In this document: positions 1 to 64,000 of the stretch, one piece after another
How positions within the stretch are numbered: position 1 is the stretch's first letter
Layout of the letters: the number at the start of each line of letters is the position of its first letter
Assembly (NCBI GenBank): GCA_034521495.1
Contig: JAXHMK010000004.1
Coordinates: 372,001 to 436,000 of the forward strand
From: Balneolaceae bacterium
Lineage (GTDB): Bacteria; Bacteroidota; Rhodothermia; Balneolales; Balneolaceae
Direction: 5' to 3'
DNA length: 64,000 nt
Translations under genes and position numbers: made by a program
The notes under the pieces: model-generated
What the model was told of the DNA's origin: nothing
Database searches by the model: none
Seen by the model: the letters and a program-made list of their open reading frames with translations, nothing else

Positions 1-719
1 TGCCCGTTTCGTCCCTGTGCCAGCGGCGACCACGCTTCATGTTGAATGTTATGATCGTTTAAAAACTTCAGGTCATCGGGCTGCATAAAGAAAGCATGTG
101 TTTCGATCTGGTTTACTGCCGGGGTCACGCTGAAGTTATCCATCAAATCAGTAATCTGTTCGGCTGTAAAATTACTGACACCAATCGCTTTGATTAACCC
201 ATCCTTATATAGCTCTTCCATGGCTCTCCATGTACCATTAACATCGCCGCGCGGCCGGTGAATTAGATACAGGTCCAGGTAATCCAGTCCCAGTTTGTTC
301 AACGAAGTTTGAAATGCTTTTTTCGTACTTTCATATCCTGAATCGTCAACCCACAATTTTGAGGTTACAAAAAGCTCTTCCCGGTCGATTCCACTTCGTT
401 TTATCCCGCCTCCTACAGCTTCTTCATTACCGTAAATTGTGGCGGTATCGATAAGCCTGTAACCCAATGAAATGGCATCGGCAACACATCTTATACCGAG
501 CTCATCGTCAAGGTATAGCGTTCCAAACCCAAGAATAGGCATATCTACGCCATTGTTAAGTGTAATGGTTTCAATTGAGGTTGCCATTGGACCGGCATTC
601 GCAGCGCCAAATACTTTGGAAGTTCCCAAACCCATAAACATTGCAGAACCGGCTAACTTTGCTCCGGTTTGTAAAAACTCACGTCGATTCATTCCATTTT
701 TATGATTTTTTTTATTCAT
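1..719 (-). CDS. Tat-exported aldo/keto reductase (partial, C-terminus outside window)
   Basis: NADPH-dependent oxidoreductase of the aldo/keto reductase superfamily, closest in style to the 2,5-diketo-gluconate reductase type (AKR5). I translated it from the ATG at 719; the frame is open to the window edge. A twin-arginine motif (NRREFLQ) and hydrophobic stretch at residues 10-30 suggest folded export by Tat. The mature part opens with a typical NNGVDMPILGFGT segment, followed by LIDTATIYGNE (catalytic Asp and Tyr), LFVTSKLW (catalytic Lys) and YLDLYLIHRP (catalytic His). The last visible residues, SPLAQGRNG, match the family's SPLxxG loop. About 240 residues are visible, so roughly the last fifth is missing. 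Substrate unknown. Confidence 0.85.
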   Translation of the reverse strand, partial: MNKKNHKNGMNRREFLQTGAKLAGSAMFMGLGTSKVFGAANAGPMATSIETITLNNGVDMPILGFGTLYLDDELGIRCVADAISLGYRLIDTATIYGNEEAVGGGIKRSGIDREELFVTSKLWVDDSGYESTKKAFQTSLNKLGLDYLDLYLIHRPRGDVNGTWRAMEELYKDGLIKAIGVSNFTAEQITDLMDNFSVTPAVNQIETHAFFMQPDDLKFLNDHNIQHEAWSPLAQGRNG

Positions 720-787
720 GGTATTCTCTTTTGATTTAAAAAAATTCAACTTTAGGCTACCTGACAGACCGTAATACTTATTATATC

Positions 788-929
788 CTTTCAGAGGGCT
801 TTGCAAAACCGTGGTTACTGGTCAATCTGAACTCGATTCAGATTCTCCATTCGTCTTTATAGCCTGTATCTGGAGATCCTGAATCAAGTTCAGGATGACG
901 GTCATAGTTTTGCAAAGCCTTCTTTCAGA
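788..929. mobile_element. 126-bp MITE-like element, copy 1, with target duplication
   Basis: Core at 796-921 begins GGGCTTTGCAAAAC and ends GTTTTGCAAAGCCT, an inverted repeat. Inside are two smaller hairpins with arms TCTGAA/TTCAGA and TCCTGAA/TTCAGGA. It is flanked by the direct repeat CTTTCAGA at 788-795 and 922-929. Near-identical copies lie at 44,546 and 50,536, each with a different flanking repeat. No coding capacity. The rest of the 720-1,043 gap shows nothing else. Confidence 0.85.
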
Positions 930-1043
930 TTTCAGGCCATAAAACAGATCTATCGATAAGTCTCTCCTTGTAATGTAAGGACATGAATTACTTTTTGCAT
1001 TTTTTTTACTCAGGTATCCGGTACTATAGCGGTTATACCTCCA

Positions 1044-1278
1044 TCAATTAATGAGTTGTATTCTAAGCTTTTTCCCAAACGCTTTGGCATACTTCTAAAG
1101 AGTGGATAAGCGAATATCCTCCGCATGATTTTCAATTCGGGAAACAACTGCCTTTTTTGGTATTTAATTGTTGGGCCGCTTCATCCTGAGTAAGCCCCGC
1201 TTCTATACGGGCCTGTTTCAGAAGCACGCCAATTTTTAAGTTTCGAAATCTCTTGAATGAATATGGTCCTTTTTAGGA
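1044..1278 (-). pseudogene. decayed XRE/HigA-like antitoxin
   Basis: Not an intact ORF, but the minus strand encodes a recognisable helix-turn-helix antitoxin. Pieces read KIGVLLKQARIEAGLTQDEAA, then after a one-base shift AVVSRIENHAEDIRLSTL, then a TAG stop, then KYAKAFGKKL and a final stop at 1,044. The segment SRDF-ET just upstream (1,255-1,275) joins in yet another frame. GLTQDEAA plus SRIENHAEDIRLSTL is the usual HTH_3 core of HigA-type antitoxins. At least two frameshifts and one nonsense codon mean it is dead. No partner toxin is visible nearby. Confidence 0.65.
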
Positions 1279-1283
1279 GAAAA

Positions 1284-1314
1284 CCCCTCCAAGGGTTCAG
1301 AACTCTTGGAGGGG
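1284..1314. terminator. intergenic stem-loop between the two antitoxin relics
   Basis: Arms CCCCTCCAAG (1,284-1,293) and CTTGGAGGGG (1,305-1,314) form a perfect 10-bp stem with an 11-base loop. No clean T-run follows, so it may be a repeat hairpin rather than a true terminator. Confidence 0.4.
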
Positions 1315-1322
1315 TGAAATAT

Positions 1323-1526
1323 CTAAACCAAGAAGAAGGTAAAATCAAGCCAACTCAAATTCATCGGCTGGTAAGCGGATTCAGCATCAACTTTCTTAAT
1401 TAACAATCCCTCCTCGTGTGGAACAATCTCAACTTTATCATCCTCCTAAACCTTCAGGAGTTTAAGCAGAGCTTTTTCGAGGAGGATTCCCCGGCTGTTT
1501 CCAATTTTTTGAAGTTTTTTAATCAT
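1323..1526 (-). pseudogene. decayed MazE/AbrB-type antitoxin
   Basis: From the ATG at 1,526 the frame reads MIKKLQKIGNSRGILLEKAL, the SpoVT/AbrB swapped-hairpin start of MazE-like antitoxins (K-x-GNSRGI-x-L-x-K). Codon 27 (1,446-1,448) is TAG. Beyond it the same frame continues EDDKVEIVPHEEGLLIKKVD, which is the second half of the domain. The expected acidic tail DEFELA lies one frame off, ending with TGA at 1,345. The nonsense codon and the tail shift both point to decay. No toxin ORF is seen on either side. Confidence 0.65.
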
Positions 1527-1871
1527 GGTTATCGATTAGGTTGTTCTTACACAGTTCTTACAATGATTATACGAAAAGATTTGGTGAAAAATATAGGGGG
1601 TATTTTACAAAGACAACTGGTGTATCGAAAATGAAGTAAAGTTTCTACATAATGACAAAGATTTAACCGGATGGCTGAGGAGTTGCCTTTGCGGGATTAT
1701 GGGGAAAATCTATAACACGCAATTTAAATTACAATTACAGTGGCGATATAATCCTGTATTTATGATTTGTATATCTTGAGCTACCTCTTGATTTTGATGG
1801 CCTGGTATAAAAACTCCCTCTTAGTGCCTAATTTTTACAGTCTGTTTAATCCGTATTTCTACTCTTATATT
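1527..1871. other. AT-rich stretch without a recognisable gene
   Basis: I read both strands and found no convincing coding segment. It presumably held the promoter of the antitoxin relic on the minus strand. Confidence 0.4.
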
Positions 1872-2526
1872 TCATTTAGGATGTACTTTTATACTTAATA
1901 ATTTTATCGGGAAATCTGGAGAAACACCTACTTCTTTGCCAAGAGCTTTTATTAATGCTGTTGTTTCTAAATTATGACGAAGTACAAAACGAGTAAGATC
2001 TTCTTTAAATCTAAATGAAAATGTCACATCATCACCTCGCTTTAATCTTAATAATTCTTCTAATTGAGAAGAATTGTCACCAAATCCATATTCATATTTA
2101 ACACGCTTCTCTTCTGGAGTCCATATTCTGCCCTCTGATTAGATATAATTATTGAATATCTACTATCCTCGTAATCTGAAGGATCGATTTTTCTTTCCTC
2201 CCCAGTTAATCTACTGTACTCTTCTGCAAGTTCTTCAACTGACTAAGGAATCAATTTCTCTAAATTGCCCTTTAAATTCTTTAAGCGATCCAAAAACAGA
2301 AAATACTTTCAACTTTTTTTAAGTATTCATTAATAAATCTAGACTTTTGAGTTTCAGAAGAAGATATTTGAAAATTATTGACATAATGCTCAGTCAATTC
2401 AAGGAATTCACTTTCAAATTCCGATTGATCAAATTGATTGCATTGTGCACTTATTGGGCTCTTTATAAATACCAATAATATCCCTACTAACAAGAGTTTT
2501 CCTTTGAATAATACTTTTTTGCTCAT
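1872..2526 (-). pseudogene. frameshifted secreted protein of unknown family
   Basis: From the ATG at 2,526 the protein begins with a clear signal peptide (MSKKVLFKG, hydrophobic core, cleavage near ISAQC). The first frame stops near 2,275. It can be followed through at least two further frames: FSVFGSLKEFKGQFREID, then VEELAEEYSRLTGEERKIDP, then IWTPEEKRVKYEYGFGD, RGDDVTFSFRFKEDL and a final stop at 1,872. The joined product would be about 215 residues. The first two breaks are each repaired by removing one base. I do not recognise the family; the C-terminal half looks like a compact alpha/beta domain. Either decay or assembly error is possible. Confidence 0.5.
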
Positions 2527-2628
2527 CTTTTTGATGTTTTCTTTATAATTTAATGAATGAAGATAATGAACAGTAATCAGATGTAAATTCGTATGAATAA
2601 GCACCGTATATTTAAAAATTACAGTGAG

Positions 2629-3119
2629 CTATCGAAATCTAACAAAAATAAATACCGCACTTGTTAAGACAATTATTAACAACACTTCTATTAAAAGCTG
2701 CCCGGTATTTATTTGACTTTCCCATTCTATCGTTCCATCCACTGACTTATAATTTTCTTTGTAAAGAGTATCTGAATCTAATTTTGCAGCCTCTCTCTTT
2801 GAATTAGTATTATCTTCTGAAAGAATCAAATAGGTAATATCTTGCTCAAAAAATTTGAATGATCAAAAGTCAAGTGGCGGGTTTCTTTAGACCAATTTAT
2901 ATAAGGTGAATCACTTTCACCATGATTACCTGTCGGAATCATCATCCGCCATGGTGCTTCATACCCTAACCTTTGATGTTTTAGTTCATTTAGTGTTTTT
3001 AAGTTTTGCCATTGCTCAGCAATTTCAGAGTACCCCTCCATTTTTACCGGTGGATAAATAAGTACCCCAATTAGTAATAAAAAACCAACGCCAAGTATAA
3101 TTTTCTCTGATGCACTCAT
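2629..3119 (-). pseudogene. small two-helix membrane protein, split by a frameshift at a T-run
   Basis: Two ORFs overlap by ATGA at 2,826-2,829. The first (97 aa, start 3,119) has one N-terminal membrane helix (IILGVGFLLLIGVLIY); the second (66 aa) has one C-terminal helix (LLIEVLLIIVLTSAVFIFV) ending in RFR. The frame of the second continues upstream as EQDITYLILSEDNTN and meets the first at a run of six T residues near 2,850. One added T there would give a single protein of about 165 residues with a soluble middle and a helix at each end. Family not recognised. They could instead be two coupled small genes. Confidence 0.45.
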
Positions 3120-3290
3120 TATTGTTCTTTGATTAATATTTAAATCTTAAAGTCCAGCACATAGTAACCGTGGTGATTATAAATAAGTTAGTAAATGGTT
3201 TAAAAATTAAATTATTGACTTTCACCAAATGTTTCCAATAACTCGATTATAAATAGGGAAGTATTCTGAGGTATCGGATTTAACACCTGG

Positions 3291-4055
3291 TTAAAGCATC
3301 AAAATATTCACAATGGGACATTTTTGAGGCTTTTTCATCAGAAAATTCCGATATCTGATTCTAGTAGCTAAATGTGATTCTTTATAATATTGTGCTCTCA
3401 CTTCTAAACCTAAAGGTCTATCGTAAGCCATTATAAATTTTTTGATTGCGGTTTCAATGTTCATCATATGACCATTACACGCAGAAGTACCACATACAAG
3501 ATTATTCTTCCTCTGGGCACTGCTTGTTGGAATCAAAGAGAAAGCAATTAAATGACACCAATGCCAATCTATTTTATCAGTAGTTTCAATTTTTAATAAA
3601 CCATTTTCAATGAAATTTAGAGCATGTTTTGATGCACTTTGCCCCATTATTTTTTTTTGAGATGGCTTTCGCTTCCTTTTTGAGTTGCATAATAATTTTA
3701 AGTCAGTTGGTTTAATTGTATATCTTTTTTCTTTGGATCTAAAGTTTAAAAAGTTGTCGTCCGTTATAGAAATATTGAAGGCTGGCACTTTACTTGAACT
3801 ATAAATCACTTTTCCACTATTAAGTATTTCATATTTAGTTGGAAATAGAGGTTCTCCATCAATAAGTAAATGGGATGGCATAGAAAAAACTTTTGTATCA
3901 GAAATTTCAATAGAAACTTCAGATTGATTAAGACCAGTAATTTCATCAATCTCATATTTATTGACGTCAAAATAGATTTTAATACTTGACTTATTTTGTA
4001 GGCCGAACATAATATTAGAAAGTTGTTTTTGTCTACATGTATTTATCGGACACAA
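3291..4055 (-). CDS. hypothetical protein with a possible beta-beta-alpha-metal nuclease domain
   Basis: 254 residues, no signal peptide or membrane helix. The C-terminal half holds DWHWCHLIAFSL, then NNLVCGTSACNGHMM and IETAIKKF. The spacing H-x(20-25)-NN-x(8)-N-x(5)-E resembles the His-Asn-Asn/Glu core of HNH and DNA/RNA non-specific nucleases, which suggests a metal-dependent nuclease. That is a pattern-based inference only. The middle is Lys/Arg-rich (NSKRKRKPSQKK), as in nucleic-acid-binding proteins. A second start at 4,010 (MFGLQNKSS) is equally likely. It lies in the decayed accessory zone and has no obvious immunity partner. Confidence 0.5.
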   Translation of the reverse strand: MCPINTCRQKQLSNIMFGLQNKSSIKIYFDVNKYEIDEITGLNQSEVSIEISDTKVFSMPSHLLIDGEPLFPTKYEILNSGKVIYSSSKVPAFNISITDDNFLNFRSKEKRYTIKPTDLKLLCNSKRKRKPSQKKIMGQSASKHALNFIENGLLKIETTDKIDWHWCHLIAFSLIPTSSAQRKNNLVCGTSACNGHMMNIETAIKKFIMAYDRPLGLEVRAQYYKESHLATRIRYRNFLMKKPQKCPIVNILML

Positions 4056-4253
4056 TACTTCTCATCCATTGTACCCCATAATAATCGAATACACCTGACA
4101 AGGCAACTCAACGCTGAATTTTGCCTGATTAAATTTGATGAATCACCCTCTATGTCTGATAAAAGCGCCGGATAAAATTTTACCGGTGAAAAGTTTTGGA
4201 TCATTTTTTTCCCAACGAACATCAGGAGATTCTGAATTTCATCAGAATGACAG

Positions 4254-5255
4254 CTACTTAGTCTGAGCCAAATCAAACTTATCCGCAGCTTTGGTAATCT
4301 GCTCCAGTTCATCTTCGGTTAGCGTAAAATCCATCGAACCGGCATTGTCTTTTACCTGTTTTGGATTTCTCGCGCCTACCAGTACGCAACCCATTCCGGG
4401 TTGATTGGCGGTCCAGTTTATCACCAGTTGTGCAAATGTCGCGTTGTGCTCTTCGGCAATCGGCTTAATCTTATCCAGCAGATTGTTCACTCGCCGAATG
4501 TTTCCATCGGTAAAGTATTTGCTGTCTTTGCGGGTGTCGTACCCTGTGAATTCGTAGCCGGGCGTAATTTTACCGGTCAGCAGTCCTCGCTGCAGCGGAC
4601 TATAAGGCAGAATGTGCATCCCTTTTTCAATCGCCTGCGGTACAACATCCTTTTCAATTCCACGGTTGATCATACTGTATGGAACTTGGTTTGAGGCAAG
4701 GTCAATCGTTTTCAGCGCTTCTTCTACCTGTTCGGTGTTATAGTTGCACACGCCGGCTGCGCGAACTTTGCCTTCATCAATCAGTTCCTGGACGGCTTCC
4801 ATCGTTTCGGAGATCGGTGTGGTTCCGTCCGGCCAATGGATTTGATAGAGGTCAATCGTTTCAATTTGGAGGCGCCGGAGGCTATCTTCGCACTCTTTTT
4901 TCACGCGCTCTTTGGCCGCCCATTTATAAACATCCACGGGTTTTCCATCTTCATCCTGGCTCTTGAAGTGAAATTCGCCATCGTCTGTCTCCCAGTTCAG
5001 TCCATATTTGGTTAGGATTTGATAGCTGTCCCGCGGCCGGCCCTTAAGCGCTTTGCCGATCAGTTCTTCGCTTTTTCCATATCCGTAAACGGCTGCAGTA
5101 TCAATCGTTGTTATACCGAGGTCCACGGCCGTTTGAACAGCTTTAATGGCGTCGTCTTCATCCGCGCCGCCCCACATCCAACCGCCGATGGCCCATGCGC
5201 CAAATGCAATTGGAGAACCTTTAATATCTGAGTTACCGAGTTGTCTGAGTTTCAT
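4254..5255 (-). CDS. aldo/keto reductase (YqkF/IolS-like)
   Basis: 333-residue cytosolic NADPH-dependent reductase. The barrel opens with RQLGNSDIKGSPIAFGAWAI. The four catalytic residues are visible: Asp52 and Tyr57 in IDTAAVYGYG, Lys83 in LTKYG, His140 in IDLYQIHWPD. The C-terminal cofactor site reads VLVGARNPKQVKDN. Length and motifs fit the AKR11 group, which includes general stress and myo-inositol-linked reductases; the true substrate cannot be read. It stands alone, with a repeat-rich gap upstream. The gap of about 200 bases downstream holds a fragment of the TCAGAATGAC repeat near 4,240. Confidence 0.9.
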   Translation of the reverse strand: MKLRQLGNSDIKGSPIAFGAWAIGGWMWGGADEDDAIKAVQTAVDLGITTIDTAAVYGYGKSEELIGKALKGRPRDSYQILTKYGLNWETDDGEFHFKSQDEDGKPVDVYKWAAKERVKKECEDSLRRLQIETIDLYQIHWPDGTTPISETMEAVQELIDEGKVRAAGVCNYNTEQVEEALKTIDLASNQVPYSMINRGIEKDVVPQAIEKGMHILPYSPLQRGLLTGKITPGYEFTGYDTRKDSKYFTDGNIRRVNNLLDKIKPIAEEHNATFAQLVINWTANQPGMGCVLVGARNPKQVKDNAGSMDFTLTEDELEQITKAADKFDLAQTK

Positions 5256-5285
5256 GTGTTTCTATGGTTTGTGATGATATTGTTA

Positions 5286-5470
5286 ACTCGTTCCGAAGCT
5301 CCTGCTTCGGAATGGTAAAAAAATCCCCCTTTGAAGGGGGAATGTGAGCAGGACGAATGTCCTGTGAACTCGGGGGATGACACGTCAGCCATGAACTCCA
5401 ATGAACATCCCTCTGTGATTCTCAAGAACTTTTGAGAATCACTGTCTCCCTTCGAAGGGAGATCTCAATT
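5286..5470. repeat. intergenic repeat cluster (D-family, with GCTTCGG hairpin)
   Basis: A perfect hairpin TTCCGAAGC/GCTTCGGAA at 5,291-5,312 is followed by CCCCCTTTGAAGGGGG (about 5,323-5,338). Near 5,400 comes a longer inverted repeat, TGATTCTCAAGAAC / TTTTGAGAATCA, and then CTCCCTTCGAAGGGAG. The same blocks recur at 23,425-23,740, 31,149-31,272 and 46,308-46,440. No coding capacity. Confidence 0.65.
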
Positions 5471-5548
5471 TAAGGCTTTTCAAAACCGTTTTCAGTGATC
5501 TGATAAATTCATCCACCACATCCATGTCTTTGATTCTTATTTTAGGAT

Positions 5549-6313
5549 ATGAGCAAGTTATCAAACCAACCCATTCAACCAACCATTCGATTCTATGGAG
5601 ATCTTTGGGATCTTGTATCGGCCATCGATTCAGATCACAGGATGATCGAGCGTTCTCTTTCGGAACCGACCTCAGTAAAAGATTTGATTGAGGGTTGCGG
5701 AGTTCCTCACACAGAAGTGGATTTTATTCTTGCGAATGACGAACCGGTTGACTTCTCATATCGGGTCACCGGTGATGAACGCATCAGCGTGTACCCGTTT
5801 TTCAACTCTCTTGATATTCCGGAATCTGAGCGGCTCCAGATTAAAAAACCAGATCAACTTCTATTTGTAGTAGATGTGAACCTTGGAAAACTCGCCAAAC
5901 ATCTGCGGCTGGCCGGGTTTGATACGGCTTACAGGAATGATGCCACTGATTCCGAACTCATCAAACAGATGGAAGAGGAAAACCGAATCTTGCTCACGCG
6001 TGATCGAAAACTACTGATGCGAAATGTGGTGAAAATCGGGTATTTGCCGCGATCAGATGATCCCACCAACCAACTGGAAGAGGTGTTCAAGCGGTTTGAT
6101 TTGTATGATAAGATTCAGCCCTATTCGCGATGTGTCAACTGCAATGGAGTGCTGGAACGTGTCTCAAAAGAATCGATCATAGATCAGCTTGAACCGCTGA
6201 CCAAAAAGTATTTCGAGGAGTTTTCTCAATGCCCCGAATGCGGACAGGTGTATTGGAAGGGGTCACACCGAAATCGGTTGGATTCGAGGATTGAACGGTT
6301 GTTGAAGCTTTGA
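5549..6313 (+). CDS. Mut7-C RNase-domain protein with N-terminal ubiquitin-like domain
   Basis: 254 residues. Residues 10-95 form a ThiS/MoaD-like beta-grasp domain (Mut7-C ubiquitin). Residues 105-245 are the Mut7-C domain, a PIN-fold putative RNase: FVVDVNLGKLAKHLRLAGFD (acidic Asp109), then ILLTRDRKLL (Asp152). It ends in a zinc ribbon, CVNC at 195-198 and CPEC at 228-231, with the family motif VYWKGSH. It probably acts on RNA in the cytosol. The length matches the two-domain bacterial form. A strong stem-loop follows directly, so it is a single-gene transcript. Confidence 0.88.
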   Translation: MSKLSNQPIQPTIRFYGDLWDLVSAIDSDHRMIERSLSEPTSVKDLIEGCGVPHTEVDFILANDEPVDFSYRVTGDERISVYPFFNSLDIPESERLQIKKPDQLLFVVDVNLGKLAKHLRLAGFDTAYRNDATDSELIKQMEEENRILLTRDRKLLMRNVVKIGYLPRSDDPTNQLEEVFKRFDLYDKIQPYSRCVNCNGVLERVSKESIIDQLEPLTKKYFEEFSQCPECGQVYWKGSHRNRLDSRIERLLKL

Positions 6314-6327
6314 TTTTCTCAATTCAC

Positions 6328-6368
6328 AAGATCCGCGAAGTTTTTGGAAACTTCGCGGATCTTATTTT
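6328..6368. terminator. strong stem-loop terminator
   Basis: A perfect 16-bp stem (AAGATCCGCGAAGTTT at 6,328-6,343 with its complement at 6,348-6,363) with a TTGG loop, followed by ATTTT. It ends the Mut7-C transcript. Confidence 0.75.
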
Positions 6369-6429
6369 GAAGTAAACGATTAAGTTCTTAACTCAAGGTT
6401 GAAGACCACATTTTTAGAATTCATAAATC

Positions 6430-8014
6430 ATGAATAAAGTGAATAGAAAAAACCGTTTATCCCTGGTGATTCATCTCCTATGTTTCTTATCATTATTTCT
6501 TGTCGTAGCAATTACAAACAACGTTAATGCACAATCTCAGAAACCAAACATCATCTACATTTTAGCGGATGATTTAGGATATGGAGAGCTGGGAGCCTAC
6601 GGACAGGAAAAAATTGAAACTCCCAATATTGATGCTCTTGCAGAAGCCGGAATGAAGTTTACGGATCACTATTCCGGTTCTCCTGTATGTGCTCCTTCCA
6701 GGTATATGCTTATGACCGGAAAACACCCGGGAAATGCGTATATCCGATCAAATCACGAGTGGGGTGAACGTGGTGATGTCTGGAGCCACGAAAAGATGGC
6801 TGCAAATCCTATGCTCGAAGGTCAATTTCCTATACCGGGTTCAACAGTAACAGTAGGAAAATTACTTCAAAAGGCCGGATATAAAACAGGGGCTATCGGC
6901 AAATGGGGATTAGGTGCTCCGTTTTCGGAAGGAGTGCCAACGAATCAGGGGTTCGATTTTTTCTTTGGGTATAATGGTCAACGGCAGGCTCACACTTACT
7001 ATCCGATCTATTTATGGAGGAATGATAAGCGGGTGGCGTTGAGAAACCAATTGGTTCCACCACATCAGGACCTGCCGGATAGTGCCGACCCGAATGATTC
7101 GAAGAGTTATTCTCTGTTTCACGATCAGCCCGATTATTCCCCTGACTTGATGCATGATGAAGCGATCGGGTTTATCGAGAGAAATCAGAAACGAACCCTT
7201 TTTCCTGTATCTGCCAACACCCATTCCTCATGTATCTTTACAGGCTCCTGAGAGGTGGATCAATTATTACAGGGAGAAGTTTGGTAACGAAGAGCCGTAT
7301 ACAAAAGGGAGTTATGTGCCGGTTCAATATCCCAATGCAACCTACGCCGCGATGATCTCTTATATGGATGAAAAGGTGGGAGAAATTGTTCAGAAGCTTA
7401 AAGAATTGGGGCTTTATGAAAATACACTGATCATTTTTTCAAGCGACAATGGACCCACATATACAGGAGGGGTTGATCCGGATTATTTTTTGAGTGCCGG
7501 ACCCTTCCCGAATTATGTGAATGGTGAGTCAAGGATAAAAGGCCATGTGTATGAGGGAGGAATTCGGGTGCCGTTGATTGCCAGTTGGGACGGGGTGATA
7601 CCTGCCGGAACTACAACAAGTCACATATCGTCTTTTTGGGATGTGTTACCAACTCTAAGCGAAATAGCAGGCGCTAAAACGCCGGAAGATATCGACGGCA
7701 TCAGCTTTTTGCCGACTTTAAAGGGTGAACCAAATAATCAAAAACAGCATGAATTTCTCTATTGGGAATTTCCATCCTATGGAGGGCAACAGGCCGTTCG
7801 TATGGGGAAATGGAAAGGTGTTCGAAAAAATATTATGATTGATGGAAACCTGGAGATCGAACTCTACAATCTTGAAGAAGATATCAGGGAGGAGAGAAAT
7901 CTGGCTGATCAACATCCTGAAATTGTGAAAAGAATTCGGGAAATCATGAAAGAGGAACACACGGTTCCTGAATTAAGTCGATTTAAAATGGAGGCTTTGG
8001 GTGATTATGAATAA
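6430..8014 (+). pseudogene. secreted sulfatase, frameshifted
   Basis: Arylsulfatase of the alkaline-phosphatase fold that would cleave sulfate esters outside the cytoplasm. A signal peptide ends near NNVNAQ (residue 35). Metal ligands lie in [11 protein letters not shown]. The sulfatase signature CAPSR at 87-91 carries the cysteine that becomes formylglycine. The first frame stops at 7,249; the second frame resumes at about 7,190 ([17 protein letters not shown]) and runs to the stop at 8,012, including SSDNGPTYTGG and the final YDLEED-type motif. Removing one A from the AAA at 7,189-7,191 restores a 527-residue enzyme of normal length. Assembly error and real loss cannot be told apart. Confidence 0.85.
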
Positions 8015-8056
8015 TTGATAAACCAATGCCTGTAATCCATAAAAAAGTTTACTTAA

Positions 8057-9355
8057 TTAGCTGCCGGTATAAATAATTCTCCACATTTTTCCATGCTTTG
8101 AATCTACCACGTAAAGAGAACCGTCGGGTCCCTGGGCAAGCCCCATAGGCCGATGTTCTGCTTCAACCGGAGACATCAGAACTGCTTCTCCGGCAAATCC
8201 GTCTGCGAAGGTCTGATACTCGCCATTGATTGGGTTCGCTCCATCAAAAGGGACAAAAACAACTTTGTATCCCTGCTGGGGCATCGGTGCCCGATTCCAA
8301 GAACCGTGAAAAGCAATAAATGCACCGTGGTGATATTCAGATGGAAACTGATTCCCGGTGTAGAAAAGCAGGTCATTGGGCGACCAATGGCCGGGAAATG
8401 CCATAAACGGGTCTTTATATTTTCCGGTGGGAGCGGGTGTTTCGCCATCGCCTCCATATTCAGGGCTTAACATTTTTTGGCCTCGCAAGTGATCGTAATA
8501 GGTGTATGGCCATCCGAAGTTATCTCCATCATTCACTTTTATAAACTCTTCGGCCGGAAGCTCAGCATTTTCTTCTATGGTAAAAAGGTCCGGCCACAAA
8601 ACCCGCAGTTGATCGCGACCCTGTTGAACAACGTAGAGTTGATTTTCCTGTCCATTCCAATCCAGAGCAACAGCATTTCTAATTCCGGTAGCATATCGAT
8701 ACCCATCTTCTTGCAGGGTTTGGTTTAAACGGTTGGCATCAAATCTCCAGATTCCCGCATGCCATTCCAACTGTGGACAAGGATCCATCCCCGGAGCTCC
8801 TATCGTTCTTGGCTCTTCCTGGCAGGCATTGGCGGGAGCACCAATTTTCACATATACATTTCCCTCCTTATCAAATGTAATCGCCTTGTCTTTCTTCTCA
8901 TTTTGCTCAAGAAATCCTGATACAATCATTTCCGGTTCAGATTCAGGAATGAGTTTGTCATTTATCAGAGAGTATCGGTATAGAGTCTTATTCCCTGCGA
9001 AGTACAGATTATCGTTTTTTATATCGATTCCGGTTCCGGGATACTCCCCAAAATAGACTGTTGAATCGGCTACACCATCATCGTTTACATCCCGAAGTGC
9101 GGCTATTCCATGCCCGTTATGAAGATCGTAGAGTGCCACATAGATATCTCCATTTTCCCGAACTGTAATATGTCGTGCATAGCCAATGCTGTCTGTTACA
9201 ACAACGGCTCGAAAGCCATCAGGCAGGGTGAGACCTCCATTATTTTCAGAGAATTTAAAGTAAGGAGGTTCTTCCTCAGGTGTTGAATCTGTTGAGCAGG
9301 AGACGGATAGAAATCCCAAGAGAAAAATCAGATATCCTATCCATCTGCACTGCAT
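8057..9355 (-). CDS. sorbosone dehydrogenase-like lipoprotein (beta-propeller), copy 1
   Basis: 432-residue secreted lipoprotein: signal peptide with lipobox LSVSC (Cys20). The mature part is a six-bladed quinoprotein-type propeller of the glucose/sorbosone dehydrogenase superfamily. Visible family motifs are FRAVVVTDSIGYAR, GDIYVALYD, ATGIRNAVALDWN, GDNFGWPYTYYD, FHGSWNRAPMPQQGYKV and EHRPMGLAQGPDGSLYVVDS. These enzymes oxidise sugars or aldoses in the periplasm, often with PQQ; the cofactor and substrate here are not certain. It is the downstream member of a tandem pair, six bases after copy 2, so the two are probably co-transcribed. Confidence 0.85.
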   Translation of the reverse strand: MQCRWIGYLIFLLGFLSVSCSTDSTPEEEPPYFKFSENNGGLTLPDGFRAVVVTDSIGYARHITVRENGDIYVALYDLHNGHGIAALRDVNDDGVADSTVYFGEYPGTGIDIKNDNLYFAGNKTLYRYSLINDKLIPESEPEMIVSGFLEQNEKKDKAITFDKEGNVYVKIGAPANACQEEPRTIGAPGMDPCPQLEWHAGIWRFDANRLNQTLQEDGYRYATGIRNAVALDWNGQENQLYVVQQGRDQLRVLWPDLFTIEENAELPAEEFIKVNDGDNFGWPYTYYDHLRGQKMLSPEYGGDGETPAPTGKYKDPFMAFPGHWSPNDLLFYTGNQFPSEYHHGAFIAFHGSWNRAPMPQQGYKVVFVPFDGANPINGEYQTFADGFAGEAVLMSPVEAEHRPMGLAQGPDGSLYVVDSKHGKMWRIIYTGS

Positions 9356-9361
9356 ATCTTT

Positions 9362-10666
9362 TTATTGGTTATCTGAACCGGTGTAAAATACCCGCCAGAT
9401 TTTACCTTGTCTTGAATCTACAATGTAAACGGATCCGTCGCTTCCTTCAGCTAACCCCATCGGGCGGTGTTCGGCATTACCAGGATTCGAGAGTGAATCG
9501 GTTCCGGCAAAACCATTGGCAAAAGTCTGATAGTCACCGGCAACTTCTGTACCGTTGAAGGGTGTGAATGTTACTCTGTAACCCTGCTGAGGAAGAGGAG
9601 CGCGATTCCACGATCCGTGCCACGCAATCAATGCCCCGCCGGAGTATTCTTCGGGGAACTGGCCGCCGTGATAAAAGATGAGATCATTCGGAGCCCAGTG
9701 ACCGGGAAATGCCTGGATTGGATCTTCAAACTCATCGCCGGTGTATGGCGTTTCACCATCGCCTCCATATTCTGGATTCATCATTTTCTCACCTCTGAAT
9801 CGATCATAATAGGTATATGGCCACCCGAAATTATCCCCATCATCTACTTTGAAAAATTCTTCGGCAGGCAGTTTTGCATTATCTTCGGCATCAAAAAGAT
9901 CCGGCCACAGTGTATTCATCTGATCGCGGCCATGTTGTGCAAGGTATAGATTGTTAGCGCCGGAGTTCCATTCGAGTGCTACAGCGTTCCTGTATCCGGT
10001 GGCGTATTTGTAACCGTCTTCCTGGAGCGTTTGGCCGGTTGTATTGGCATCAAACTGCCAAACACTTCCCTGCCATTCAAGTTGTGGGCAGGGATCCATT
10101 CCCGGCGATCCGGGCGTTCTCGCCTCTTCCTGGCAGGCATTGGATGGCGCACCAATGTTTACATACAAATTGCCTTGCCCGTCGAACGTAATCGGTTTAG
10201 CGGCATGGCTACCCTGATCTGGAAAGCCGGTTACAACCATTTCCGGCTCTGATGTAGGAACTAAATCAACTCCTTCCATTGAATATCTTACAATGGCCGT
10301 ATCCGGAGCGAAATAGAGATATCCATTGTGCAAGGCGATTCCGGTTCCGGTGTACTCACCAAAGTACTCTGTTCGATCGGCAACACCGTCACCGTCGGTA
10401 TCCCGAAGTGCGGCAATTCCGTTTCCATTATGTTCGTTGCTTAGAGCTACGTAGATGTCACCATCTTCATCTACAGTCACTTGTCGGGCACTTCCCACAC
10501 TATCAGTTACAACAACAGCCTGGAATCCATCAGGCAGTGTTATTCCTCCATTGTCAGGAGAAAAGTCCATGTTTTCGTAAGCAGTTGAAGAATCGTTGCT
10601 CGAAGAGCATGCAACCATCAGCGATAAGAAAAAAAGAAGTAAAAAGTATGTTGATTTTCGAAGCAT
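9362..10666 (-). CDS. sorbosone dehydrogenase-like lipoprotein (beta-propeller), copy 2
   Basis: 434-residue paralogue of the next gene, aligned along its whole length. Lipobox MVAC gives an acylated Cys20, followed by a Ser-rich linker. Shared motifs include FQAVVVTDSVGSARQV, ATGYRNAVALEWN, GDNFGWPYTYYDRF and WHGSWNRAPLPQQGYRV. The pair looks like a recent tandem duplication that has diverged most near the N-terminus. Both carry DxDGDGVADR-like acidic loops (RDTDGDGVAD here) that could bind calcium. An AT-rich gap upstream (10,667-10,915) is the likely promoter region. Confidence 0.85.
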   Translation of the reverse strand: MLRKSTYFLLLFFLSLMVACSSSNDSSTAYENMDFSPDNGGITLPDGFQAVVVTDSVGSARQVTVDEDGDIYVALSNEHNGNGIAALRDTDGDGVADRTEYFGEYTGTGIALHNGYLYFAPDTAIVRYSMEGVDLVPTSEPEMVVTGFPDQGSHAAKPITFDGQGNLYVNIGAPSNACQEEARTPGSPGMDPCPQLEWQGSVWQFDANTTGQTLQEDGYKYATGYRNAVALEWNSGANNLYLAQHGRDQMNTLWPDLFDAEDNAKLPAEEFFKVDDGDNFGWPYTYYDRFRGEKMMNPEYGGDGETPYTGDEFEDPIQAFPGHWAPNDLIFYHGGQFPEEYSGGALIAWHGSWNRAPLPQQGYRVTFTPFNGTEVAGDYQTFANGFAGTDSLSNPGNAEHRPMGLAEGSDGSVYIVDSRQGKIWRVFYTGSDNQ

Positions 10667-10915
10667 AGTTTGTTGGATAAGTTAGAATTGAGCAATTGAA
10701 AGTCATTCACTATTCATACAATCAATTCTATTATAAAAGAATTTGTTGTCAAATCGAATCTAACTTCAATATTAATTTATAAATAGAGGCAGAAAATTTG
10801 ATTTCTATTCATAAATCCTTGAAAAAGAAGTGAATCGATCGCCAAACCAATATGTTACGGGGGTAAAAGATTGTTTCATCGGAAGAAGAAATTTTCTTTT
10901 CGCAATGATTTTTAT

Positions 10916-11257
10916 CTAACTCACTAATTTCAATAGTTCTTCTGGCACATCAACATTCATGCGAAGAAGGGTAGAAGCATGCGTTTTTCCCTGGGCATCG
11001 AGTTTCAAAGATACAGTTCCGCCGCCCCCGAGGCTTTCATTCAGGATAAAATTCAACGCTCCAAGATTGGGCAGTTCATAGCGCTCCACATCTCCTTTGC
11101 AGATATGCTTCATGTATTCTTTCACGCGATCGGCTGTCAGTGTTTCTTTCAAAAACGGATAGATTTCAGGATGACGAGCAATAATTCCCACATTACTACC
11201 ATTTCCTTTATCACCGCTGCGGCCATGGGCTATTTTTATAAGTTTAACTGTGGGCAT
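10916..11257 (-). CDS. AtuA-related ferredoxin-like-fold protein
   Basis: 113 residues from the ATG at 11,257 (MPTVKLIKIAHGRSGDKGN); a longer start at 11,290 would run into a repeat and is rejected. The motif AHGRSGDKGNGSNVGIIAR and the Gly-rich GGGGTVSLKLDAQGK tail match the small domain that follows AtuA (acyclic terpene utilisation) proteins, which also occurs alone. The family is tied to acyl-CoA or terpenoid catabolism but its biochemistry is unclear. No AtuA main domain lies next to it. Confidence 0.75.
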   Translation of the reverse strand: MPTVKLIKIAHGRSGDKGNGSNVGIIARHPEIYPFLKETLTADRVKEYMKHICKGDVERYELPNLGALNFILNESLGGGGTVSLKLDAQGKTHASTLLRMNVDVPEELLKLVS

Positions 11258-11309
11258 GGATTTTTCTTTGAGTGAAAAGTAAAAGCGCAAAAGGCAGAAG
11301 TCTCAATGA

Positions 11310-11372
11310 TGGCGCAAGTGTCTCACTTGTGCCTCTTACAACGATTAAGCACAAGCGAGACACTTGCGCTAT
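11310..11372. repeat. GCGCAAG-type inverted repeat, copy 1
   Basis: Two arms of about 23 bases, GGCGCAAGTGTCTCACTTG and its near-complement ending CACTTGCGCTA, around a short spacer. Each arm is itself partly self-complementary. Same family at 23,747, 46,238 and (half) 46,496. Confidence 0.7.
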
Positions 11373-11425
11373 TACAATACGGTTAATCTTTTCACTTTTG
11401 CGTTTTGCCTTCTGCCTCAATATAT

Positions 11426-12145
11426 CTAATCAGACAGGTAATAAACAATTGTGGAAACAACTCTTACTTTTTTGATGTGCGGATTGTTGTTATCCCTTTC
11501 TGAAATAGAAAACTGTCCCTGCGATGCGGTTTTTATTTTACCGAGCTCGCTGTTGGAATCTTCAGCAAATTTCTGAGCCACGGCTCTTGCTTCTATCGTG
11601 GCTTGTTCAATCATCTCTGGTTTGATTTCGTTAAGTCTCGTAAACAAATATTCCGGCCGAACCTGGTATTCATCTCCGCTGAGGGTAACTCCCTGTTTTC
11701 CCAGTTCAACCAGCTCACTCATAACCCGGCGAATCTCTTGTACATTTTTCGAATAGACCGTAGCTGTCTGCGTTGCTACATATCTGTATTGAAAATTCTC
11801 CATTCCTCCATAACGCTGAGCGGATTTATCCGTCAATAGAGGCGTGGAAAATGAGATTTCATCCGGTGGAATTCCTTCGTTTTCAAGAAATGAACTTATT
11901 TTCTGCGCACTGTTATCGAGTGCCGTGTAGGTTCCGTCCAGCGTGTTTCCAGCTTCTGTAAACTGAATGGGCCAGATCACAACATCCGCTACATGTTCCT
12001 GCTCGGCCAGGCCTTTTACCGTTACAGATCGTTCATATTCTTTTACGGAGATTGCTGCATTTCTGGCAAAATATCCCAAAACAAAAAGTCCCAGAAAAAT
12101 AGACAATCCAATTACAATAAAACCCAGTTGCTTATTTTCTTTCAT
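11426..12145 (-). CDS. SIMPL (DUF541) domain envelope protein
   Basis: 239 residues. One N-terminal membrane anchor (residues 7-25, LGFIVIGLSIFLGLFVLGYF), then a periplasmic SIMPL domain: SVTVKGLAEQEHVADVVIWP at the start, ATQTATVYSKNVQEIRR in the middle, ATIEARAVAQKFAEDSN and a C-terminal VRVVSTIVYYL strand. SIMPL proteins oligomerise in the envelope and have been linked to oxidative or signalling stress; no enzymatic role is established. It lies alone between two repeats. Confidence 0.85.
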   Translation of the reverse strand: MKENKQLGFIVIGLSIFLGLFVLGYFARNAAISVKEYERSVTVKGLAEQEHVADVVIWPIQFTEAGNTLDGTYTALDNSAQKISSFLENEGIPPDEISFSTPLLTDKSAQRYGGMENFQYRYVATQTATVYSKNVQEIRRVMSELVELGKQGVTLSGDEYQVRPEYLFTRLNEIKPEMIEQATIEARAVAQKFAEDSNSELGKIKTASQGQFSISERDNNNPHIKKVRVVSTIVYYLSD

Positions 12146-12347
12146 GGTATGGTTTAATGTTTTTTTGGGTGTGATTTGAACACTCTTTTACACACTCCTT
12201 TTCCCCCTCTCCCTGATAAAAAGCATCGGGACAGGCAAGAGGGAATTTCTATAATGTTCATTTTAAATCATTAATGAATTTAAATTATAGATTGATAAAT
12301 TGTTCCAATCTACTTTTGCGTTTTGCCTTTTCACTTCTTACTCCTGC

Positions 12348-13628
12348 TCACTTCGACTGACCTGCCATCCACTCCATAATCGTTACCGGTTCTCCATCCA
12401 GTTTCACCAGGCTTCCATCGTAATCCCGTCTGGCATGATTGGCATGGGAGTAGATCCAGCTCCAGTGACCCGGGTAGTGATATCCGTCTCCGCCAAAAAA
12501 TCCGGTGATGTCAACCACATGATCGTAATATGTAAAATGTACGTTTGGAGCATCTGCATCCATCAGCTTGTTGTAAACCGGAAGTACGGTTTCTTCCGGC
12601 ACAGTAGTTCCATCATCTGCTGAATGGATAAACCACATTGGAATATCTTTAACACGATCCACTTGTTCATCCGTAAAATAGGCCCCTCTGTAAGCCAGGG
12701 CGCTTGGAAATGCCGCAGCAAAGAACTCGGGATATTCTATGATCAGCTTAAAGGCCAAATAGCCACCATTCGAGCAACCTCCTACATAGATGCGATCCGG
12801 ATCTACATCGGGATTTTCAGCAATATATTGATCAATCAGAGCCTTTACCGCTTCAAAATAAATGTCATCCGTTTGACCGCTTGTGGATCCTTCGCCACTG
12901 TCCATCCAGCGTGTTGGGCTTTGCGGTACGAGAACATGAGCTCCTTCAAAAATGGCTTGAATTTCATCGGAGGCATAATTCGCCGCTTTGTTTGCCACAA
13001 GCGGAATGGAAGGATCCGTGCCGCCTTCTCCCCCGCCATGTAACCAAATGATCAGCGGAGATTCATCATCATTTTCGGGACTATAGGAAGCATACGACAT
13101 GGTGATATCTCCGTGAGAAAACGTTCCGGATAGATCAAACCGATCAATAATCGGCATTATCCGATTCACTTCTTCGTTCCAGATCATTCCCTTGGTCTCA
13201 TTCCGAATGGTCATATTATAGTCAATCCAGTTGTTTCCGCTGCAGCCTTCCTGTTGTGAATATTGGATGGGTGAGCCAATCGGCTGATTGGGTGCCACAG
13301 CCAGCACCAAGGTAACGTGATTGCCTTCTTCCAATCTCGTGCCGTCAGCATCAGAAACATACCCGGCAATCACTCTCCGGCTGCCGAGTCTCTGACCGGC
13401 AGGAATCGCCGGACAATCGGACGAACGTTGAACCATCACGTTATAATCATTCCAGTTAACAGACGCGACCGGCTCTTCCATAGTCAGAATAACTTTGTTA
13501 ACCGCCGGCCCCCAGTCAAAGCCTTCAATGACAACTCCATACTCGCCATTTGTTTGAGCCTGAGTTGTGAATAGCCCGCTCAGCGATACAAACAGAACCG
13601 TAATAAATAGTAAAATTATCTTCTTCAT
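12348..13628 (-). CDS. secreted alpha/beta hydrolase (prolyl oligopeptidase/esterase type)
   Basis: 426 residues with signal peptide (cleavage near TTQAQ). Residues 27-150 form a beta-rich N-terminal domain. The hydrolase domain has the oxyanion motif LHGGGEGG (196-203), the nucleophile elbow GGCSNGGYL (Ser286), an acidic residue at Asp338-339 in HSADDGTTVP and a His near 388-395. This is the layout of predicted secreted peptidases and feruloyl/acetyl xylan esterases. Substrate is uncertain, but polysaccharide-linked esters would suit a genome with arabinofuranosidase and sulfatase. Two Cys pairs could form disulfides. Confidence 0.8.
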   Translation of the reverse strand: MKKIILLFITVLFVSLSGLFTTQAQTNGEYGVVIEGFDWGPAVNKVILTMEEPVASVNWNDYNVMVQRSSDCPAIPAGQRLGSRRVIAGYVSDADGTRLEEGNHVTLVLAVAPNQPIGSPIQYSQQEGCSGNNWIDYNMTIRNETKGMIWNEEVNRIMPIIDRFDLSGTFSHGDITMSYASYSPENDDESPLIIWLHGGGEGGTDPSIPLVANKAANYASDEIQAIFEGAHVLVPQSPTRWMDSGEGSTSGQTDDIYFEAVKALIDQYIAENPDVDPDRIYVGGCSNGGYLAFKLIIEYPEFFAAAFPSALAYRGAYFTDEQVDRVKDIPMWFIHSADDGTTVPEETVLPVYNKLMDADAPNVHFTYYDHVVDITGFFGGDGYHYPGHWSWIYSHANHARRDYDGSLVKLDGEPVTIMEWMAGQSK

Positions 13629-13722
13629 AACATTTTAAATTTAATTAGATCAACTTTAAAATCAATCTAATTGACCATTGTCTAAAATCAAAACAATGAA
13701 TTCACTTCTTTATCATTTATAC

Positions 13723-14364
13723 TCATCGAAAGAAGTATCCAACAGTCGCGGGCTGATGTAGCAGCCAACCTGTTAACGAATATCGGGGGACGTTTGTGGT
13801 GAGAACTTCGTGTTCAACAGCATCACTTTTAAAAAGAAGCAGTCTTTTTGCAATGGGTTCAACCAGAATCTCATTCTCTTCTTTATAGATTTTCAGTTCG
13901 CCGCCGTCACCTTTTTTCCAGTGTTCGTTGAGATAAATGAGAACGGTATTTTGGCGGTTGGATCGTTCGTTAAATTGATCTAAATACCGATCATAGTGCG
14001 ATCCTTCCGGATATTTTGCGATATGAAATTCCGATCCTTACAAGCTCATAAAACAGTGCCTTCTCAGGGATTCGATCAACTCATCCATCAACCCAAAAAA
14101 GGGATCTAATTCAGAATCGCGTTCTCTGTCCAGCCAATGAATGAAATCTCCACGGATAGACGCATTCACCTGGAACTCTCCCGATGACCCAATCCCCGCT
14201 TTTTTAAGCTGATTCCTCTGCTCTTTCTCATGAAAAAAATTCATGATCAAATTAAACATCTTATCACTGATTAAATCATCTGCGACTACAAAGTCATCAA
14301 TCGCCAGCTCATCCATCCATCGAATCCACTGATCTTCTGAATATGTTGTGTCTTTGGTCTCCAT
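13723..14364 (-). pseudogene. 2OG-Fe(II) oxygenase (SM-20/prolyl 4-hydroxylase type) with in-frame TAA
   Basis: From METKDTTYSEDQW (14,364) the frame reads to a TAA at 14,038-14,040. The same frame then continues without a break as GSEFHIAKYPEGSHYDRYLD and on to the stop at 13,723. The second part holds the iron ligands: HYD near 13,990-13,998 and the distal His in VEHEVLTTNVPRYSLTGW, whose Arg binds 2-oxoglutarate. Before the stop lie the family features FVVADDLISDKMFNLI and IRGDFIHWLD. The intact protein of 213 residues would hydroxylate a protein side chain. A single substitution separates TAA from a Lys or Gln codon. Confidence 0.8.
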
Positions 14365-14471
14365 CTCTTTTGTAAATAGGTTTGTGCGGAAGGAAAGCAC
14401 TCCGCCTTTTAAAAAGGTAGAATGCAAAATTACTACTTTATCTAATTTTTAGGAATAGGTATGTTTCATTT

Positions 14472-14699
14472 ATGAAATCAGATTTTCTTATCAAACTGGT
14501 TCGCGCCCGAATGCCATTCGGCCAGTATAAAGGCCGGTATATCACACAACTGCCTGTTCATTACCTGGAATGGTTCAACCGTAAGGGGTTTCCAAAAGGT
14601 CAGCTCGGGCAGTATCTCGCAACCATGTATGAAATCAAGACAAATGGTTTGGATCAGATTTTGAGGCCGATTATTAAGGAATATCGAGATCGGGAGTAA
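14472..14699 (+). CDS. DUF3820 family protein
   Basis: 75 residues. RARMPFGQYKGRYITQLPVHYLEWF is the DUF3820 core, a family named after a putative quorum-sensing-regulated virulence factor but without known activity. Full length for the family. The start fits the conserved N-terminus. It is divergent from the oxygenase gene and convergent with the enolase-like gene. Confidence 0.85.
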   Translation: MKSDFLIKLVRARMPFGQYKGRYITQLPVHYLEWFNRKGFPKGQLGQYLATMYEIKTNGLDQILRPIIKEYRDRE

Positions 14700-14711
14700 T
14701 AACTTAGCATC

Positions 14712-14745
14712 CTGGCAGTGACCATGCTTTTCGGTCTCCTGCCAG
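14712..14745. terminator. stem-loop between convergent genes
   Basis: Arms CTGGCAG/CTGCCAG and inner GACC/GGTC form an 11-bp interrupted stem. It probably ends both transcripts; a T-run appears further along at 14,768-14,777. Confidence 0.5.
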
Positions 14746-14774
14746 CCTTGCGAAAAGTTGCAGCTTTAATTTTT

Positions 14775-16145
14775 TTAGGGGCCAAAACCCGAACTCTGAG
14801 AGGACCTCCATTGCATTTCTGACTCTGTCAGGTTCTCATTAGTAAAGTCATTCCCCTGTTCTCCCTTCCAAGTTGGAGAATATACTCGCGGCCCTATAAA
14901 CCTTGCTTTTTCTCCTAACTCCCGTTCTATTCGCAGAATCTCATTCCATTTCACCATTCGTTCTGACCTGGAAAAGGACCCTACCTTCAACTGACCTGCA
15001 TTTGTTGCAACAGCCAGATGTGAGATAAATGGGTCCTCGGTCTCCCCGGATCGTGCTGAAACAACTGGTGACCATCCAAACTTTTGGGTTTGTTTGATGC
15101 ATTTGATCGTCTCAGTAACCGTACCGATCTGATTCAGTTTGATTAAGACACTGTTCGCCAATTTTTCGGCTTTTCCATCTTCTACTCTCTTAATATCCGT
15201 TGTAAACAGATCGTCACCGACAATCTGAATTTTATCACCAAACTCTTTGGTAAATCTCTTCCAATTTGGCGTGTCGGTCTCGGCGAATGGATCTTCAATG
15301 GATATGATCGGAAATTGATCACACCATCCGGAGATCACCTTGTAAAATTGATCCCCCGTGAGGAATCTGTCTTCAAGGCTCAGATGATATCGCCCATTAT
15401 CATAGAATTCTGAGGCTGCAATATCGAGAGAGAGATGAATATCTTCACCGGGTGAATAGCCAGATTTTTGAATCGCCTTCAACAGAATTTCAAAAACTTC
15501 TTCGTTGGAATCGAAATCAGGCCAGTACCCACCTTCGTCCGCTACTCCGGCTAATTTTCCTTTATCCTGTAAAAGCTGACCACATTGATGATAGACGTTA
15601 AATGTCATCTCCAGACATTCCTGATAGGATTTAGCACCGGTACAGATAATCATAAAATCCTGAATGTCGATGCGCCCGTTTGCATGGGCGCCACCTCCAA
15701 GAATCTGTATTTCCGGGAGAGGAAGAAGCGTTCCATCCTCATCTGTTAATGTTTGAAAAAGCGGCTTCTTTTGAGCGGTTGCCGAAGCACGGGCAATCGC
15801 CATTGAAACTCCGAGAATAGCATTCGCTCCAAGTCGATCTTTCTTTTTTGTACCGTCGAGGTCAATCATCAACTTGTCCAGCTCTGCTTGTTGATGAACA
15901 TCTTTTCCAATCAGTTCTGAGTGAATTTCTCCCTTCACGTTTTCAATCGCTTTGTTTACCGATCTACCGAGAAATTTCAATGGATCACCATCCCTCAACT
16001 CATGTGCCTCAAACTGGCCGGTGGATGCCCCCGATGGAACGACGGCTGAACCTTTCATTCCATTCTCCAATTCCACAAAAGCCTCAAGTGTTGGATTGCC
16101 ACGGGAGTCGAACACCTGGATTGCATCAATATTTTTAATCTTCAC
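14775..16145 (-). CDS. divergent enolase-superfamily protein (enolase-like)
   Basis: 456 residues, clearly of the enolase family. Kept: the SGASTG loop (38-43), His154 in GGAHA, Glu204 in VADEGG, metal ligands Asp241, Glu284 and Asp311, and Lys336 in LIKLNQIGT. Changed: the canonical SHRSGE motif is SARSGE here, so the active-site His is Ala364. DIQEF is DIQDF (Asp163), and NIINGG is QILGGG. The missing His and the other changes suggest a reaction other than, or much slower than, 2-phosphoglycerate dehydration. It follows a phosphotransferase-like gene by 115 bases on the same strand. A regular glycolytic enolase may lie elsewhere. Confidence 0.8.
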   Translation of the reverse strand: MKIKNIDAIQVFDSRGNPTLEAFVELENGMKGSAVVPSGASTGQFEAHELRDGDPLKFLGRSVNKAIENVKGEIHSELIGKDVHQQAELDKLMIDLDGTKKKDRLGANAILGVSMAIARASATAQKKPLFQTLTDEDGTLLPLPEIQILGGGAHANGRIDIQDFMIICTGAKSYQECLEMTFNVYHQCGQLLQDKGKLAGVADEGGYWPDFDSNEEVFEILLKAIQKSGYSPGEDIHLSLDIAASEFYDNGRYHLSLEDRFLTGDQFYKVISGWCDQFPIISIEDPFAETDTPNWKRFTKEFGDKIQIVGDDLFTTDIKRVEDGKAEKLANSVLIKLNQIGTVTETIKCIKQTQKFGWSPVVSARSGETEDPFISHLAVATNAGQLKVGSFSRSERMVKWNEILRIERELGEKARFIGPRVYSPTWKGEQGNDFTNENLTESEMQWRSSQSSGFGP

Positions 16146-16176
16146 TGAACTTTTCTTTTAGGATTATGTCAACTAT

Positions 16177-16244
16177 AAACCTGTCGGGTTTGACTCATTG
16201 AAAACTTGTTTTAAGATTCATATTTATCAAAACCCGACAGGTTT
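16177..16244. repeat. inverted repeat between kinase-like and enolase-like genes
   Basis: Arms AAACCTGTCGGGTTTGA (16,177-16,193) and TCAAAACCCGACAGGTTT (16,227-16,244) are complementary but for one extra base. It could be a terminator or attenuator, or one more hairpin repeat. Confidence 0.6.
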
Positions 16245-16260
16245 CAGTTCCGCAATATTT

Positions 16261-17265
16261 TTAATCTTTACCGAATCTTTGTTTTAATTCTTCCTTCCAA
16301 TTTTTATTAATCTTTGAGTGAGAGAATTGTCCAACAGGCAGAACCTTTTTCACAAATGATCTCACAAATTCCTGCTGATCGGCTTCTAAATACTCAACCG
16401 GAGATTTTCCATCCATTCGGGCCAGCATCATCATAAGAAGCAACCGTATCGTTCGCTCTTCCATCTGTTGAAATATCTGCTCTCCCATTTGATTAAAATA
16501 GGTGGTCCAGGCGATATTTGTCAGATCCTGAATCTCACCGGTTTTTTTGAAATGATAAAGCATCTTTAAATAGAGATGATTCAGAAAAAAAGCGAGATCA
16601 AATGCGGGATCTCCAAACCAGGCCACTTCGTGATCTAAGAGAACCACGCGGCCGTTCTTGACCATAATATTTTTGGGACTAAAATCTCCATGCACAATCG
16701 CTTCCTGATGCGATTTCAATCGCTCCACCTCATCAAAAAAGTGATCTTTCAGATCGGGATAGCGCTGACCGGTTGTGACGAGATAAGGCTCTGTTCGCAG
16801 TTCGTAAAAGTTATCCGCTTTATTAAATTCCTTTTTTAAATCTTCATTCTTCCAAGATTCCTTATGGATCGTTGCCAACAACGCTGCCGATTTCTCAGCG
16901 ATCTGAGGATCAAAGACTCCGTTCAACATCTGCTTTTTCCAGTTCTTAAACTCCTCATCCAAAAACTCCATCACAAAAAAGGAGTGCTCTGAATTACTGT
17001 AGAGAAGTTTAGGAGAGGCATCCGGTTTAATCCGCCTTAAAAATCGTAAAAATTTCTGTTCGTTTTCATTTCTGGAGATATCGGCATACCAATCATCTTC
17101 TACATTCAGTTTCGGGAGTGCCTGTTTAACGACAACTGAACTCTCTCCATCCGAAACGAGAACAATATCAGAAGAAACGCCTCCTTTCAATGGTTTAAAT
17201 TTAATGTTAGAACCTGAAATCAGATTCTCAGTCCTCAGTAAAGCCGTAATTTTATCTCTGTCCAT
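16261..17265 (-). CDS. aminoglycoside phosphotransferase-family kinase
   Basis: 334 residues from the ATG at 17,265 (MDRDKITALLRTENL). A start at 17,439 would add 58 residues over the divergent promoter region and is rejected. The kinase fold is clear: SSVVVKQALPKL (ATP Lys), VMEFLDEEF hinge, IVHGDFSPKNIMVK (catalytic Asp and metal Asn) and VVLLDHEVAWFGDPAFDLAFF (second metal Asp). The family phosphorylates small alcohols such as choline, methylthioribose, homoserine or aminoglycosides. The neighbouring enolase-like gene hints at a short pathway that phosphorylates and then dehydrates a substrate; this is inference. Confidence 0.8.
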   Translation of the reverse strand: MDRDKITALLRTENLISGSNIKFKPLKGGVSSDIVLVSDGESSVVVKQALPKLNVEDDWYADISRNENEQKFLRFLRRIKPDASPKLLYSNSEHSFFVMEFLDEEFKNWKKQMLNGVFDPQIAEKSAALLATIHKESWKNEDLKKEFNKADNFYELRTEPYLVTTGQRYPDLKDHFFDEVERLKSHQEAIVHGDFSPKNIMVKNGRVVLLDHEVAWFGDPAFDLAFFLNHLYLKMLYHFKKTGEIQDLTNIAWTTYFNQMGEQIFQQMEERTIRLLLMMMLARMDGKSPVEYLEADQQEFVRSFVKKVLPVGQFSHSKINKNWKEELKQRFGKD

Positions 17266-17398
17266 ACTGTATGATAACAGTTCTGATTGTTTCTTTTCAC
17301 ACCAACATGACAAATGCACCCAGAAATTTTTATTAATATGTAACATATTTTTTACATCACGTAAAGAATAGTATACATTCACTAAACGTTGTACTAAT

Positions 17399-17851
17399 AT
17401 GTCGAAACAAGAAATTTTATCGTGGACCTCTTTTGCCACATCACTGTCCGCAATTATTTTTTATGTGATACTGATACTCGGCTGGCCCGGATTTTTACCG
17501 GATGTTTCAGATGACCTGTTCCAGATCTTTTTCAACATCTTTTGGATTGCCGTTGGTATTGAAATCGTGGTAGAGATAATCTGGGAGAAGAAAAAAGTTC
17601 AGAGTGATGAACGGGATTTCAGAATTGAAGCGATCGGGAATAAGTTTGCCTATAACTTTATTGTAGTAGTGATTATAGTTGTACTCGGTCATCTTTTTCT
17701 TTCCGGAATTTTCGGATCTGTAAATGAATTCTATTCCACAATTGACGAGAAACGAGTACTCTTTCATCTACTGATCCTTTCTCTTTTTACATCATCTCTG
17801 ATCCGAAGAGCAATTATGATTTACCACTATCGAAAAGATTTTATTATCTGA
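17399..17851 (+). CDS. four-helix membrane protein (DUF2178-like)
   Basis: 150 residues with four predicted membrane helices (about 12-32, 40-60, 84-106, 120-140). Between helices 2 and 3 is the motif [17 protein letters not shown], typical of small membrane proteins paired with XRE regulators. Its stop overlaps the start of the next gene by one base, so the two are translated together. A sensing or repressor-tethering role is possible but not shown. Confidence 0.7.
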
Positions 17852-18063
17852 TGAAAGACGGGAAAATCATAAATAATATCCGGGTTTTGAGATTCCAACA
17901 TGGCGAGATGACCCAGCAGGAACTTGCTGATGAGGTGGGCGTCACCCGACAGACCATCAACGCACTGGAAGCGGCTAAATATAATCCCTCCCTGGAGCTG
18001 GCTTTTAAGATTGCTGATGTGTTTGATCGTCCACTGGAAGAGGTTTTTAAGTATAAGAAGTGA
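17851..18063 (+). CDS. XRE-family transcriptional regulator (Cro/CI-type)
   Basis: 70 residues, a single helix-turn-helix domain: [19 protein letters not shown], then [20 protein letters not shown], then [19 protein letters not shown]. This is the standard short regulator found next to membrane proteins of the preceding type. It probably represses its own operon. The start overlaps the previous stop (TGATG). Confidence 0.9.
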
Positions 18064-18085
18064 AAATCCCTCTTTGAAGGGGACT

Positions 18086-18242
18086 GAGGCTGCCCAAAAA
18101 GAATGTAAGAAAAATCAATATTCTCATTTTTGTCATACCGGACTCGATCCGGTATCTCCACACTGATTAACAATTGGAGATTCTGTCCCAAGGACTCCTT
18201 TGGAGAATCAAAATCAAAATGACATCCTTTTTGGACAACCTC
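18086..18242. repeat. B-family repeat with outer and inner inverted repeats
   Basis: Outer arms start GAGGCTGCCCAAAAAGAATG and end CATCCTTTTTGGACAACCTC (about 16 of 20 pair). The interior holds ACCGGACTCGATCCGGT and a GGAGATTCTG block. The copy at 49,159-49,297 has the same layout. The rest of the 18,064-18,659 gap holds one hairpin (CCGAAGCT/GCTTCGG, 18,323-18,340) and AT-rich DNA without a gene. Confidence 0.65.
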
Positions 18243-18659
18243 AGAGGGATATTTTCGCAATCTGTGGAATTCTTTATTAAAATGCCGAAAACTGTAGAGA
18301 AGCAGAGCTTCTATCTGACATCCCGAAGCTGGAGCTTCGGAACGAGTTTCCATATTAATATATATTAACTACTATTACTTATATAAAGTATAACATTAAA
18401 ATATGTTCAACTACTGATATTCAACCAATACAAATCTCATTTGGAGTGAATACCCTTAACCCTTTATATTGATAGTAATTGATCAAAACAAAAAGCCCTT
18501 CAACGATCAATCCTCTCAAAGAAATCTTTCCAAATACCACTATACCTGATTCAAATTTTTTCTTTCTGATATCAGACAAGTCATTCTAAGAAATTTGCTA
18601 ACAGCTGCTCGGTTGAGTACAACTATCTAAAGGAGATCAGATAAACCAAAATTTTTTGG

Positions 18660-19751
18660 TTAAAATACCTGCGTTTCCAGCTCTATGTGTTGTGTGGTTG
18701 AATCGATCTCTATCTCAAAGTCTATAATTCCCAAAACAAGCCCCTCTTCTGTTATTACATCTACTTTCCAGGAACCTTCCCAAACGTTGTTTTTGTATGT
18801 AAAACCCCTGTAGCCATGATCGCGGCCTCCCATAATTTCATACGAAATGGTATCTGCCACCTGCCATTGATCGGTAGCCGGATCAAACCATTTCCACCGG
18901 TGTGCCACTGATTTTTGGAGATCCGTTGGAGCAAAAATTGATGTAAACAGATATACATTCGAACCAGGTTCCTGAAGGTAGGTCAGGCTGTTTTCTCTCC
19001 AGAACTTATACCAAACTTCCTTTTGATAGGTAACCTCGTAATTGCCATTCACCTTCTCAACATTATGAGCCACTATTCCAGATTCAAGAGCAAGGGGTAC
19101 AGGCGGTATCATGTTGAAATAGTAGAACGTATTAATCATCAAATATATACCCACCACCAAACCGAATATTTTCCCTTCGTGAATTTCTCTTCTTGTGGAT
19201 GGGCTGACAGCATAAATATAGATGATTAAAGCCATCGTGGTTCCGAGGCTGATCAAACCGGATATGATGAATATCGAAGTGCTCATCTGCTTGATCAAAA
19301 CTGGGATGAAAAACGTACAGAATGTAAAGTTCACAAAGAAATAGGCACTAAATTGCAAGTATTTATTTGATATTCTCTGCTTTAACAATTCATTGCCAAA
19401 CAGAAGAATCACCAGGATCACAAAAAAGGAGAGTGTTTTTGTAAACGAGACACTTCTTGAGAAATAGATCACAAACGCACTGCACAACGCCCCGAGGAAA
19501 AACTGAATGGCCAGGGGAAGATACTCCTCATATTTTTCAAAGAAGGTGTCTTTCCATTTTCCGTCATCTGCCACATTAAACATATAAATCGCCACACTCA
19601 GCAGAATCATATAGGTGGAGAGAATGGTGCGGTCGTAGAGCCGGTCGATACGGCCAAGGGTGAGGGAATCCCATATAAAGCCGCCAATAAAGAAGAGAAC
19701 AGGAGCGTACTTTTGATGCTTTCTGAGAAAGGCAAGGAAACGGCTGATCAT
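18660..19751 (-). CDS. DUF2914 membrane protein
   Basis: 363 residues. Seven or so membrane helices fill residues 15-235. The C-terminal periplasmic domain (about 245-355) is DUF2914: it shows VAHRWKWFDPATDQW, ISYEIMGGRDHGYRGF and GSWKVDVITEEGLVLG. The family is often predicted to be envelope-linked and has no defined activity. The downstream gene order (purM upstream on the same strand, 45 bases apart) suggests shared transcription but not shared function. Confidence 0.85.
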   Translation of the reverse strand: MISRFLAFLRKHQKYAPVLFFIGGFIWDSLTLGRIDRLYDRTILSTYMILLSVAIYMFNVADDGKWKDTFFEKYEEYLPLAIQFFLGALCSAFVIYFSRSVSFTKTLSFFVILVILLFGNELLKQRISNKYLQFSAYFFVNFTFCTFFIPVLIKQMSTSIFIISGLISLGTTMALIIYIYAVSPSTRREIHEGKIFGLVVGIYLMINTFYYFNMIPPVPLALESGIVAHNVEKVNGNYEVTYQKEVWYKFWRENSLTYLQEPGSNVYLFTSIFAPTDLQKSVAHRWKWFDPATDQWQVADTISYEIMGGRDHGYRGFTYKNNVWEGSWKVDVITEEGLVLGIIDFEIEIDSTTQHIELETQVF

Positions 19752-19796
19752 AAAATTATTTTGTTCTTATGAGTTTATAACCGCTTTCTTTTTTGA

Positions 19797-20801
19797 TTAT
19801 ATGACTGATCCGATTTCAAGAAATTCTTCATCCAACTGACTACAAATTTCTTCAACTTTTGTAACAGCCGATTCTGAAACCACCGCAATCAAACCTATCC
19901 CAAGATTAAAAGTAGCACGCATATCGTCTTCCGGTACATTTCCTGTTTTTTGAATCAAATCAAAAATGGCGGGTCGTTTCCAGCTGTCCCAATCTATATC
20001 CAGTTTTAAACCATCCGGCAGAATCCGTTTGGTGTTCCCAACAATTCCACCGCCGGTGATATGGGAAAATCCGTTTACTCCATCAATCTCTTTAAGTTCC
20101 GAAATTACCTTGAGATAGGATCTGTGAACCTGGAGCAATTCTTCGCCAACCGTTCTATTCAATTCCTCAGGCTGATCATTTACATCATACTCACTAAACA
20201 AAACCTTTCGTGCCAGGGAATATCCGTTTGTGTGAATCCCGGAACTTTTAAAGCCAATCAGCAGATCTCCTTTTTGAATCTTTTCACCGGTTATCAACTG
20301 ATCTCTGTCAACTACTCCAACAATGGTTCCGGCCAGGTCAAATTCACCGGAATCATAAATGTCAGGCATTTCGGCCGTTTCGCCGCCAATCAGTGCCACG
20401 CCGTTCTCTTTACACGCTTTGGCAAATCCGCTGACCACATCAAACCCAACCTGCTGTTCCAGTTTTCCGGTTGAAAAGTAGTCGAGAAAGAAAAGGGGAG
20501 TGGCTCCGCAAACGGCAATATCATTCACACAATGGTTTACCAGATCCTGTCCAACTGTATCATACTTTTCAGATTTAAATGCTACAATCAGCTTGGTTCC
20601 AACACCATCCACGCTGCTTACAAGAACGGGATTTTTCATAGATCCAAAATCAGCAGTAAAGAGTCCGCCAAATCCGCCGATGTTACTTACCACATTGGCG
20701 TTGTGTGTATCTTTTACCACATCTTTGATGGAATTTACCAGGTCTTCCCCGGCTTTGATATCGACACCTGAGTCTTTGTAGGTAATTTTTTTATCTGACA
20801 C
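19797..20801 (-). CDS. purM: phosphoribosylformylglycinamidine cyclo-ligase
   Basis: AIR synthetase, step five of purine synthesis: FGAM plus ATP to aminoimidazole ribonucleotide, in the cytosol. 334 residues, the normal length. Motifs seen are TYKDSGVDIKAGEDLV at the N-terminus, SSVDGVGTKL (ATP-binding loop), NDIAVCGATPLFFLDY, ALIGGETAEMPDIY, LIGFKSSGIHTNGYSLAR and FSHITGGGIVGN. The start at 20,801 gives the conserved N-terminus. Confidence 0.96.
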   Translation of the reverse strand: MSDKKITYKDSGVDIKAGEDLVNSIKDVVKDTHNANVVSNIGGFGGLFTADFGSMKNPVLVSSVDGVGTKLIVAFKSEKYDTVGQDLVNHCVNDIAVCGATPLFFLDYFSTGKLEQQVGFDVVSGFAKACKENGVALIGGETAEMPDIYDSGEFDLAGTIVGVVDRDQLITGEKIQKGDLLIGFKSSGIHTNGYSLARKVLFSEYDVNDQPEELNRTVGEELLQVHRSYLKVISELKEIDGVNGFSHITGGGIVGNTKRILPDGLKLDIDWDSWKRPAIFDLIQKTGNVPEDDMRATFNLGIGLIAVVSESAVTKVEEICSQLDEEFLEIGSVI

Positions 20802-20862
20802 GTGTAATTTTTTTAGTATTAAATTTTACTTCTGCGTAGTTACCCCTTTCAAAAGGAAATAT

Positions 20863-21702
20863 TCATTCATCATCAATCCAAACAAAGTCTGAGACAACGG
20901 GAAGATGATCGGAAGCTTCTGTTTTCGGAATCCAAGTGGAATCGGGTTTTATATCACCTTTAAAAAAGATATAGTCAATTCGTTTTGAAGGGTCATTAGC
21001 AGGTATTGTATATCCATTTTTATTACCTGAAACTACCCATGCATCTTTAAATTCCTCAAGCAATTTCTGATACATCCGGCTGGTTGGAATATCGTTAAAA
21101 TCCCCTCCAAATAGTACCGTATCTGCACCGTATAACGGTAAAATTTCATTTTGTGCTTTTTCTGCATACAGGAATCGTTCTGAATCTCCTTCTGTATGAT
21201 CGAGATGTGTATTCAGTACTAAAAGATTATTACCATCTATAGAAATTTCAGTTGCTAAAATACCTCTCTGTTCAGGGCCTATCTTCTCAAATTGAAAATT
21301 TTCTGAAGTTGAAATTGGAAACCTGGATAGTGTTGCATTTCCATAAGCTCCATTTTCAATATCAATATTTTTTCCAAATACAGAGTAACTTAAAGCTGTT
21401 TTATCAGATAAATATGTTGGTATGTCTATCTTTTGGGATCTTTCTAAGTTTACATCTACTTCTTGTAATAAAAGAATATCCGGGTTTTCTTTGTTGATGA
21501 CTGAGGCAATTCGATTGAGATCTGTTTTACCATCTATCCCTTCTCCGTGATGGATGTTATAAATCATAACCCGAACAGTCTTTGAACGGTCCCGGGATAG
21601 TTGTTCGTTAGAAAAAGAGAAAATCACTAATAAACAGATCAGAAAACCAATCGAGTAAATTACTGTTCTGATATATGATATTTTACGGTATGATAATATC
21701 AC
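20863..21702 (-). CDS. secreted endonuclease/exonuclease/phosphatase family protein
   Basis: 279 residues. An N-terminal hydrophobic segment (residues 11-28, IRTVIYSIGFLICLLVIFSF) acts as signal peptide or anchor. The EEP fold is marked by RVMIYNIHHGEGIDG, DILLLQEVD (metal Glu), VLNTHLDHTEGDS (catalytic His), VLFGGDFNDIP (Asp/Asn) and ASDHLPVVSDF (terminal Asp-His). Members cleave phosphodiesters or phosphomonoesters of nucleic acids, lipids or inositol phosphates. The substrate is not readable. It flanks the AT-rich DnaA-box region. Confidence 0.85.
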   Translation of the reverse strand: MILSYRKISYIRTVIYSIGFLICLLVIFSFSNEQLSRDRSKTVRVMIYNIHHGEGIDGKTDLNRIASVINKENPDILLLQEVDVNLERSQKIDIPTYLSDKTALSYSVFGKNIDIENGAYGNATLSRFPISTSENFQFEKIGPEQRGILATEISIDGNNLLVLNTHLDHTEGDSERFLYAEKAQNEILPLYGADTVLFGGDFNDIPTSRMYQKLLEEFKDAWVVSGNKNGYTIPANDPSKRIDYIFFKGDIKPDSTWIPKTEASDHLPVVSDFVWIDDE

Positions 21703-21737
21703 GTTTTCTTTTTTTTGATTCGTGAGTTTTACTCAGG

Positions 21738-22097
21738 TTATCCACAAGTATATACAATAGAAATGAGATTTTTAATTTTGTTGTATTGTAGTAGGACATG
21801 TGGAAAAGTGAATAACTTTTTTATAATGATTGCACAAATGGATCTTAACGAGATGTGAATAATTATGTTGATAAATTAGCCAGTAAAATCAATAAGTTAT
21901 AGAAAGTAAATTTAAGTAATCAACATTTTATATTTATTACACCTATTCATACATATGTTTTTTTCAACACTAAAAGTTATTCTTTTTCACTGTTGATAAC
22001 TGTTTTTAATTGTGGATTGATGTGGATAGATTCGATGAAAATAAGCAGTTTCTTTTTATGAACAGAAATTTTAAAGTTTTCCACACAGTTACTCACA
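21738..22097. other. candidate replication origin: AT-rich DnaA-box cluster
   Basis: About 360 bases without a gene and very AT-rich. Exact or near DnaA boxes (TTATNCACA): TTATCCACA at 21,738; on the minus strand TTATTCACA at 21,854-21,862, CTATCCACA at 22,021-22,029, CAATCCACA at 22,011-22,019, TTTTCCACA at 21,799-21,807, TTATCAACA at 21,866-21,874 and 21,991-21,999; on the plus strand TTTTCAACA at 21,961, TTTTCCACA at 22,077. The density suggests oriC. A long untranslated or promoter region rich in such words is the alternative. A strong dtd promoter may also lie here. Confidence 0.5.
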
Positions 22098-22098
22098 T

Positions 22099-22539
22099 AT
22101 GAAAGTAGTAGTACAAAGAGTAAAAAATGCGAGTGTAACCGTTAATGATGAAGTAACCGGCAGTATTGAAAATGGTCTTTTACTACTGGTGGGTATTCAT
22201 GAATCCGACACAAAAGATGAGGTAGACTGGTGCTGCAGAAAAATTCCAACTCTTCGGATTTTTGAGGATGATGAGGGAAAAATGAACCGGTCTGTAACCG
22301 ACGTAAAAGGTGGAATTTTAGTGGTATCCCAATTCACTCTTTATGGTGATGCAAGGAAAGGAACCAGGCCCAGTTTTATTGAAGCAGCAAAACCGGAAAA
22401 GGCAGAATTATTATATGATTATATGATTGATGTACTGAAACGCGATAGTGGATTACAAATAGAATCCGGAGAATTTGGTGCGATGATGGATGTGGAGTTC
22501 ATCAACAGCGGGCCGGTGACGCTAATCCTGGAGAAGTAA
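22099..22539 (+). CDS. dtd: D-aminoacyl-tRNA deacylase
   Basis: 146 residues, full length. Hydrolyses D-amino acids (and glycine mischarged on tRNA-Ala) from tRNA, as a cytosolic dimer. Conserved motifs: MKVVVQRVKNASVTV, the catalytic-pocket GGILVVSQFTLYGDARKGTRP and the cross-subunit Gly-cisPro motif NSGPVT at the C-terminus. The start follows the DnaA-box region. Its stop overlaps the next start (TAATG), so the two genes are coupled. Confidence 0.96.
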   Translation: MKVVVQRVKNASVTVNDEVTGSIENGLLLLVGIHESDTKDEVDWCCRKIPTLRIFEDDEGKMNRSVTDVKGGILVVSQFTLYGDARKGTRPSFIEAAKPEKAELLYDYMIDVLKRDSGLQIESGEFGAMMDVEFINSGPVTLILEK

Positions 22540-23459
22540 TGGCTGTCTGTTTTATTTTTGTTGATGGAATTGGAGTCGGACCAAAAACGGAGTTTAATCC
22601 ACTTGCTACTTCCAATCTAAAATTCCTCTCATTTTTTACCGGGAAAGATGGACTTTATGATTCTTGCGAAGAAAGAGATAATGATTCTCTTCTATTTAAG
22701 AAAATAGATGCCAACCTGGATCTGAAAGGCCTACCCCAAAGCGGAACGGGGCAGACGGCTTTATTTACCGGCGAGAATGCTTCAAAGGTAGTGGGACGTC
22801 ATTTTGGTCCGTATCCTCATTCTAAAATTAAACCATTGCTTAAAAAAAGAAGCCTTTTTCATAAAGTGATTGAGATGGGGAAAAAGCCTCATTTTTTAAA
22901 CGCTTATCCAGACCTGTTTTTTGAGAAATCAAAAAAGAGAAACCGATGGAGTTGTACAACGTTGATGGCTCGTTCTGCCGGAGTCAGGCTCAATCGGCTT
23001 GAAGATGTTGTAGAGGGAAGAGCCGTAACGGCCGAGATCATACAATCAGCCTGGAGGAATAAACTAAAGTTGGATGTGCCCGAAATTGAACCGGAAGAAG
23101 CATCAGGACGAATGTTAAAGGCGTTGGATCAATATGACCTGGTGCTGTTTGAATATTACCTGACAGACAAAGCAGGTCATGAGCAAGACAAGGAGATGGC
23201 AGATCGTGTGTTAAATATCCTGGATCAATTTATCACAGAAATTCTGGAAAATATAGATAAGGATGATACACTGGTTTTAAGCAGTGATCACGGAAACCTT
23301 GAAGATCTGTCAATCAAAACGCATACCCGGAATCCGGTTCCACTGTTTGTAAAAGGAAATACAAATCCGTTTAAAAATGCGGAGAGCATTCTGGATGTAA
23401 CTCCGGGGATATTGGAGGTTTTGAAAAACTCCCCCTTTGAAGGGCGCGCAGGGGGATGA
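22539..23459 (+). CDS. alkaline phosphatase-superfamily metalloenzyme (phosphomutase-like)
   Basis: 306 residues. The fold is that of phosphoglycerate mutase/phosphopentomutase-type metalloenzymes: IFVDGIGVGP (metal Asp), GLPQSGTGQTALFTG (nucleophile Ser/Thr), EYYLTDKAGHEQD and VLSSDHGNLEDLSIKTHT (metal Asp-His). Substrate unknown; a mutase or phosphatase is likely. The C-terminus, NSPFEGRAGG, is encoded by an intergenic repeat block that also supplies the stop codon. Translation is coupled to dtd. Confidence 0.8.
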   Translation: MAVCFIFVDGIGVGPKTEFNPLATSNLKFLSFFTGKDGLYDSCEERDNDSLLFKKIDANLDLKGLPQSGTGQTALFTGENASKVVGRHFGPYPHSKIKPLLKKRSLFHKVIEMGKKPHFLNAYPDLFFEKSKKRNRWSCTTLMARSAGVRLNRLEDVVEGRAVTAEIIQSAWRNKLKLDVPEIEPEEASGRMLKALDQYDLVLFEYYLTDKAGHEQDKEMADRVLNILDQFITEILENIDKDDTLVLSSDHGNLEDLSIKTHTRNPVPLFVKGNTNPFKNAESILDVTPGILEVLKNSPFEGRAGG

Positions 23460-23740
23460 CCTATCGATAGTGTTATTTTTTTGTAGCTAAATATCCGGCT
23501 GTTTTGCCACGAAAACACCAAATCACTAAAGTATAATTTTTGTGTTTCTGTGCTTTTGAGGCATCCTAATTGGTGAGGAAAAATCTATTGATTGCGAAAA
23601 GAGGGGAGACAGAGTTTTTCAAAAGTTCTTGAAAAACTCAGAGGGGTGTACTCGAGATGTGGATCGTAAGAACATCCCCCGAGTTCATTCGCTAAACGCT
23701 CATTTCACGTAACCCCTTCAAAGGGGGAATTCTATTTTCT
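23425..23740. repeat. D-family repeat cluster, overlapping the end of the preceding gene
   Basis: Starts with CCCCCTTTGAAGGGCGCG inside the coding region, then two hairpin blocks: CAAAAGTTCTTGAAAAAC near 23,620 and CCCCTTCAAAGGGGG at about 23,713. It is followed by the C-family hairpin. This fills the 23,460-23,807 gap; no gene is seen in it. Confidence 0.65.
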
Positions 23741-23746
23741 CAGTAA

Positions 23747-23803
23747 TGGCGCAAGTGTCTCGCTTGTGTCCTGTTCGAAACACGAGCGGGACGCTCGCGC
23801 TAT
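23747..23803. repeat. GCGCAAG-type inverted repeat, copy 2
   Basis: Arms GGCGCAAGTGTCTCGCTTGT and GAGCGGGACGCTCGCGCTA around a short spacer. It abuts the stop of adk at 23,808. Confidence 0.7.
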
Positions 23804-23807
23804 CCAC

Positions 23808-24362
23808 CTACGAAACAGCGTCCTTAATCCTCTCAAAGATCTCATCTACATCGCCAACACCGTCTACTTCTTCAACTACGCCCTGCTTTTTGTAGTAGTT
23901 TAAAACAGGTTCTGTTTCGTTTCTGTAGACTTCTAAGCGAGTTTTTATTTTCTCGGGAGTGTCATCTGTACGTCCTTCGCCGCGGCTCAAAATTCGGTCG
24001 ATCAGCTCTTCTTCAGGTACATCCAGAGTGACAAATGCGTCGACTTTTTTACCGTTTTTATCCAGGTATTGATCCAGTGCTTCTGCCTGGCCAACGGTTC
24101 TTGGAAAACCATCGAAAATGACGCCCTCCTCATACTTTTCTTTGTCCAGTTCATCGGCAACCAGTTCCACAACGGTTTCATCAGGAACAAGCTCTCCCGA
24201 ATCCAGAATAGATTTTACTTTTTTTCCTAAAGGTGTTTCATTCTTGATGTTTGCCCGAAAGATATTCCCGGTTGAGAGATGGGGAAGATCAAAATGGGTA
24301 ACTAATTTTTCTGCTTGTGTACCTTTACCTGCCCCGGGAGGCCCAAATAAAATTAGGTTCAT
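23808..24362 (-). CDS. adk: adenylate kinase
   Basis: 184 residues. Catalyses AMP + ATP to 2 ADP in the cytosol. Walker A GPPGAGKGTQAEKLV at 7-20, AMP site LSTGNIFRANI and FDGFPRTVGQAEAL, and Arg-rich RILSRGEGRTDDTPEKIKTRLEVY. There is no zinc-type LID insert, so this is the short form, as is common in related Bacteroidota. The last gene of the rpsP-rimM-trmD-rplS string, 61 bases after rplS. Confidence 0.96.
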   Translation of the reverse strand: MNLILFGPPGAGKGTQAEKLVTHFDLPHLSTGNIFRANIKNETPLGKKVKSILDSGELVPDETVVELVADELDKEKYEEGVIFDGFPRTVGQAEALDQYLDKNGKKVDAFVTLDVPEEELIDRILSRGEGRTDDTPEKIKTRLEVYRNETEPVLNYYKKQGVVEEVDGVGDVDEIFERIKDAVS

Positions 24363-24423
24363 GCTTCTTTGTTCGTCTGAATTAATAGGTTAATGTTTGA
24401 TACAAAAAAAGAATCAAACGGAA

Positions 24424-24780
24424 TTACTCTTGTTCTCTGCTATCTTTTTCCTTGATTCGGGCAGCTTTTCCTTTTCTGTCACGCAGGTAAAAGAGTTTAG
24501 AACGACGAACTTTACCACGTTTTTTCACTTCAATTTTTGCGATGAATGGTGAATAAAGCGGGAAAATACGCTCAACACCAACATTTGAAGAGATTTTTCG
24601 AACGATAAACGTCTTATTTGAACCAGAACCTCGTTCATTAATTACAATACCTTCATATTGCTGAATACGTTCTTTCTCTCCCTCACGAACACGATAATGC
24701 ACATTTACAGTATCGCCTGCTGTAAACTCCGGCAGGTCGTCTCGCATTATTGTCTGTTCTACTAATTGCATTTTATCCAT
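24424..24780 (-). CDS. rplS: 50S ribosomal protein L19
   Basis: 118 residues, usual length. Sits at the 30S-50S interface. Motifs: [61 protein letters not shown] and [20 protein letters not shown]. Placed directly after trmD as in most bacteria. Confidence 0.97.
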
Positions 24781-24804
24781 TTTGATTTCCTCGTTAGTGG
24801 GATT

Positions 24805-25500
24805 TTAATGTTTCTTATTAAATTTTTTGTATAAATCGGGTCGCTTTTCTTTGGTCCGTTCTTTGGCTGTTTCAAAACGCCATTCTTCAATTTTTTTATG
24901 ATCACCGGACAACAACACACCGGGAACTTTTTTTCCTCTGAATTCGGCCGGTCGTGTATACACAGGAGCTTCCAACAAGTTTTCCTGGAAAGAATCATTC
25001 AGGGCGCTTTCCGCATCCCCCAAAACACCAGGCAACAGGCGAACAATCGCATCAGTCATAACCAGTGCCGGAAGTTCGCCGCCGGAAAGCACATAATCAC
25101 CAATGGAGTACTCTTTGGTAATCAGTTCATCCCGAACGCGCTGATCAACTCCTTTATAATGGCCGCAGAGAAAAATAAGATTCTGTTTGATGGATAACTC
25201 ATTCGCATCTTTCTGCTCAAATGTGTCTCCATCGGGCGCGGTAAAAATAATCTCATCATACTCACGCTCGCCAGTCAGCTTTTCGATACAGTCGAAAATG
25301 GGCTGAGCCGTCATCACCATTCCGGCACCTCCGCCATACGGATAATCATCAATCTTGCCGTGTTTATCGTCGGTGTAATCCCGCAGATCATGAACGTGAA
25401 TCTCAACCCGTTTTTTTTCCTGTGCCCGGCCAACTATGCTGGTCTCCAGCGGGCTTGTAAGCAGACCGGGAACACCGGAAAGAATATCAATTCTCAGCAT
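24805..25500 (-). CDS. trmD: tRNA (guanine-N1)-methyltransferase
   Basis: 231 residues. Methylates G37 next to the anticodon using S-adenosylmethionine; works as a SPOUT-fold dimer. Trefoil-knot motifs are present: YPYGGGAGMVM, LIFLCGHYKGVDQRV, YSIGDYVLSGGELPALV and the C-terminal PVYTRPAEFRGKKVPGVLLSGDH. Two bases separate it from rimM. Confidence 0.97.
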   Translation of the reverse strand: MLRIDILSGVPGLLTSPLETSIVGRAQEKKRVEIHVHDLRDYTDDKHGKIDDYPYGGGAGMVMTAQPIFDCIEKLTGEREYDEIIFTAPDGDTFEQKDANELSIKQNLIFLCGHYKGVDQRVRDELITKEYSIGDYVLSGGELPALVMTDAIVRLLPGVLGDAESALNDSFQENLLEAPVYTRPAEFRGKKVPGVLLSGDHKKIEEWRFETAKERTKEKRPDLYKKFNKKH

Positions 25501-25502
25501 GA

Positions 25503-26042
25503 TTATAAATCTGTTAATTGATTCAGATTAATGCAGAAGATGATACCATTTTCATGATCCATTTCATCCACATACTCATCAACCATCGGGATTAAAATTG
25601 TACCGGCACCATGTTTTACTTCCAGAATGGGATGAGCAGGATTTCTTAATACATCCAACACTTCTCCAAACTCTTCGCCATTGTATTGAATTCTGTAGCC
25701 GAATAACGAGTCATCCTCTTCAGCGGGTTCTGCAACTTCATCAAACAGATCCGCTTTTATGAAGACAGCTTTATTCTGAGCCTCTTCCGCATCTGTCCGG
25801 TTGGCAATCATATCAAATTTTACAAAGAACGTTTGATCATTTCGTTTGGCCTCCACATACACGGAATCAATCCTTGATGGGACCAGATCGGAGCGTTCAT
25901 TTTTCATATAAAAAAGATCGACCCGATCGAAAAGATCATCTACAAAATTTTGATTCGGCATAAAGCGGACAACACCTTCCAGTCCGCGGGGCCTGCCGAT
26001 TCGGCCTATCTCTACAAACCGGTTTCGCATGGATTGGTCCAT
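25503..26042 (-). CDS. rimM: ribosome maturation factor RimM
   Basis: 179 residues. Binds S19 and helps 30S head assembly. N-terminal RimM barrel (IGRIGRPRGLEGVVRF, residues 12-95) and C-terminal PRC-barrel (DDSLFGYRIQYNGEEFGEV to ILIPMVDEYV). The usual neighbour of rpsP and trmD. Confidence 0.93.
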   Translation of the reverse strand: MDQSMRNRFVEIGRIGRPRGLEGVVRFMPNQNFVDDLFDRVDLFYMKNERSDLVPSRIDSVYVEAKRNDQTFFVKFDMIANRTDAEEAQNKAVFIKADLFDEVAEPAEEDDSLFGYRIQYNGEEFGEVLDVLRNPAHPILEVKHGAGTILIPMVDEYVDEMDHENGIIFCINLNQLTDL

Positions 26043-26060
26043 TACCGGTTCCTTACAATT

Positions 26061-27098
26061 TTATTCAGAGTCAGATTGTTTGCTATCCCAGGCGCGCTGA
26101 ACCGTTACCCGATCTTCATCATCAGGTACAAAACCTTCCAGCTCTTCGAGTGGAGTATTTTTGATGTGATCGATCGCTTCGGTTGCATTCATATCCGTAG
26201 AAACCGTCCCGGCTTCGGCTTTTTCTTCCTCTTCATCTTTTTCTGATTCTTCAGACTCGGCTTCAGCTTTCGCTTCTTCTTCGTCCTCGTCTTCATCTTC
26301 TTCATCAGATGCAGCCGCTTCCTGTTTCTCTTCTTCGGCTTCGGGCTCTGCTTCTTCCTCAGCCTCTTCAGCATCCGCTTTTGCTTCAACCTCTTCTTTT
26401 TCTTCAGCCTCTTCCTCTTTGGCTTCGGCAGCCCCTTCTTCCTTGGCTTCTGTTTCCTCTTCAGCGTCGGTTTTTACCTCTTCTTCAGTATCTTCGTCTG
26501 CTGTTTCTTTTTCGGGTGAAGCTTCAGCTTTTTTCTCCGTTTCTTCTTCATCGGATTTTTCAGCTTTTTCTAAAGCAGCTTCAATTTCACCGGCCGGTGT
26601 TTTCGGTGCTTCGTCTTCTTCTGATTCTTCAGCTTTGGCTTCTTCCAGTTTCTTCTCCCGTTCAAGCTCTTTGGCTGCTTTTGCAGCTTTTTCTTCAAGC
26701 TGCTTCTTATATTCTTTCTCTTCTGCTTTAAGCAGCTCTTGTTGTTGGGCTTTCCGGCTGGTGTCTTCTTCAGCTCTGGCTTCGCGAGCTTCTTTCCACT
26801 CGGTTAATGCTTCTTCAATTTCTTCGTCGGATTTGCCCCATCTCATCAGGTGCATTTTGTACATAATACCTTCATGCTTCAAAATATTTCGAACGGTATT
26901 ACTTGGTTGAGCACCAATTTTCAGCCAGTGAATAATTCGCTCTTCATCGTAGGTGAGCTCTTTACTTTCAGTTGCATTGTCGTATCTGCCCAATCGTTCG
27001 ATAATCCGCCCATCTCTTGGAGATCGGCTGTCCGCTGCTACGATATGGTAATACGGCCGTTTTTTTCTTCCTCGTCGTTGTAAACGTAACTTAATCAA
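26061..27098 (-). CDS. rpsP: 30S ribosomal protein S16 with very long acidic C-terminal extension
   Basis: 345 residues. Residues 1-80 are ordinary S16 (KLRLQRRGRKKRPYYHIVAA, RDGRIIERLGRYDN, IHWLKIGAQPSNTVRNILKH). Residues 80-150 are a charged helical region. About 150-300 is low-complexity E/A/K/D sequence. The end, from STDMNATEAIDHIKNTPLEE through VPDDEDRVTVQRAWDSK, looks like a small conserved helical domain. Ordinary S16 has 80-90 residues; extended forms are known in Bacteroidota, but about 260 extra residues is extreme. The acidic tail may suit a salt-adapted cell, or bind another factor. Confidence 0.95.
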   Translation of the reverse strand: MIKLRLQRRGRKKRPYYHIVAADSRSPRDGRIIERLGRYDNATESKELTYDEERIIHWLKIGAQPSNTVRNILKHEGIMYKMHLMRWGKSDEEIEEALTEWKEAREARAEEDTSRKAQQQELLKAEEKEYKKQLEEKAAKAAKELEREKKLEEAKAEESEEDEAPKTPAGEIEAALEKAEKSDEEETEKKAEASPEKETADEDTEEEVKTDAEEETEAKEEGAAEAKEEEAEEKEEVEAKADAEEAEEEAEPEAEEEKQEAAASDEEDEDEDEEEAKAEAESEESEKDEEEEKAEAGTVSTDMNATEAIDHIKNTPLEELEGFVPDDEDRVTVQRAWDSKQSDSE

Positions 27099-27143
27099 TG
27101 ATGTACTCCTGTATTGTTATGTTGGTAAATTTGTTTTTATTTC

Positions 27144-27216
27144 GTCATTCCGAACTCGATTCGGAATCTCCAAACATCAACCGAAGGAGGAGATTCTGAG
27201 TCAAGCTCAGAATGAC
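27144..27216. repeat. B-family inverted repeat between ffh and rpsP
   Basis: Arms GTCATTCCGA and TCAGAATGAC, with inner hairpins GAACTCGATTC and GAGTCAAGCTC around GGAGATTCTG. Fills the ffh-rpsP spacer. Confidence 0.6.
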
Positions 27217-27230
27217 TGTATATGTAATTA

Positions 27231-28571
27231 TTATTTGCCGAAAGGCAGATTTTTGAGTCCCTGCATTGCCTGACCCATTTTACCCATATTGCTCATCGAC
27301 TTCATCATCTTCTTCATCTGGTTGAACTGCTTGATCAACTGATTGATCTCGCGAACACTTGTACCAGAACCGTTTGCAATTCGGCGGCGACGGGTTCCAT
27401 TCAATATTTCCGGGTTATGTCGCTCTTCCGGTGTCATGGAATTGATAATCGCCTCGATAGGTTTGAATGTATCTTCACTTAAATCTGCATCTTCAACAGC
27501 TTTTCCGGCTCCGGGAATCATTCCTACTAAATCAGAAATGTCTCCCATCTTTTTGATTTTCTGGATTTGATCGTAAAAATCAACAAGATCAAATTTGTCA
27601 GAAGTTATTTTTTTCTGGAGTTTTTTGGCTTGTTTCTCGTCGTACTCCTGCTGGGCTTTTTCCACAAGGGAAACTACATCACCCATCCCCAAAATTCGCT
27701 GTGCAAGCCGGTCGGGATAAAATGGTGAAAGCGCGTCGAGCTTTTCACCGGTACTCATAAATTTAATAGGTTTTTCAACAACCGAACGGATAGAAAGTGC
27801 AGCACCGCCGCGGGTGTCGCCATCCATCTTTGTTAAAACCACACCATCAAAGTCGATGGTTTCGTTAAATGCTTTTGCTGTGTTTACCGCATCCTGGCCG
27901 GTCATGGCATCTACGATGAACAGGATTTCATCCGGCTCAACCGAACTCTTAATCTCTGCTACCTCATCCATCATCTTCTCATCCACATGCAGGCGGCCGG
28001 CGGTGTCAATAATTACCGTATCAAGTGCCAAACTTTTCGCCATCGATACCGCCTCTTTTGCTACCCGAACGGCATCTTTCTGTTCAATGGAATAGACCGG
28101 AACATCAATTTCACCGGCCAGTGTTTTGAGTTGGTCAACTGCCGCGGGACGATAAACGTCGGCTGCGGCTAAAATTGGATTTCGATTATTCTCTTGTTTA
28201 AGATAGCGTGCAAGCTTTGCTGAAAACGTTGTTTTCCCCGATCCCTGTAATCCTGCAATCAAAATAACGGTCGGTGGATTTTGAGCTACGGCGATATCTG
28301 AGCGCTCTTCTCCCAGAATTTTCACCATCTCGTCGTACACAATCTTGGTAAACTGCTGCCCGGGGTTTACACTTGTCAGAACATCCGAGCCCATCACGTG
28401 TTCTTTAATATCGTTGGTAAACTGGCGGGCAACTTCAAGGTTTACATCTGCATCGAGGAGAGCTCTTCTGATCTCCCGAACGGTTTCGGCGATGTTTACA
28501 TCAGTGATACGCGCCTGACCTTTCAGGGACTGTACGGCTGATTCTATTTTAGAAGACAAATCTTCAAACAT
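27231..28571 (-). CDS. ffh: signal recognition particle protein Ffh
   Basis: 446 residues from the ATG at 28,571 (MFEDLSSKIESAVQSL); the longer reading from 28,658 adds an unrelated leader and is rejected. SRP54 GTPase: N domain 1-85, G domain with AGLQGSGKTTFSAKLA, DTAGRLHVDEKM and TKMDGDTRGG, then the Met-rich M domain (FNQMKKMMKSMSNMGKMGQA). It targets nascent membrane proteins with 4.5S RNA and FtsY. It precedes rpsP. Confidence 0.97.
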   Translation of the reverse strand: MFEDLSSKIESAVQSLKGQARITDVNIAETVREIRRALLDADVNLEVARQFTNDIKEHVMGSDVLTSVNPGQQFTKIVYDEMVKILGEERSDIAVAQNPPTVILIAGLQGSGKTTFSAKLARYLKQENNRNPILAAADVYRPAAVDQLKTLAGEIDVPVYSIEQKDAVRVAKEAVSMAKSLALDTVIIDTAGRLHVDEKMMDEVAEIKSSVEPDEILFIVDAMTGQDAVNTAKAFNETIDFDGVVLTKMDGDTRGGAALSIRSVVEKPIKFMSTGEKLDALSPFYPDRLAQRILGMGDVVSLVEKAQQEYDEKQAKKLQKKITSDKFDLVDFYDQIQKIKKMGDISDLVGMIPGAGKAVEDADLSEDTFKPIEAIINSMTPEERHNPEILNGTRRRRIANGSGTSVREINQLIKQFNQMKKMMKSMSNMGKMGQAMQGLKNLPFGK

Positions 28572-28914
28572 TACACAGGTACATTTAAGTAGAAGTAGTA
28601 TTTCAAATATTGCAGAGTCTCCAAAAATACGTACATCCGGAAGTATTATCAACATCAATGTGGATAATTTTTTCCTGGGGTGATTTGAGGAGACTTTTTA
28701 CTCACTCCTAAGCTCCTGCTTGAGAATGCTGTGGTTGAAACTACAGCTGCATATAATGGATGATCAAATATCATATTCTTTACAGAGATGAAAGCAAGAG
28801 CTTCCAGTCGCGGCGTTACGAAGGAGGACCTTCGTAACGAGTATAAATGAATATTCTACTTTATTAGGTATAAACAAAGTGGAGGAATTATTTGGAGAGT
28901 ATGGAATTAACAGA
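28572..28914. other. gap with DnaA-box-like words and an 11-bp hairpin
   Basis: TTATCAACA at 28,646 and TGTGGATAA at 28,659 lie in the ffh upstream region. A perfect hairpin, CGTTACGAAGG / CCTTCGTAACG, spans 28,814-28,839. No gene seen. Confidence 0.4.
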
Positions 28915-29253
28915 TTAGTCTGTAAGAAATTCCTCTCGTAAAGGAGTAAAAACGTCCACCAGTTTTACTTTTTCTGAAAGCGTTTGAATGCTGTGAGGAA
29001 CATTTGATGGAACTAAAAATAGATCTCCCTCTTCCAGCAAGTGCTTTTCCTCTCCTAAAAAAAGATAGAGAGATCCTGCCGCTACATAACTCACTTGTTC
29101 GTGTGGATGGGAATGAGGCTTATCGGGCTGGTCCATCGGTCCCCCGGTAAATTCAATAGTTGCCGCCATTATCTTCTCAAGATGAGCAATTTTACGGAAT
29201 ACCCCGGGAGCAATTTCTTTACCATGTTTATTGTCGGATTTATATACAGGCAT
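28915..29253 (-). CDS. cupin-domain protein
   Basis: 112 residues, a single small beta-barrel. The first cupin motif reads KPHSHPHEQVSYVAAGSLYLF (metal His, His and Glu); the second reads GDLFLVPSNVPHSI (metal His). Could be a small-molecule isomerase, dioxygenase or binding protein. The motif set is complete, so a metal is probably bound. No operon partner. Confidence 0.85.
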   Translation of the reverse strand: MPVYKSDNKHGKEIAPGVFRKIAHLEKIMAATIEFTGGPMDQPDKPHSHPHEQVSYVAAGSLYLFLGEEKHLLEEGDLFLVPSNVPHSIQTLSEKVKLVDVFTPLREEFLTD

Positions 29254-29475
29254 AATAAATTTTTTTAGTTCTGTTTATTGTGGTTAAAAGGTACTCAAAA
29301 ATTTTGATACTGACTTAAGTTACAACTGCCAAGCCCCCTCTCTAAAACAGGATGTGTTAAGATTTATTAATTATTTGTTCTGAAATCCAATCTGCTTCTC
29401 TGTTCACTTCGTACTCATTAGTGAAGACAGTAATAAATCATAAATCAAAACAATGAAATAACAGAGGAAATCAAT

Positions 29476-30210
29476 ATGTCTGACGTAAATAAGAACTTTT
29501 TGGATGAAACAAAGAACAGGGGATTATCGAGAAAGAAATTCCTGAAGTATGCCGGAACATCAGCAGCTACTGTTTTAGCATTTGGCCTGGCTGCTTGCAG
29601 TGATGATAACCCCATGGGTGTGGACGACGATGAAAACGAGAATGAGATGGTAAATCTCGGCTCGGGAGATGTTGGGGTATTGAATTATGCATATGCTCTC
29701 GAACAGCTCGAAGCAGCTTTCTACATTGCTGTTTTGGATTCTGCTTATAGCGGAATGAGCGCCGAGGAGGGACAAATTATGGAAGATTTACGAAATCACG
29801 AAGTGGCCCACAGGGACTGGTTCCAGGCTGCTATTTCAAGTGTTGCACCAAACGGCATTATTCCCGGCCTGACACCTGATTTCAGCTCGGTTGATTTTTC
29901 TGATCGTGCAAGTGTACTTGGCACAGCCCAGGCTTTCGAAGATTTGGGAGTTTCTGCTTACAACGGCGCGGGACAACTCATCGAAAATACAGATTATCTC
30001 GTGGAAGCAGGTAAAATTGTATCTGTTGAGGCACGGCACGCCTCTGCTATTCGATCTCTCATTGGCAGCAGCAATACTTCATTTGCAGGTGATGACATCA
30101 TCGACGGAAATGGACTTGAGTTGACAAGAACCCCAAACGAAGTTCTTGGAATGGCTCAAAACTTCATTACCGAGCAGATCGATGGAAGTAACCTGCCACA
30201 ACCTCAATAA
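29476..30210 (+). CDS. secreted ferritin-like domain protein, copy 1
   Basis: 244 residues. Begins with a Tat-like SRKKFLKYAGTSAATVLAFG and a lipobox-like AACSDD (Cys at about 42), then an acidic linker (GVDDDENENE). The four-helix ferritin-like domain covers 60-210: VLNYAYALEQLEAAFY, NHEVAHRDWFQAAI and VSVEARHASAIRSL, with the Glu and His residues expected of a di-metal site. The family includes desiccation-linked secreted proteins of unknown function. Operon with the next gene (38-base spacer). Confidence 0.8.
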   Translation: MSDVNKNFLDETKNRGLSRKKFLKYAGTSAATVLAFGLAACSDDNPMGVDDDENENEMVNLGSGDVGVLNYAYALEQLEAAFYIAVLDSAYSGMSAEEGQIMEDLRNHEVAHRDWFQAAISSVAPNGIIPGLTPDFSSVDFSDRASVLGTAQAFEDLGVSAYNGAGQLIENTDYLVEAGKIVSVEARHASAIRSLIGSSNTSFAGDDIIDGNGLELTRTPNEVLGMAQNFITEQIDGSNLPQPQ

Positions 30211-30248
30211 ACAATTTTTGAATTTTAAAGACCTTAGGAGATAATATT

Positions 30249-31061
30249 ATGAGTTTAATTAATTTTTTAGATCAGTTTAACGACAAAGAGCTCGATTCAG
30301 AAGCGAAGGACAAATTCCTGAGCCGAAAAGATGCGTTAGGAAAGATGACCGATTTCAGCAAAAAGCTTGCATTATCGGCCATACCACTGGGGGCTATTTC
30401 TGCTTTCTCAACACCGGCAAAAGCACAATCCACAGAGAACCTGATAGGAGTTTTAAATTATGCATTGACCCTGGAGCATCTTGAAAATGAATTCTATGCA
30501 ATGGGGAATAATCAAACCGGTTTAATTCCAAGTGGCAAAGAAGCAGATATCTTCATGCAGATTGGCAAACACGAACAACAGCATGTGGATTTTCTGCTTG
30601 ATACGATTGATACCCTGGGTGGAACCCCAATCGAAAAACCTGAATTCGATTTTACAGTAGGCGGTGCGTTTGATCCGTTTAACGTGTACGATCAGTTCCT
30701 GGCACTTTCACAAGCATTTGAAGACACCGGAGTTCGTGCGTATAAAGGTCAGGCGCCAGCCGTTCAGGGAGCTCCACAAGTATTGACCGCAGCCCTGGCT
30801 ATTCATTCCGTAGAGGCACGCCATGCATCAGAAGTGCGAAGACTCCGGGGCTTGAAAGGATGGATTACTCAAGCTGAACGCGGTGCAGGCATGCCTGAAG
30901 CAACGCAGGCGGTTTATGCCGGTGAAGATCAGACCTCACAATTAGGAGTTGAAGTTACATCCGTGACGGATGTTGATGCTGATGGTGTGACTGAAGCGTG
31001 GGATGAATTCCTGACAATGGAAGACGTAACAAACATCGCCAGTTTATTTATCTCTTCGTGA
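30249..31061 (+). CDS. exported ferritin-like domain protein, copy 2
   Basis: 270 residues. N-terminal region up to about 58 (FSKKLALSAIPLGAISAFSTPAKAQS) looks like an export signal preceded by a charged leader. The ferritin-like domain follows: GVLNYALTLEHLENEFYAM, IGKHEQQHVDFLLDTIDTL, SQAFEDTGVRAYKGQAP and IHSVEARHASEVRRLRGL. The C-terminal 50 residues (TSVTDVDADGVTEAWDEFL) form a separate tail. Paralogue and operon partner of the previous gene; the pair may form a heteromeric complex at the cell surface or in the periplasm. Confidence 0.8.
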   Translation: MSLINFLDQFNDKELDSEAKDKFLSRKDALGKMTDFSKKLALSAIPLGAISAFSTPAKAQSTENLIGVLNYALTLEHLENEFYAMGNNQTGLIPSGKEADIFMQIGKHEQQHVDFLLDTIDTLGGTPIEKPEFDFTVGGAFDPFNVYDQFLALSQAFEDTGVRAYKGQAPAVQGAPQVLTAALAIHSVEARHASEVRRLRGLKGWITQAERGAGMPEATQAVYAGEDQTSQLGVEVTSVTDVDADGVTEAWDEFLTMEDVTNIASLFISS

Positions 31062-31148
31062 TTCCCCTCGCCTGGACTCTTCCTTTTTTAGGGTGGGTCC
31101 AGGTTTTCTAATTACCTGAGTTCGATTCATAAATTAGATTCTTGATAG

Positions 31149-31272
31149 TCCCCCTTAAAAAAGGGGGAAATAGGGGGATGTCCATCAGAATATCTGCGAA
31201 ACACAATGAACACCCCTCTCGCCGAAGGCATCCCCTGGGGAAAATCTCCCCTTGTTAGGGGAGACTTTTTCA
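31149..31272. repeat. D-family repeat
   Basis: CCCCCTTAAAAAAGGGGG, then GAACACCCCTCTCGCCGAAGG and TCCCCTTGTTAGGGGA. Same family as the clusters at 5,320, 23,425 and 46,308. The DNA from here to 31,993 holds no gene I can support, apart from the sites listed. Confidence 0.6.
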
Positions 31273-31678
31273 TACGTTTTTATTAATCGAGCTGAGGTTA
31301 ATTAATAATTCTGCTTTTCTGCTGCGTTGATAAAATTAAAGCTATGAATATTCAACCTGGTGGTTGAGGTTGCTAAAAAGATGAAGATGTTGATTGAACC
31401 CGAATTATTCACGAAAAAGTATAATATAGAATTTAAGCCACTGATAATATTTCATGTAGCGGGAAATGATGGTAGGTCAATTTTGAGTGTTGTGGCAAAT
31501 GGCTACGAAATTTGCCCGTGCACTGCGTTAAAGTTGAAATGCTTTACTCAGGGTACTCAGGTACCCTTCCGTCACCATTTCCTCTTCGCCTTGTGCACAA
31601 CCAAATTTCTTGGTGCATAATCCGGGTGAAGTTACTTCTAAGACTACATCAACATTACATTCGTCCGAAGGTCCAAGG

Positions 31679-31712
31679 GAAGTCAGGCATGAGATGTCTG
31701 GCTTCTCTTTTA
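31679..31712 (+). terminator. stem-loop with T-rich tail
   Basis: Arms GAAGTCAGGCAT and ATGTCTGGCTTC pair over 12 positions with G-T wobbles, then TCTTTTATT. Possibly ends a small or lost transcript in the gap. Confidence 0.45.
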
Positions 31713-31877
31713 TTATTACTCCACCTATCTCGATAAAGCCATTTTAACTTTGCGTATTTAAAATGGTGTAATTGCCCACCCAAAATATTCTGCCGATATA
31801 AGAGAGAAATTTCCAGAACTGTTTGTTTGGCAAAAAAGCGCTTGCAAATCCCATTCAGGTTCTGTTACTTCTTATAA

Positions 31878-31892
31878 GTGTAAAATTTACAC
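31878..31892. promoter_or_regulatory. candidate operator upstream of the arabinose cluster
   Basis: GTGTAAAATTTACAC is a perfect 15-bp palindrome around a central base, 101 bases upstream of the mutarotase start. It sits where an AraR-type operator is expected. No second copy was noticed in the cluster. Confidence 0.4.
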
Positions 31893-31993
31893 CTTTATTA
31901 GTTTATTCAATTTTTGAGGCAGTGGATCTACAGAATCTCGGAGATATGTTGATTGGATATCTGCCCAAATCGAAATATGAAATCATAAATTTG

Positions 31994-33130
31994 ATGAAAA
32001 TAGGAAAAGAAAAAATAGTTCAGTTTTCTGCATTTTTGGTTCTGATGACAGCTTTTTTTGCTTGTACATCGGAACAGAATCAAATGGCTGAACAACAGGT
32101 TGAAACAGAGGAGTTTGGAGCGATGGATGACGGATCAACAGTACAACTGTTTACATTAACAAATTCAAACGGTATGGAAGTTTCCATTACCAATTACGGT
32201 GGAATTGTCACTTCAATAAAAGTGCCTGATGAAGATGGAAATATCGAGAATGTTGTGCTTGGTTTTGATAATCTGGAACAGTATAAATCAGGCCATCCAT
32301 TTTTTGGGGCTATTGCCGGCCGATATGCCAACAGGATTGCCAACGGCCAATTTGAACTCAATGGCGAAACCTATCAACTCGCAACAAACGATGGGGAGAA
32401 TCATCTCCACGGAGGTGAAGAAGGGTTCGATAAAAAGCTTTGGGATGCGGAAGTTAATGAGGATGAAAATTCAGTTACGCTCAGTTACCTCAGTCCCGAC
32501 GGCGAAGAGGGATATCCCGGAAACCTGGATGTGGAGGTTACCTATACTCTAACTGAGGAGAACGAACTACGAATTGATTACCACGCTACAACCGACAAGG
32601 CAACAGTCGTTAATTTAACCAACCATTCTTATTTCAATCTAAGTGGTGATCCGTCACAGGGTATTTTGGATCATCTCTTAATGATTCATGCGGATAGATA
32701 CACTCCGGTTGATGAAGGCCTGATTCCTACCGGAGAACTGCGTCCTGTAGAAGGAACACCCTTTGATTTTACCGAACCTGAAACTGTGGGTGCTCGCATT
32801 GAGTCAATACCACCGGGATACGATCACAACTTTGTTTTGAATGATCCCAATTCAGGCATTCGACAAATTGCCACGGTTGAACATGAAGAGTCCGGCCGCA
32901 TTATGGAAGTGTATACGGACCAACCCGGAGTTCAGCTATACACCGGCAACTTTTTGGATGGAAGTTTAACGGGTCACCACGGCGTGCCAATTGAACAGTA
33001 TGCAGCTCTTTGCCTGGAAACCCAGACTTTTCCCGATTCCCCCAACAAACCTGATTTTCCATCAGCAGTGTTAAATCCAGGCGAAACGTATGAAACCACT
33101 ACAATCTACCAGTTTAAAGTAAGTGAATAG
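31994..33130 (+). CDS. aldose 1-epimerase (mutarotase), lipoprotein form
   Basis: 378 residues from the ATG at 31,994 (MKIGKEKIVQF); a longer start at 31,823 would cross the operator-like palindrome. Signal peptide with AFFAC (Cys at 25). Interconverts alpha and beta anomers of free sugars. Family motifs: VSITNYGGIVTSIKVPD, YANRIANGQF, NHLHGGEEGFDKKLW, LTNHSYFNLSG (catalytic His) and GYDHNFVLN. First gene of the arabinose cluster, so arabinose released by the next gene is a plausible substrate. Confidence 0.9.
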   Translation: MKIGKEKIVQFSAFLVLMTAFFACTSEQNQMAEQQVETEEFGAMDDGSTVQLFTLTNSNGMEVSITNYGGIVTSIKVPDEDGNIENVVLGFDNLEQYKSGHPFFGAIAGRYANRIANGQFELNGETYQLATNDGENHLHGGEEGFDKKLWDAEVNEDENSVTLSYLSPDGEEGYPGNLDVEVTYTLTEENELRIDYHATTDKATVVNLTNHSYFNLSGDPSQGILDHLLMIHADRYTPVDEGLIPTGELRPVEGTPFDFTEPETVGARIESIPPGYDHNFVLNDPNSGIRQIATVEHEESGRIMEVYTDQPGVQLYTGNFLDGSLTGHHGVPIEQYAALCLETQTFPDSPNKPDFPSAVLNPGETYETTTIYQFKVSE

Positions 33131-33164
33131 CATCTTATCTATTCGAAATTAAAACTTCTCTGCC

Positions 33165-34715
33165 ATGAAAAAATCAATATGTATATCTCTATTTCTGAGT
33201 TTGGCAATTATATTTACAAGTCAGGCCCAGGATAATAAAATCATTATAAATGCCGACCAGGAAGTAAGCACTATCAGCCGCCATATTTATGGTCACTTTG
33301 CTGAGCATCTGGGCGAGGGGATCTACGGTGGTGTTTGGGTGGGTGAAGATTCCGATATCCCGAATACCAATGGCTATCGAACCGATGTACTGGAAGCTCT
33401 GCAGCATTTAGAAGTTCCCAATATTCGCTGGCCCGGCGGTTGTTTTGCGGATGAGTACAACTGGAGAGATGGAATTGGCCCGATGGATGAACGTCCAAAT
33501 TCCATCAATACGCACTGGGGAATGGTGATTGAAGACAACAGTTTCGGAACTCATGAATTTTTGAACTTCACGGAAATGCTCGGAGCCGAGCCGGTTGTGG
33601 CGATGAATGTTGGGAGCGGCACTCCCCGCGAAATGCAAAACTGGATAGAGTACATGAACTACGATGGCGACAGCGATCTGGCAAATCTCCGTCGTGAAAA
33701 TGGCCGAGATGAACCCTGGGGTGTGAAGTATATCGGTATTGGGAATGAGAGCTGGGGATGTGGCGGAAATATGGACCCCGCGTACTATTCTGATCTGTAC
33801 AAACGATTTGCAACCTATGTACGCGACTACAGCGACACAGAAATTACAAGGGTAGCAAGCGGGTATTCCAACGAACAGTATTATTGGACGGACAAAGTAA
33901 TGGAGGAGGCATCTCACATGATGGATGCTATCTCCCTCCATTACTATACTATTGCCGGAGAGAGCTGGACGAACAAAGGCGCTTCCGTCAATTTTGGAGA
34001 AGATCTTTACTTCGATGGACTTCGGAAGGCCCTACGCCTCGACGAATTTATTCAAGGCCATAAAAACCGGATGGACGAGTATGACCCGGAAGGACGTGTG
34101 GGGCTCTTTGTGGATGAATGGGGAATCTGGACCGATCCTATTCCAGGTTCAAACCCCGGATTTTTACAGCAACAAAACTCACTTCGGGATGCGCTGATCG
34201 CCGCCATTTCACTGGATATTATGAATAAGCACAGCGACCGCGTTCGGATGGCAAATATCGCACAAATGGTAAATGTGCTTCAGGCAGTGATTTTGACGGA
34301 AGGCGATCAAATGATCAAAACACCTACCTATCATGTGTTTGATCTCTATCGTGTTCATTTTGATACCGAACTGCTTCAAACAAATACAAACATTTCCAGC
34401 TACGGACACAATGGTGAGGAGATTCCGTCTGTCAGCTTAACTGCTTCTAAAAGCGACGATGGACGGATTAACCTCACCATTACAAATTTAGATGCGAATA
34501 ATGCCCAGGATGTTGAGCTCGATTTTCGTGGAATTGATGATCTTGGAAATGTCTCATCAGGAAAAATTCTTACGGCTGATGAAGTTAGTTCCGTGAATAC
34601 ATTTGACGATCCGGAGAATGTTGTTTTGAATGATTTTAGTGATCATGAAATGGATGGAACCATGCTCTCGATCTCGCTTCCATCCAAATCTGTAGTAATG
34701 TTGACCATTGAATAA
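33165..34715 (+). CDS. secreted alpha-L-arabinofuranosidase, GH51
   Basis: 516 residues with signal peptide (cleavage near SQAQD). Releases terminal arabinofuranose from arabinan or arabinoxylan. The barrel shows GHFAEHLGEGIYGG, IRWPGGCFADEYNWRDGIG and the acid/base Glu195 in GIGNESWGCGGNM, with the nucleophile Glu318 in LFVDEWGIW. The C-terminal beta-sandwich (about 390-516) is present. Full family length. It overlaps the next gene by 8 bases (34,708-34,715). Confidence 0.93.
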   Translation: MKKSICISLFLSLAIIFTSQAQDNKIIINADQEVSTISRHIYGHFAEHLGEGIYGGVWVGEDSDIPNTNGYRTDVLEALQHLEVPNIRWPGGCFADEYNWRDGIGPMDERPNSINTHWGMVIEDNSFGTHEFLNFTEMLGAEPVVAMNVGSGTPREMQNWIEYMNYDGDSDLANLRRENGRDEPWGVKYIGIGNESWGCGGNMDPAYYSDLYKRFATYVRDYSDTEITRVASGYSNEQYYWTDKVMEEASHMMDAISLHYYTIAGESWTNKGASVNFGEDLYFDGLRKALRLDEFIQGHKNRMDEYDPEGRVGLFVDEWGIWTDPIPGSNPGFLQQQNSLRDALIAAISLDIMNKHSDRVRMANIAQMVNVLQAVILTEGDQMIKTPTYHVFDLYRVHFDTELLQTNTNISSYGHNGEEIPSVSLTASKSDDGRINLTITNLDANNAQDVELDFRGIDDLGNVSSGKILTADEVSSVNTFDDPENVVLNDFSDHEMDGTMLSISLPSKSVVMLTIE

Positions 34716-35440
34716 AACAGCCAAGGTGTCTCCAAAACAATACGAAAATATTGATCGGTTCCCGGTTGCTCTTGATACCATAATTTTCGGTTTCGACCGG
34801 GAAAACCTCAAGCTGTTGCTGATAAAAAGGGATTTTGAACCTGAGAAAGGAAAGTGGTCATTGATGGGCGGATTTCTCGAAGTGGATGAAAGCCTCGATG
34901 AGGCTGCTTCAAGAATCCTTAAAAAACTAACCGGGTTACGAAATATTTACCTGGAGCAGCTATATGGATTTGGTGAAATTGACCGTGACCCGGTTGAACG
35001 AACCATTTCCATCGCCTACTACTCATTGATAAACATTCACGATCACGACAAGGAGCTTAGTAGAAAAATACAGTGCCCGCTGGTTCCCGATTGATGATTT
35101 GCCGGATCTGATTTTTGATCATCATAAAATGGTAGATGCAGCCAAAGCCCGGCTTCGGCATAAGGCAGCAACACAACCTGTTGGATTTGAACTGCTGCCG
35201 GAAAAATTTACACTGCCGGAACTCCAGCAGTTGTATGAATCGATCTATGAAACGGAATTGGACAAACGAAATTTTCGGCGACGAATTCTTTCGATGGATG
35301 TTCTTGAAAAGACGAATGAGAAACAGAAGAAATTTTCAAAAAAAGGAGCCTATCTATACAGGTTCGACAACAAAAAATTTGAAAAACAAAAGGCAGATGA
35401 AAATGGTGCCGCGTTAAGTTTTAAACCACCAAAAGTGTGA
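34708..35440 (+). pseudogene. AraR-like NUDIX-type transcriptional regulator, frameshifted
   Basis: N-terminal NUDIX-like domain (FPVALDTIIFGFDRENLKLL, GGFLEVDESLDEAASRIL) joined to a C-terminal winged helix (FTLPELQQLYESIYETELD, KRNFRRRIL). The NUDIX box lacks the full REx2EE core, as in NrtR/AraR regulators that bind rather than cleave. In Bacteroides an AraR of this type represses arabinose genes and is released by arabinose. The frame breaks at an A-run, 35,064-35,068; removing one A joins SRK to YSARWFPIDDLPDL and gives 243 residues. Confidence 0.8.
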
Positions 35441-35445
35441 CAGGA

Positions 35446-37125
35446 ATGAGTTCAGCCAAAACAAAATATGTAATTGGGGTTGACTTCGGGACGGATTCAG
35501 TTCGGTCAGTGCTCATCAGTACCGGCGGGAAATATATCGGGGATGCCGTTCATTATTATAGCCGCTGGAAAGAGGGGTTATATTGCGATGCGTCAGCGAA
35601 TCAATTCCGCCAGCACCCGCTCGATTACCTGGAAGGATTGACGGAGACGATTACTCAGGTTTTGGATAAAGCGGGCGATGAAATCAGAAAAAATGTAATA
35701 GCTATTTCGGCTGATACAACCGGCTCAACTCCGGTAGCTGTCAATAAACAGGGAACGCCTTTGGCATTGACTGAAGGATTTGAAGAGAATCCCAACGCAA
35801 TGTTCATTCTCTGGAAAGATCATACAGCGATTAAAGAAGCTGAAGAGATCAATGAACTGGCGGCAAATTGGGAGATCGATTATACAAAATATGTGGGTGG
35901 TGTGTACTCCTCCGAATGGTTCTGGGCAAAAATTTTACATACGCTTCGTGTGGATGAAAAAGTAAGGCAAAGTGCCTGGAGCTGGGTAGAACATTGCGAC
36001 TGGATTCCTTTCGAGCTAACCGGCGGAGATGATATCACAAATATGAGAAGAAGCCGTTGCGCAGCCGGACATAAAGCGATGTGGCATGAAGAGTTTAATG
36101 GTTTGCCAGGCCAGGATTTTTTAAGTGAATTGGATCCGCTGCTGGATGGAATTCGAAGTCGCATGTTTAAGGATACATACACCGCTGATCAGCCTGTCGG
36201 TACACTTTCTAAAGAATGGGCAAAGAAACTTCGACTTAGTGAACAAGTTGTGGTGGGCGTGGGCGCATTCGATGCCCACATGGGTGCCGTAGGTGGAGAG
36301 ATAGAACCCTATTACCTGAGCAAGGTAATGGGCACCTCCACTTGCGACATGCTCATTGCTCCGCACGAAGATATGGAAGGAAAGCTCATAAAAGGAATTT
36401 GCGGACAGGTTGACGGATCTGTTGTTCCCGGAATGATGGGGCTCGAAGCCGGTCAGTCTGCGTTTGGGGATGTGTATGCGTGGTTCAAAGAAATTCTTCT
36501 CTGGCCGGTTCAAAACAGCCGGGTGATTGATGATGAAACCAGGCAAAAGCTACTCGATGAGCTGGATGATTCATTAATTCAAGAATTGGAAAAAGCCGCT
36601 TCAGAAAATCTCACCGTTGATAATGATAAATACCTTGTTGCGCTGGACTGGCTCAACGGCCGCCGTACTCCGGATGCCAATCAAAATCTAACCTCAGCCA
36701 TTGAAGGGATGAATCTTGGAACCACCGCGCCGGATATGTACCGGGCATTGGTTGAATCGACCTGTTTCGGTGCGAAAGCGATTGTGAATCGATTTGAGGA
36801 GGAAGGGATTCCAATTAAAGGAATTATCGGGATGGGAGGTGTGGCGAAGAAATCTGCTTATGTGATGCAGATGTTAAGCGATGTGCTCAATATGCCGATT
36901 AATATTGTAAAATCGGATCAAGCGGTTGCGTTAGGAGCAGCGATGTTTGGCGCAACGGCCGCAGGAATTTTTTCGAGTGTTGAAGAAGCTGTTGAAGCGA
37001 TGGGAGCAGGTTTTGAAAAAACGTATGAGCCGAATCCCAAAATGGTTGATCACTATCGCGAAAAGTATGAGAGTTATCAGTCTCTGGCTCAAACAGTAGA
37101 AGAAAGAATCGCTAACAAAAAATAG
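35446..37125 (+). CDS. araB: ribulokinase
   Basis: 559 residues from the ATG at 35,446; a GTG three codons earlier overlaps the regulator's stop. FGGY-family kinase that phosphorylates L-ribulose. Motifs: YVIGVDFGTDSVRSV (ATP loop), ISADTTGSTPVAV, FILWKDHTAIKEAEEIN, GGVYSSEWFWAKILH, VGAFDAHMGAVGGEIEPYYL and GIIGMGGVAKKSAYVMQ. Full length and intact, unlike the genes around it. Second step of the arabinose pathway. Confidence 0.95.
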   Translation: MSSAKTKYVIGVDFGTDSVRSVLISTGGKYIGDAVHYYSRWKEGLYCDASANQFRQHPLDYLEGLTETITQVLDKAGDEIRKNVIAISADTTGSTPVAVNKQGTPLALTEGFEENPNAMFILWKDHTAIKEAEEINELAANWEIDYTKYVGGVYSSEWFWAKILHTLRVDEKVRQSAWSWVEHCDWIPFELTGGDDITNMRRSRCAAGHKAMWHEEFNGLPGQDFLSELDPLLDGIRSRMFKDTYTADQPVGTLSKEWAKKLRLSEQVVVGVGAFDAHMGAVGGEIEPYYLSKVMGTSTCDMLIAPHEDMEGKLIKGICGQVDGSVVPGMMGLEAGQSAFGDVYAWFKEILLWPVQNSRVIDDETRQKLLDELDDSLIQELEKAASENLTVDNDKYLVALDWLNGRRTPDANQNLTSAIEGMNLGTTAPDMYRALVESTCFGAKAIVNRFEEEGIPIKGIIGMGGVAKKSAYVMQMLSDVLNMPINIVKSDQAVALGAAMFGATAAGIFSSVEEAVEAMGAGFEKTYEPNPKMVDHYREKYESYQSLAQTVEERIANKK

Positions 37126-37130
37126 GTAAA

Positions 37131-37833
37131 ATGGGCAAATACGATTCCATCAAACAGGCCGCCTACGATGCCAATATGCAGATTGACGAATTGGGATTGG
37201 TTCTGTTTACCTTTGGTAATGTCAGTGCTGCCGATCGGGATGAAGAAGTGTTTGCCATCAAACCAAGCGGTGTTCCGTATGCGGATTTAACGCCGGATAA
37301 AGATGGTGATTGTAGATTTTGATGCGAATGTGGTTGAAGGCGATCTTCGTCCCTCATCTGACACAAAAACTCACGCCGTTCTCTACAAACACTGGCCTGA
37401 AATTGGCGGAATTGCCCACACGCATTCCACTTATGCAACGGCTTGGGCTCAGTCTCTGAAAGATATCCCGATTCTTGGTACCACCCATGCCGATCACCTG
37501 ACGGTAGATGTTCCTTGTGCTCCGCCAATGGCCGATGAGATGATCGAAGGAAATTATGAACACCAAACGGGATTCCAGATTCTGAATCTGTTTGAGGAGC
37601 GAAATCTATCCTACAAAGAAGTAGAGATGATGTTGGTGGGAAATCACGCACCGTTTACCTGGGGTGATTCGGCCGGAAAAGCGGTTTATAATAGTGCCGT
37701 TTTGGAACAGTTGGCCGAGATGGCGTTCCTCAGTTTACAGATCGATCCGGATGTTTCGCGCATGAAGGATTCGCTCATCAAAAAACATTACGACCGCAAG
37801 CACGGCGATGACGCCTATTACGGCCAGGAATAA
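37131..37833 (+). pseudogene. araD: L-ribulose-5-phosphate 4-epimerase, frameshifted
   Basis: Converts L-ribulose-5-phosphate to D-xylulose-5-phosphate. First frame: GLVLFTFGNVSAADRDEEVF and IKPSGVPYADLTPDK. The second frame from 37,303 has VIVDFDANVVEGDLRPSSDT, IAHTHSTYATAWAQ (zinc His pair), GTTHADHLTVDVPC and NHAPFTWGDSAGKAVYNS. The break is one extra base around 37,300-37,304; removing it restores a normal 233-residue enzyme. Five bases after araB. Confidence 0.92.
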
Positions 37834-37860
37834 TTATGAACCTTTGATAAGAATTCGATT

Positions 37861-39268
37861 ATGACAACCATCCAAAAAAGAAAACCCAAAATTGGATTGC
37901 TGGGCATCATGCAGGAACTGTATGATAAGTCGCTGCCGGGGATTACCGAGCGGCAGGAAAAGTATGCCCGCAAGGTGTGTGAACAGTTGGCCGATGTGGC
38001 TGATTTTGATTTCCCGAGAGCCGCCCGAAACCGTGATGATATTGAAGAGATCCTGGGAGATTTCAATCACAAAGGGTTGGATGGGGTGATGATTGTGATG
38101 CTGACCTACGGTCCGGCCATGCGAACGGTTCGAGCTCTTCAAAAGAATAATCTGCCGATTCTCTTAGCCAATATTCAGCCCGAACCGGAAGTGACCACCG
38201 ATTGGGATATGGCCGATCTGACCTACAACCAGGGAATTCACGGCGCGCAGGATATGGCGAATGCGATCATCCGAACTCATGGGGACAATTTTGAAGTGAT
38301 CTCTGCTAACTGGAAAAGTGAAGAATTTAAAGAGCATGTAGGCAATTGGGCGAAAGCGGCACAAACGGCAGCCGCTTTGAAGAGAATGAGAATCGCGGCT
38401 ATTGGTAAGATGCATGGAATGGGCGATACACTTTCGGATGAAGCGGCTTTCACACGAGTGATCGGACCGGAAGTGAACCGAGAATATATCGGGGAGATCT
38501 ACCGGTTGATGGAAGCGGTGAGTGATGAGGAAATTGATGAGCGTGTTATGATTGAGCAAAACCGGTTTGATGTGGATGATGATATGCCGGAGAAGAATTT
38601 GCGGTATGCCGTCCGGATGTATCTCGGATTCAGGAAGTTTTTGGAAGAGTATAATTACCAGGGATTTTCCGCTCATTTCGACACGTTTAAAGGCGACGGC
38701 CGGTTTGAACAGATCAATATGCTGGCCGCATCGAACCTGATGGCGGAAGGCTACGGGTATGCCGCCGAAGGCGATACCAACACGGCGAGCATGGTTGCGG
38801 CAGGGCATGTTCTGGAAGACGATGCACACTTTCACAGAAATGTATGCGATGGATTTCAAACGAGAATCCATGTTGATGAGTCATATGGGCGAAGGAAATT
38901 GGAAAGTAGCCCGAAAAGACAAACCCATTCGCCTCGCAAATCGGGTTTTGGGAATTGGAGATCTGGAAAATCCGCCCACGACCGTTTTTATGGCTGAACC
39001 GGGTCCGGCTACCATCGTTTCATTAGTTCATTTGGTTGGTGAAGAGTTCCGGCTTGTGGTTGCTTATGGAGATGTTCTCGATACCAAAGAATATCCAACG
39101 ATTGAGATGCCTTATTTCCATTTTAAACCGGAAAGTGGTTTAAGGGATTGCAATGATGGTTGGCTGAAAAATGGAGGAACACATCACCAGGTTATGCATC
39201 TCGGTGATCAGAGAAAGAAATGGAAAATGCTGTGTAATATTTTGGGAATTGATTATAAAGAAGTCTGA
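37861..39268 (+). pseudogene. araA: L-arabinose isomerase, frameshifted
   Basis: Isomerises L-arabinose to L-ribulose. The first frame runs through IGLLGIMQELYDKSLPGI, NQGIHGAQDMANAIIR, KRMRIAAIGKMHGMGDTL, GFSAHFDTFKGDGRFEQI and EGYGYAAEGDTNTASMVAAG. It then shifts at about 38,833, where one extra C lies in CACTTTCACAG. The second frame gives TEMYAMDFKRESMLMSHMGE, FHFKPESGLRDCNDGW and THHQVMHLGD. Repaired length is 468 residues. This is the first enzymatic step and cannot work if the shift is real. Confidence 0.92.
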
Positions 39269-39280
39269 TAAAGAACCTGC

Positions 39281-39372
39281 CAGAGTCCGAGAGGTCCTGG
39301 CAGAGTTCTGGACAGAAATCCCGCGACTCTTGCAGGATCCCGAAAAAAACATCGGGAACTCTGCCAGGTCGC
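39281..39372. repeat. inverted repeat TGCCAGAG/CTCTGCCA between araA and symporter
   Basis: CCTGCCAGAGTCC and CCTGGCAGAGTT face GGGAACTCTGCCAGG. The arms pair in more than one way. It may attenuate or end transcription before the symporter gene. Confidence 0.5.
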
Positions 39373-39414
39373 TGAAAGAGAAGAAATTCAACGAATACTT
39401 AATCAGAAAAAACT

Positions 39415-41169
39415 ATGGGAACACTCGCTGTTATTGATTGGGTTGTAATCGCTGCCTATTTCCTTGTGATTCTGGGAATTGCCTGGTGGGTCATCAAACA
39501 AAAAACCGACACTACAGATGATTTTTTCCTCGCCGGCCGACATTTAGGATGGTTTATCGTGGGAACATCGATTTTTGCTTCGAACATCGGCTCAGAACAC
39601 CTCGTTGGCCTATCAGGTTCAGGAGCCACCGATGGCGTTGCACTTGCCCATTATGAGTTGCATGCCTGGTGTTTGTTGATATTGGCTTGGGTGATGATTC
39701 CCTTCTACATCCGCTCAAAAGTATTTACCATGCCTGAATTTTTGGAACGGCGCTTTTCTCCGCTTGCAAGAACTCTGCTTTCCAGTGTTTCATTGATTGG
39801 GTATGTACTTACAAAAATTGCTGTAGGTATATTTGCCGGAGGCGTGGTAATGAGTGTCCTGATTCCGGAACTGAATTTTATGGGATTAAATAGTTTCTGG
39901 ATTGGTTCGATATTGGTCATCATCTTTACTGGAATTTATACGGCTCTTGGAGGTCTTCGTGCAGTTGCATATACAGAAGCTGTTCAGGCGGTTGTGCTTG
40001 TTCTTGGTTCTCTCTTTGTATTGTTCTATGGGTTACAGGCCGTTGGCGGCTGGGCGCAACTCGTAGATATTGTTGGTCCGGAAATGTTCAATCTTTGGAA
40101 ACCACTGGTTCCCGACGGAGTGGCCAGTACATGGGCGCCGGTTAATACGGGTGAGGAAATGGCGTGGTATTTTAATGACCAATATCCATGGCTGGGAATG
40201 CTTTTTGCCGCACCAATTGTGGGTTTATGGTACTGGACCACTGACCAATATATCGTTCAAAGAGCCTTGGGTGCACCAAATGAAGAGCAAGCCCGGCGAG
40301 GGAGTATTTTTGCAGCATTTCTCAAACTGTTTCCTGTTTTCATCTTCATCATTCCGGGAATAATTGCATTTGCATTGGCCAAATCGGGACATATTGCCGA
40401 GATGCAGCAATACATGATCGGAGCGGATGGTGAAGTGATTCGTGAAAATGCCCAGGCCGCTTTTCCTCTGATGGTGGCACACATTTTACCTGTGGGGATC
40501 CGGGGTTTGGTTGTTGCCAGTTTACTTGCGGCATTGATGAGTTCGTTAGCGGGTGTTTTTCACGCTTCGTCCACTCTGTTTACCATGGATCTTTACAACA
40601 AATTGAAACCCAATACGTCCGACAAGGAGCTGGTCTGGGTGGGAAGAGTGGCCGTCATCGCGATGATTATTATTGGCTTGCTCTGGATTCCGGTTATACA
40701 GGGAAGCCGTGGCTTGTATGATTACCTGCAAAATATTCAATCGTATTTGGCTCCACCCATTTTCGTGGTATTTTTCATGGGGATTTTTAACAGCCGTTTG
40801 AACAAACAGGGCTGTCTGACGGCTTTGATTGTTGGAATTGTATTGGGTCTCTTTCGATTGGCCGTGGATACACCAGCATTTTTGATGGAAGATTTTGCCT
40901 ATACCGAAGGGTCATTCTTATGGATCATTAATAATATATTCTTCCAGTATTACAGTTTGGGAATGTTTTTGATCTGTATTGCTGTGATGGTTGGAGTGAG
41001 TTACGCAACCTCAGCACCAGATAGAGAAAAGATCTCTGGACTTACGTATCAAACATTGACGGAAGAGGACAAGAAAGAATCCCGCGCAAGCTGGACCTGG
41101 AAAGATGTGGTCAGTTCGGTGGTATTAATGGCGATTATTGTTGTGATTTATCTTTATTTCCGGGGTTGA
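39415..41169 (+). CDS. sodium/solute (sugar) symporter, SSS family
   Basis: 584 residues, about 14 membrane helices in the inner membrane. SSS signature in the first helices: DDFFLAGRHLGWFIVGTSIF, ASNIGSEHLVGLSGSGA. Middle: TGIYTALGGLRAVAYTEAVQ (SSS motif). The last helices end YLYFRG. Resembles the sugar-transporting SGLT branch and closes the arabinose cluster, so arabinose is the likely cargo. A hairpin region separates it from araA. Confidence 0.92.
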   Translation: MGTLAVIDWVVIAAYFLVILGIAWWVIKQKTDTTDDFFLAGRHLGWFIVGTSIFASNIGSEHLVGLSGSGATDGVALAHYELHAWCLLILAWVMIPFYIRSKVFTMPEFLERRFSPLARTLLSSVSLIGYVLTKIAVGIFAGGVVMSVLIPELNFMGLNSFWIGSILVIIFTGIYTALGGLRAVAYTEAVQAVVLVLGSLFVLFYGLQAVGGWAQLVDIVGPEMFNLWKPLVPDGVASTWAPVNTGEEMAWYFNDQYPWLGMLFAAPIVGLWYWTTDQYIVQRALGAPNEEQARRGSIFAAFLKLFPVFIFIIPGIIAFALAKSGHIAEMQQYMIGADGEVIRENAQAAFPLMVAHILPVGIRGLVVASLLAALMSSLAGVFHASSTLFTMDLYNKLKPNTSDKELVWVGRVAVIAMIIIGLLWIPVIQGSRGLYDYLQNIQSYLAPPIFVVFFMGIFNSRLNKQGCLTALIVGIVLGLFRLAVDTPAFLMEDFAYTEGSFLWIINNIFFQYYSLGMFLICIAVMVGVSYATSAPDREKISGLTYQTLTEEDKKESRASWTWKDVVSSVVLMAIIVVIYLYFRG

Positions 41170-41498
41170 TAAATTGAGACGTATAAAATTTTTCTCGAGT
41201 GATTCAGGGAAAAGACTTGAGTTTGCTCAATTCCTGAGTGTTACAAACTACTTTTTGTAAGATTGATCCATTTTAGTTGTTACGTACTATATCATGATCA
41301 GAGTAATCAATTGAAAAACTCCCGGTGTAAAGCAAAGCCACATATCTGTTTTTAAACTTTTCAGAACTATTGGTTTTTAAAATAGAGCAGGCATTAGCAA
41401 TCACTATAGATGGAAAAAAGCTTAACGTTCGTAAAACGTGCAACCTAATACTTTCCAAAATTATCAGTTTACATTCTGCAAAAAACCCCTTAGTTTTA
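41170..41498. other. gap without a gene, upstream of the first cold-shock gene
   Basis: AT-rich; no open frame with recognisable features. The conserved csp leader starts at about 41,499. Confidence 0.4.
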
Positions 41499-41632
41499 TA
41501 ATTCAATTTAATTCACACCTACGGCAGGTGTAAAGTAATCTTCTCTGAAACGATTTTGGTAACGCAATTCCTTTTAGCACGGATGAACGCCTGAACGTAC
41601 GTGTAGTAACTTTATACTATTACAATACTATT
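41499..41632 (+). promoter_or_regulatory. conserved 5' leader of cold-shock gene 1
   Basis: 134 bases that closely match the leader of the second gene at 42,010-42,137. Shared blocks: ATTCAATTTAATTCACAC, AGTAATCTTCTCTGAAA, then GTACGTGTA just before the start. Long structured leaders control cspA mRNA by temperature in Escherichia coli; the same role is inferred here. Confidence 0.55.
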
Positions 41633-41851
41633 ATGCCACAACAAGGAAAAGTAAAATTTTTTGACACACAAAAAGGATTTGGATTCATCAAGCCGGACGA
41701 CGGTGGAAAAGATATTTTTGTTCACAGAAACAATATTCCCAATCTTGGACCCAACCAAGGGTTAGAAGATGACGAAAGCGTAGAATTTGAGGTTGAAGAT
41801 ACCCCGAAAGGACCCAGCGCAGTAAATGTAGAGAGCCTGGACTACGTATAA
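41633..41851 (+). CDS. cold-shock domain protein 1
   Basis: 72 residues, one OB-fold cold-shock domain. RNA-binding motifs RNP1 KGFGFIKP and RNP2 DIFVHRN are intact. It acts as an RNA chaperone in the cytosol. Start fits the family (MPQQGKVKFFDTQKGFGF). The second copy 290 bases downstream is about 85% identical in protein. A terminator follows at once. Confidence 0.95.
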   Translation: MPQQGKVKFFDTQKGFGFIKPDDGGKDIFVHRNNIPNLGPNQGLEDDESVEFEVEDTPKGPSAVNVESLDYV

Positions 41852-41878
41852 ACATTCGGATTCAATACTATAAAAATT

Positions 41879-41915
41879 AAGCCGTTCCAATTTTTGGAAC
41901 GGCTTTTTTATTTTA
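41879..41915 (+). terminator. rho-independent terminator of cold-shock gene 1
   Basis: Perfect stem AAGCCGTTCC/GGAACGGCTT, loop of 7 bases, followed by a T-run. Confidence 0.9.
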
Positions 41916-42009
41916 GACAAGGTATTCAAACTCTTTCCCGGATGGAGAAACGCTTATTTCAATCAATTTAAACTATTAGTAGGTATTCTCCTTAAAGCCC
42001 CGTATTATA

Positions 42010-42137
42010 ATAATTCAATTTAATTCACACTTACAAGAGGGTTGATAGTAATCTTCTCTGAAATGATTTGGTATTACAATTCTTTTTAGCCAGGATGAAC
42101 AACCGTATGTACGTGTATAAAACTCTACATTATTATT
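42010..42137 (+). promoter_or_regulatory. conserved 5' leader of cold-shock gene 2
   Basis: 128 bases aligned with 41,499-41,632: ATTCAATTTAATTCACAC at the start, AGTAATCTTCTCTGAAA in the middle, GGATGAAC and GTACGTGTA near the end. Its conservation equals or exceeds what chance predicts for non-coding DNA, so it is probably functional RNA. Confidence 0.55.
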
Positions 42138-42356
42138 ATGTCACAACAAGGAAAAGTTAAATTCTTTGACAAAACAAAAGGCTTTGGATTTATTAAGCCC
42201 GATGAAGGCGGAAAAGATATTTTTGTTCACAGAAACAATATCCCGGATCTCGGACCTAATCAAGGGTTGGAAGATGGTGAAAAGGTAGAATTCGATGTTG
42301 AAGATTCTCCCAAAGGCCCTAGCGCTGTAAACGTCAAGAGTTTGGATTACGAATAA
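42138..42356 (+). CDS. cold-shock domain protein 2
   Basis: 72 residues, tandem paralogue of the preceding gene. RNP1 KGFGFIKP and RNP2 DIFVHRN intact. Most changes are conservative (Asp/Glu, Lys/Gln swaps). Own leader and own terminator, so it is an independent transcription unit with probably the same control. Confidence 0.95.
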   Translation: MSQQGKVKFFDKTKGFGFIKPDEGGKDIFVHRNNIPDLGPNQGLEDGEKVEFDVEDSPKGPSAVNVKSLDYE

Positions 42357-42386
42357 ATATTCGAATTCAATACCTGTTTATAAATG

Positions 42387-42420
42387 AAAGCCGCATCTGT
42401 TCAGTTGCGGCTTTTTTTAT
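42387..42420 (+). terminator. rho-independent terminator of cold-shock gene 2
   Basis: Stem AAAGCCGCA/TGCGGCTTT followed by a run of T. Confidence 0.88.
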
Positions 42421-42465
42421 ACAAAAAATTTACTCAAAATCATCCGGAAGCTGATTCAGTAAACT

Positions 42466-42834
42466 CTAAACGGATATGTCTTCAATATCTAACGAGGCTT
42501 GTTTGTAGTCGGTAAGCAGGCTTGCAATGATAATAATGGCACCCATCGCGATATAAAAGGTGCGAGCTGTTTCATTAAATCCCAAAATAAAGGGCAGAAG
42601 AAGCACGAGAGGGCCCACAACTGTTTCAATCCAGCCGTGTGTTTTAATTGGAATGAGTTTGGCAAAACCCAGGGAGAAATCGGTGAGAATGGTCATCAAG
42701 AGGTGGATTGCCCCTAAAATATAGGAGAAAATTGCAGATAATCCTTCAAGGCCTAAAAGAAGAGGGGCTATAAGGAAAATAGCTACTGTCAGATAATCCA
42801 AATAACCGTGAAATCGCGGTGTAAGTATTTTCAT
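42466..42834 (-). CDS. four-helix membrane protein (SPW-repeat-like)
   Basis: 122 residues with four predicted membrane helices in two similar halves. The halves start near FHGYLDYLTVAIFLIAPLLL and IETVVGPLVLLLPFILGF, in the manner of SPW-repeat membrane proteins. No catalytic motif. It stands alone. Confidence 0.65.
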   Translation of the reverse strand: MKILTPRFHGYLDYLTVAIFLIAPLLLGLEGLSAIFSYILGAIHLLMTILTDFSLGFAKLIPIKTHGWIETVVGPLVLLLPFILGFNETARTFYIAMGAIIIIASLLTDYKQASLDIEDISV

Positions 42835-42983
42835 CTTTATACCTCTTTTGATTTTTTGGACATTCTTTATAAATAATTCTGAAGTATTTCTGAGATCTTA
42901 CAACCAATACGACCTTATTAGATCGATTAAGAAAACTTCAATCTTTAACAGTTGGATACGTTTAGAGTTTCCTACACAAACTC

Positions 42984-43790
42984 TTACTGTTGCTCACCAA
43001 GTAAGAACATATCACCGGTAGGTTGAGGAACTCCACCCTTCGGTTCAAGGGTTACCGCAAATGTATTAGATTCCTCCGAAGGCTCTTCATTCAGTTTTTC
43101 AACACGGAAAAACAAGTCAGTAGATGGCTGCTCAAAATTAAAAACACCGGCGCTAATTGGATTCTGACCCGCTTTAATCAACCAGAGTTGGTAATCTTTG
43201 TTTTGCGGAGGTGCAGGCAAATTAGCCAGTTGCAAAATGGCTTCACCCTGGTTGGGATCCCAGATAATTTTTCCATAACCTTCGGGGCTTGGATCCAAGC
43301 CATTCATATTCACAAGTGTAACTTCCCGTCCGGACAGAACGGTTAAAAGCTGTTCCTGACGATCAAGTTGACTCTGTAGTTCAGAAATTTGTGATTGTTG
43401 AGAATCAACAGTTTCAGACAGATCAAATGTAATGTATACAAAAGTCAGGGAAGCAATAAGCAGGATTGCTGCAGCCGCCCGGTATGCCCATATCGGTATT
43501 ATGTTTGTAGAACCGGATCTGTTTTCAGCCTCATCAGGTTGTTGTTTTTCAGGCTTATCCGTGATGGCTGCCATAATATCCTCTTCAACGTGCGGCGAAG
43601 GTGATATTGGTTCAGAAGCAAGAGCCAGTTCATCGCGAATTTCCATCATCTCCTCAAACAGTTGAATCTGTTCGGGAGTGGCATTGCGCAGCATCTTCTC
43701 AAACTGGCGGTTCTCCTCATCCGTCAGTGCATCCAGCACATAGCCGGCACAGAGAGCTTCAAAGTCGTTATGTTGTTCTTGTTCTGTCAT
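42984..43790 (-). CDS. anti-sigma factor (RskA type)
   Basis: 268 residues. N-terminal cytosolic anti-sigma region (FEALCAGYVLDALTDEENRQ), one membrane helix at about 106-124 (AYRAAAAILLIASLTFVYI), a coiled segment (DSQQSQISELQSQLDRQEQL) and a C-terminal RskA domain (VNMNGLDPSPEGYGKIIWDP, KDYQLWLIKAGQNPISAGVF). It would hold the sigma factor at the membrane until proteolysis. Start overlaps the sigma stop by ATGA, so the two are coupled. Confidence 0.92.
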   Translation of the reverse strand: MTEQEQHNDFEALCAGYVLDALTDEENRQFEKMLRNATPEQIQLFEEMMEIRDELALASEPISPSPHVEEDIMAAITDKPEKQQPDEAENRSGSTNIIPIWAYRAAAAILLIASLTFVYITFDLSETVDSQQSQISELQSQLDRQEQLLTVLSGREVTLVNMNGLDPSPEGYGKIIWDPNQGEAILQLANLPAPPQNKDYQLWLIKAGQNPISAGVFNFEQPSTDLFFRVEKLNEEPSEESNTFAVTLEPKGGVPQPTGDMFLLGEQQ

Positions 43791-44395
43791 TGTTGATCGT
43801 CGGGTACAAGCATGTCGCGGAGTTTTATCATTCCCTGGCGCATCCGGTATTTAACAGTACCAAGGGGAATGTCCAGCTTATCTGATATTTCAGACTGGCT
43901 CATCCCATTAAAATAGGAGACATACAATACTTTTCGTTCTTTTTCACTTAGCTGATTGAGTGCACTGCGCACTATTTTTGCACGTTCCGTAAGTTCCATC
44001 TGCTCATGTGGATTGTTGAACTCACCCTCAAGCGTTAACGTAAAATCGTTGATAATGTGATCTTCTTTTTCTGAATCTTTGTACGCTCTTGAACGGGTTC
44101 TGTCAATTGCCTTGTTGCGTGCCATTGTTACTAAGAATGTATACACTTTTCCTCTCGAGGCATCAAATTGATCGGCCTTCTCCCATGCCTGGGTAAAGAC
44201 TTCCTGCAGGCAATCTTCAGCTTCTTCCCGGTTTTTCAAAATGGAGACAATGAGCCCGAACAGAAGATTTTTATACTTATTATATAAAAGCTTCATAGCG
44301 GTTGTATCCCCATTTTGAATTTGTTGCATCCATTCCTCATCCTTTGTGGAATGTTTTGCAAAAGCGATAAAAGTTACCAGCCAGTAGAGGATCAC
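43787..44395 (-). CDS. RNA polymerase sigma-70 factor, ECF (SigK-like)
   Basis: 202 residues. Region 2: MKLLYNKYKNLLFGLI, EEAEDCLQEVFTQAWEKADQ and YTFLVTMARNKAIDRTRSR. Region 4: LNQLSEKERKVLYVSYFNGM, SQSEISDKLDIPLGTVKYRM. Pairs with the RskA-type anti-sigma factor downstream. A later start (MQQIQNGDTT, 44,329) is possible. Target genes are not readable; such pairs respond to envelope or oxidative stress. Confidence 0.92.
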   Translation of the reverse strand: MILYWLVTFIAFAKHSTKDEEWMQQIQNGDTTAMKLLYNKYKNLLFGLIVSILKNREEAEDCLQEVFTQAWEKADQFDASRGKVYTFLVTMARNKAIDRTRSRAYKDSEKEDHIINDFTLTLEGEFNNPHEQMELTERAKIVRSALNQLSEKERKVLYVSYFNGMSQSEISDKLDIPLGTVKYRMRQGMIKLRDMLVPDDQQ

Positions 44396-44537
44396 TTGCT
44401 ATCTATATATACGTAGTGAATGTATGTCCCGGATTGGGATTAATTTACACATTGAATCTAACATAAACGAAGTTGACATTTCTCCCAACTATTAAATTGA
44501 AATTTTTGAAAATTACATGATTAAAAAACCACCAACT

Positions 44538-44679
44538 CTATCAGAGGGCTTTGCAAAACCGTGGTTACTGGTCAATCTGAACTCGATTCAGATTCTCCAT
44601 TCGTCTTTATAGCCAGTATCTGGAGATCCTGAATCAAGTTCAGGATGACGGTCAGAGTTTTGCAAAGCCTTCTATCACA
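44538..44679. mobile_element. 126-bp MITE-like element, copy 2, with target duplication
   Basis: Core 44,546-44,671, nearly identical to copies at 796 and 50,536. Flanked by CTATCAGA (44,538-44,545) and CTATCACA (44,672-44,679), which match at 7 of 8. The rest of the 44,396-44,756 gap holds AT-rich promoter-like DNA only. Confidence 0.85.
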
Positions 44680-44756
44680 TATTTTCAATTTCGATGTGAT
44701 GCCCGAAGGTGTTATTTTCAAATTAATTAACTAATAACCTTCAAATAGCTTAATGA

Positions 44757-45596
44757 ATGTCTGAAGAAAAAGGATACGGATTACTAAAAGGGAAGAAAGG
44801 AATTATTTTTGGAGCTCTTGACGAACGAAGTATTGCATGGAGAATTGCGTTAGCTTGTAAGCGTGAGGGAGCAGATTTCGTTTTGTCAAACGCACCCATT
44901 GCTTTGCGCCTTGGTGCGCTTGATGAACTGGGTGACAAAACAAATTCCAAAATTTTGCCTTGTGATGTAAGCAAAGAGGAAGATGTAGAAACCCTGATGA
45001 ACGACACGAAGGAAGAGTTGGGTAGTGTGGATTTTATTCTGCACGCCATTGGCATGTCACCCAATATCCGAAAGAAAATAGAGTATAAAGACCTGAACTA
45101 TGAATGGTTCAATCAAACATTGGATATTTCGGCAATATCGCTCCATAAGATTCTACATTATGCAGATAAAACCGGCCTGTTGAACGACGGGGGCAGTGTG
45201 GTTGCCCTCACCTATATTGGGGCGCATCGCATTTTTTCAAAATATTCTGATATGAATGATGCCAAGGCTCTTCTTGAAAGTATCGCCAGGAATTACGGAA
45301 GCCGTCTTGCGGAGCGTGGAATTCGGGTGAATACCATTTCCCAGGCACCAACGAAAACATCCGCCGGTACCGGAATTAAAGGATTTGACGGCATGTTCAC
45401 CTTTGCCGATAAAATTGCACCGCTTGGAAATCCCAGTGCGGATGAATGCGCAGACTACTGCGTAACTCTCTTTTCCGATCTGACCCGTAAAGTAACGATG
45501 CAAAATCTCTATCACGATGGTGGTTTTGTAACTTCAGGCATTTCCGAAGAGATGATTGACGGGCTTGTGAAGCTTTATGCGGAAGATGATGAATAA
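44757..45596 (+). CDS. fabI: enoyl-[acyl-carrier-protein] reductase (NADH), FabI
   Basis: 279 residues. Last step of each fatty-acid elongation round. Cofactor loop: GLLKGKKGIIFGALDERSIA. Catalytic pair in YSDMNDAKALLESIAR (Tyr and Lys, six residues apart), preceded by ALTYIGAHRIF. The pocket segment IRVNTISQAPTKTSAGTGI follows. Full length. It is a housekeeping gene with no evident operon partner. Confidence 0.95.
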   Translation: MSEEKGYGLLKGKKGIIFGALDERSIAWRIALACKREGADFVLSNAPIALRLGALDELGDKTNSKILPCDVSKEEDVETLMNDTKEELGSVDFILHAIGMSPNIRKKIEYKDLNYEWFNQTLDISAISLHKILHYADKTGLLNDGGSVVALTYIGAHRIFSKYSDMNDAKALLESIARNYGSRLAERGIRVNTISQAPTKTSAGTGIKGFDGMFTFADKIAPLGNPSADECADYCVTLFSDLTRKVTMQNLYHDGGFVTSGISEEMIDGLVKLYAEDDE

Positions 45597-45658
45597 TGAA
45601 CACCGAATATCTAATGATGAATATCGAAGGGACTTTGTAATTCGATATTTCCGGTTTT

Positions 45659-46231
45659 ATGGCTAAAAAAATTCTCGGTATCGATCCCGGTTCCCGAGCA
45701 ACGGGTTATGCTGTGCTTGTTCAGGAGAATACATCCTATTCGGTTGAGGTTTGTGATGTCCTCCGGATGGCTAACATGGATAGTCATAATGACCGGCTTC
45801 AATACATCTTTGATGAAATCACGAAGCTGATCAAAAAACATAATCCGGATGAATGTGCTGTAGAAACACCGGTTTACGGAGTTGATCCGCTGGCAATGTT
45901 AAAACTCGGACGGGCACAAGCCGCCGCAATTTTGGCGATTACCAACCAGGGACTACTGGTGGCAGAGTACTATCCCAAAATGGTGAAGAAAGCCATTACC
46001 GGGAATGGAAATGCCAGCAAACAGCAGGTTGCATTTATGCTGGACAAAATGGTGAAGATGCCGGAAGGAAAATTATCGCAGGATGCCACGGATGCTCTTT
46101 CAGTAGCGTGGTGCCATTTTACCCATGCCGACAGGAATTCTGCTCAAACGGGATCAAAAAAGATGCACCAAAACAACAGTAAATCCAGTTGGGCACAATT
46201 TGTGCAGGATAATCCTGACCGGGTGAAATAA
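45659..46231 (+). CDS. ruvC: Holliday junction endonuclease RuvC
   Basis: 190 residues. Resolves Holliday junctions with RuvAB. Motifs: ILGIDPGSRATGYAV (metal Asp9), CAVETPVYGVDPLAMLKLG (second acidic site), QVAFMLDKMVKMP and LSQDATDALSVAWCH (last Asp pair). Start and spacing fit. A repeat-rich 360-base gap lies before ruvA. Confidence 0.95.
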   Translation: MAKKILGIDPGSRATGYAVLVQENTSYSVEVCDVLRMANMDSHNDRLQYIFDEITKLIKKHNPDECAVETPVYGVDPLAMLKLGRAQAAAILAITNQGLLVAEYYPKMVKKAITGNGNASKQQVAFMLDKMVKMPEGKLSQDATDALSVAWCHFTHADRNSAQTGSKKMHQNNSKSSWAQFVQDNPDRVK

Positions 46232-46237
46232 AACAGA

Positions 46238-46295
46238 TAGCGCGAGCGTCTCGCTCGTGCTTGCAGTAGGGGGCACAAGCGAGACGCTTGCGCCA
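46238..46295. repeat. GCGCAAG-type inverted repeat, copy 3
   Basis: Arms TAGCGCGAGCGTCTCGCTCG and CAAGCGAGACGCTTGCGCCA. Follows the ruvC stop closely. A half copy, GAGCGAGACGCTCGCGCTA, sits at 46,502-46,520. Confidence 0.7.
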
Positions 46296-46307
46296 TCTCG
46301 TGAAATA

Positions 46308-46440
46308 GAATTCCCTTTCGAAGGGGAAAGAATCAACAAAGTTGATTTAGGGGGGATGATCCTTGCTACAGCTGTGAACACCCCTCTGAGCTTCTCAAGA
46401 ACTTTTGAGAAGCTCTGTCTCCCCTGGAAGGGAGATAATG
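46308..46440. repeat. D-family repeat
   Basis: CCCTTTCGAAGGGG, later GAACACCCCTCTGAGCTTC, an AGAACTTTTGAGAAGCT hairpin and CTCCCCTGGAAGGGAG. Same order of blocks as at 5,320-5,470. Confidence 0.65.
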
Positions 46441-46592
46441 GAAAAATGTAGTTGGTGCCCCGAAACGTTGGGGTGCCCTTCATTACAGGAATACGAGCAC
46501 GAGCGAGACGCTCGCGCTATCCTGAAATTTTAATGATAATCCCATGGGATCGTTCGTTGACTCCATGGCTGATTCAAATCAATCAAAAAAAT

Positions 46593-47183
46593 ATGATCGC
46601 TTATCTTAACGGAATACTTCAACAGAAAACAGAAGATGAGTGTATCATTGATGTGAATGGAGTTGGATATCGTGTGGAGATATCAACTCAAACATTAGAA
46701 ACGCTACCGGAATCGGGTGAAAAATTGAAGCTCCTGATTTACCATCACATTACTGATAATGATCAGCGGCTTTTTGGTTTTGCATCCAATAAAGAGAAGA
46801 ATTTATTTGAGAGATTGATAACAGTAAAGGGAATCGGCCCAAAATTGGGATTAACAACTTTATCAGGAATGCCGGCACCGGCGCTGATGGAGGCCATTGT
46901 AACGCAGGATATTAAAGCTCTTTCTACAATTTCAGGAATTGGGAAGAAAACGGCAGAGAGAATGGTTTTGGAATTGAAAGATAAGTTATTTGATGAATCT
47001 CAGCCCTCTGTTGTATCCGGTTCAACAGAAACCAGAAGTAAACGCGAAGAAGCAACTTCAGCCCTGGAAGCCCTGGGTTTTTCAAAGAATAAGGCGGTTA
47101 AAACGGTCAATCAAATTTCCGGCAAGAATCCTAAAGCTACAGTCTCACAAATAGTAAAAGAGGCATTGGCAACATTAAAATGA
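46593..47183 (+). CDS. ruvA: Holliday junction DNA helicase subunit RuvA
   Basis: 196 residues from the ATG at 46,593 (MIAYLNGILQQKTEDEC); the ORF opens further upstream in repeat DNA, which is rejected. Domain I OB-fold (CIIDVNGVGYRVEISTQT), domain II HhH motifs (LITVKGIGPKLGLTTLSG and ALSTISGIGKKTAERMVLEL), domain III (ATSALEALGFSKNKAVKTVN). Tetrameric junction-binding partner of RuvB. Confidence 0.95.
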   Translation: MIAYLNGILQQKTEDECIIDVNGVGYRVEISTQTLETLPESGEKLKLLIYHHITDNDQRLFGFASNKEKNLFERLITVKGIGPKLGLTTLSGMPAPALMEAIVTQDIKALSTISGIGKKTAERMVLELKDKLFDESQPSVVSGSTETRSKREEATSALEALGFSKNKAVKTVNQISGKNPKATVSQIVKEALATLK

Positions 47184-47268
47184 TAATATTGTCTTAATCT
47201 TTGTTCGTTATCTTTAATCAGTGAAGCCGTTAGTTTATTACCGAATCGAAATTAAATACTGACATATT

Positions 47269-47946
47269 TTGTCTAAACAAACTATTCTTGTAGTCGACGA
47301 TGAACAGGACCTGCTGGATCTTATTGAATACAATCTTCGTCAAGAGGGTTATGATGTTATAAAAGCCGATAACGGCAAAGATGGTATTCAAATGGCCAAA
47401 GAGCATATGCCCGACCTGGTGCTCCTCGATATCATGATGCCCCAAATGGATGGTATTGAAGTATGCGACAGAATGCGGGAGGACTCAACACTGTCGCACA
47501 TTCCCATCATTTTTCTAACCGCCCGGAGTGATGAAAAAACGGAGATTGAAGGGCTCAACAAAGGTGCAGATGATTTTATCACAAAGCCAATCAGTACGAC
47601 TAAACTGGTATCAAGAATTAAAGCTGTGCTGCGTCGTTTTGACGAAACGGAGGAGAAAGTACAGAAACTGAGTGTACACGATCTTGAAATTGATAAGGAT
47701 CGATACATCGTAACTCGCGGCGATGAGGAGTTTCAGCTCCCCAGAAAGGAGTTCGAACTTCTTTATTACCTGGCCAGCAAAAGAGGGAAAGTACGCGACC
47801 GGCAAACGCTGCTCAATAAGGTTTGGGGAGATAATATCTATGTTGTGGATCGCACTGTGGATGTACACGTAAGAAAAATCAGAGAAAAACTCGGAGATCA
47901 TTATATTGAGACTGTAAAAGGTGTCGGTTACAGGTTTAAAGAATGA
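47269..47946 (+). CDS. PhoB/OmpR-type response regulator
   Basis: 225 residues. Begins at a TTG codon (47,269); no in-frame ATG lies before the receiver motif ILVVDDEQD. Receiver domain: Asp10-Asp11, phospho-acceptor Asp54 in LVLLDIMMPQMDG, and KP in FITKPIS. DNA-binding winged helix: FQLPRKEFELLYYLASKRGK, VDRTVDVHVRKIREKLGDH and TVKGVGYRFK. Overlaps the kinase start (ATGA), typical for a two-component pair. Confidence 0.93.
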   Translation: MSKQTILVVDDEQDLLDLIEYNLRQEGYDVIKADNGKDGIQMAKEHMPDLVLLDIMMPQMDGIEVCDRMREDSTLSHIPIIFLTARSDEKTEIEGLNKGADDFITKPISTTKLVSRIKAVLRRFDETEEKVQKLSVHDLEIDKDRYIVTRGDEEFQLPRKEFELLYYLASKRGKVRDRQTLLNKVWGDNIYVVDRTVDVHVRKIREKLGDHYIETVKGVGYRFKE

Positions 47947-49025
47947 GCTCCTCTGATACAAAAAAAAGAATACTTTCCTCCATATCGATCAGAACGGCGT
48001 TTCCGTCAGCTCTGATTTTAGCTTCTTTTGTTGCTGTTGCTCTTTATGCAATTACTACTATTTCCCTTATACAGATTGCGGGCGTAAGTGCGGGCCTTTT
48101 TGCACTCAGTTTTTTGATTGTCTATTTGATTTCGGCTCGTCTGCACAAGCAACGAATTGAAACCCTTTATAAGGTCGTTAAGAATATTCCCCGAAAAAAG
48201 TTCAAAGATTATGACGGTGAGCCCGAAATTGTAAAAGATGAACTGGATCTGTTGATGCAGCGATCCATCCGTGCCAGCGATACCGTTAGCAAGGAGCTTA
48301 CCCGCCTTAATAAAATTGAGAACTATAGGAAAGAGTTTATCGGGGATATTTCTCATGAACTGAAAACGCCTATTTTTGCAATACAGGGCTTTATCGAAAC
48401 TCTGTTAAATGGGGCCATTCATGATGAAAACGTCAACGAAGTATTTCTGAAAAAAACGATGAGAAATGTGAATCGCCTCATATATCTCACGAATGATCTG
48501 ATGGAAATTTCACGGCTGGAGACGGGAGAACTGAAATCAAATATTAAAGATCTGTATTTGAGGGATGTGGTTCTGGATGTGGTTGAGAGTCTTCAGTATA
48601 AAGCGCAGAAAGAGAACATAGAGATTCGGGTGAAAGATTTTGACAAAAACATCCAGGTGCGGGCGGATCGGAACCAGGTAAAGCAGGTGCTTATCAACCT
48701 GATTGAAAATGGGATGAAATACAACAAACCCGGCGGATATGTTGAGATTGGCGTGACTGATTATAAAAAGAATAAAAATAAGCTGCTTCTGTATGTGAAG
48801 GATACAGGAATCGGTATTGAGAAGGAGGACCTGAAACGGGTAACCGAACGATTTTTTCGGGTCGACAAATCACGATCCCGGGAAAAGGGTGGAACCGGTC
48901 TTGGGCTTGCTATCGTAAAACACATTGTGGAAGCGCATGGAGAAAAACTTTTCATAGATAGTTCGCCTGAAGAGGGCTCGACCTTCAGTATTACATTGAC
49001 GCAGACAAATCCCGTTTTGGTTTGA
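47943..49025 (+). CDS. sensor histidine kinase (PhoR-like)
   Basis: 360 residues. Two membrane helices at about 21-42 and 46-66 with almost no periplasmic loop, so it probably senses within the membrane. A linker leads to the HisKA motif FIGDISHELKTPIFAIQGF (His138), then the ATPase: VLINLIENGMKYNKPGG (N box), LYVKDTGIGIEKEDLKRV (G1) and GGTGLGLAIVKHIVEAHG (G2). Partner of the preceding regulator. PhoR homology suggests phosphate or envelope control but this is not proven. Confidence 0.93.
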   Translation: MSSSDTKKRILSSISIRTAFPSALILASFVAVALYAITTISLIQIAGVSAGLFALSFLIVYLISARLHKQRIETLYKVVKNIPRKKFKDYDGEPEIVKDELDLLMQRSIRASDTVSKELTRLNKIENYRKEFIGDISHELKTPIFAIQGFIETLLNGAIHDENVNEVFLKKTMRNVNRLIYLTNDLMEISRLETGELKSNIKDLYLRDVVLDVVESLQYKAQKENIEIRVKDFDKNIQVRADRNQVKQVLINLIENGMKYNKPGGYVEIGVTDYKKNKNKLLLYVKDTGIGIEKEDLKRVTERFFRVDKSRSREKGGTGLGLAIVKHIVEAHGEKLFIDSSPEEGSTFSITLTQTNPVLV

Positions 49026-49158
49026 TTCGGTTTTGCCTACCTTTCAAGCATCTCAATTTTGTATTGAGCTGGAGCATAAATTTGTAAGGATCTGTTCTGT
49101 GAATACTCGTAAATAACGTACGTTCGAGATAAAAACTCTGAATTTGAATGTTAAAAGT

Positions 49159-49297
49159 GTGGCTTCCTAAAATGGATGTGAGAAAGACCACCAAAATCAA
49201 TTCTGTCATGCCGGACCCCGATCCGGTATCCCCGAGCTTGATGAAGAAGAGGAGATTCTGAATCAAGTTCAGAATGACATCCATTTTGGAGAGCCAC
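49159..49297. repeat. B-family repeat with long outer inverted repeat
   Basis: Outer arms start GTGGCTTCCTAAAATGGATG and end CATCCATTTTGGAGAGCCAC (17 of 20 pair). Interior has ACCCCGATCCGGT and GGAGATTCTGAATC. Same layout as 18,086-18,242. The 49,026-49,362 gap holds nothing else. Confidence 0.65.
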
Positions 49298-49362
49298 AAA
49301 CTTTTCCACTAAATTTTTATTTTGAATTCCGGTTAAATAGGTGAATCAAAAATAATTCAATA

Positions 49363-50439
49363 ATGGTATATGCAGTTATTATGGCGGGAGGAGCGGGAAC
49401 GCGCTTTTGGCCGAAAAGCAGGGAGTCGAATCCTAAACAATTTTTAAATCTCTTTGGTGAGACATCTATGATCCAGAAAACCGTCGAAAGGTTGGATGGA
49501 TTTGTGGATGGGGAACAGGTAGTGGTGGTTACCAATCAGGATTATGTTTCACTTGTCCAGAGTCAGCTTTCTTCCGTTGAACCGATTCACATTATCGGTG
49601 AACCGGTGGCCCGAAATACAGCTCCTTGTATCGCTTCTGCAGCGGCGTTATTGAATAAAAAAGATCCTGAATCCGTAATGATTGTACTTCCTGCTGATCA
49701 TGTTATTGGTAAACCGGAAGAGTTCAAGAGAGTTCTAAATACGGCTGTTGAGACGGCAAAAACTCAAGATAGCCTGGTTACAATTGGCATCAAACCAAAC
49801 CGCCCGGAAACTGGATATGGCTATATTCATCGTTCGGAGGAGACTGTAGTAGAGGGGTTTTCACATCCTGTGTACCGGGTTCAAAAATTTACCGAGAAAC
49901 CGAATATCGAGAAAGCAACAGAGTTTTTTGAATCCGGTGATTACCTGTGGAACAGTGGAATTTTTATCTGGAAGACGAGTACTATTTTAGAAGCATTTAA
50001 AAATCATCTCCCGGAGATTTTTACTCAAGCAGAAAAGCTGAAAGAATCAGATTTTACGAAAGAAGATGTCCGAGAATTTTATGAATCCTGCCCGTCGATC
50101 TCTATCGATTATGGAATCATGGAAAAGGCCGACAAAGTTCACGTAATTCCGGGCGACTTTGACTGGAATGACGTGGGAAGCTGGACAGCTGTCCATGAGC
50201 TGTCAGATAAAGATTCGGAAGAAAATGCTACTGTGAAGGGAAAAACATTATATGTAAACTCATCCGGAAACTATGTGTCCACAAATGGCAAAAAACTGGT
50301 CGCTTTTGCCGGTGTGGATAATGTAGCCCTCGTAGAAACGGATGACGCTATCCTGGTTGTAAACCTGGATCAAGCCCAGGATGTAAAAGAGGTAGTGGAA
50401 GAGTTGAAGAAAGACGAAGAGATGAGGAAGTATCTTTGA
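49363..50439 (+). CDS. manC: mannose-1-phosphate guanylyltransferase
   Basis: 358 residues. Makes GDP-mannose from mannose-1-phosphate and GTP for polysaccharide or glycan synthesis. N-terminal nucleotidyltransferase signature AVIMAGGAGTRFWPKSRESN, later PKQFLNLFG, VLPADHVIGKPEEF and IDYGIMEKADKVHVIPGDFD with WNDVGSWTAV. It lacks the C-terminal isomerase half of long ManC forms, as usual in Bacteroidota. Confidence 0.93.
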   Translation: MVYAVIMAGGAGTRFWPKSRESNPKQFLNLFGETSMIQKTVERLDGFVDGEQVVVVTNQDYVSLVQSQLSSVEPIHIIGEPVARNTAPCIASAAALLNKKDPESVMIVLPADHVIGKPEEFKRVLNTAVETAKTQDSLVTIGIKPNRPETGYGYIHRSEETVVEGFSHPVYRVQKFTEKPNIEKATEFFESGDYLWNSGIFIWKTSTILEAFKNHLPEIFTQAEKLKESDFTKEDVREFYESCPSISIDYGIMEKADKVHVIPGDFDWNDVGSWTAVHELSDKDSEENATVKGKTLYVNSSGNYVSTNGKKLVAFAGVDNVALVETDDAILVVNLDQAQDVKEVVEELKKDEEMRKYL

Positions 50440-50527
50440 AGAAGTACAACGGGCAGCCTGCCCGTTACTTTGCCCTTTTGATTCAACTGCTGCTTAGTGT
50501 ATTGGAAAAAACGTCAATCCACATTTA

Positions 50528-50669
50528 TTACAAGAGGGCTTTGCAAAACCGTGGTTATTGGTCAATCTGAACTCGATTCAGATTCTCCATTCGTCTTTAT
50601 AGCCAGTATCTGGAGATCCTGAATCAAGTTCAGGATGACGGTCAGAGTTTTGCAAAGCCTTCTACAAGA
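50528..50669. mobile_element. 126-bp MITE-like element, copy 3, with target duplication
   Basis: Core 50,536-50,661. Flanks TTACAAGA (50,528-50,535) and CTACAAGA (50,662-50,669) match at 7 of 8 and differ from those of the other copies. Confidence 0.85.
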
Positions 50670-50717
50670 GATAATGAATTTAGGTTTTGAGGTGCCGGAC
50701 AGGCTGTCCGGCGTACA

Positions 50718-51476
50718 TCAAATCTCAATCTCAAGCTGATCATAGGCTAATCGAACATGTTCAGGTAGTTTTTTATTACTGTCCGCGTGATTGACGTATG
50801 AATTCATATGTATTAAGTATGTTTTTGGAGCGCCAATCTCATTTGCAATTTCAACAGCTTCAGGGATTGTGAGATGAGTTGGATGCTCGGGACCCCATCT
50901 CAATCCGCTCAATACGAGAACTTTGCTTCCCTTGATTTTTTCCTTCGTGGAATCGGGTATCTCTTTTACATCTGTCATGTATGAAAAATCATTAACACGG
51001 TATCCAAGAACGTCAATATGCCCATGATTGTAGGGAAGGGGAGTGATGGTGAGATCTTTGAACGATTCCGTGTTGTCAATCAGATCCAAATCCAGAGATG
51101 TTGAACCGGGGTATTTATTCTCGCCAAACATGTAATTAAAACGCATTTTTATGGAATCAATAACTTGCTGAGAACTTAGAAGCGGTATCGGGGCTTGTTG
51201 TGCGTAGTTAAAAGATCGAAGATCATCCAGGCCCGCAATGTGATCCATATGCTCGTGAGTAATCAGCACGAGATCAATCTGCCTTATATTGGATCGAATT
51301 GTTTGAATGCGGAACTCCGGTCCTACATCAATCACAACTGAAGATTCTTCTGTTTGCAACCACACCGAACAGCGTGTACGTTGATTTCTTGGATCATTTC
51401 CAATCTTTTCGCGTCCAAATCCGCCGGCTACAGGAACTCCCATGGATGTACCGGTTCCAAGAAATGTACATTTCAT
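50718..51476 (-). CDS. MBL-fold metallohydrolase (PhnP-like)
   Basis: 252 residues. Metallo-beta-lactamase fold: FLGTGTSMGVPVAGG at the start, VVIDVGPEFRIQ, then LVLITHEHMDHIAGLDDLR (di-metal HxHxDH), ITPLPYNHGHIDVLGY and the terminal TYLIHMNSYVNH. Best match by layout is the phosphodiesterase branch with PhnP. Substrate unknown. Operon-like with the two genes downstream on the strand's opposite end is unlikely; it ends its own unit. Confidence 0.88.
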   Translation of the reverse strand: MKCTFLGTGTSMGVPVAGGFGREKIGNDPRNQRTRCSVWLQTEESSVVIDVGPEFRIQTIRSNIRQIDLVLITHEHMDHIAGLDDLRSFNYAQQAPIPLLSSQQVIDSIKMRFNYMFGENKYPGSTSLDLDLIDNTESFKDLTITPLPYNHGHIDVLGYRVNDFSYMTDVKEIPDSTKEKIKGSKVLVLSGLRWGPEHPTHLTIPEAVEIANEIGAPKTYLIHMNSYVNHADSNKKLPEHVRLAYDQLEIEI

Positions 51477-51497
51477 CAGTTATGAATGTTCTTTTTT

Positions 51498-51785
51498 TTA
51501 AGATTCATCTTCAATCTGGTCAAACTTCTCCAGTCTTTCCCAAATCTTATTAAGTTCTTTACGCACTGCAGGTTTAATATAGAGGGTATCAGGACCAATA
51601 TGATCAATCACCCTGGCCAGGATAACAGTTTGCGATTCCACCGGCCGGTTTTTGTTAATTACCACCAATTTCTCTCCCTCTATGATGCATTGATCTCCTT
51701 TAAAGGTTCCGCGCTCTTTACGAATGGTAAATCCACCCCGTTCACATAAACTTTCAAGTTCAAGCAGCAGCTTTTCAATTTTCAT
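51498..51785 (-). CDS. conserved hypothetical protein
   Basis: 95 residues, mixed alpha/beta, no signal or membrane segment. Starts MKIEKLLLELESLCERGGFT and contains VVINKNRPVESQTVILARVI. I recognise no domain. It lies 21 bases upstream of the MBL gene and 3 bases downstream of the outer-membrane gene, so all three are probably one transcript. Confidence 0.65.
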   Translation of the reverse strand: MKIEKLLLELESLCERGGFTIRKERGTFKGDQCIIEGEKLVVINKNRPVESQTVILARVIDHIGPDTLYIKPAVRKELNKIWERLEKFDQIEDES

Positions 51786-51788
51786 AAA

Positions 51789-52529
51789 TTAAAATGCATA
51801 TCCGATGGTTACAGAGTGCGAAGTATAATCATAATCATTCAAATTCCCCTCAATTCTGTAGGTTCTGTAATCGAAGTGGTACCCAAAAGATAAAGCGTTT
51901 GAACCGAACAAATCATCAATAAACAGAAGTCCTTTTCCATCAAACCGAAAAAGGTTTCCTCCAAATAGTGAACCCTGTGAAAAACTAAATCCATAATTTG
52001 GAGTGGCTTTGATATTAAAGCTAATTCGATCCCCCAGGGAAAAGAAAGTTGATACTCCCGTTCCAAGTGAAAGTGAACTTTGCAAAAACTCAGCTTCTGA
52101 ACGGTTTTGCTGCACTTGTTTTAGGTCTGAAGTAATCTGCAATGGAGCTAACAGCATAAAAGATTCCGACCGAATCAACGGAAAACTGTTAAAAAGACGC
52201 CCGCTAACGTTTACATAGGATGTATTATCCATGCCGGTTAACGAGCCCCCAAAACCGAGGCTGAGGTCCAGTCCCTGGCTCTCGAAACGGAAACGGAGAA
52301 TGCTATCATTAAAATCGAGCCGTTCCTCTTCTGTTGCTCCCTGGCCTGCATAGGAAAAATCGCCCACTTCCCAGCTTGCACCAATCATGGTAAAAAGATT
52401 AATACCCCGATCTTGTTCCGGCTCGTCCTCATCTATTGAAAACATCTGGGCCTCGACCGTGATGGGTAAAAGCATGTAAATTGTAAAAAGCAGAGTAGGG
52501 AAGTAAAAAAATTTCGAATAATTTTTCAT
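51789..52529 (-). CDS. putative outer-membrane beta-barrel protein
   Basis: 246 residues with signal peptide (cleavage near TVEAQM). The mature part alternates polar and hydrophobic residues in beta-hairpins: LSLGFGGSLTGMDNTSYVNV, FLQSSLSLGTGVSTFFSLGD, ISFNIKATPNYGFSFSQGSL. It ends YTSHSVTIGYAF with a C-terminal aromatic, the usual signal for barrel assembly. Function unknown. Confidence 0.7.
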   Translation of the reverse strand: MKNYSKFFYFPTLLFTIYMLLPITVEAQMFSIDEDEPEQDRGINLFTMIGASWEVGDFSYAGQGATEEERLDFNDSILRFRFESQGLDLSLGFGGSLTGMDNTSYVNVSGRLFNSFPLIRSESFMLLAPLQITSDLKQVQQNRSEAEFLQSSLSLGTGVSTFFSLGDRISFNIKATPNYGFSFSQGSLFGGNLFRFDGKGLLFIDDLFGSNALSFGYHFDYRTYRIEGNLNDYDYTSHSVTIGYAF

Positions 52530-52586
52530 CGTTGGAATGATATGATACCAAAATGTAGTTAAGCCTAAAAATAGATGGAACGTCTT

Positions 52587-53129
52587 ATGAAAACAATATT
52601 TCTGATACTAACTTCGATTTCTTTTTTAATGACATTAACTGAACGAACAGAAACAGTATACCAATATGAATTAAATTCAATTGATGGCGAAAACATTTCG
52701 CTGTCTGATTACGAGGGCGATCTCTTGCTGATTGTAAATACAGCCTCGGAGTGTGGATTCACACCCCAGTATGAAGGGCTGCAGGAGTTGTACGAAACAT
52801 ATTCCGACCAAGGTTTTAAAATACTGGGTTTCCCGGCAAATAATTTTGGCGGACAGGAACCCGGCTCAGATGAAGAAATTGCCCGGTTCTGCCAAGCCAA
52901 TTATGGGGTTACATTCCCAATGTTTTCTAAGATCTCTGTGAAGGGTGAGGATCAACACCCGCTGTTTGCGTACCTGACCGATGCAAAAAATCCTGATTTT
53001 ACAGGAGAGATTTCGTGGAATTTTGAAAAATTTTTGGTTGATCGGAACGGAAATGTAGTGAGAAGATTTAAGAGTAAAGTAGAACCAATGAGTGAAGAGT
53101 TAACAAGCGCTATCTCAAATAATTTGTAA
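52587..53129 (+). CDS. glutathione peroxidase-family thiol peroxidase
   Basis: 180 residues from the ATG at 52,587 ([15 protein letters not shown]); an ATG four codons earlier is the alternative. An N-terminal hydrophobic signal suggests export. Reduces hydroperoxides, probably with thioredoxin. The Cys in [19 protein letters not shown] is the catalytic residue; [19 protein letters not shown] has the conserved Gln; [15 protein letters not shown] has the catalytic Trp and Asn. Full family length. Confidence 0.92.
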
Positions 53130-53274
53130 ACAGGTTTTCCTTACATACATCCCATCCCGATAAAGGGCTTCGGTTGATCCCGGAGCCCTTATTTTTTATT
53201 TGAAATTGTATTGACTTCGTACTCATAAGGTCTTTATATTTCAGTCTGTCAAAAAATTGACATATTGATTTATT

Positions 53275-53374
53275 GGTCCGGTAGTTCAGCTGGTTATCCG
53301 TCGGCTGACGGATCCCTTCGGGGGAACGCCTGTCCCGACGGCTCGGGAAGGTCACGAGTTCGATGACCGGATGA
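53275..53374 (+). pseudogene. tRNA-Asp-like relic 1, with an insertion in the D-arm
   Basis: Begins GGTCCGGTAGTTCAGCTGG like the tRNA at 53,501. An insert of about 27 bases containing TCCGTCGGCTGACGGA splits the D-loop. The anticodon arm is replaced by the hairpin CCCGA-CGGC-TCGGG. T-arm-like GGTCA/TGACC and an acceptor-like CCGGAT end remain. No usable anticodon. Confidence 0.65.
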
Positions 53375-53401
53375 TTTTTGAGAGAAGATATTTGACATAT
53401 T

Positions 53402-53474
53402 GGTCCGGTAGTTCAGCTGGTTAGAACGCCTGTCCCGACGGCTCGGGAAGGTCACGAGTTCGATGACCGGATGA
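53402..53474 (+). pseudogene. tRNA-Asp-like relic 2
   Basis: 73 bases. Acceptor 5' half, D-arm (GTTC/GAAC) and T-arm (GGTCA/TGACC) are present. The anticodon arm is the hairpin CCCGA-CGGC-TCGGG, so it cannot decode. Preceded by the same TTGACATATT spacer that precedes the intact tRNA. Confidence 0.65.
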
Positions 53475-53500
53475 TTTTTGAGAGAAGAAGTTGACATATT

Positions 53501-53574
53501 GGTCCGGTAGTTCAGTTGGTTAGAACGCCTGCCTGTCACGCAGGAGGTCGAGGGTTCGAGTCCCTTCCGGATCG
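53501..53574 (+). tRNA. tRNA-Asp (GTC)
   Basis: 74 bases without encoded CCA. Acceptor GGTCCGG pairs with CCGGATC (one G-T). D-arm GTTC/GAAC, anticodon arm CCTGC-CTGTCAC-GCAGG with anticodon GTC, variable AGGTC, T-arm GAGGG-TTCGAGT-CCCTT. Discriminator G. Third member of a tandem array. A terminator follows. Confidence 0.93.
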
Positions 53575-53579
53575 CTTTG

Positions 53580-53614
53580 AAGGTTGCTCAATGTAAAATT
53601 GGGCAGCCTTTTTT
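53580..53614 (+). terminator. rho-independent terminator of the tRNA transcript
   Basis: Stem AAGGTTGCTCAA / TTGGGCAGCCTT with a short loop, followed by T residues. Confidence 0.85.
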
Positions 53615-53631
53615 CATTTAAAGAGGGTTAA

Positions 53632-53904
53632 ATGCACTATCTGTACATTTTATACAGCAAAGAGATCGATCAATATTACACGGGCCAAACAAAGAACGTG
53701 GAAAAGAGAGTTAGAAAGCATAATAAAGGTCATTCTGTTGCAACGAAACGTGGAGTTCCCTGGAAATTAAAGAAAGCAGTAGAGTTTGAAACCAAAACTG
53801 AAGCTATACAAGCTGAGAACTGGATTAAGAAAATGAAAAGTAGAAGGATAATTGAACAAGTTATTGGTGATGAGATTGATTTAAAAGAAATTATCAATGG
53901 GTAG
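53632..53904 (+). CDS. GIY-YIG nuclease-family protein
   Basis: 90 residues, a single GIY-YIG domain of the small UPF0213/URI type. It begins MHYLYILYSKEIDQYYTGQT (the GIY and YIG motifs read YIL and YTG), then Arg in RVRKHNKGHSVATKRGVPW and the Glu in KTEAIQAENWIKKMKS. Such proteins bind and may nick DNA. Its stop codon TAG and last codons lie in a copy of the tRNA-Asp sequence, and 33-bp copies of the tRNA 3' end lie on both sides (53,546-53,578 and 53,932-53,964). Confidence 0.85.
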   Translation: MHYLYILYSKEIDQYYTGQTKNVEKRVRKHNKGHSVATKRGVPWKLKKAVEFETKTEAIQAENWIKKMKSRRIIEQVIGDEIDLKEIING

Positions 53905-53964
53905 AACGCCTGTCCCCGAGGCCGTCGGGAAGGTCGAGGGTTCGAGTCCCTTCCGGATTGCTTT
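53902..53964 (+). repeat. tRNA-Asp 3'-half fragment (attachment-site-like direct repeat)
   Basis: Starts inside the GIY-YIG stop codon with TAGAACGCCTGTCCCCGA and ends GAGTCCCTTCCGGATTGCTTT. The last 33 bases match the 3' end of tRNA-Asp at 53,546-53,578 with one mismatch. It lacks the 5' half, so it is not a tRNA. It marks an integration or duplication boundary. Confidence 0.75.
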
Positions 53965-54335
53965 CCGTAAAGCCTTGTGATGCATATATTTATAGCGTTA
54001 CAAGACTTTTTATTTCTGTATATTTTCTCTCCCATCTCATTCGGTTACAAGGTGGTTACAAGGCAATTGTAATTGACCCGCCCATTTAGAGGCAAATTTT
54101 CAAAGCGCTTTATTTGTGCTAATCTCCCAATCGAAGAGGCCCTAGAGCTATCTTTTTTGAAATTGCAGCATTCGTTCAGAAGAATGAAAATTCGTTTCGA
54201 CATTCCTTAAAGAATTTATAAAAGGTTGTTGGGAAAGCTGGCTATTCTTTATGATTCAGATCCCTGAACGCATTACGAATGGTCAGCAATGTTCATGCTG
54301 ATCAATTCATTCATTCGTAACTCAACAATCCAACC
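53965..54335. other. gap between the tRNA fragment and hsdM
   Basis: No gene. Two closely spaced GGTTACAAGG words (54,043 and 54,053) follow the tRNA fragment, in the way arm-type sites follow an attachment core. No integrase is visible. The hsdM promoter is presumably near 54,250-54,330. Confidence 0.4.
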
Positions 54336-55814
54336 ATGCTCACAGGCGAACTACGAAACAAAGTCGATAAAATCTGGGAAACGCTTCTGGACGGCGGGGA
54401 TTTCCAATCCGTTAACGGTCATCGAGCAGCTGACCTACCTGCTGTTCATCAAAGGGCTGGATGACCAGCAACTGCGGGAGGAGAAGAAAGCCGAACGAAC
54501 CGGGGAACCGATTGAAAATCCGACGTTCGGGCCGGACGATGAACACCTCCGCTGGCACAACCTGAAACAACTGGACCCGGAGACTCTGTTTGAACGAATA
54601 CGCGATGAGGTGTTTCCTTTCATCAAAGAGCTGGGCGGGAAGAACGGCAGCACGTTTCGGAAGCATATGGAAGATGCCATGTTCCTGTTTCCGAAGCCGT
54701 CAACCCTGGCGCGGGTGGTGGAGCTGCTGGACCAGATGGAGTTGCGGAACCGCGACACCAAAGGAGATATGTACGAATATATGCTTTCCAAGCTGAGTGT
54801 GGCGGGACAGAACGGGCAGTTCCGAACGCCGCGGCATATCATCAATATGATGGTGGAGCTGATGCAGCCCAAACCGCTGGAGGATGTGGCTGACCTGGCT
54901 TGCGGTACGGCCGGATTTTTGGTGGCTGTTGGTGAGTATATGCGAAACAACCACGCGAAAGCGATGGTGGATGACAAAGCTCGAAAACATTTCCAAACCG
55001 AGATGTTTACCGGCTACGATTTTGACCACTCCATGCTTCGCATCGGGAATATGAATATGGTGATGCACGGTTTTGACGGGGCCACGATTGATTACAAGGA
55101 TTCCCTCTCCAGCGAAAGTGGAGAATTGCGCGAGCAGTTTGATTTAGTCCTTGCCAATCCGCCGTTTAAGGGAAGCCTCGATTATGACAGCGTGGCCAGC
55201 GACCTGCTGCAAACGGTAAAGACCAAGAAAACCGAACTGCTGTTCATTGCGCTGTTTTTGCGGGCGCTGAAAGTGGGCGGACGCGCAGCCGTGGTGGTGC
55301 CGGACGGCGTTCTGTTCGGAAGCTCCAAAGCGCACAGGGAGATCCGGCGCATTTTGGTGGAAGAGCAGCAGCTCAACGCGGTGATCTCCATGCCGAGCGG
55401 TGTGTTTAAACCGTATGCCGGAGTGAGCACGGCGGTGATTATCTTCACCAAAACCAATTCGGGCGGCACGGAAAACGTCTGGTTTTACGATATGAAAGCC
55501 GACGGCTACTCGCTGGATGACAAGCGCGACAAGATTGAGGATAACGACATTCCCGACATCATTGAACGCTACCACAACCTGGTACGAGGAAGCCGAGCCG
55601 CAAGCGAACCGACAAAAGCTTCCTGGTACCCAAAGAGGAGATTGTAAACGAGAAGTACGACCTCTCCATTAACCGCTACAAAGAGATTGAATACGAAGAG
55701 GTGGAGTACGACTCTCCCAAAACCATTATTAACGGAAAAGAGGGTCAGCCGGGACTGCGGCAGCTTGCTGAAGAGCGACTTCGAATTCTGGATGAGTTGG
55801 AGGGGATGGTTTGA
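54336..55814 (+). pseudogene. hsdM: type I restriction-modification methyltransferase subunit, frameshifted
   Basis: N6-adenine DNA methylase. From the ATG at 54,336 (MLTGELRNKVDKIWETLLDG) one extra G in the run 54,396-54,399 shifts the frame; ISNPLTVIEQLTYLLFIKGL continues. Motif I ADLACGTAGFLVAVGEYM and catalytic LVLANPPFKGSLD (Asn-Pro-Pro-Phe) are intact. Extra bases near 55,582 and 55,598 shift it again; [20 protein letters not shown] then runs to 55,814. Repaired length is about 490, the family norm. Three single-base insertions in one gene look more like sequencing error than decay. Confidence 0.85.
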
Positions 55815-55829
55815 GAGAAGTTTCACTAA

Positions 55830-56978
55830 CCTGAAATATGCAGAGAATGGGAAGTCGGTAAAACACCATCACGAAAAGATCGAATACTATTAGATGGCAG
55901 TATACCTTGTAGCTAAATGCAGGCTGATCTGAATAACGGAGTATTGTTACAGAAGCTGAAGACTATATTACTGAAAAAAGACTTAGAGATCTATTCAGCA
56001 AAGTAAATTGCACAGTAAAGGTTACTTTATTGGTTGCAATGTACGGAGCAACTGCTGGAAAAGTAGGTTTGCTATGAATTTGATAGGTTCAATTTGAACC
56101 AGGTCGATCATGCTTTATAAGACCAGACGGAAAGAGTCTGATGTCAAGTATTTATACTATTATCTTTATGTGAAGAATTTCAGAGACTAGTTGATAAGAC
56201 GTGAAGGTAGTGCAGGACAACCAAACGTATAGTCACAACGATTCTAAAAAGTTTAGACAATTCCCCTCCCAGCTCTCGACGAACAAAAAGCCATCGTTGC
56301 GAAGCTGGACCGGGCGCAAGCGGCTAATCGACATCGATAAAGAGATATTGGCCAAATACGACGAACTGATCCAAAGCGTGTTTTTGGAGATGTTTGGGGA
56401 TCCGGTTACGAGTCCGAAGGGTGGGTAAACTTCCATTCAAAAAAATTGCAGAAATTGATAAGGAGTCATTTGATCCTACAGATTTTGAAGGAAGTGTGAA
56501 GTATGTTGGATTAAATAGCATTGTCGAAAATTCAGGTAAAATAATAGATGTAGAAACGATTACAGAAGGTGATGTTAAGAGTAATAAATACAAATTCTCA
56601 CCTGAACATATTTTGTATGGGGAAATTGCGTCCCTATTTGAACAAAGTAGCCTTTCCTGATTTTCATGGAGTATGCAGGTACTGACATTTTGCCCATGCA
56701 AAGCGGAGGAAGGAATTTCAACAAAGACATTTATTGGGTATCTATTAAAAACTAAGGAGTTTGTAAATTATGCTGATAAAAATGCTTCAGGAGCTAATCT
56801 TCCAGAATTAAGTCCTAAAATGATAAAGAGGTTTGAAGCAGTTCGTCCACCATTGGACTTACAGAAGCAGTTTGATGAATTTGTGGGGAGAGTTAATTCA
56901 GAGAAGCAAAGAACAGTGAATTCTTCAAAAAAATCAGAAGCGTTGTTTTTGTCGTTAGTGCAGGAGGCGTTTGGGTAA
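55830..56978 (+). pseudogene. hsdS: type I specificity subunit, multiply frameshifted
   Basis: Names the DNA target for hsdM and hsdR. Recognisable pieces in changing frames: EWEVGKTPSRKDR, VTEAEDYITEKRLRDL, LLVAMYGATAGKVGLL (end of target domain 1), PALDEQKAIVAKLDRAQ (conserved helix region), KEILAKYDELIQSVFLEMFG, FKKIAEIDKESFDPTDFEG (target domain 2), KDIYW and NASGANLPELSPKMIKRFEA to QEAFG and TAA. At least eight one-base breaks; where I can repair them they are extra bases. If real, the system has lost its specificity. Confidence 0.75.
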
Positions 56979-56982
56979 TAAC

Positions 56983-57742
56983 ATGGTATTCGAAAAGCCG
57001 GAAATATTCTACAAAGTTTTTCCCTATAAATACTGGCTCTATAAAGCTGAGGTGCTTTATAAAATGATTGAGGGCGATAGTCTGGAATATCATGATGGAG
57101 ACGGTAACCTTGAAGCTTTAGGTGGGAGTGAAAAGGAGTTTGTGCTGATGTTGAAGTATGAACTTCATTTCACTTATTATCATCAGGCAGAGGCTTTGTT
57201 TGAGCTGATTTTTGCTCTTGAAAATGTTGTGAGTGATAGCAAGTATATCTGGCTTGAAATGAGCCAATATAAGTCCGGGGACATGCGTCGGTTCGCAGAA
57301 AAAATTAAACGGCTTGCAAAAGGGAGCGATGAGTTACGAGGTAAAAATAAACTTGACGGACGGGCGAGATATTTCATTCTATGAATGGCTGATCTTCGAT
57401 ACCTTTGCACCTAAAATTGATAAGAGTGAGGAACAGGTTAAATTATCTACAGAAAAGGCAGATGAGATTATTCAATTTGCTGCCGAAGATCTGGCAGATA
57501 AAAAGGAGTACAATGCATTTAAACATGGAATGAGAATTCTGCATCTTTTTGACAATTTTAGCATAAAGGATAAAGAGAAGAACAAGTTTGATTTTAAGTT
57601 CGATCTGAAAAATAGTTTTACATATGTGAACTACCCAAAAGACAAGCAAAGAAGTGACGGTAAAGCAGGTGATGTTCAGGCTGTAACTGAAGGATACAAT
57701 CCGAAACAGGATCTTTTGAAAATAAAGCTCATCACATACTAA
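56983..57742 (+). pseudogene. hypothetical accessory protein of the hsd locus, frameshifted
   Basis: First frame from ATG 56,983: MVFEKPEIFYKVFPYKYWLY, LKYELHFTYYHQAEALFELI, MRRFAEKIKRLAKG. One extra base near 57,326 moves the frame to AMSYEVKINLTDGRDISFYE, WLIFDTFAPKIDKSEEQVKL and a stop at 57,742. The joined product is about 252 residues, soluble, with no family I know. It starts five bases after hsdS, so it is probably co-expressed with it. It shares no motif with known anti-restriction or methylase partners. Confidence 0.5.
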
Positions 57743-57900
57743 TGAGTGGAATAATCGAGATCAGAAAAATGAGATTTTTTGGAAATGGCAGGTTTATAGA
57801 ATTCGAGGAATTTGACATAATTAAAAAGCTGAATGAGCTAAGACCTCAAACAGAGCATATTACCTACACACTTCATTCAAAATCTGAAAATGATGATTGA
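57742..57900 (+). CDS. small ORF, 52 aa, translationally coupled
   Basis: ATG overlaps the previous stop (TAATG). Sequence starts MSGIIEIRKMRFFGNGRFIE and ends TLHSKSENDD; no known domain. The coupling and codon use similar to its neighbour support a real gene. Confidence 0.4.
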   Translation: MSGIIEIRKMRFFGNGRFIEFEEFDIIKKLNELRPQTEHITYTLHSKSENDD

Positions 57901-57908
57901 TTTGAAGG

Positions 57909-57957
57909 TAAAATCAGAAGTGCTAATTTAGTCATTGTTGCAGGAGGGGTTTAGGTG
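57909..57957 (+). pseudogene. relic of an hsdS 3' end
   Basis: 48 bases align to the hsdS 3' end (56,928-56,975) with about 77% identity. The frame reads KSEVLI-stop-SLLQEGFR beside KSEALFLSLVQEAFG of hsdS. It marks an older end of an hsdS gene, with the two accessory ORFs between. Confidence 0.55.
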
Positions 57958-57987
57958 CGCTATTTCAATTAAAAATTTCAAATTATC

Positions 57988-58632
57988 ATGAGTAGAGCTC
58001 CAAGAACACTTGATCTATCGGATGATGAGGTAAAAGTTGCACAAGAAGTGTTTCAAAAATTTAACCAATCAAACTTAGAAGCGAAAAGATTATTCGATTT
58101 ATTCAAAGAATGGCAGACATTAAAAACTCGATCACTTAAAAGGTTTGTGCTGTCTTTATCCTTTCTATTGACGATTTCATGGTTGATTAATGTTGATATC
58201 ACGGATATAAAACCTTTGGGGATAAACGTTTCAGGGGCGGATGAAACTCTGTTTCTTATTTCGTTGCTTATAATTCACGTGGTAACATTTATTTATTATC
58301 GAGTTCAAAGGTCAATTGATCTAAATGTTAATGAAGCTGAAATAAGTTTATTTGAAGAAGAATTAAGTCAATTTATAGAACTATCGGACTTCATTGACGA
58401 AATCATAAAAGAAGGTAGAGCGAAATCACTTAGAGATTTAATGAATGATGTACATGGTAGTATTAGACTTTCAGGGAGAATGCCAAAAGTACAGGATGTT
58501 TATAACGCAGTTATATTCTTCAAAAATAGACTTAGGCAAGAACAGGCTAAAAAGAAATGGACTGAGAAAATTGAAACTATCTCAATTTACGCTTTGTCAA
58601 TTGCTGACATATCGATCATAATATCATTTTGA
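57988..58632 (+). CDS. hypothetical two-helix membrane protein
   Basis: 214 residues. Membrane helices at about 51-69 (RFVLSLSFLLTISWLINVD) and 88-104 (LFLISLLIIHVVTFIYY). Mostly helical and charged on both sides, with MPKVQDVYNAVIFFKNRLRQ near the end. No family recognised. Lies in the hsd island after the relic. Confidence 0.6.
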   Translation: MSRAPRTLDLSDDEVKVAQEVFQKFNQSNLEAKRLFDLFKEWQTLKTRSLKRFVLSLSFLLTISWLINVDITDIKPLGINVSGADETLFLISLLIIHVVTFIYYRVQRSIDLNVNEAEISLFEEELSQFIELSDFIDEIIKEGRAKSLRDLMNDVHGSIRLSGRMPKVQDVYNAVIFFKNRLRQEQAKKKWTEKIETISIYALSIADISIIISF

Positions 58633-58796
58633 ATAGATGAGTTCACTTAAAGATAAAGAGAGTAGAAGAAAGCGAGGCCAGAGACAAACTCGCCAAGTGT
58701 TCGCCGCGAATGGTGCCAGGGGGAGTTCGGCTGGGCGGGCGGTGAAGGGTATGGCGCTACTTCGTGGCCGGATGCCCGCCCGTTTCCACCATTGCC

Positions 58797-58926
58797 CTGT
58801 CATCTCGACCGAGAGCGCAAGCGGAGTGGAGAGATCTCCCTTTGGAAGGCAATGAGTCTGAACAGGGAGATCTCTCGACTTCGTCCCGCCAGAAAGGCAC
58901 TGTCGGGACTTCGCTCGAGATGACAG
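58797..58926. repeat. 130-bp element with perfect 12-bp terminal inverted repeats
   Basis: Begins CTGTCATCTCGA and ends TCGAGATGACAG. Interior pairs GGAGAGATCTCCC with GGGAGATCTCTC. GC-rich hairpin arms with GCCCGCC on either side (58,732-58,782 and 59,013-59,061) and a second, degraded copy, CTGTCATTCCGAGCGAGC, begins at 59,081. Together they fill 58,633-59,238, which holds no gene. Confidence 0.65.
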
Positions 58927-59238
58927 TGCGTTGCTTTTTCATGGGCGGCGTATCAGGTTTGGTGGCTTGCGGGGTTTTGTGCGACGCCGCCAAGAGAGTA
59001 AATTCCCATTACGGCGGGCGATGGGTAACTTTGATCTGCATTGGAATTTGATGCCCGCCGCTTTTTCCTACACGTTCCCTGTCATTCCGAGCGAGCGGAG
59101 CGAGTCGAATCTCCCTGAAGAAGGCTGTGAATCGAACAAGGAGATCCCTCGATTTCGACCAACAGACAATAGATAGTATGTGTAATACGTGTAAAATTAT
59201 TTTCGTTATATTCAAATAAGCCAAAACAAACTTCTGTT

Positions 59239-59930
59239 ATGACCACTGATTTCGCAGCCATAAAACCACAATTCAGGAAAAGGGATCTATTCCATCCCGG
59301 ACGCCGCGGCTATTTTAAATATGCCGATGGGGTAAAGTCGCGGCGGTGGATAAAAAAATACTGGGAATTGGAATTTTTACAAGACGTTGAAGACGGATAT
59401 ACCTGGGGTGAAAGCCGGGAAAAAGCTTTTTATTTTCTAACGCTTATCGAAATAATAGCCGTCGACTCCTTTCGGGAGATTGGAGTAAGCTTTCCAAAAA
59501 TTAAGTTGGCACACGCTAAACTTTCTGAGACGCTGGAAACCAAATATCCATTTGCCCACGCCGAATTAATGACCGACGGCAAGCGCATTTTCTTCACTGA
59601 ATTGTTAGATACTTCATTATCAGAAGTGGACGAAAAACAACAGTTATCATTTAACAAACTGGTGGCTCCCTACTCCGCAAAAAAATCGACTTCCAGGATA
59701 AATCTCATCTTGCTGAACGCTTCTGGCCGCTGGGCAAAGATCATCAAATCGTGGTCGATCCGCATCACAGCTTTGGTCAGCCGGTTATCAAAGGGACAAA
59801 TACTACAGTTGAAACCATTTACAGTATGCTGAATGCCGGTGAATCACCGGAGTTCATCGCAACGGTGTACGAAATTGATCAAAAAGAAGTAGAAGACGTC
59901 CGTTTGTTTATGAAGCGAATGGCTGCATGA
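59239..59930 (+). pseudogene. DUF433-domain antitoxin with long N-terminal region, frameshifted
   Basis: N-terminal part (59,239 on) reads MTTDFAAIKPQFRKRDLFHP, RRWIKKYWELEFLQDVEDGY, then IEIIAVDSFREIGVSFPKIK, which resembles a MerR-like DNA-binding region. At an A-run near 59,686 the frame shifts; a missing A is the simplest repair. The second frame, IVVDPHHSFGQPVIKGTNTT, VETIYSMLNAGESPEFIATV, YEIDQKEVEDV, is DUF433, the antitoxin half of DUF433/DUF5615 pairs. Ends ATGA over the next start. Repaired length about 230. Confidence 0.7.
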
Positions 59931-60232
59931 AATTCTACTTTGATGAGAATATCACTCCTCAAATTGCAAAAGCCCTGGCTATTCTCCAGGAACCAAGGCC
60001 GGTAAATGTAGAATATTTACTATCAAAGACGCTTTTGGGCCAGGGAACTCCCGATGAAGAGTGGATACCCAAAGTTGCGGAGGAAGATGGCGTTGTGATT
60101 ACTCAGGATTTCAATATCCAACGAACCAGGCATCAAAGAGAACTTTATCGGCAGTATGGCCTTGGTGTTGTTTTCTTAAAACCTCCCAAAAAGAGCCGTT
60201 TTGGTTATTGGGATATTGTTAACAAGCTCTGA
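59927..60232 (+). CDS. DUF5615-type PIN-like toxin
   Basis: 101 residues. MKFYFDENITPQIAKALAIL has the first acidic residues of a PIN-like fold; EDGVVITQDFNIQRTRHQRE holds the next Asp; YGLGVVFLKPPKKSRFGYWD closes. This family pairs with DUF433 antitoxins and is predicted to cleave RNA. It overlaps its antitoxin by four bases. Confidence 0.75.
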   Translation: MKFYFDENITPQIAKALAILQEPRPVNVEYLLSKTLLGQGTPDEEWIPKVAEEDGVVITQDFNIQRTRHQRELYRQYGLGVVFLKPPKKSRFGYWDIVNKL

Positions 60233-60441
60233 AGCTTGGCCGGAGATCAAAAAGATTGCCAAAAGAGAGAAAAAGCCGTTTGCTTACGTTATAAGACCAA
60301 GATCTAAAAGTTGGAAGCATTGTAGGTTATCTGTCGTGTAAAGAAAGTTACATTAATTTGGTATGTCCTTCTTTTATGCAAAGAAATTTGGAATTTTTTT
60401 ACATATACTGTCTGATATGTAAAAATATAAGCTATTTTTTT

Positions 60442-61527
60442 ATGTCAGATGAACCGAAAGAGTGGGAATGGAGTCCGCTTCCACCTGAAATAGAGTTGGA
60501 AACACCCGAGGTGCTCAAGAAAGCCCTGGAAGCTCAGCGGTATTTGTCGGAGCTAAAAGGCATTTCTCAAACCATTCCCAATCAGGGCATTTTGTTAAAC
60601 ACGTTGCCTGTCCGGGAAGCCAAAGATTCCTCTGAAATCGAAAATATTGTTACCACCAGCGATGCTCTTTATAAAGCGGATGTAGAAAAGGAGAAGAAAA
60701 TTGACCAGACTACCAAAGAGGTTCAACGATATGCCTTTGCGCTGCATGAAGGATATAGCCGGGTGTTAAAAGATGGCCTGATTACAATCAAGGATATTCT
60801 TGCCATTCAGGAGCGTTTGGAGGATAACGATGCCGGCCTGCGTTCTCTTCCGGGAACGACGTTAGCCAATCCTTCAACAGGTGAAATTGTATTCAAGCCG
60901 CCACAGCACAAAGACATTATAATCGATGCCCTGAAAAACCTGGAAACCTATATCAATGACGATTCAATATCGAACGTACATCCGCTTATAAAAATGGCGG
61001 TTATTCATTTTCAGTTTGAGAGTATCCATCCATTTTATGATGGAAACGGCAGGACGGGCCGTATCATCAATATGCTGTACCTGGTTCAAAAAAACCTGTT
61101 AAACATTCCTGTTCTCTACCTGAGTCGATATATCGTTCAAACAAAACCGGATTATTATGAGTTATTGCAAAAAGTCCGAACAGATCAGGATTGGGAAAGC
61201 TGGATTTTGTATATGCTTGAAGGGGTGGCCCAAACCTCAAAGGGAACCATCGAGGATATCATCAATATCCGGGAGCAGATGATGCAGGCCAAGCATCAAA
61301 TTCGAAAGCAGTTTTCATTTTACAGCCAGGATCTGATCAACCACATTTTCAGGCATCCCTATACAAAGATCAATCACCTCAAAGAGGATTTAAGGGTCAG
61401 TCGACCAACGGCAACCAAATATTTGGATGAACTCTCAGATGCCGGTTTTTTAGATAAGGTTAAACAAGGAAGAGACAATTATTATATTAACAGTAAGCTA
61501 TTGGTAGTGTTAACGGGGAAAAAGTAG
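60442..61527 (+). CDS. Fic family protein (AMP transferase type, self-inhibited)
   Basis: 361 residues from ATG 60,442 (MSDEPKEWEWSPLPPEIELE); the 28 residues before it are rejected because they hold no conserved segment. The Fic motif HPFYDGNGRTGR (His196) is complete. The N-terminal inhibitory helix has the SxxxEN motif as SSEIEN (63-68), so activity is self-restrained. A C-terminal winged helix (LKEDLRVSRPTATKYLDELS) suggests DNA binding. Such proteins modify target proteins with AMP. It sits 6 bases before hsdR, inside the restriction locus. Confidence 0.9.
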   Translation: MSDEPKEWEWSPLPPEIELETPEVLKKALEAQRYLSELKGISQTIPNQGILLNTLPVREAKDSSEIENIVTTSDALYKADVEKEKKIDQTTKEVQRYAFALHEGYSRVLKDGLITIKDILAIQERLEDNDAGLRSLPGTTLANPSTGEIVFKPPQHKDIIIDALKNLETYINDDSISNVHPLIKMAVIHFQFESIHPFYDGNGRTGRIINMLYLVQKNLLNIPVLYLSRYIVQTKPDYYELLQKVRTDQDWESWILYMLEGVAQTSKGTIEDIINIREQMMQAKHQIRKQFSFYSQDLINHIFRHPYTKINHLKEDLRVSRPTATKYLDELSDAGFLDKVKQGRDNYYINSKLLVVLTGKK

Positions 61528-61533
61528 AGACGC

Positions 61534-64000
61534 ATGTCAAATTTCAAATTTCTTGATAAAGATTGGCCGGAGTTTTCGGGAGACGCAAAAGCAGTTGAGC
61601 GTCTTGTTACTTTTGATCCGCGCGGAGCATGCGGCCGGGCCAGGCATCTTATTGAACAGGTGGTTCTCTGGATGTATGAACATGATGAAGATTTGACGCT
61701 TCCCTTCGATACCAGCCTGTACAATATCACCGATGATATCACTTTCAAGAAAATTGTAGGCTACACGGTTTACAACAAAATTAATGTGATTCGGAAGAGC
61801 GGTAACCTTGCACTGCATGAAAAGAAACGAATCACAGAAGAGGATGCGCTGCGCATTTGCAAGGAAGTTTTTCATGTGATGTACTGGTTATACCGGACCT
61901 ACACCACAGACGATCAACCAAAGCCGGAACTTAAATTTCAGGCAGATCTGGTTCCAAGGATTGATGATCAGCCGAAAATATCTCACGACGATCTGGAAGC
62001 TCTGAAAAAGGAGATGGAGGAGGAGGCTGACAAACTTCGGGAGCTTCAACAGTCCCTCAAAGATAAAGATGAAAAGCTTGAGCAGCGCAATCGGGAGATC
62101 AAACAGATGCGGCTTCAAACCCGCAAGTTCGCAGATAATCACGATTATAATGAGGCCGAAACCAGGGAGCTTCTGATTGATGTGATGCTTCGGGAATCCG
62201 GTTGGGATCCGGCGAAAAGAGACGTTCGGGAGTACAAAGTGGAAGGCATGCCAAACGATTCGGGAATTGGGTACGTGGACTATGTGCTGTGGAATGACGA
62301 TGGCAAACCACTGGCATTGGTGGAAGCGAAACGAACGACACGAAATTATGAGGAAGGCCAACACCAGGCAAAGCTTTATGCGAATTGTTTGGAGAAGCGA
62401 TTTGGTGTTCGTCCCATCATATTCTTGTCGAATGGGTATGAGATCTGGATCTGGGATGACGGTGAATATCCGCCGAGAAAAATTTTAGGTTTTTATACCA
62501 AAGACAGTCTTCAAACACTGTTCTTTCAAAAGAAGAACAAAGAGCCTCTGCATAAAGCCGATATTAACCATGATATTACAGAACGTTATTATCAGATTGG
62601 AGCCATTCGGCGGGTAGGTGAGCGATTCCAGGAAGGTCACCGGCGCGCACTGTTAGTGATGGCTACCGGTACCGGAAAAACACGAACATCTATTTCCATT
62701 TCGAATATGTTGCTTCAGAACAGGTGGGCGAAGCGTATTCTATTCCTGGCCGATCGGAATGCGTTGGTCAGGCAGGCGTACAGAGCGTATGCAAACCATC
62801 TTCCGTCAGTTCCGATTGTTAATCTTGTTGAAGAGAAAGACGATACGGCAGCTAAAGTAGTATTTTCGACCTATCCGACTATGTTAAATCAAATTGAGAA
62901 TCTGGAAGAAGGCCAGCGAAAATTTGATCCGGGATACTTTGATCTTGTCATTATTGACGAAGCGCACCGCAGTGTGTATAACAAGTACAAAGCTATCTTT
63001 CACTATTTCGATTCGCTGCTGCTTGGTTTGACGGCTACGCCTAAAGAAGATGTGGATCATGATACCTATGAACTTTTTAATACCGAACAGGGGAATCCTA
63101 CTTTTGCATATGGCTTGGAACAAGCTGTAGAGGACAAATATTTACGACCGCCAAAGAAGATCTCTGTTCTTGGTAAATTTCTGACTGAGGGAATCAAGTA
63201 TGATGATCTGTCTGAAGAAGAAAAGAAGCAATACGATGATCTGTTAGCAGACGACGAAACCGGCGCCATTCCGGACCACATTGATGCTTCACAACTCAAT
63301 AAGTGGTTGTTCAATGAGGACACGGTGGAGAAAGTCATTAAGCAGCTCATGGAAGATGGGTTAAAAGTAGAAGGTGGAGATCGGTTGGGAGATACCATCA
63401 TTTTTGCCAAGAACCACAAGCACGCCGTGTTTATTCAACAGGTCTTTGATAAGAACTATCCACACTATGCCGGTCATTTTGCACAGGTCATCGATAATAA
63501 AGTGGAAAAATCACAGGATCTGATCGATAAGTTTTGCTCCTCTGAACATAAAAATCCAACGATTGCCATTTCTGTGGATATGATGGATACGGGGATCGAT
63601 GCGCCCGATGTGGTCAATCTTGTGTTTTTCAAACCGGTTCGTTCGAAGACAAAATTTAACCAGATGATTGGCCGCGGAACTCGCTTTCGTCCTGATCTTT
63701 TTGGTCCTGGTGAAGACAAGAAATATTTCCTGATCTTTGATTACTGTGGCAACTTCGAGTTTTTTGATCAAAATCCGGATGGGTATGAAACTGCTGCTGG
63801 GCCGTCCGTTAGTGCTCAGATTTTTGAAAAAAGGTTATTGCTCACTGCCAAATTAAAGAACGAGCCCTATAAACATGATGAAGAGTTACAGGAGTACAGA
63901 AAAACTTTGCTGGACCAACTTCATCAGCAAGTCTCAAACCTGGAAAGGCAAAGTGTTCAGGTTCGTCCACACCTCAAATTAGTTCACAAACTGGAGGACA
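61534..64000 (+). CDS. hsdR: type I restriction endonuclease subunit R (partial, C-terminus outside window)
   Basis: Open from ATG 61,534 (MSNFKFLDKDWPEFSGDAKA) to the window end, 822 residues seen. An N-terminal DUF4145-like helical region (20-110) and a coiled segment (150-185) come first. The nuclease domain reads GIGYVDYVLWNDDGKPLALVEAKRT (PD-D/ExK). Helicase motifs: ALLVMATGTGKTRTSI (Walker A), LVIIDEAHRS (DEAH), LLGLTATPKED and KFNQMIGRGTRFRPD (motif VI). It translocates and cuts unmethylated DNA with hsdM and hsdS. This subunit is intact in frame, unlike hsdM and hsdS. Confidence 0.95.
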   Translation, partial: MSNFKFLDKDWPEFSGDAKAVERLVTFDPRGACGRARHLIEQVVLWMYEHDEDLTLPFDTSLYNITDDITFKKIVGYTVYNKINVIRKSGNLALHEKKRITEEDALRICKEVFHVMYWLYRTYTTDDQPKPELKFQADLVPRIDDQPKISHDDLEALKKEMEEEADKLRELQQSLKDKDEKLEQRNREIKQMRLQTRKFADNHDYNEAETRELLIDVMLRESGWDPAKRDVREYKVEGMPNDSGIGYVDYVLWNDDGKPLALVEAKRTTRNYEEGQHQAKLYANCLEKRFGVRPIIFLSNGYEIWIWDDGEYPPRKILGFYTKDSLQTLFFQKKNKEPLHKADINHDITERYYQIGAIRRVGERFQEGHRRALLVMATGTGKTRTSISISNMLLQNRWAKRILFLADRNALVRQAYRAYANHLPSVPIVNLVEEKDDTAAKVVFSTYPTMLNQIENLEEGQRKFDPGYFDLVIIDEAHRSVYNKYKAIFHYFDSLLLGLTATPKEDVDHDTYELFNTEQGNPTFAYGLEQAVEDKYLRPPKKISVLGKFLTEGIKYDDLSEEEKKQYDDLLADDETGAIPDHIDASQLNKWLFNEDTVEKVIKQLMEDGLKVEGGDRLGDTIIFAKNHKHAVFIQQVFDKNYPHYAGHFAQVIDNKVEKSQDLIDKFCSSEHKNPTIAISVDMMDTGIDAPDVVNLVFFKPVRSKTKFNQMIGRGTRFRPDLFGPGEDKKYFLIFDYCGNFEFFDQNPDGYETAAGPSVSAQIFEKRLLLTAKLKNEPYKHDEELQEYRKTLLDQLHQQVSNLERQSVQVRPHLKLVHKLED

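Follow-up and report, generated by a model that had tools for sequence, protein, structure and literature searches.

The locus described here raises the question of why a very small nuclease gene should lie between two copies of the 3' end of a tRNA gene, and whether such an arrangement constitutes a mobile unit in its own right. It was encountered in a 64,000-nucleotide stretch of DNA (hereafter, the window) from a Balneolaceae genome that is near Rhodohalobacter and comprises 4.57 Mb with 38 tRNAs. The unit, situated beside an intact tRNA, combines a single GIY-YIG gene with a partial tRNA copy that bears a hairpin. As argued below, the locus is probably one copy of a widespread mobile unit of ~360 bases, a homing element of the free-standing GIY-YIG type, which inserts into tRNA genes and leaves one intact copy.

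All of the features of the locus lie on the forward strand. An intact tRNA-Asp(GTC) gene (53501-53575), whose sequence recurs unchanged in several related nuclease-free loci, is followed by a terminator-like stem-loop and T-run (53579..53614) of the GCTGCTC...GAGCAGC type, as seen after the tRNA in other filled (nuclease-bearing) loci, and then by the nuclease gene (53632..53904). The latter encodes 90 amino acids, forming a lone catalytic domain with the predicted active-site residues present, and is the sole protein-coding content of the unit, with no integrase gene inside. Its end runs into a downstream tRNA-Asp relic (53900..53964) that extends from the D-loop onward, possesses an intact (almost perfect) 3' half, and carries the palindrome CCCGAGGCCGTCGGG in the anticodon-arm position (53915-53929); the TAG stop of the nuclease (53902-53904) is the D-loop TAG of this relic. 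Upstream of the intact tRNA are two further relics, relic 1 (53275-53374) and relic 2 (53402-53474), each with a good 5' half and a decayed 3' half. These have in common an identical 65-mer that includes TCCCGACGGCTCGGGA, which replaces the anticodon arm in both, and relic 1 also contains the palindrome TCCGTCGGCTGACGGA within its D-loop. A putative tRNA-Asp promoter, TTGACTTCGTA...TATATTT (53211..53241), whose function is inferred, precedes the relic array, and a similar block is found ahead of tRNA-Asp at many related gpx-tRNA-Asp loci.

The direct repeat that brackets the nuclease gene spans 34 nucleotides (53545-53578 and 53931-53964; 97% identity, one mismatch). The 26-base tRNA-Asp 3' end occurs at these two sites only in the window (shuffles expect 0.00), and its 20-base core is confined to the same two sites in the entire 4.57-Mb genome. 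A preliminary description, made from the sequence alone, had recognized the repeat with its single mismatch, the 90-residue GIY-YIG gene within it (PF01541, E 2.8e-15), the stop codon supplied by the second tRNA fragment, the two upstream tRNA-Asp-like units with a common hairpin in place of the anticodon arm, and the similar hairpin of the third fragment, and all of these are borne out. Beyond the unit, type I restriction-modification genes (54289-63999) begin ~330 bases past the downstream relic; they comprise a methyltransferase and a restriction subunit that runs past the window's end, with a Fic-like ORF between the two. In the intervening stretch, GTTACAAGGTGGTTACAAGG repeats at about 54045-54070 resemble island arm sites.

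Association with tRNAs is a general property of such small genes. The source genome has eight GIY-YIG matches, five small and stand-alone and three longer. No tRNA is near the longer frames (UvrC of 619 aa, and others of 374 and 286 aa), and all five small genes lie 53-76 bases downstream of a same-strand tRNA (Asp, Asn, Met, Pro, and Val), for which the chance expectation is of the order of 1e-18 (about 4e-18), given 38 tRNAs in 4.57 Mb. UvrC and longer GIY-YIG genes, employed as controls, were near a tRNA in 0/8 cases. Within the genus (28 genomes), BLAST identified a tRNA or tRNA copy flanking 63 of 99 small ORFs; some of the unlinked ORFs carry relics decayed beyond BLAST detection, and of the 23 unlinked proteins placed in the tree, 19 group in a clade of their own. 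For the phylum, 195 of the 296 Bacteroidota genomes drawn contained a match. When 18 new loci were picked by protein score alone, a tRNA or tRNA relic adjoined the gene in every one, with a tRNA call beside the gene in 16 (including L253, where the call overlaps the ORF end), a tRNA end at the contig edge in one (L245), and a relic only in one (L252). A contig scan with the Asp-clade alignment identified named relatives such as Rhodohalobacter, Christiangramia, Leeuwenhoekiella, Flavobacterium, Maribacter, Aequorivita, and Parapedobacter, and the gap between the tRNA end and the ORF start has a median of 53 bases (quartiles 47 and 66). The suggestion that small GIY-YIG genes and tRNA ends pair as a recurrent mobile unit is therefore supported in the source genome, the genus, and the phylum sample alike, and the lack of any such link, which had been named in advance as a refutation, was not encountered.

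Linkage to rRNA was considered for the units without a tRNA and rejected, as none was detected by Rfam. A sister clade of small GIY-YIG genes lacks tRNAs altogether (L009, L011, L015, L044, L066, L070, L077, L079, L081, L083-L085, and L089); its members have a conserved TGTAAGG...TTCATACnnnTATGA-like leader and sit among GTCATCCTGA/TCTCGAC-type repeats. Related GIY-YIG genes are also apparently inserted within a XerD-type recombinase gene (L017, L021, and L092), the insertion in L021 being flanked by the terminal inverted repeats ACCCCGTTAGAAATTT...AAATTTCTAACGGGGT, and others lie within a RAYT-like gene (L043) and an epimerase-like gene (L094).

The tRNA-linked proteins fall into clades that follow the isotype of the adjacent tRNA, and 12 isotypes are represented. 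In the genus tree (91 proteins), 18 changes of isotype label were required relative to 61.0 after shuffling, and in the phylum tree (123 proteins), 21 changes (minimum 11) relative to 82.7; no shuffle was as low in either case. The Phe group displays two changes in 30 rows, and the Gly group a single change in 12. Likewise, where tRNA matches were found on both sides of an ORF, isotype and anticodon agreed in 25 of 26 pairs, the sole exception pairing Ser-TGA with Ser-CGA. That the clades track isotype suggests that specificity is borne by the protein. Vertical inheritance of orthologous loci may explain part of this coherence.

Downstream of the ORF, 85 of 106 loci repeat part of the neighbouring tRNA, in many cases along with its terminator, as judged by a score above that of 20 shuffles for each locus. 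In 77 of these 85 loci, the 95 nucleotides past the stop contained a hairpin whose stem was five or longer, versus 41% of shuffles, some of the hairpins being terminators. The relic palindromes usually start with TC and end with GA, and their stems vary between lineages (TCCCGA..TCGGGA, TCCGCC..GGCGGA, TCATGGAATTCCATGA, and TCCGTTAGCTAAGGA). The palindrome occupies the anticodon-arm position in, for example, Met, Asp, Asn, and Gly relics, and the T-loop in Phe and in some Asn and Asp relics. Upstream relics accompany 22 of 102 units and are thus optional; in several loci (L024, L168, L189, and L246), the upstream and downstream relics share the same or nearly the same palindrome. At some Ser, Pro, and Arg loci (L051, L056, L062, L071, L248, and L253), the order is mirrored, with a 5'-half relic and its palindrome, then the ORF, and then the intact tRNA. 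The preliminary description had envisaged a unit that targets or copies tRNA 3' ends. The association with tRNAs stands; the restriction to 3' ends does not, because the mirrored units duplicate the 5' half.

It had also been proposed that the relic hairpin be sought elsewhere in the genome. The TCCCGA-n-TCGGGA palindrome is indeed dispersed there (37 sites, versus four for a reversed control), so the idea that it is a mark exclusive to the unit was rejected. Some dispersed copies of the palindrome lie within longer repeats with identical flanks (L267, L270, and L278). Relic-like sequences have been found without a nuclease as well. In the rRNA operons of the source genome (L132 and L133), the 16S-23S spacer contains tRNA-Ile and tRNA-Ala but no nuclease gene, and each of these tRNAs is preceded by a relic whose anticodon arm contains a palindrome. 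A tRNA-Pro(cgg) of the same genome (L154) is followed by five copies of its 3' end, also with no nuclease ORF; three are nearly identical and 135 bases apart, and most are fused to GAAGCAGTGCTTC-type hairpins. Finally, ARAGORN calls such as Tyr(ata), Trp(cca), and Arg(ccg) lie at or overlap the ORF end in L186, L189, and L253; those of L189 are tRNA-Asn relics whose palindrome resembles an anticodon arm, which gives rise to spurious tRNA annotations.

A clear example of insertion is seen at the tRNA-Phe locus of Flavobacterium, where 27 of 30 loci are empty and three are filled (one as a tandem double). Relics of tRNA-Phe occur in 3/3 filled and 0/27 empty loci (one-sided Fisher 2.5e-4, ignoring relatedness). 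Comparison of a filled with an empty locus (L304 and L305, respectively) revealed 362 extra bases, zero lost bases, and an identical tRNA, and the insert consists of a GIY-YIG ORF and a tRNA copy only. The unit thus satisfies what is expected of a homing gene, in being present at some, and absent from other, equivalent loci next to its presumed target; it does not satisfy what is expected of an element that contains its own integrase.

Comparison with empty tRNA-Asp loci, as had been proposed at the outset, was only partly informative. At the gpx-tRNA-Asp locus of the window's genus, upstream relics are found in eight nuclease-bearing loci, and the eight loci without a nuclease gene beside the tRNA have none. 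Some of the latter carry other islands, which makes tRNA-Phe the cleaner comparison. In G025 (L303; G025:C1:951400-958700), an island of ~4 kb encoding a 408-aa tyrosine recombinase, along with other genes, separates the intact tRNA-Asp from a displaced tRNA-Asp 3' half with its own nuclease unit; the same tRNA gene is therefore also the target of an integrase. Such islands complicate calling any tRNA-Asp locus of Balneolaceae truly empty. The idea that the native terminator had been displaced downstream at tRNA-Asp was considered and withdrawn, as several nuclease-less loci seem to carry island ends after the tRNA and G025 has its integrase island. A recoded rescue tRNA, as in cleave-and-rescue systems, was rejected for Asp and Phe because the intact tRNA does not differ between filled and empty loci.

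Tandem arrays built of 306-450-base units also occur. For example, L284 possesses one intact tRNA-Asp and five nearly identical 315-base nuclease-relic units, and L283 has 5.3 copies of 450 bases (98%). Among multi-copy or neighbouring loci, a tRNA was present in 18 of the 19 fetched. The arrays multiply the nuclease and the relic, not the intact tRNA. Copies of tRNA-Phe, three or four in tandem and ~95-105 bases apart, were also noted in some Flavobacterium genomes (G378:C24:26006-26403, G373:C1:2883540-2883811, and G371:C76:146005-146426).

By its match to PF01541, the window protein belongs to the GIY-YIG superfamily. The expected catalytic residues, which are predicted as such, are retained in at least 119 of 123 tRNA-linked relatives (Y5 in 119, Y16 in 122, G18 in 120, R26 in 121, H30 in 122, and E62 in 120). 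The nearest solved relatives by sequence are the UPF0213 proteins 1zg2 (E 1e-14) and 1ywl, followed by Slx1. The predicted model (pLDDT 95) shows a GIY-YIG domain on its own, apart from short helices at the C-terminus, and contains no separate DNA-binding domain; Foldseek ranked 1zg2 first, then Slx1 and I-TevI. In sequence, in fold, and as a stand-alone domain of ~80-110 aa, the protein therefore conforms to UPF0213. A tblastn search with the window protein against 50,697 phage records returned no match. Carriage of the units by phages was rejected, as an Asp-type query was unmatched in phage records and viral contigs. As for full-length similarity to SegB-type phage proteins, only a weak PHROG match (E 0.0099) emerged.

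Integrative islands are classically recognized by direct repeats of tRNA 3' ends, and the unit might be a remnant or satellite of one, with a tyrosine recombinase acting in trans at tRNA 3' ends, the repeats as attachment sites, and the nuclease as mere cargo. The G025 island at tRNA-Asp and the type I restriction system directly downstream in the window would be in keeping with this. However, the insert is just 362 bases and lacks an integrase, the nuclease clades themselves track isotype, the palindromes lie inside the tRNA arms of the repeats, mirrored units duplicate the 5' half, and no third copy of the tRNA-Asp 3' end exists in the genome, so we regard an island origin as unlikely, though not negligible. 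A passive process, in which tRNAs are duplicated in tandem, the spare copies decay through dispersed palindromes, and the nuclease merely hitch-hikes, could draw on the nuclease-less relics at the rRNA-operon tRNAs, the five fragments after tRNA-Pro(cgg), and the dispersal of the palindrome. It is rated as highly improbable, given the nuclease beside a tRNA or relic in 18/18 sampled loci, the isotype-tracking clades, and the confinement of tRNA-Phe relics to filled loci; because of this last point, the SINE-like free spread of tRNAs entertained in the preliminary description is not supported.

No greater credence is given to a service to the host, whereby the nuclease would amplify tRNA genes for dosage, such as against tRNA-cutting defences or toxins. 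Tandem arrays are found here as well as with SegB, whose amplification of a tRNA-Tyr unit allows Septu to be evaded (PMC13096335), but the present arrays amplify the nuclease and a disabled relic, as is plain from the single tRNA of L284. An RNA-directed enzyme, guided to the matching tRNA gene by a hairpin-relic transcript at the 3' end of the nuclease mRNA, would make sense of an ORF whose end overlaps a hairpin with flanks identical to the target, of a hairpin that is kept while its stem sequences vary by lineage, and of a protein without an obvious specificity domain. It remains extremely doubtful, as the isotype-tracking clades suggest that specificity resides in the protein, the details of the relics are poorly conserved, and we know of no small GIY-YIG enzyme that uses RNA. 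The broader notion that the relic is a working part, steering the enzyme to its own isotype's tRNA gene either as guide RNA or as a structure recognized in the DNA, is also a long shot; if true, the unit would not be an ordinary homing gene but would represent a novel class of minimal, self-targeting mobile elements.

Homing, the preferred explanation, builds on the observed tRNA link, isotype clades, same-isotype palindromic copy, clean insertion, arrays, and conservation of predicted catalytic residues. The nuclease would cut the tRNA gene of one isotype in a copy devoid of the unit, with the break at or close to the anticodon arm or the T-loop. A copy that bears the unit could then serve as template for homologous repair, which would insert the nuclease gene and tRNA sequence, restoring one intact tRNA, and the remaining part of the tRNA would stay behind as a palindrome-marked relic, presumably no longer a target. 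The direct repeats arising from insertion may subsequently allow units to multiply in tandem, or to be lost with a relic remaining. That the enzyme cuts, that the unit homes by recombination, and that the palindrome protects are all inferred, since no cleavage or movement has been observed, and cutting of the tRNA gene by the protein itself is inferred only from the isotype-specific clades. The mirrored arrangement at Ser, Pro, and Arg tRNAs is compatible with a break within the tRNA gene. Against homing, the intact tRNA beside the gene is identical to that of loci without the gene, and the sparing of the adjacent tRNA is therefore not accounted for; low expression behind the terminator is a guess. 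Moreover, the protein lacks a separate DNA-binding domain, and like palindromes occur elsewhere in the genome.

If confirmed, the mobile units carried by the whole phylum Bacteroidota would rank among the smallest autonomous ones known, with each lineage dedicated to a single isotype and able to enter an essential gene without destroying it. The finding would extend the SegB-tRNA link from phages to chromosomes, and would account for many scattered genes annotated as "GIY-YIG nuclease family protein," as well as some relic-caused false tRNA annotations. The many natural pairs of nuclease and presumed target would also open the specificity of a lone GIY-YIG domain, a long-standing question, to direct test.

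In a limited search of the literature, no earlier description was found of a chromosomal, one-domain, relic-bearing unit spanning many isotypes; SegB was the known system that emerged. The portion available to us of an older survey of the GIY-YIG superfamily did not mention a chromosomal tRNA unit (PMC1564403). SegB and related free-standing GIY-YIG homing endonucleases are known from T-even phages (PMC2988022, citing Brok-Volchanskaya 2008). SegB of T6 and other T-even phages cuts inside tRNA genes, its activity is required for tandem amplification of a 718-base tRNA-Tyr/segB unit that results in Septu evasion, and the 3' end of segB shares microhomology with the 5' end of the tRNA (PMC13096335). 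The present units likewise place a free-standing GIY-YIG gene beside tRNA genes, occur in tandem arrays, and have an ORF end that overlaps tRNA sequence. Unlike SegB, a phage gene that acts in phage crosses, they encode a 90-aa lone domain on bacterial chromosomes, span 12 isotypes with hairpin-bearing tRNA relics, and have no close phage homologue that we could find.

P4-type tyrosine-recombinase islands share the tRNA insertion site, the displaced 3' fragment, and the maintenance of an intact tRNA, whereas the units are ~360 bases, lack an integrase, bear a palindrome inside the displaced fragment, and exist in 5'-half forms too. UPF0213 proteins (1zg2 and 1ywl), among which we presume E. 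coli YhbQ to belong by name and size, are the closest solved relatives by sequence and fold and have the same size and domain; the proteins of the units differ in forming isotype-specific clades with tRNA relics, and to our knowledge, ordinary UPF0213 proteins have no tRNA linkage. Finally, REP/RAYT and other palindromic repeat systems similarly tie short palindromes to a single nuclease-type gene, but they involve the HUH enzyme family and no tRNA linkage, whereas here the palindromes reside within tRNA relics.
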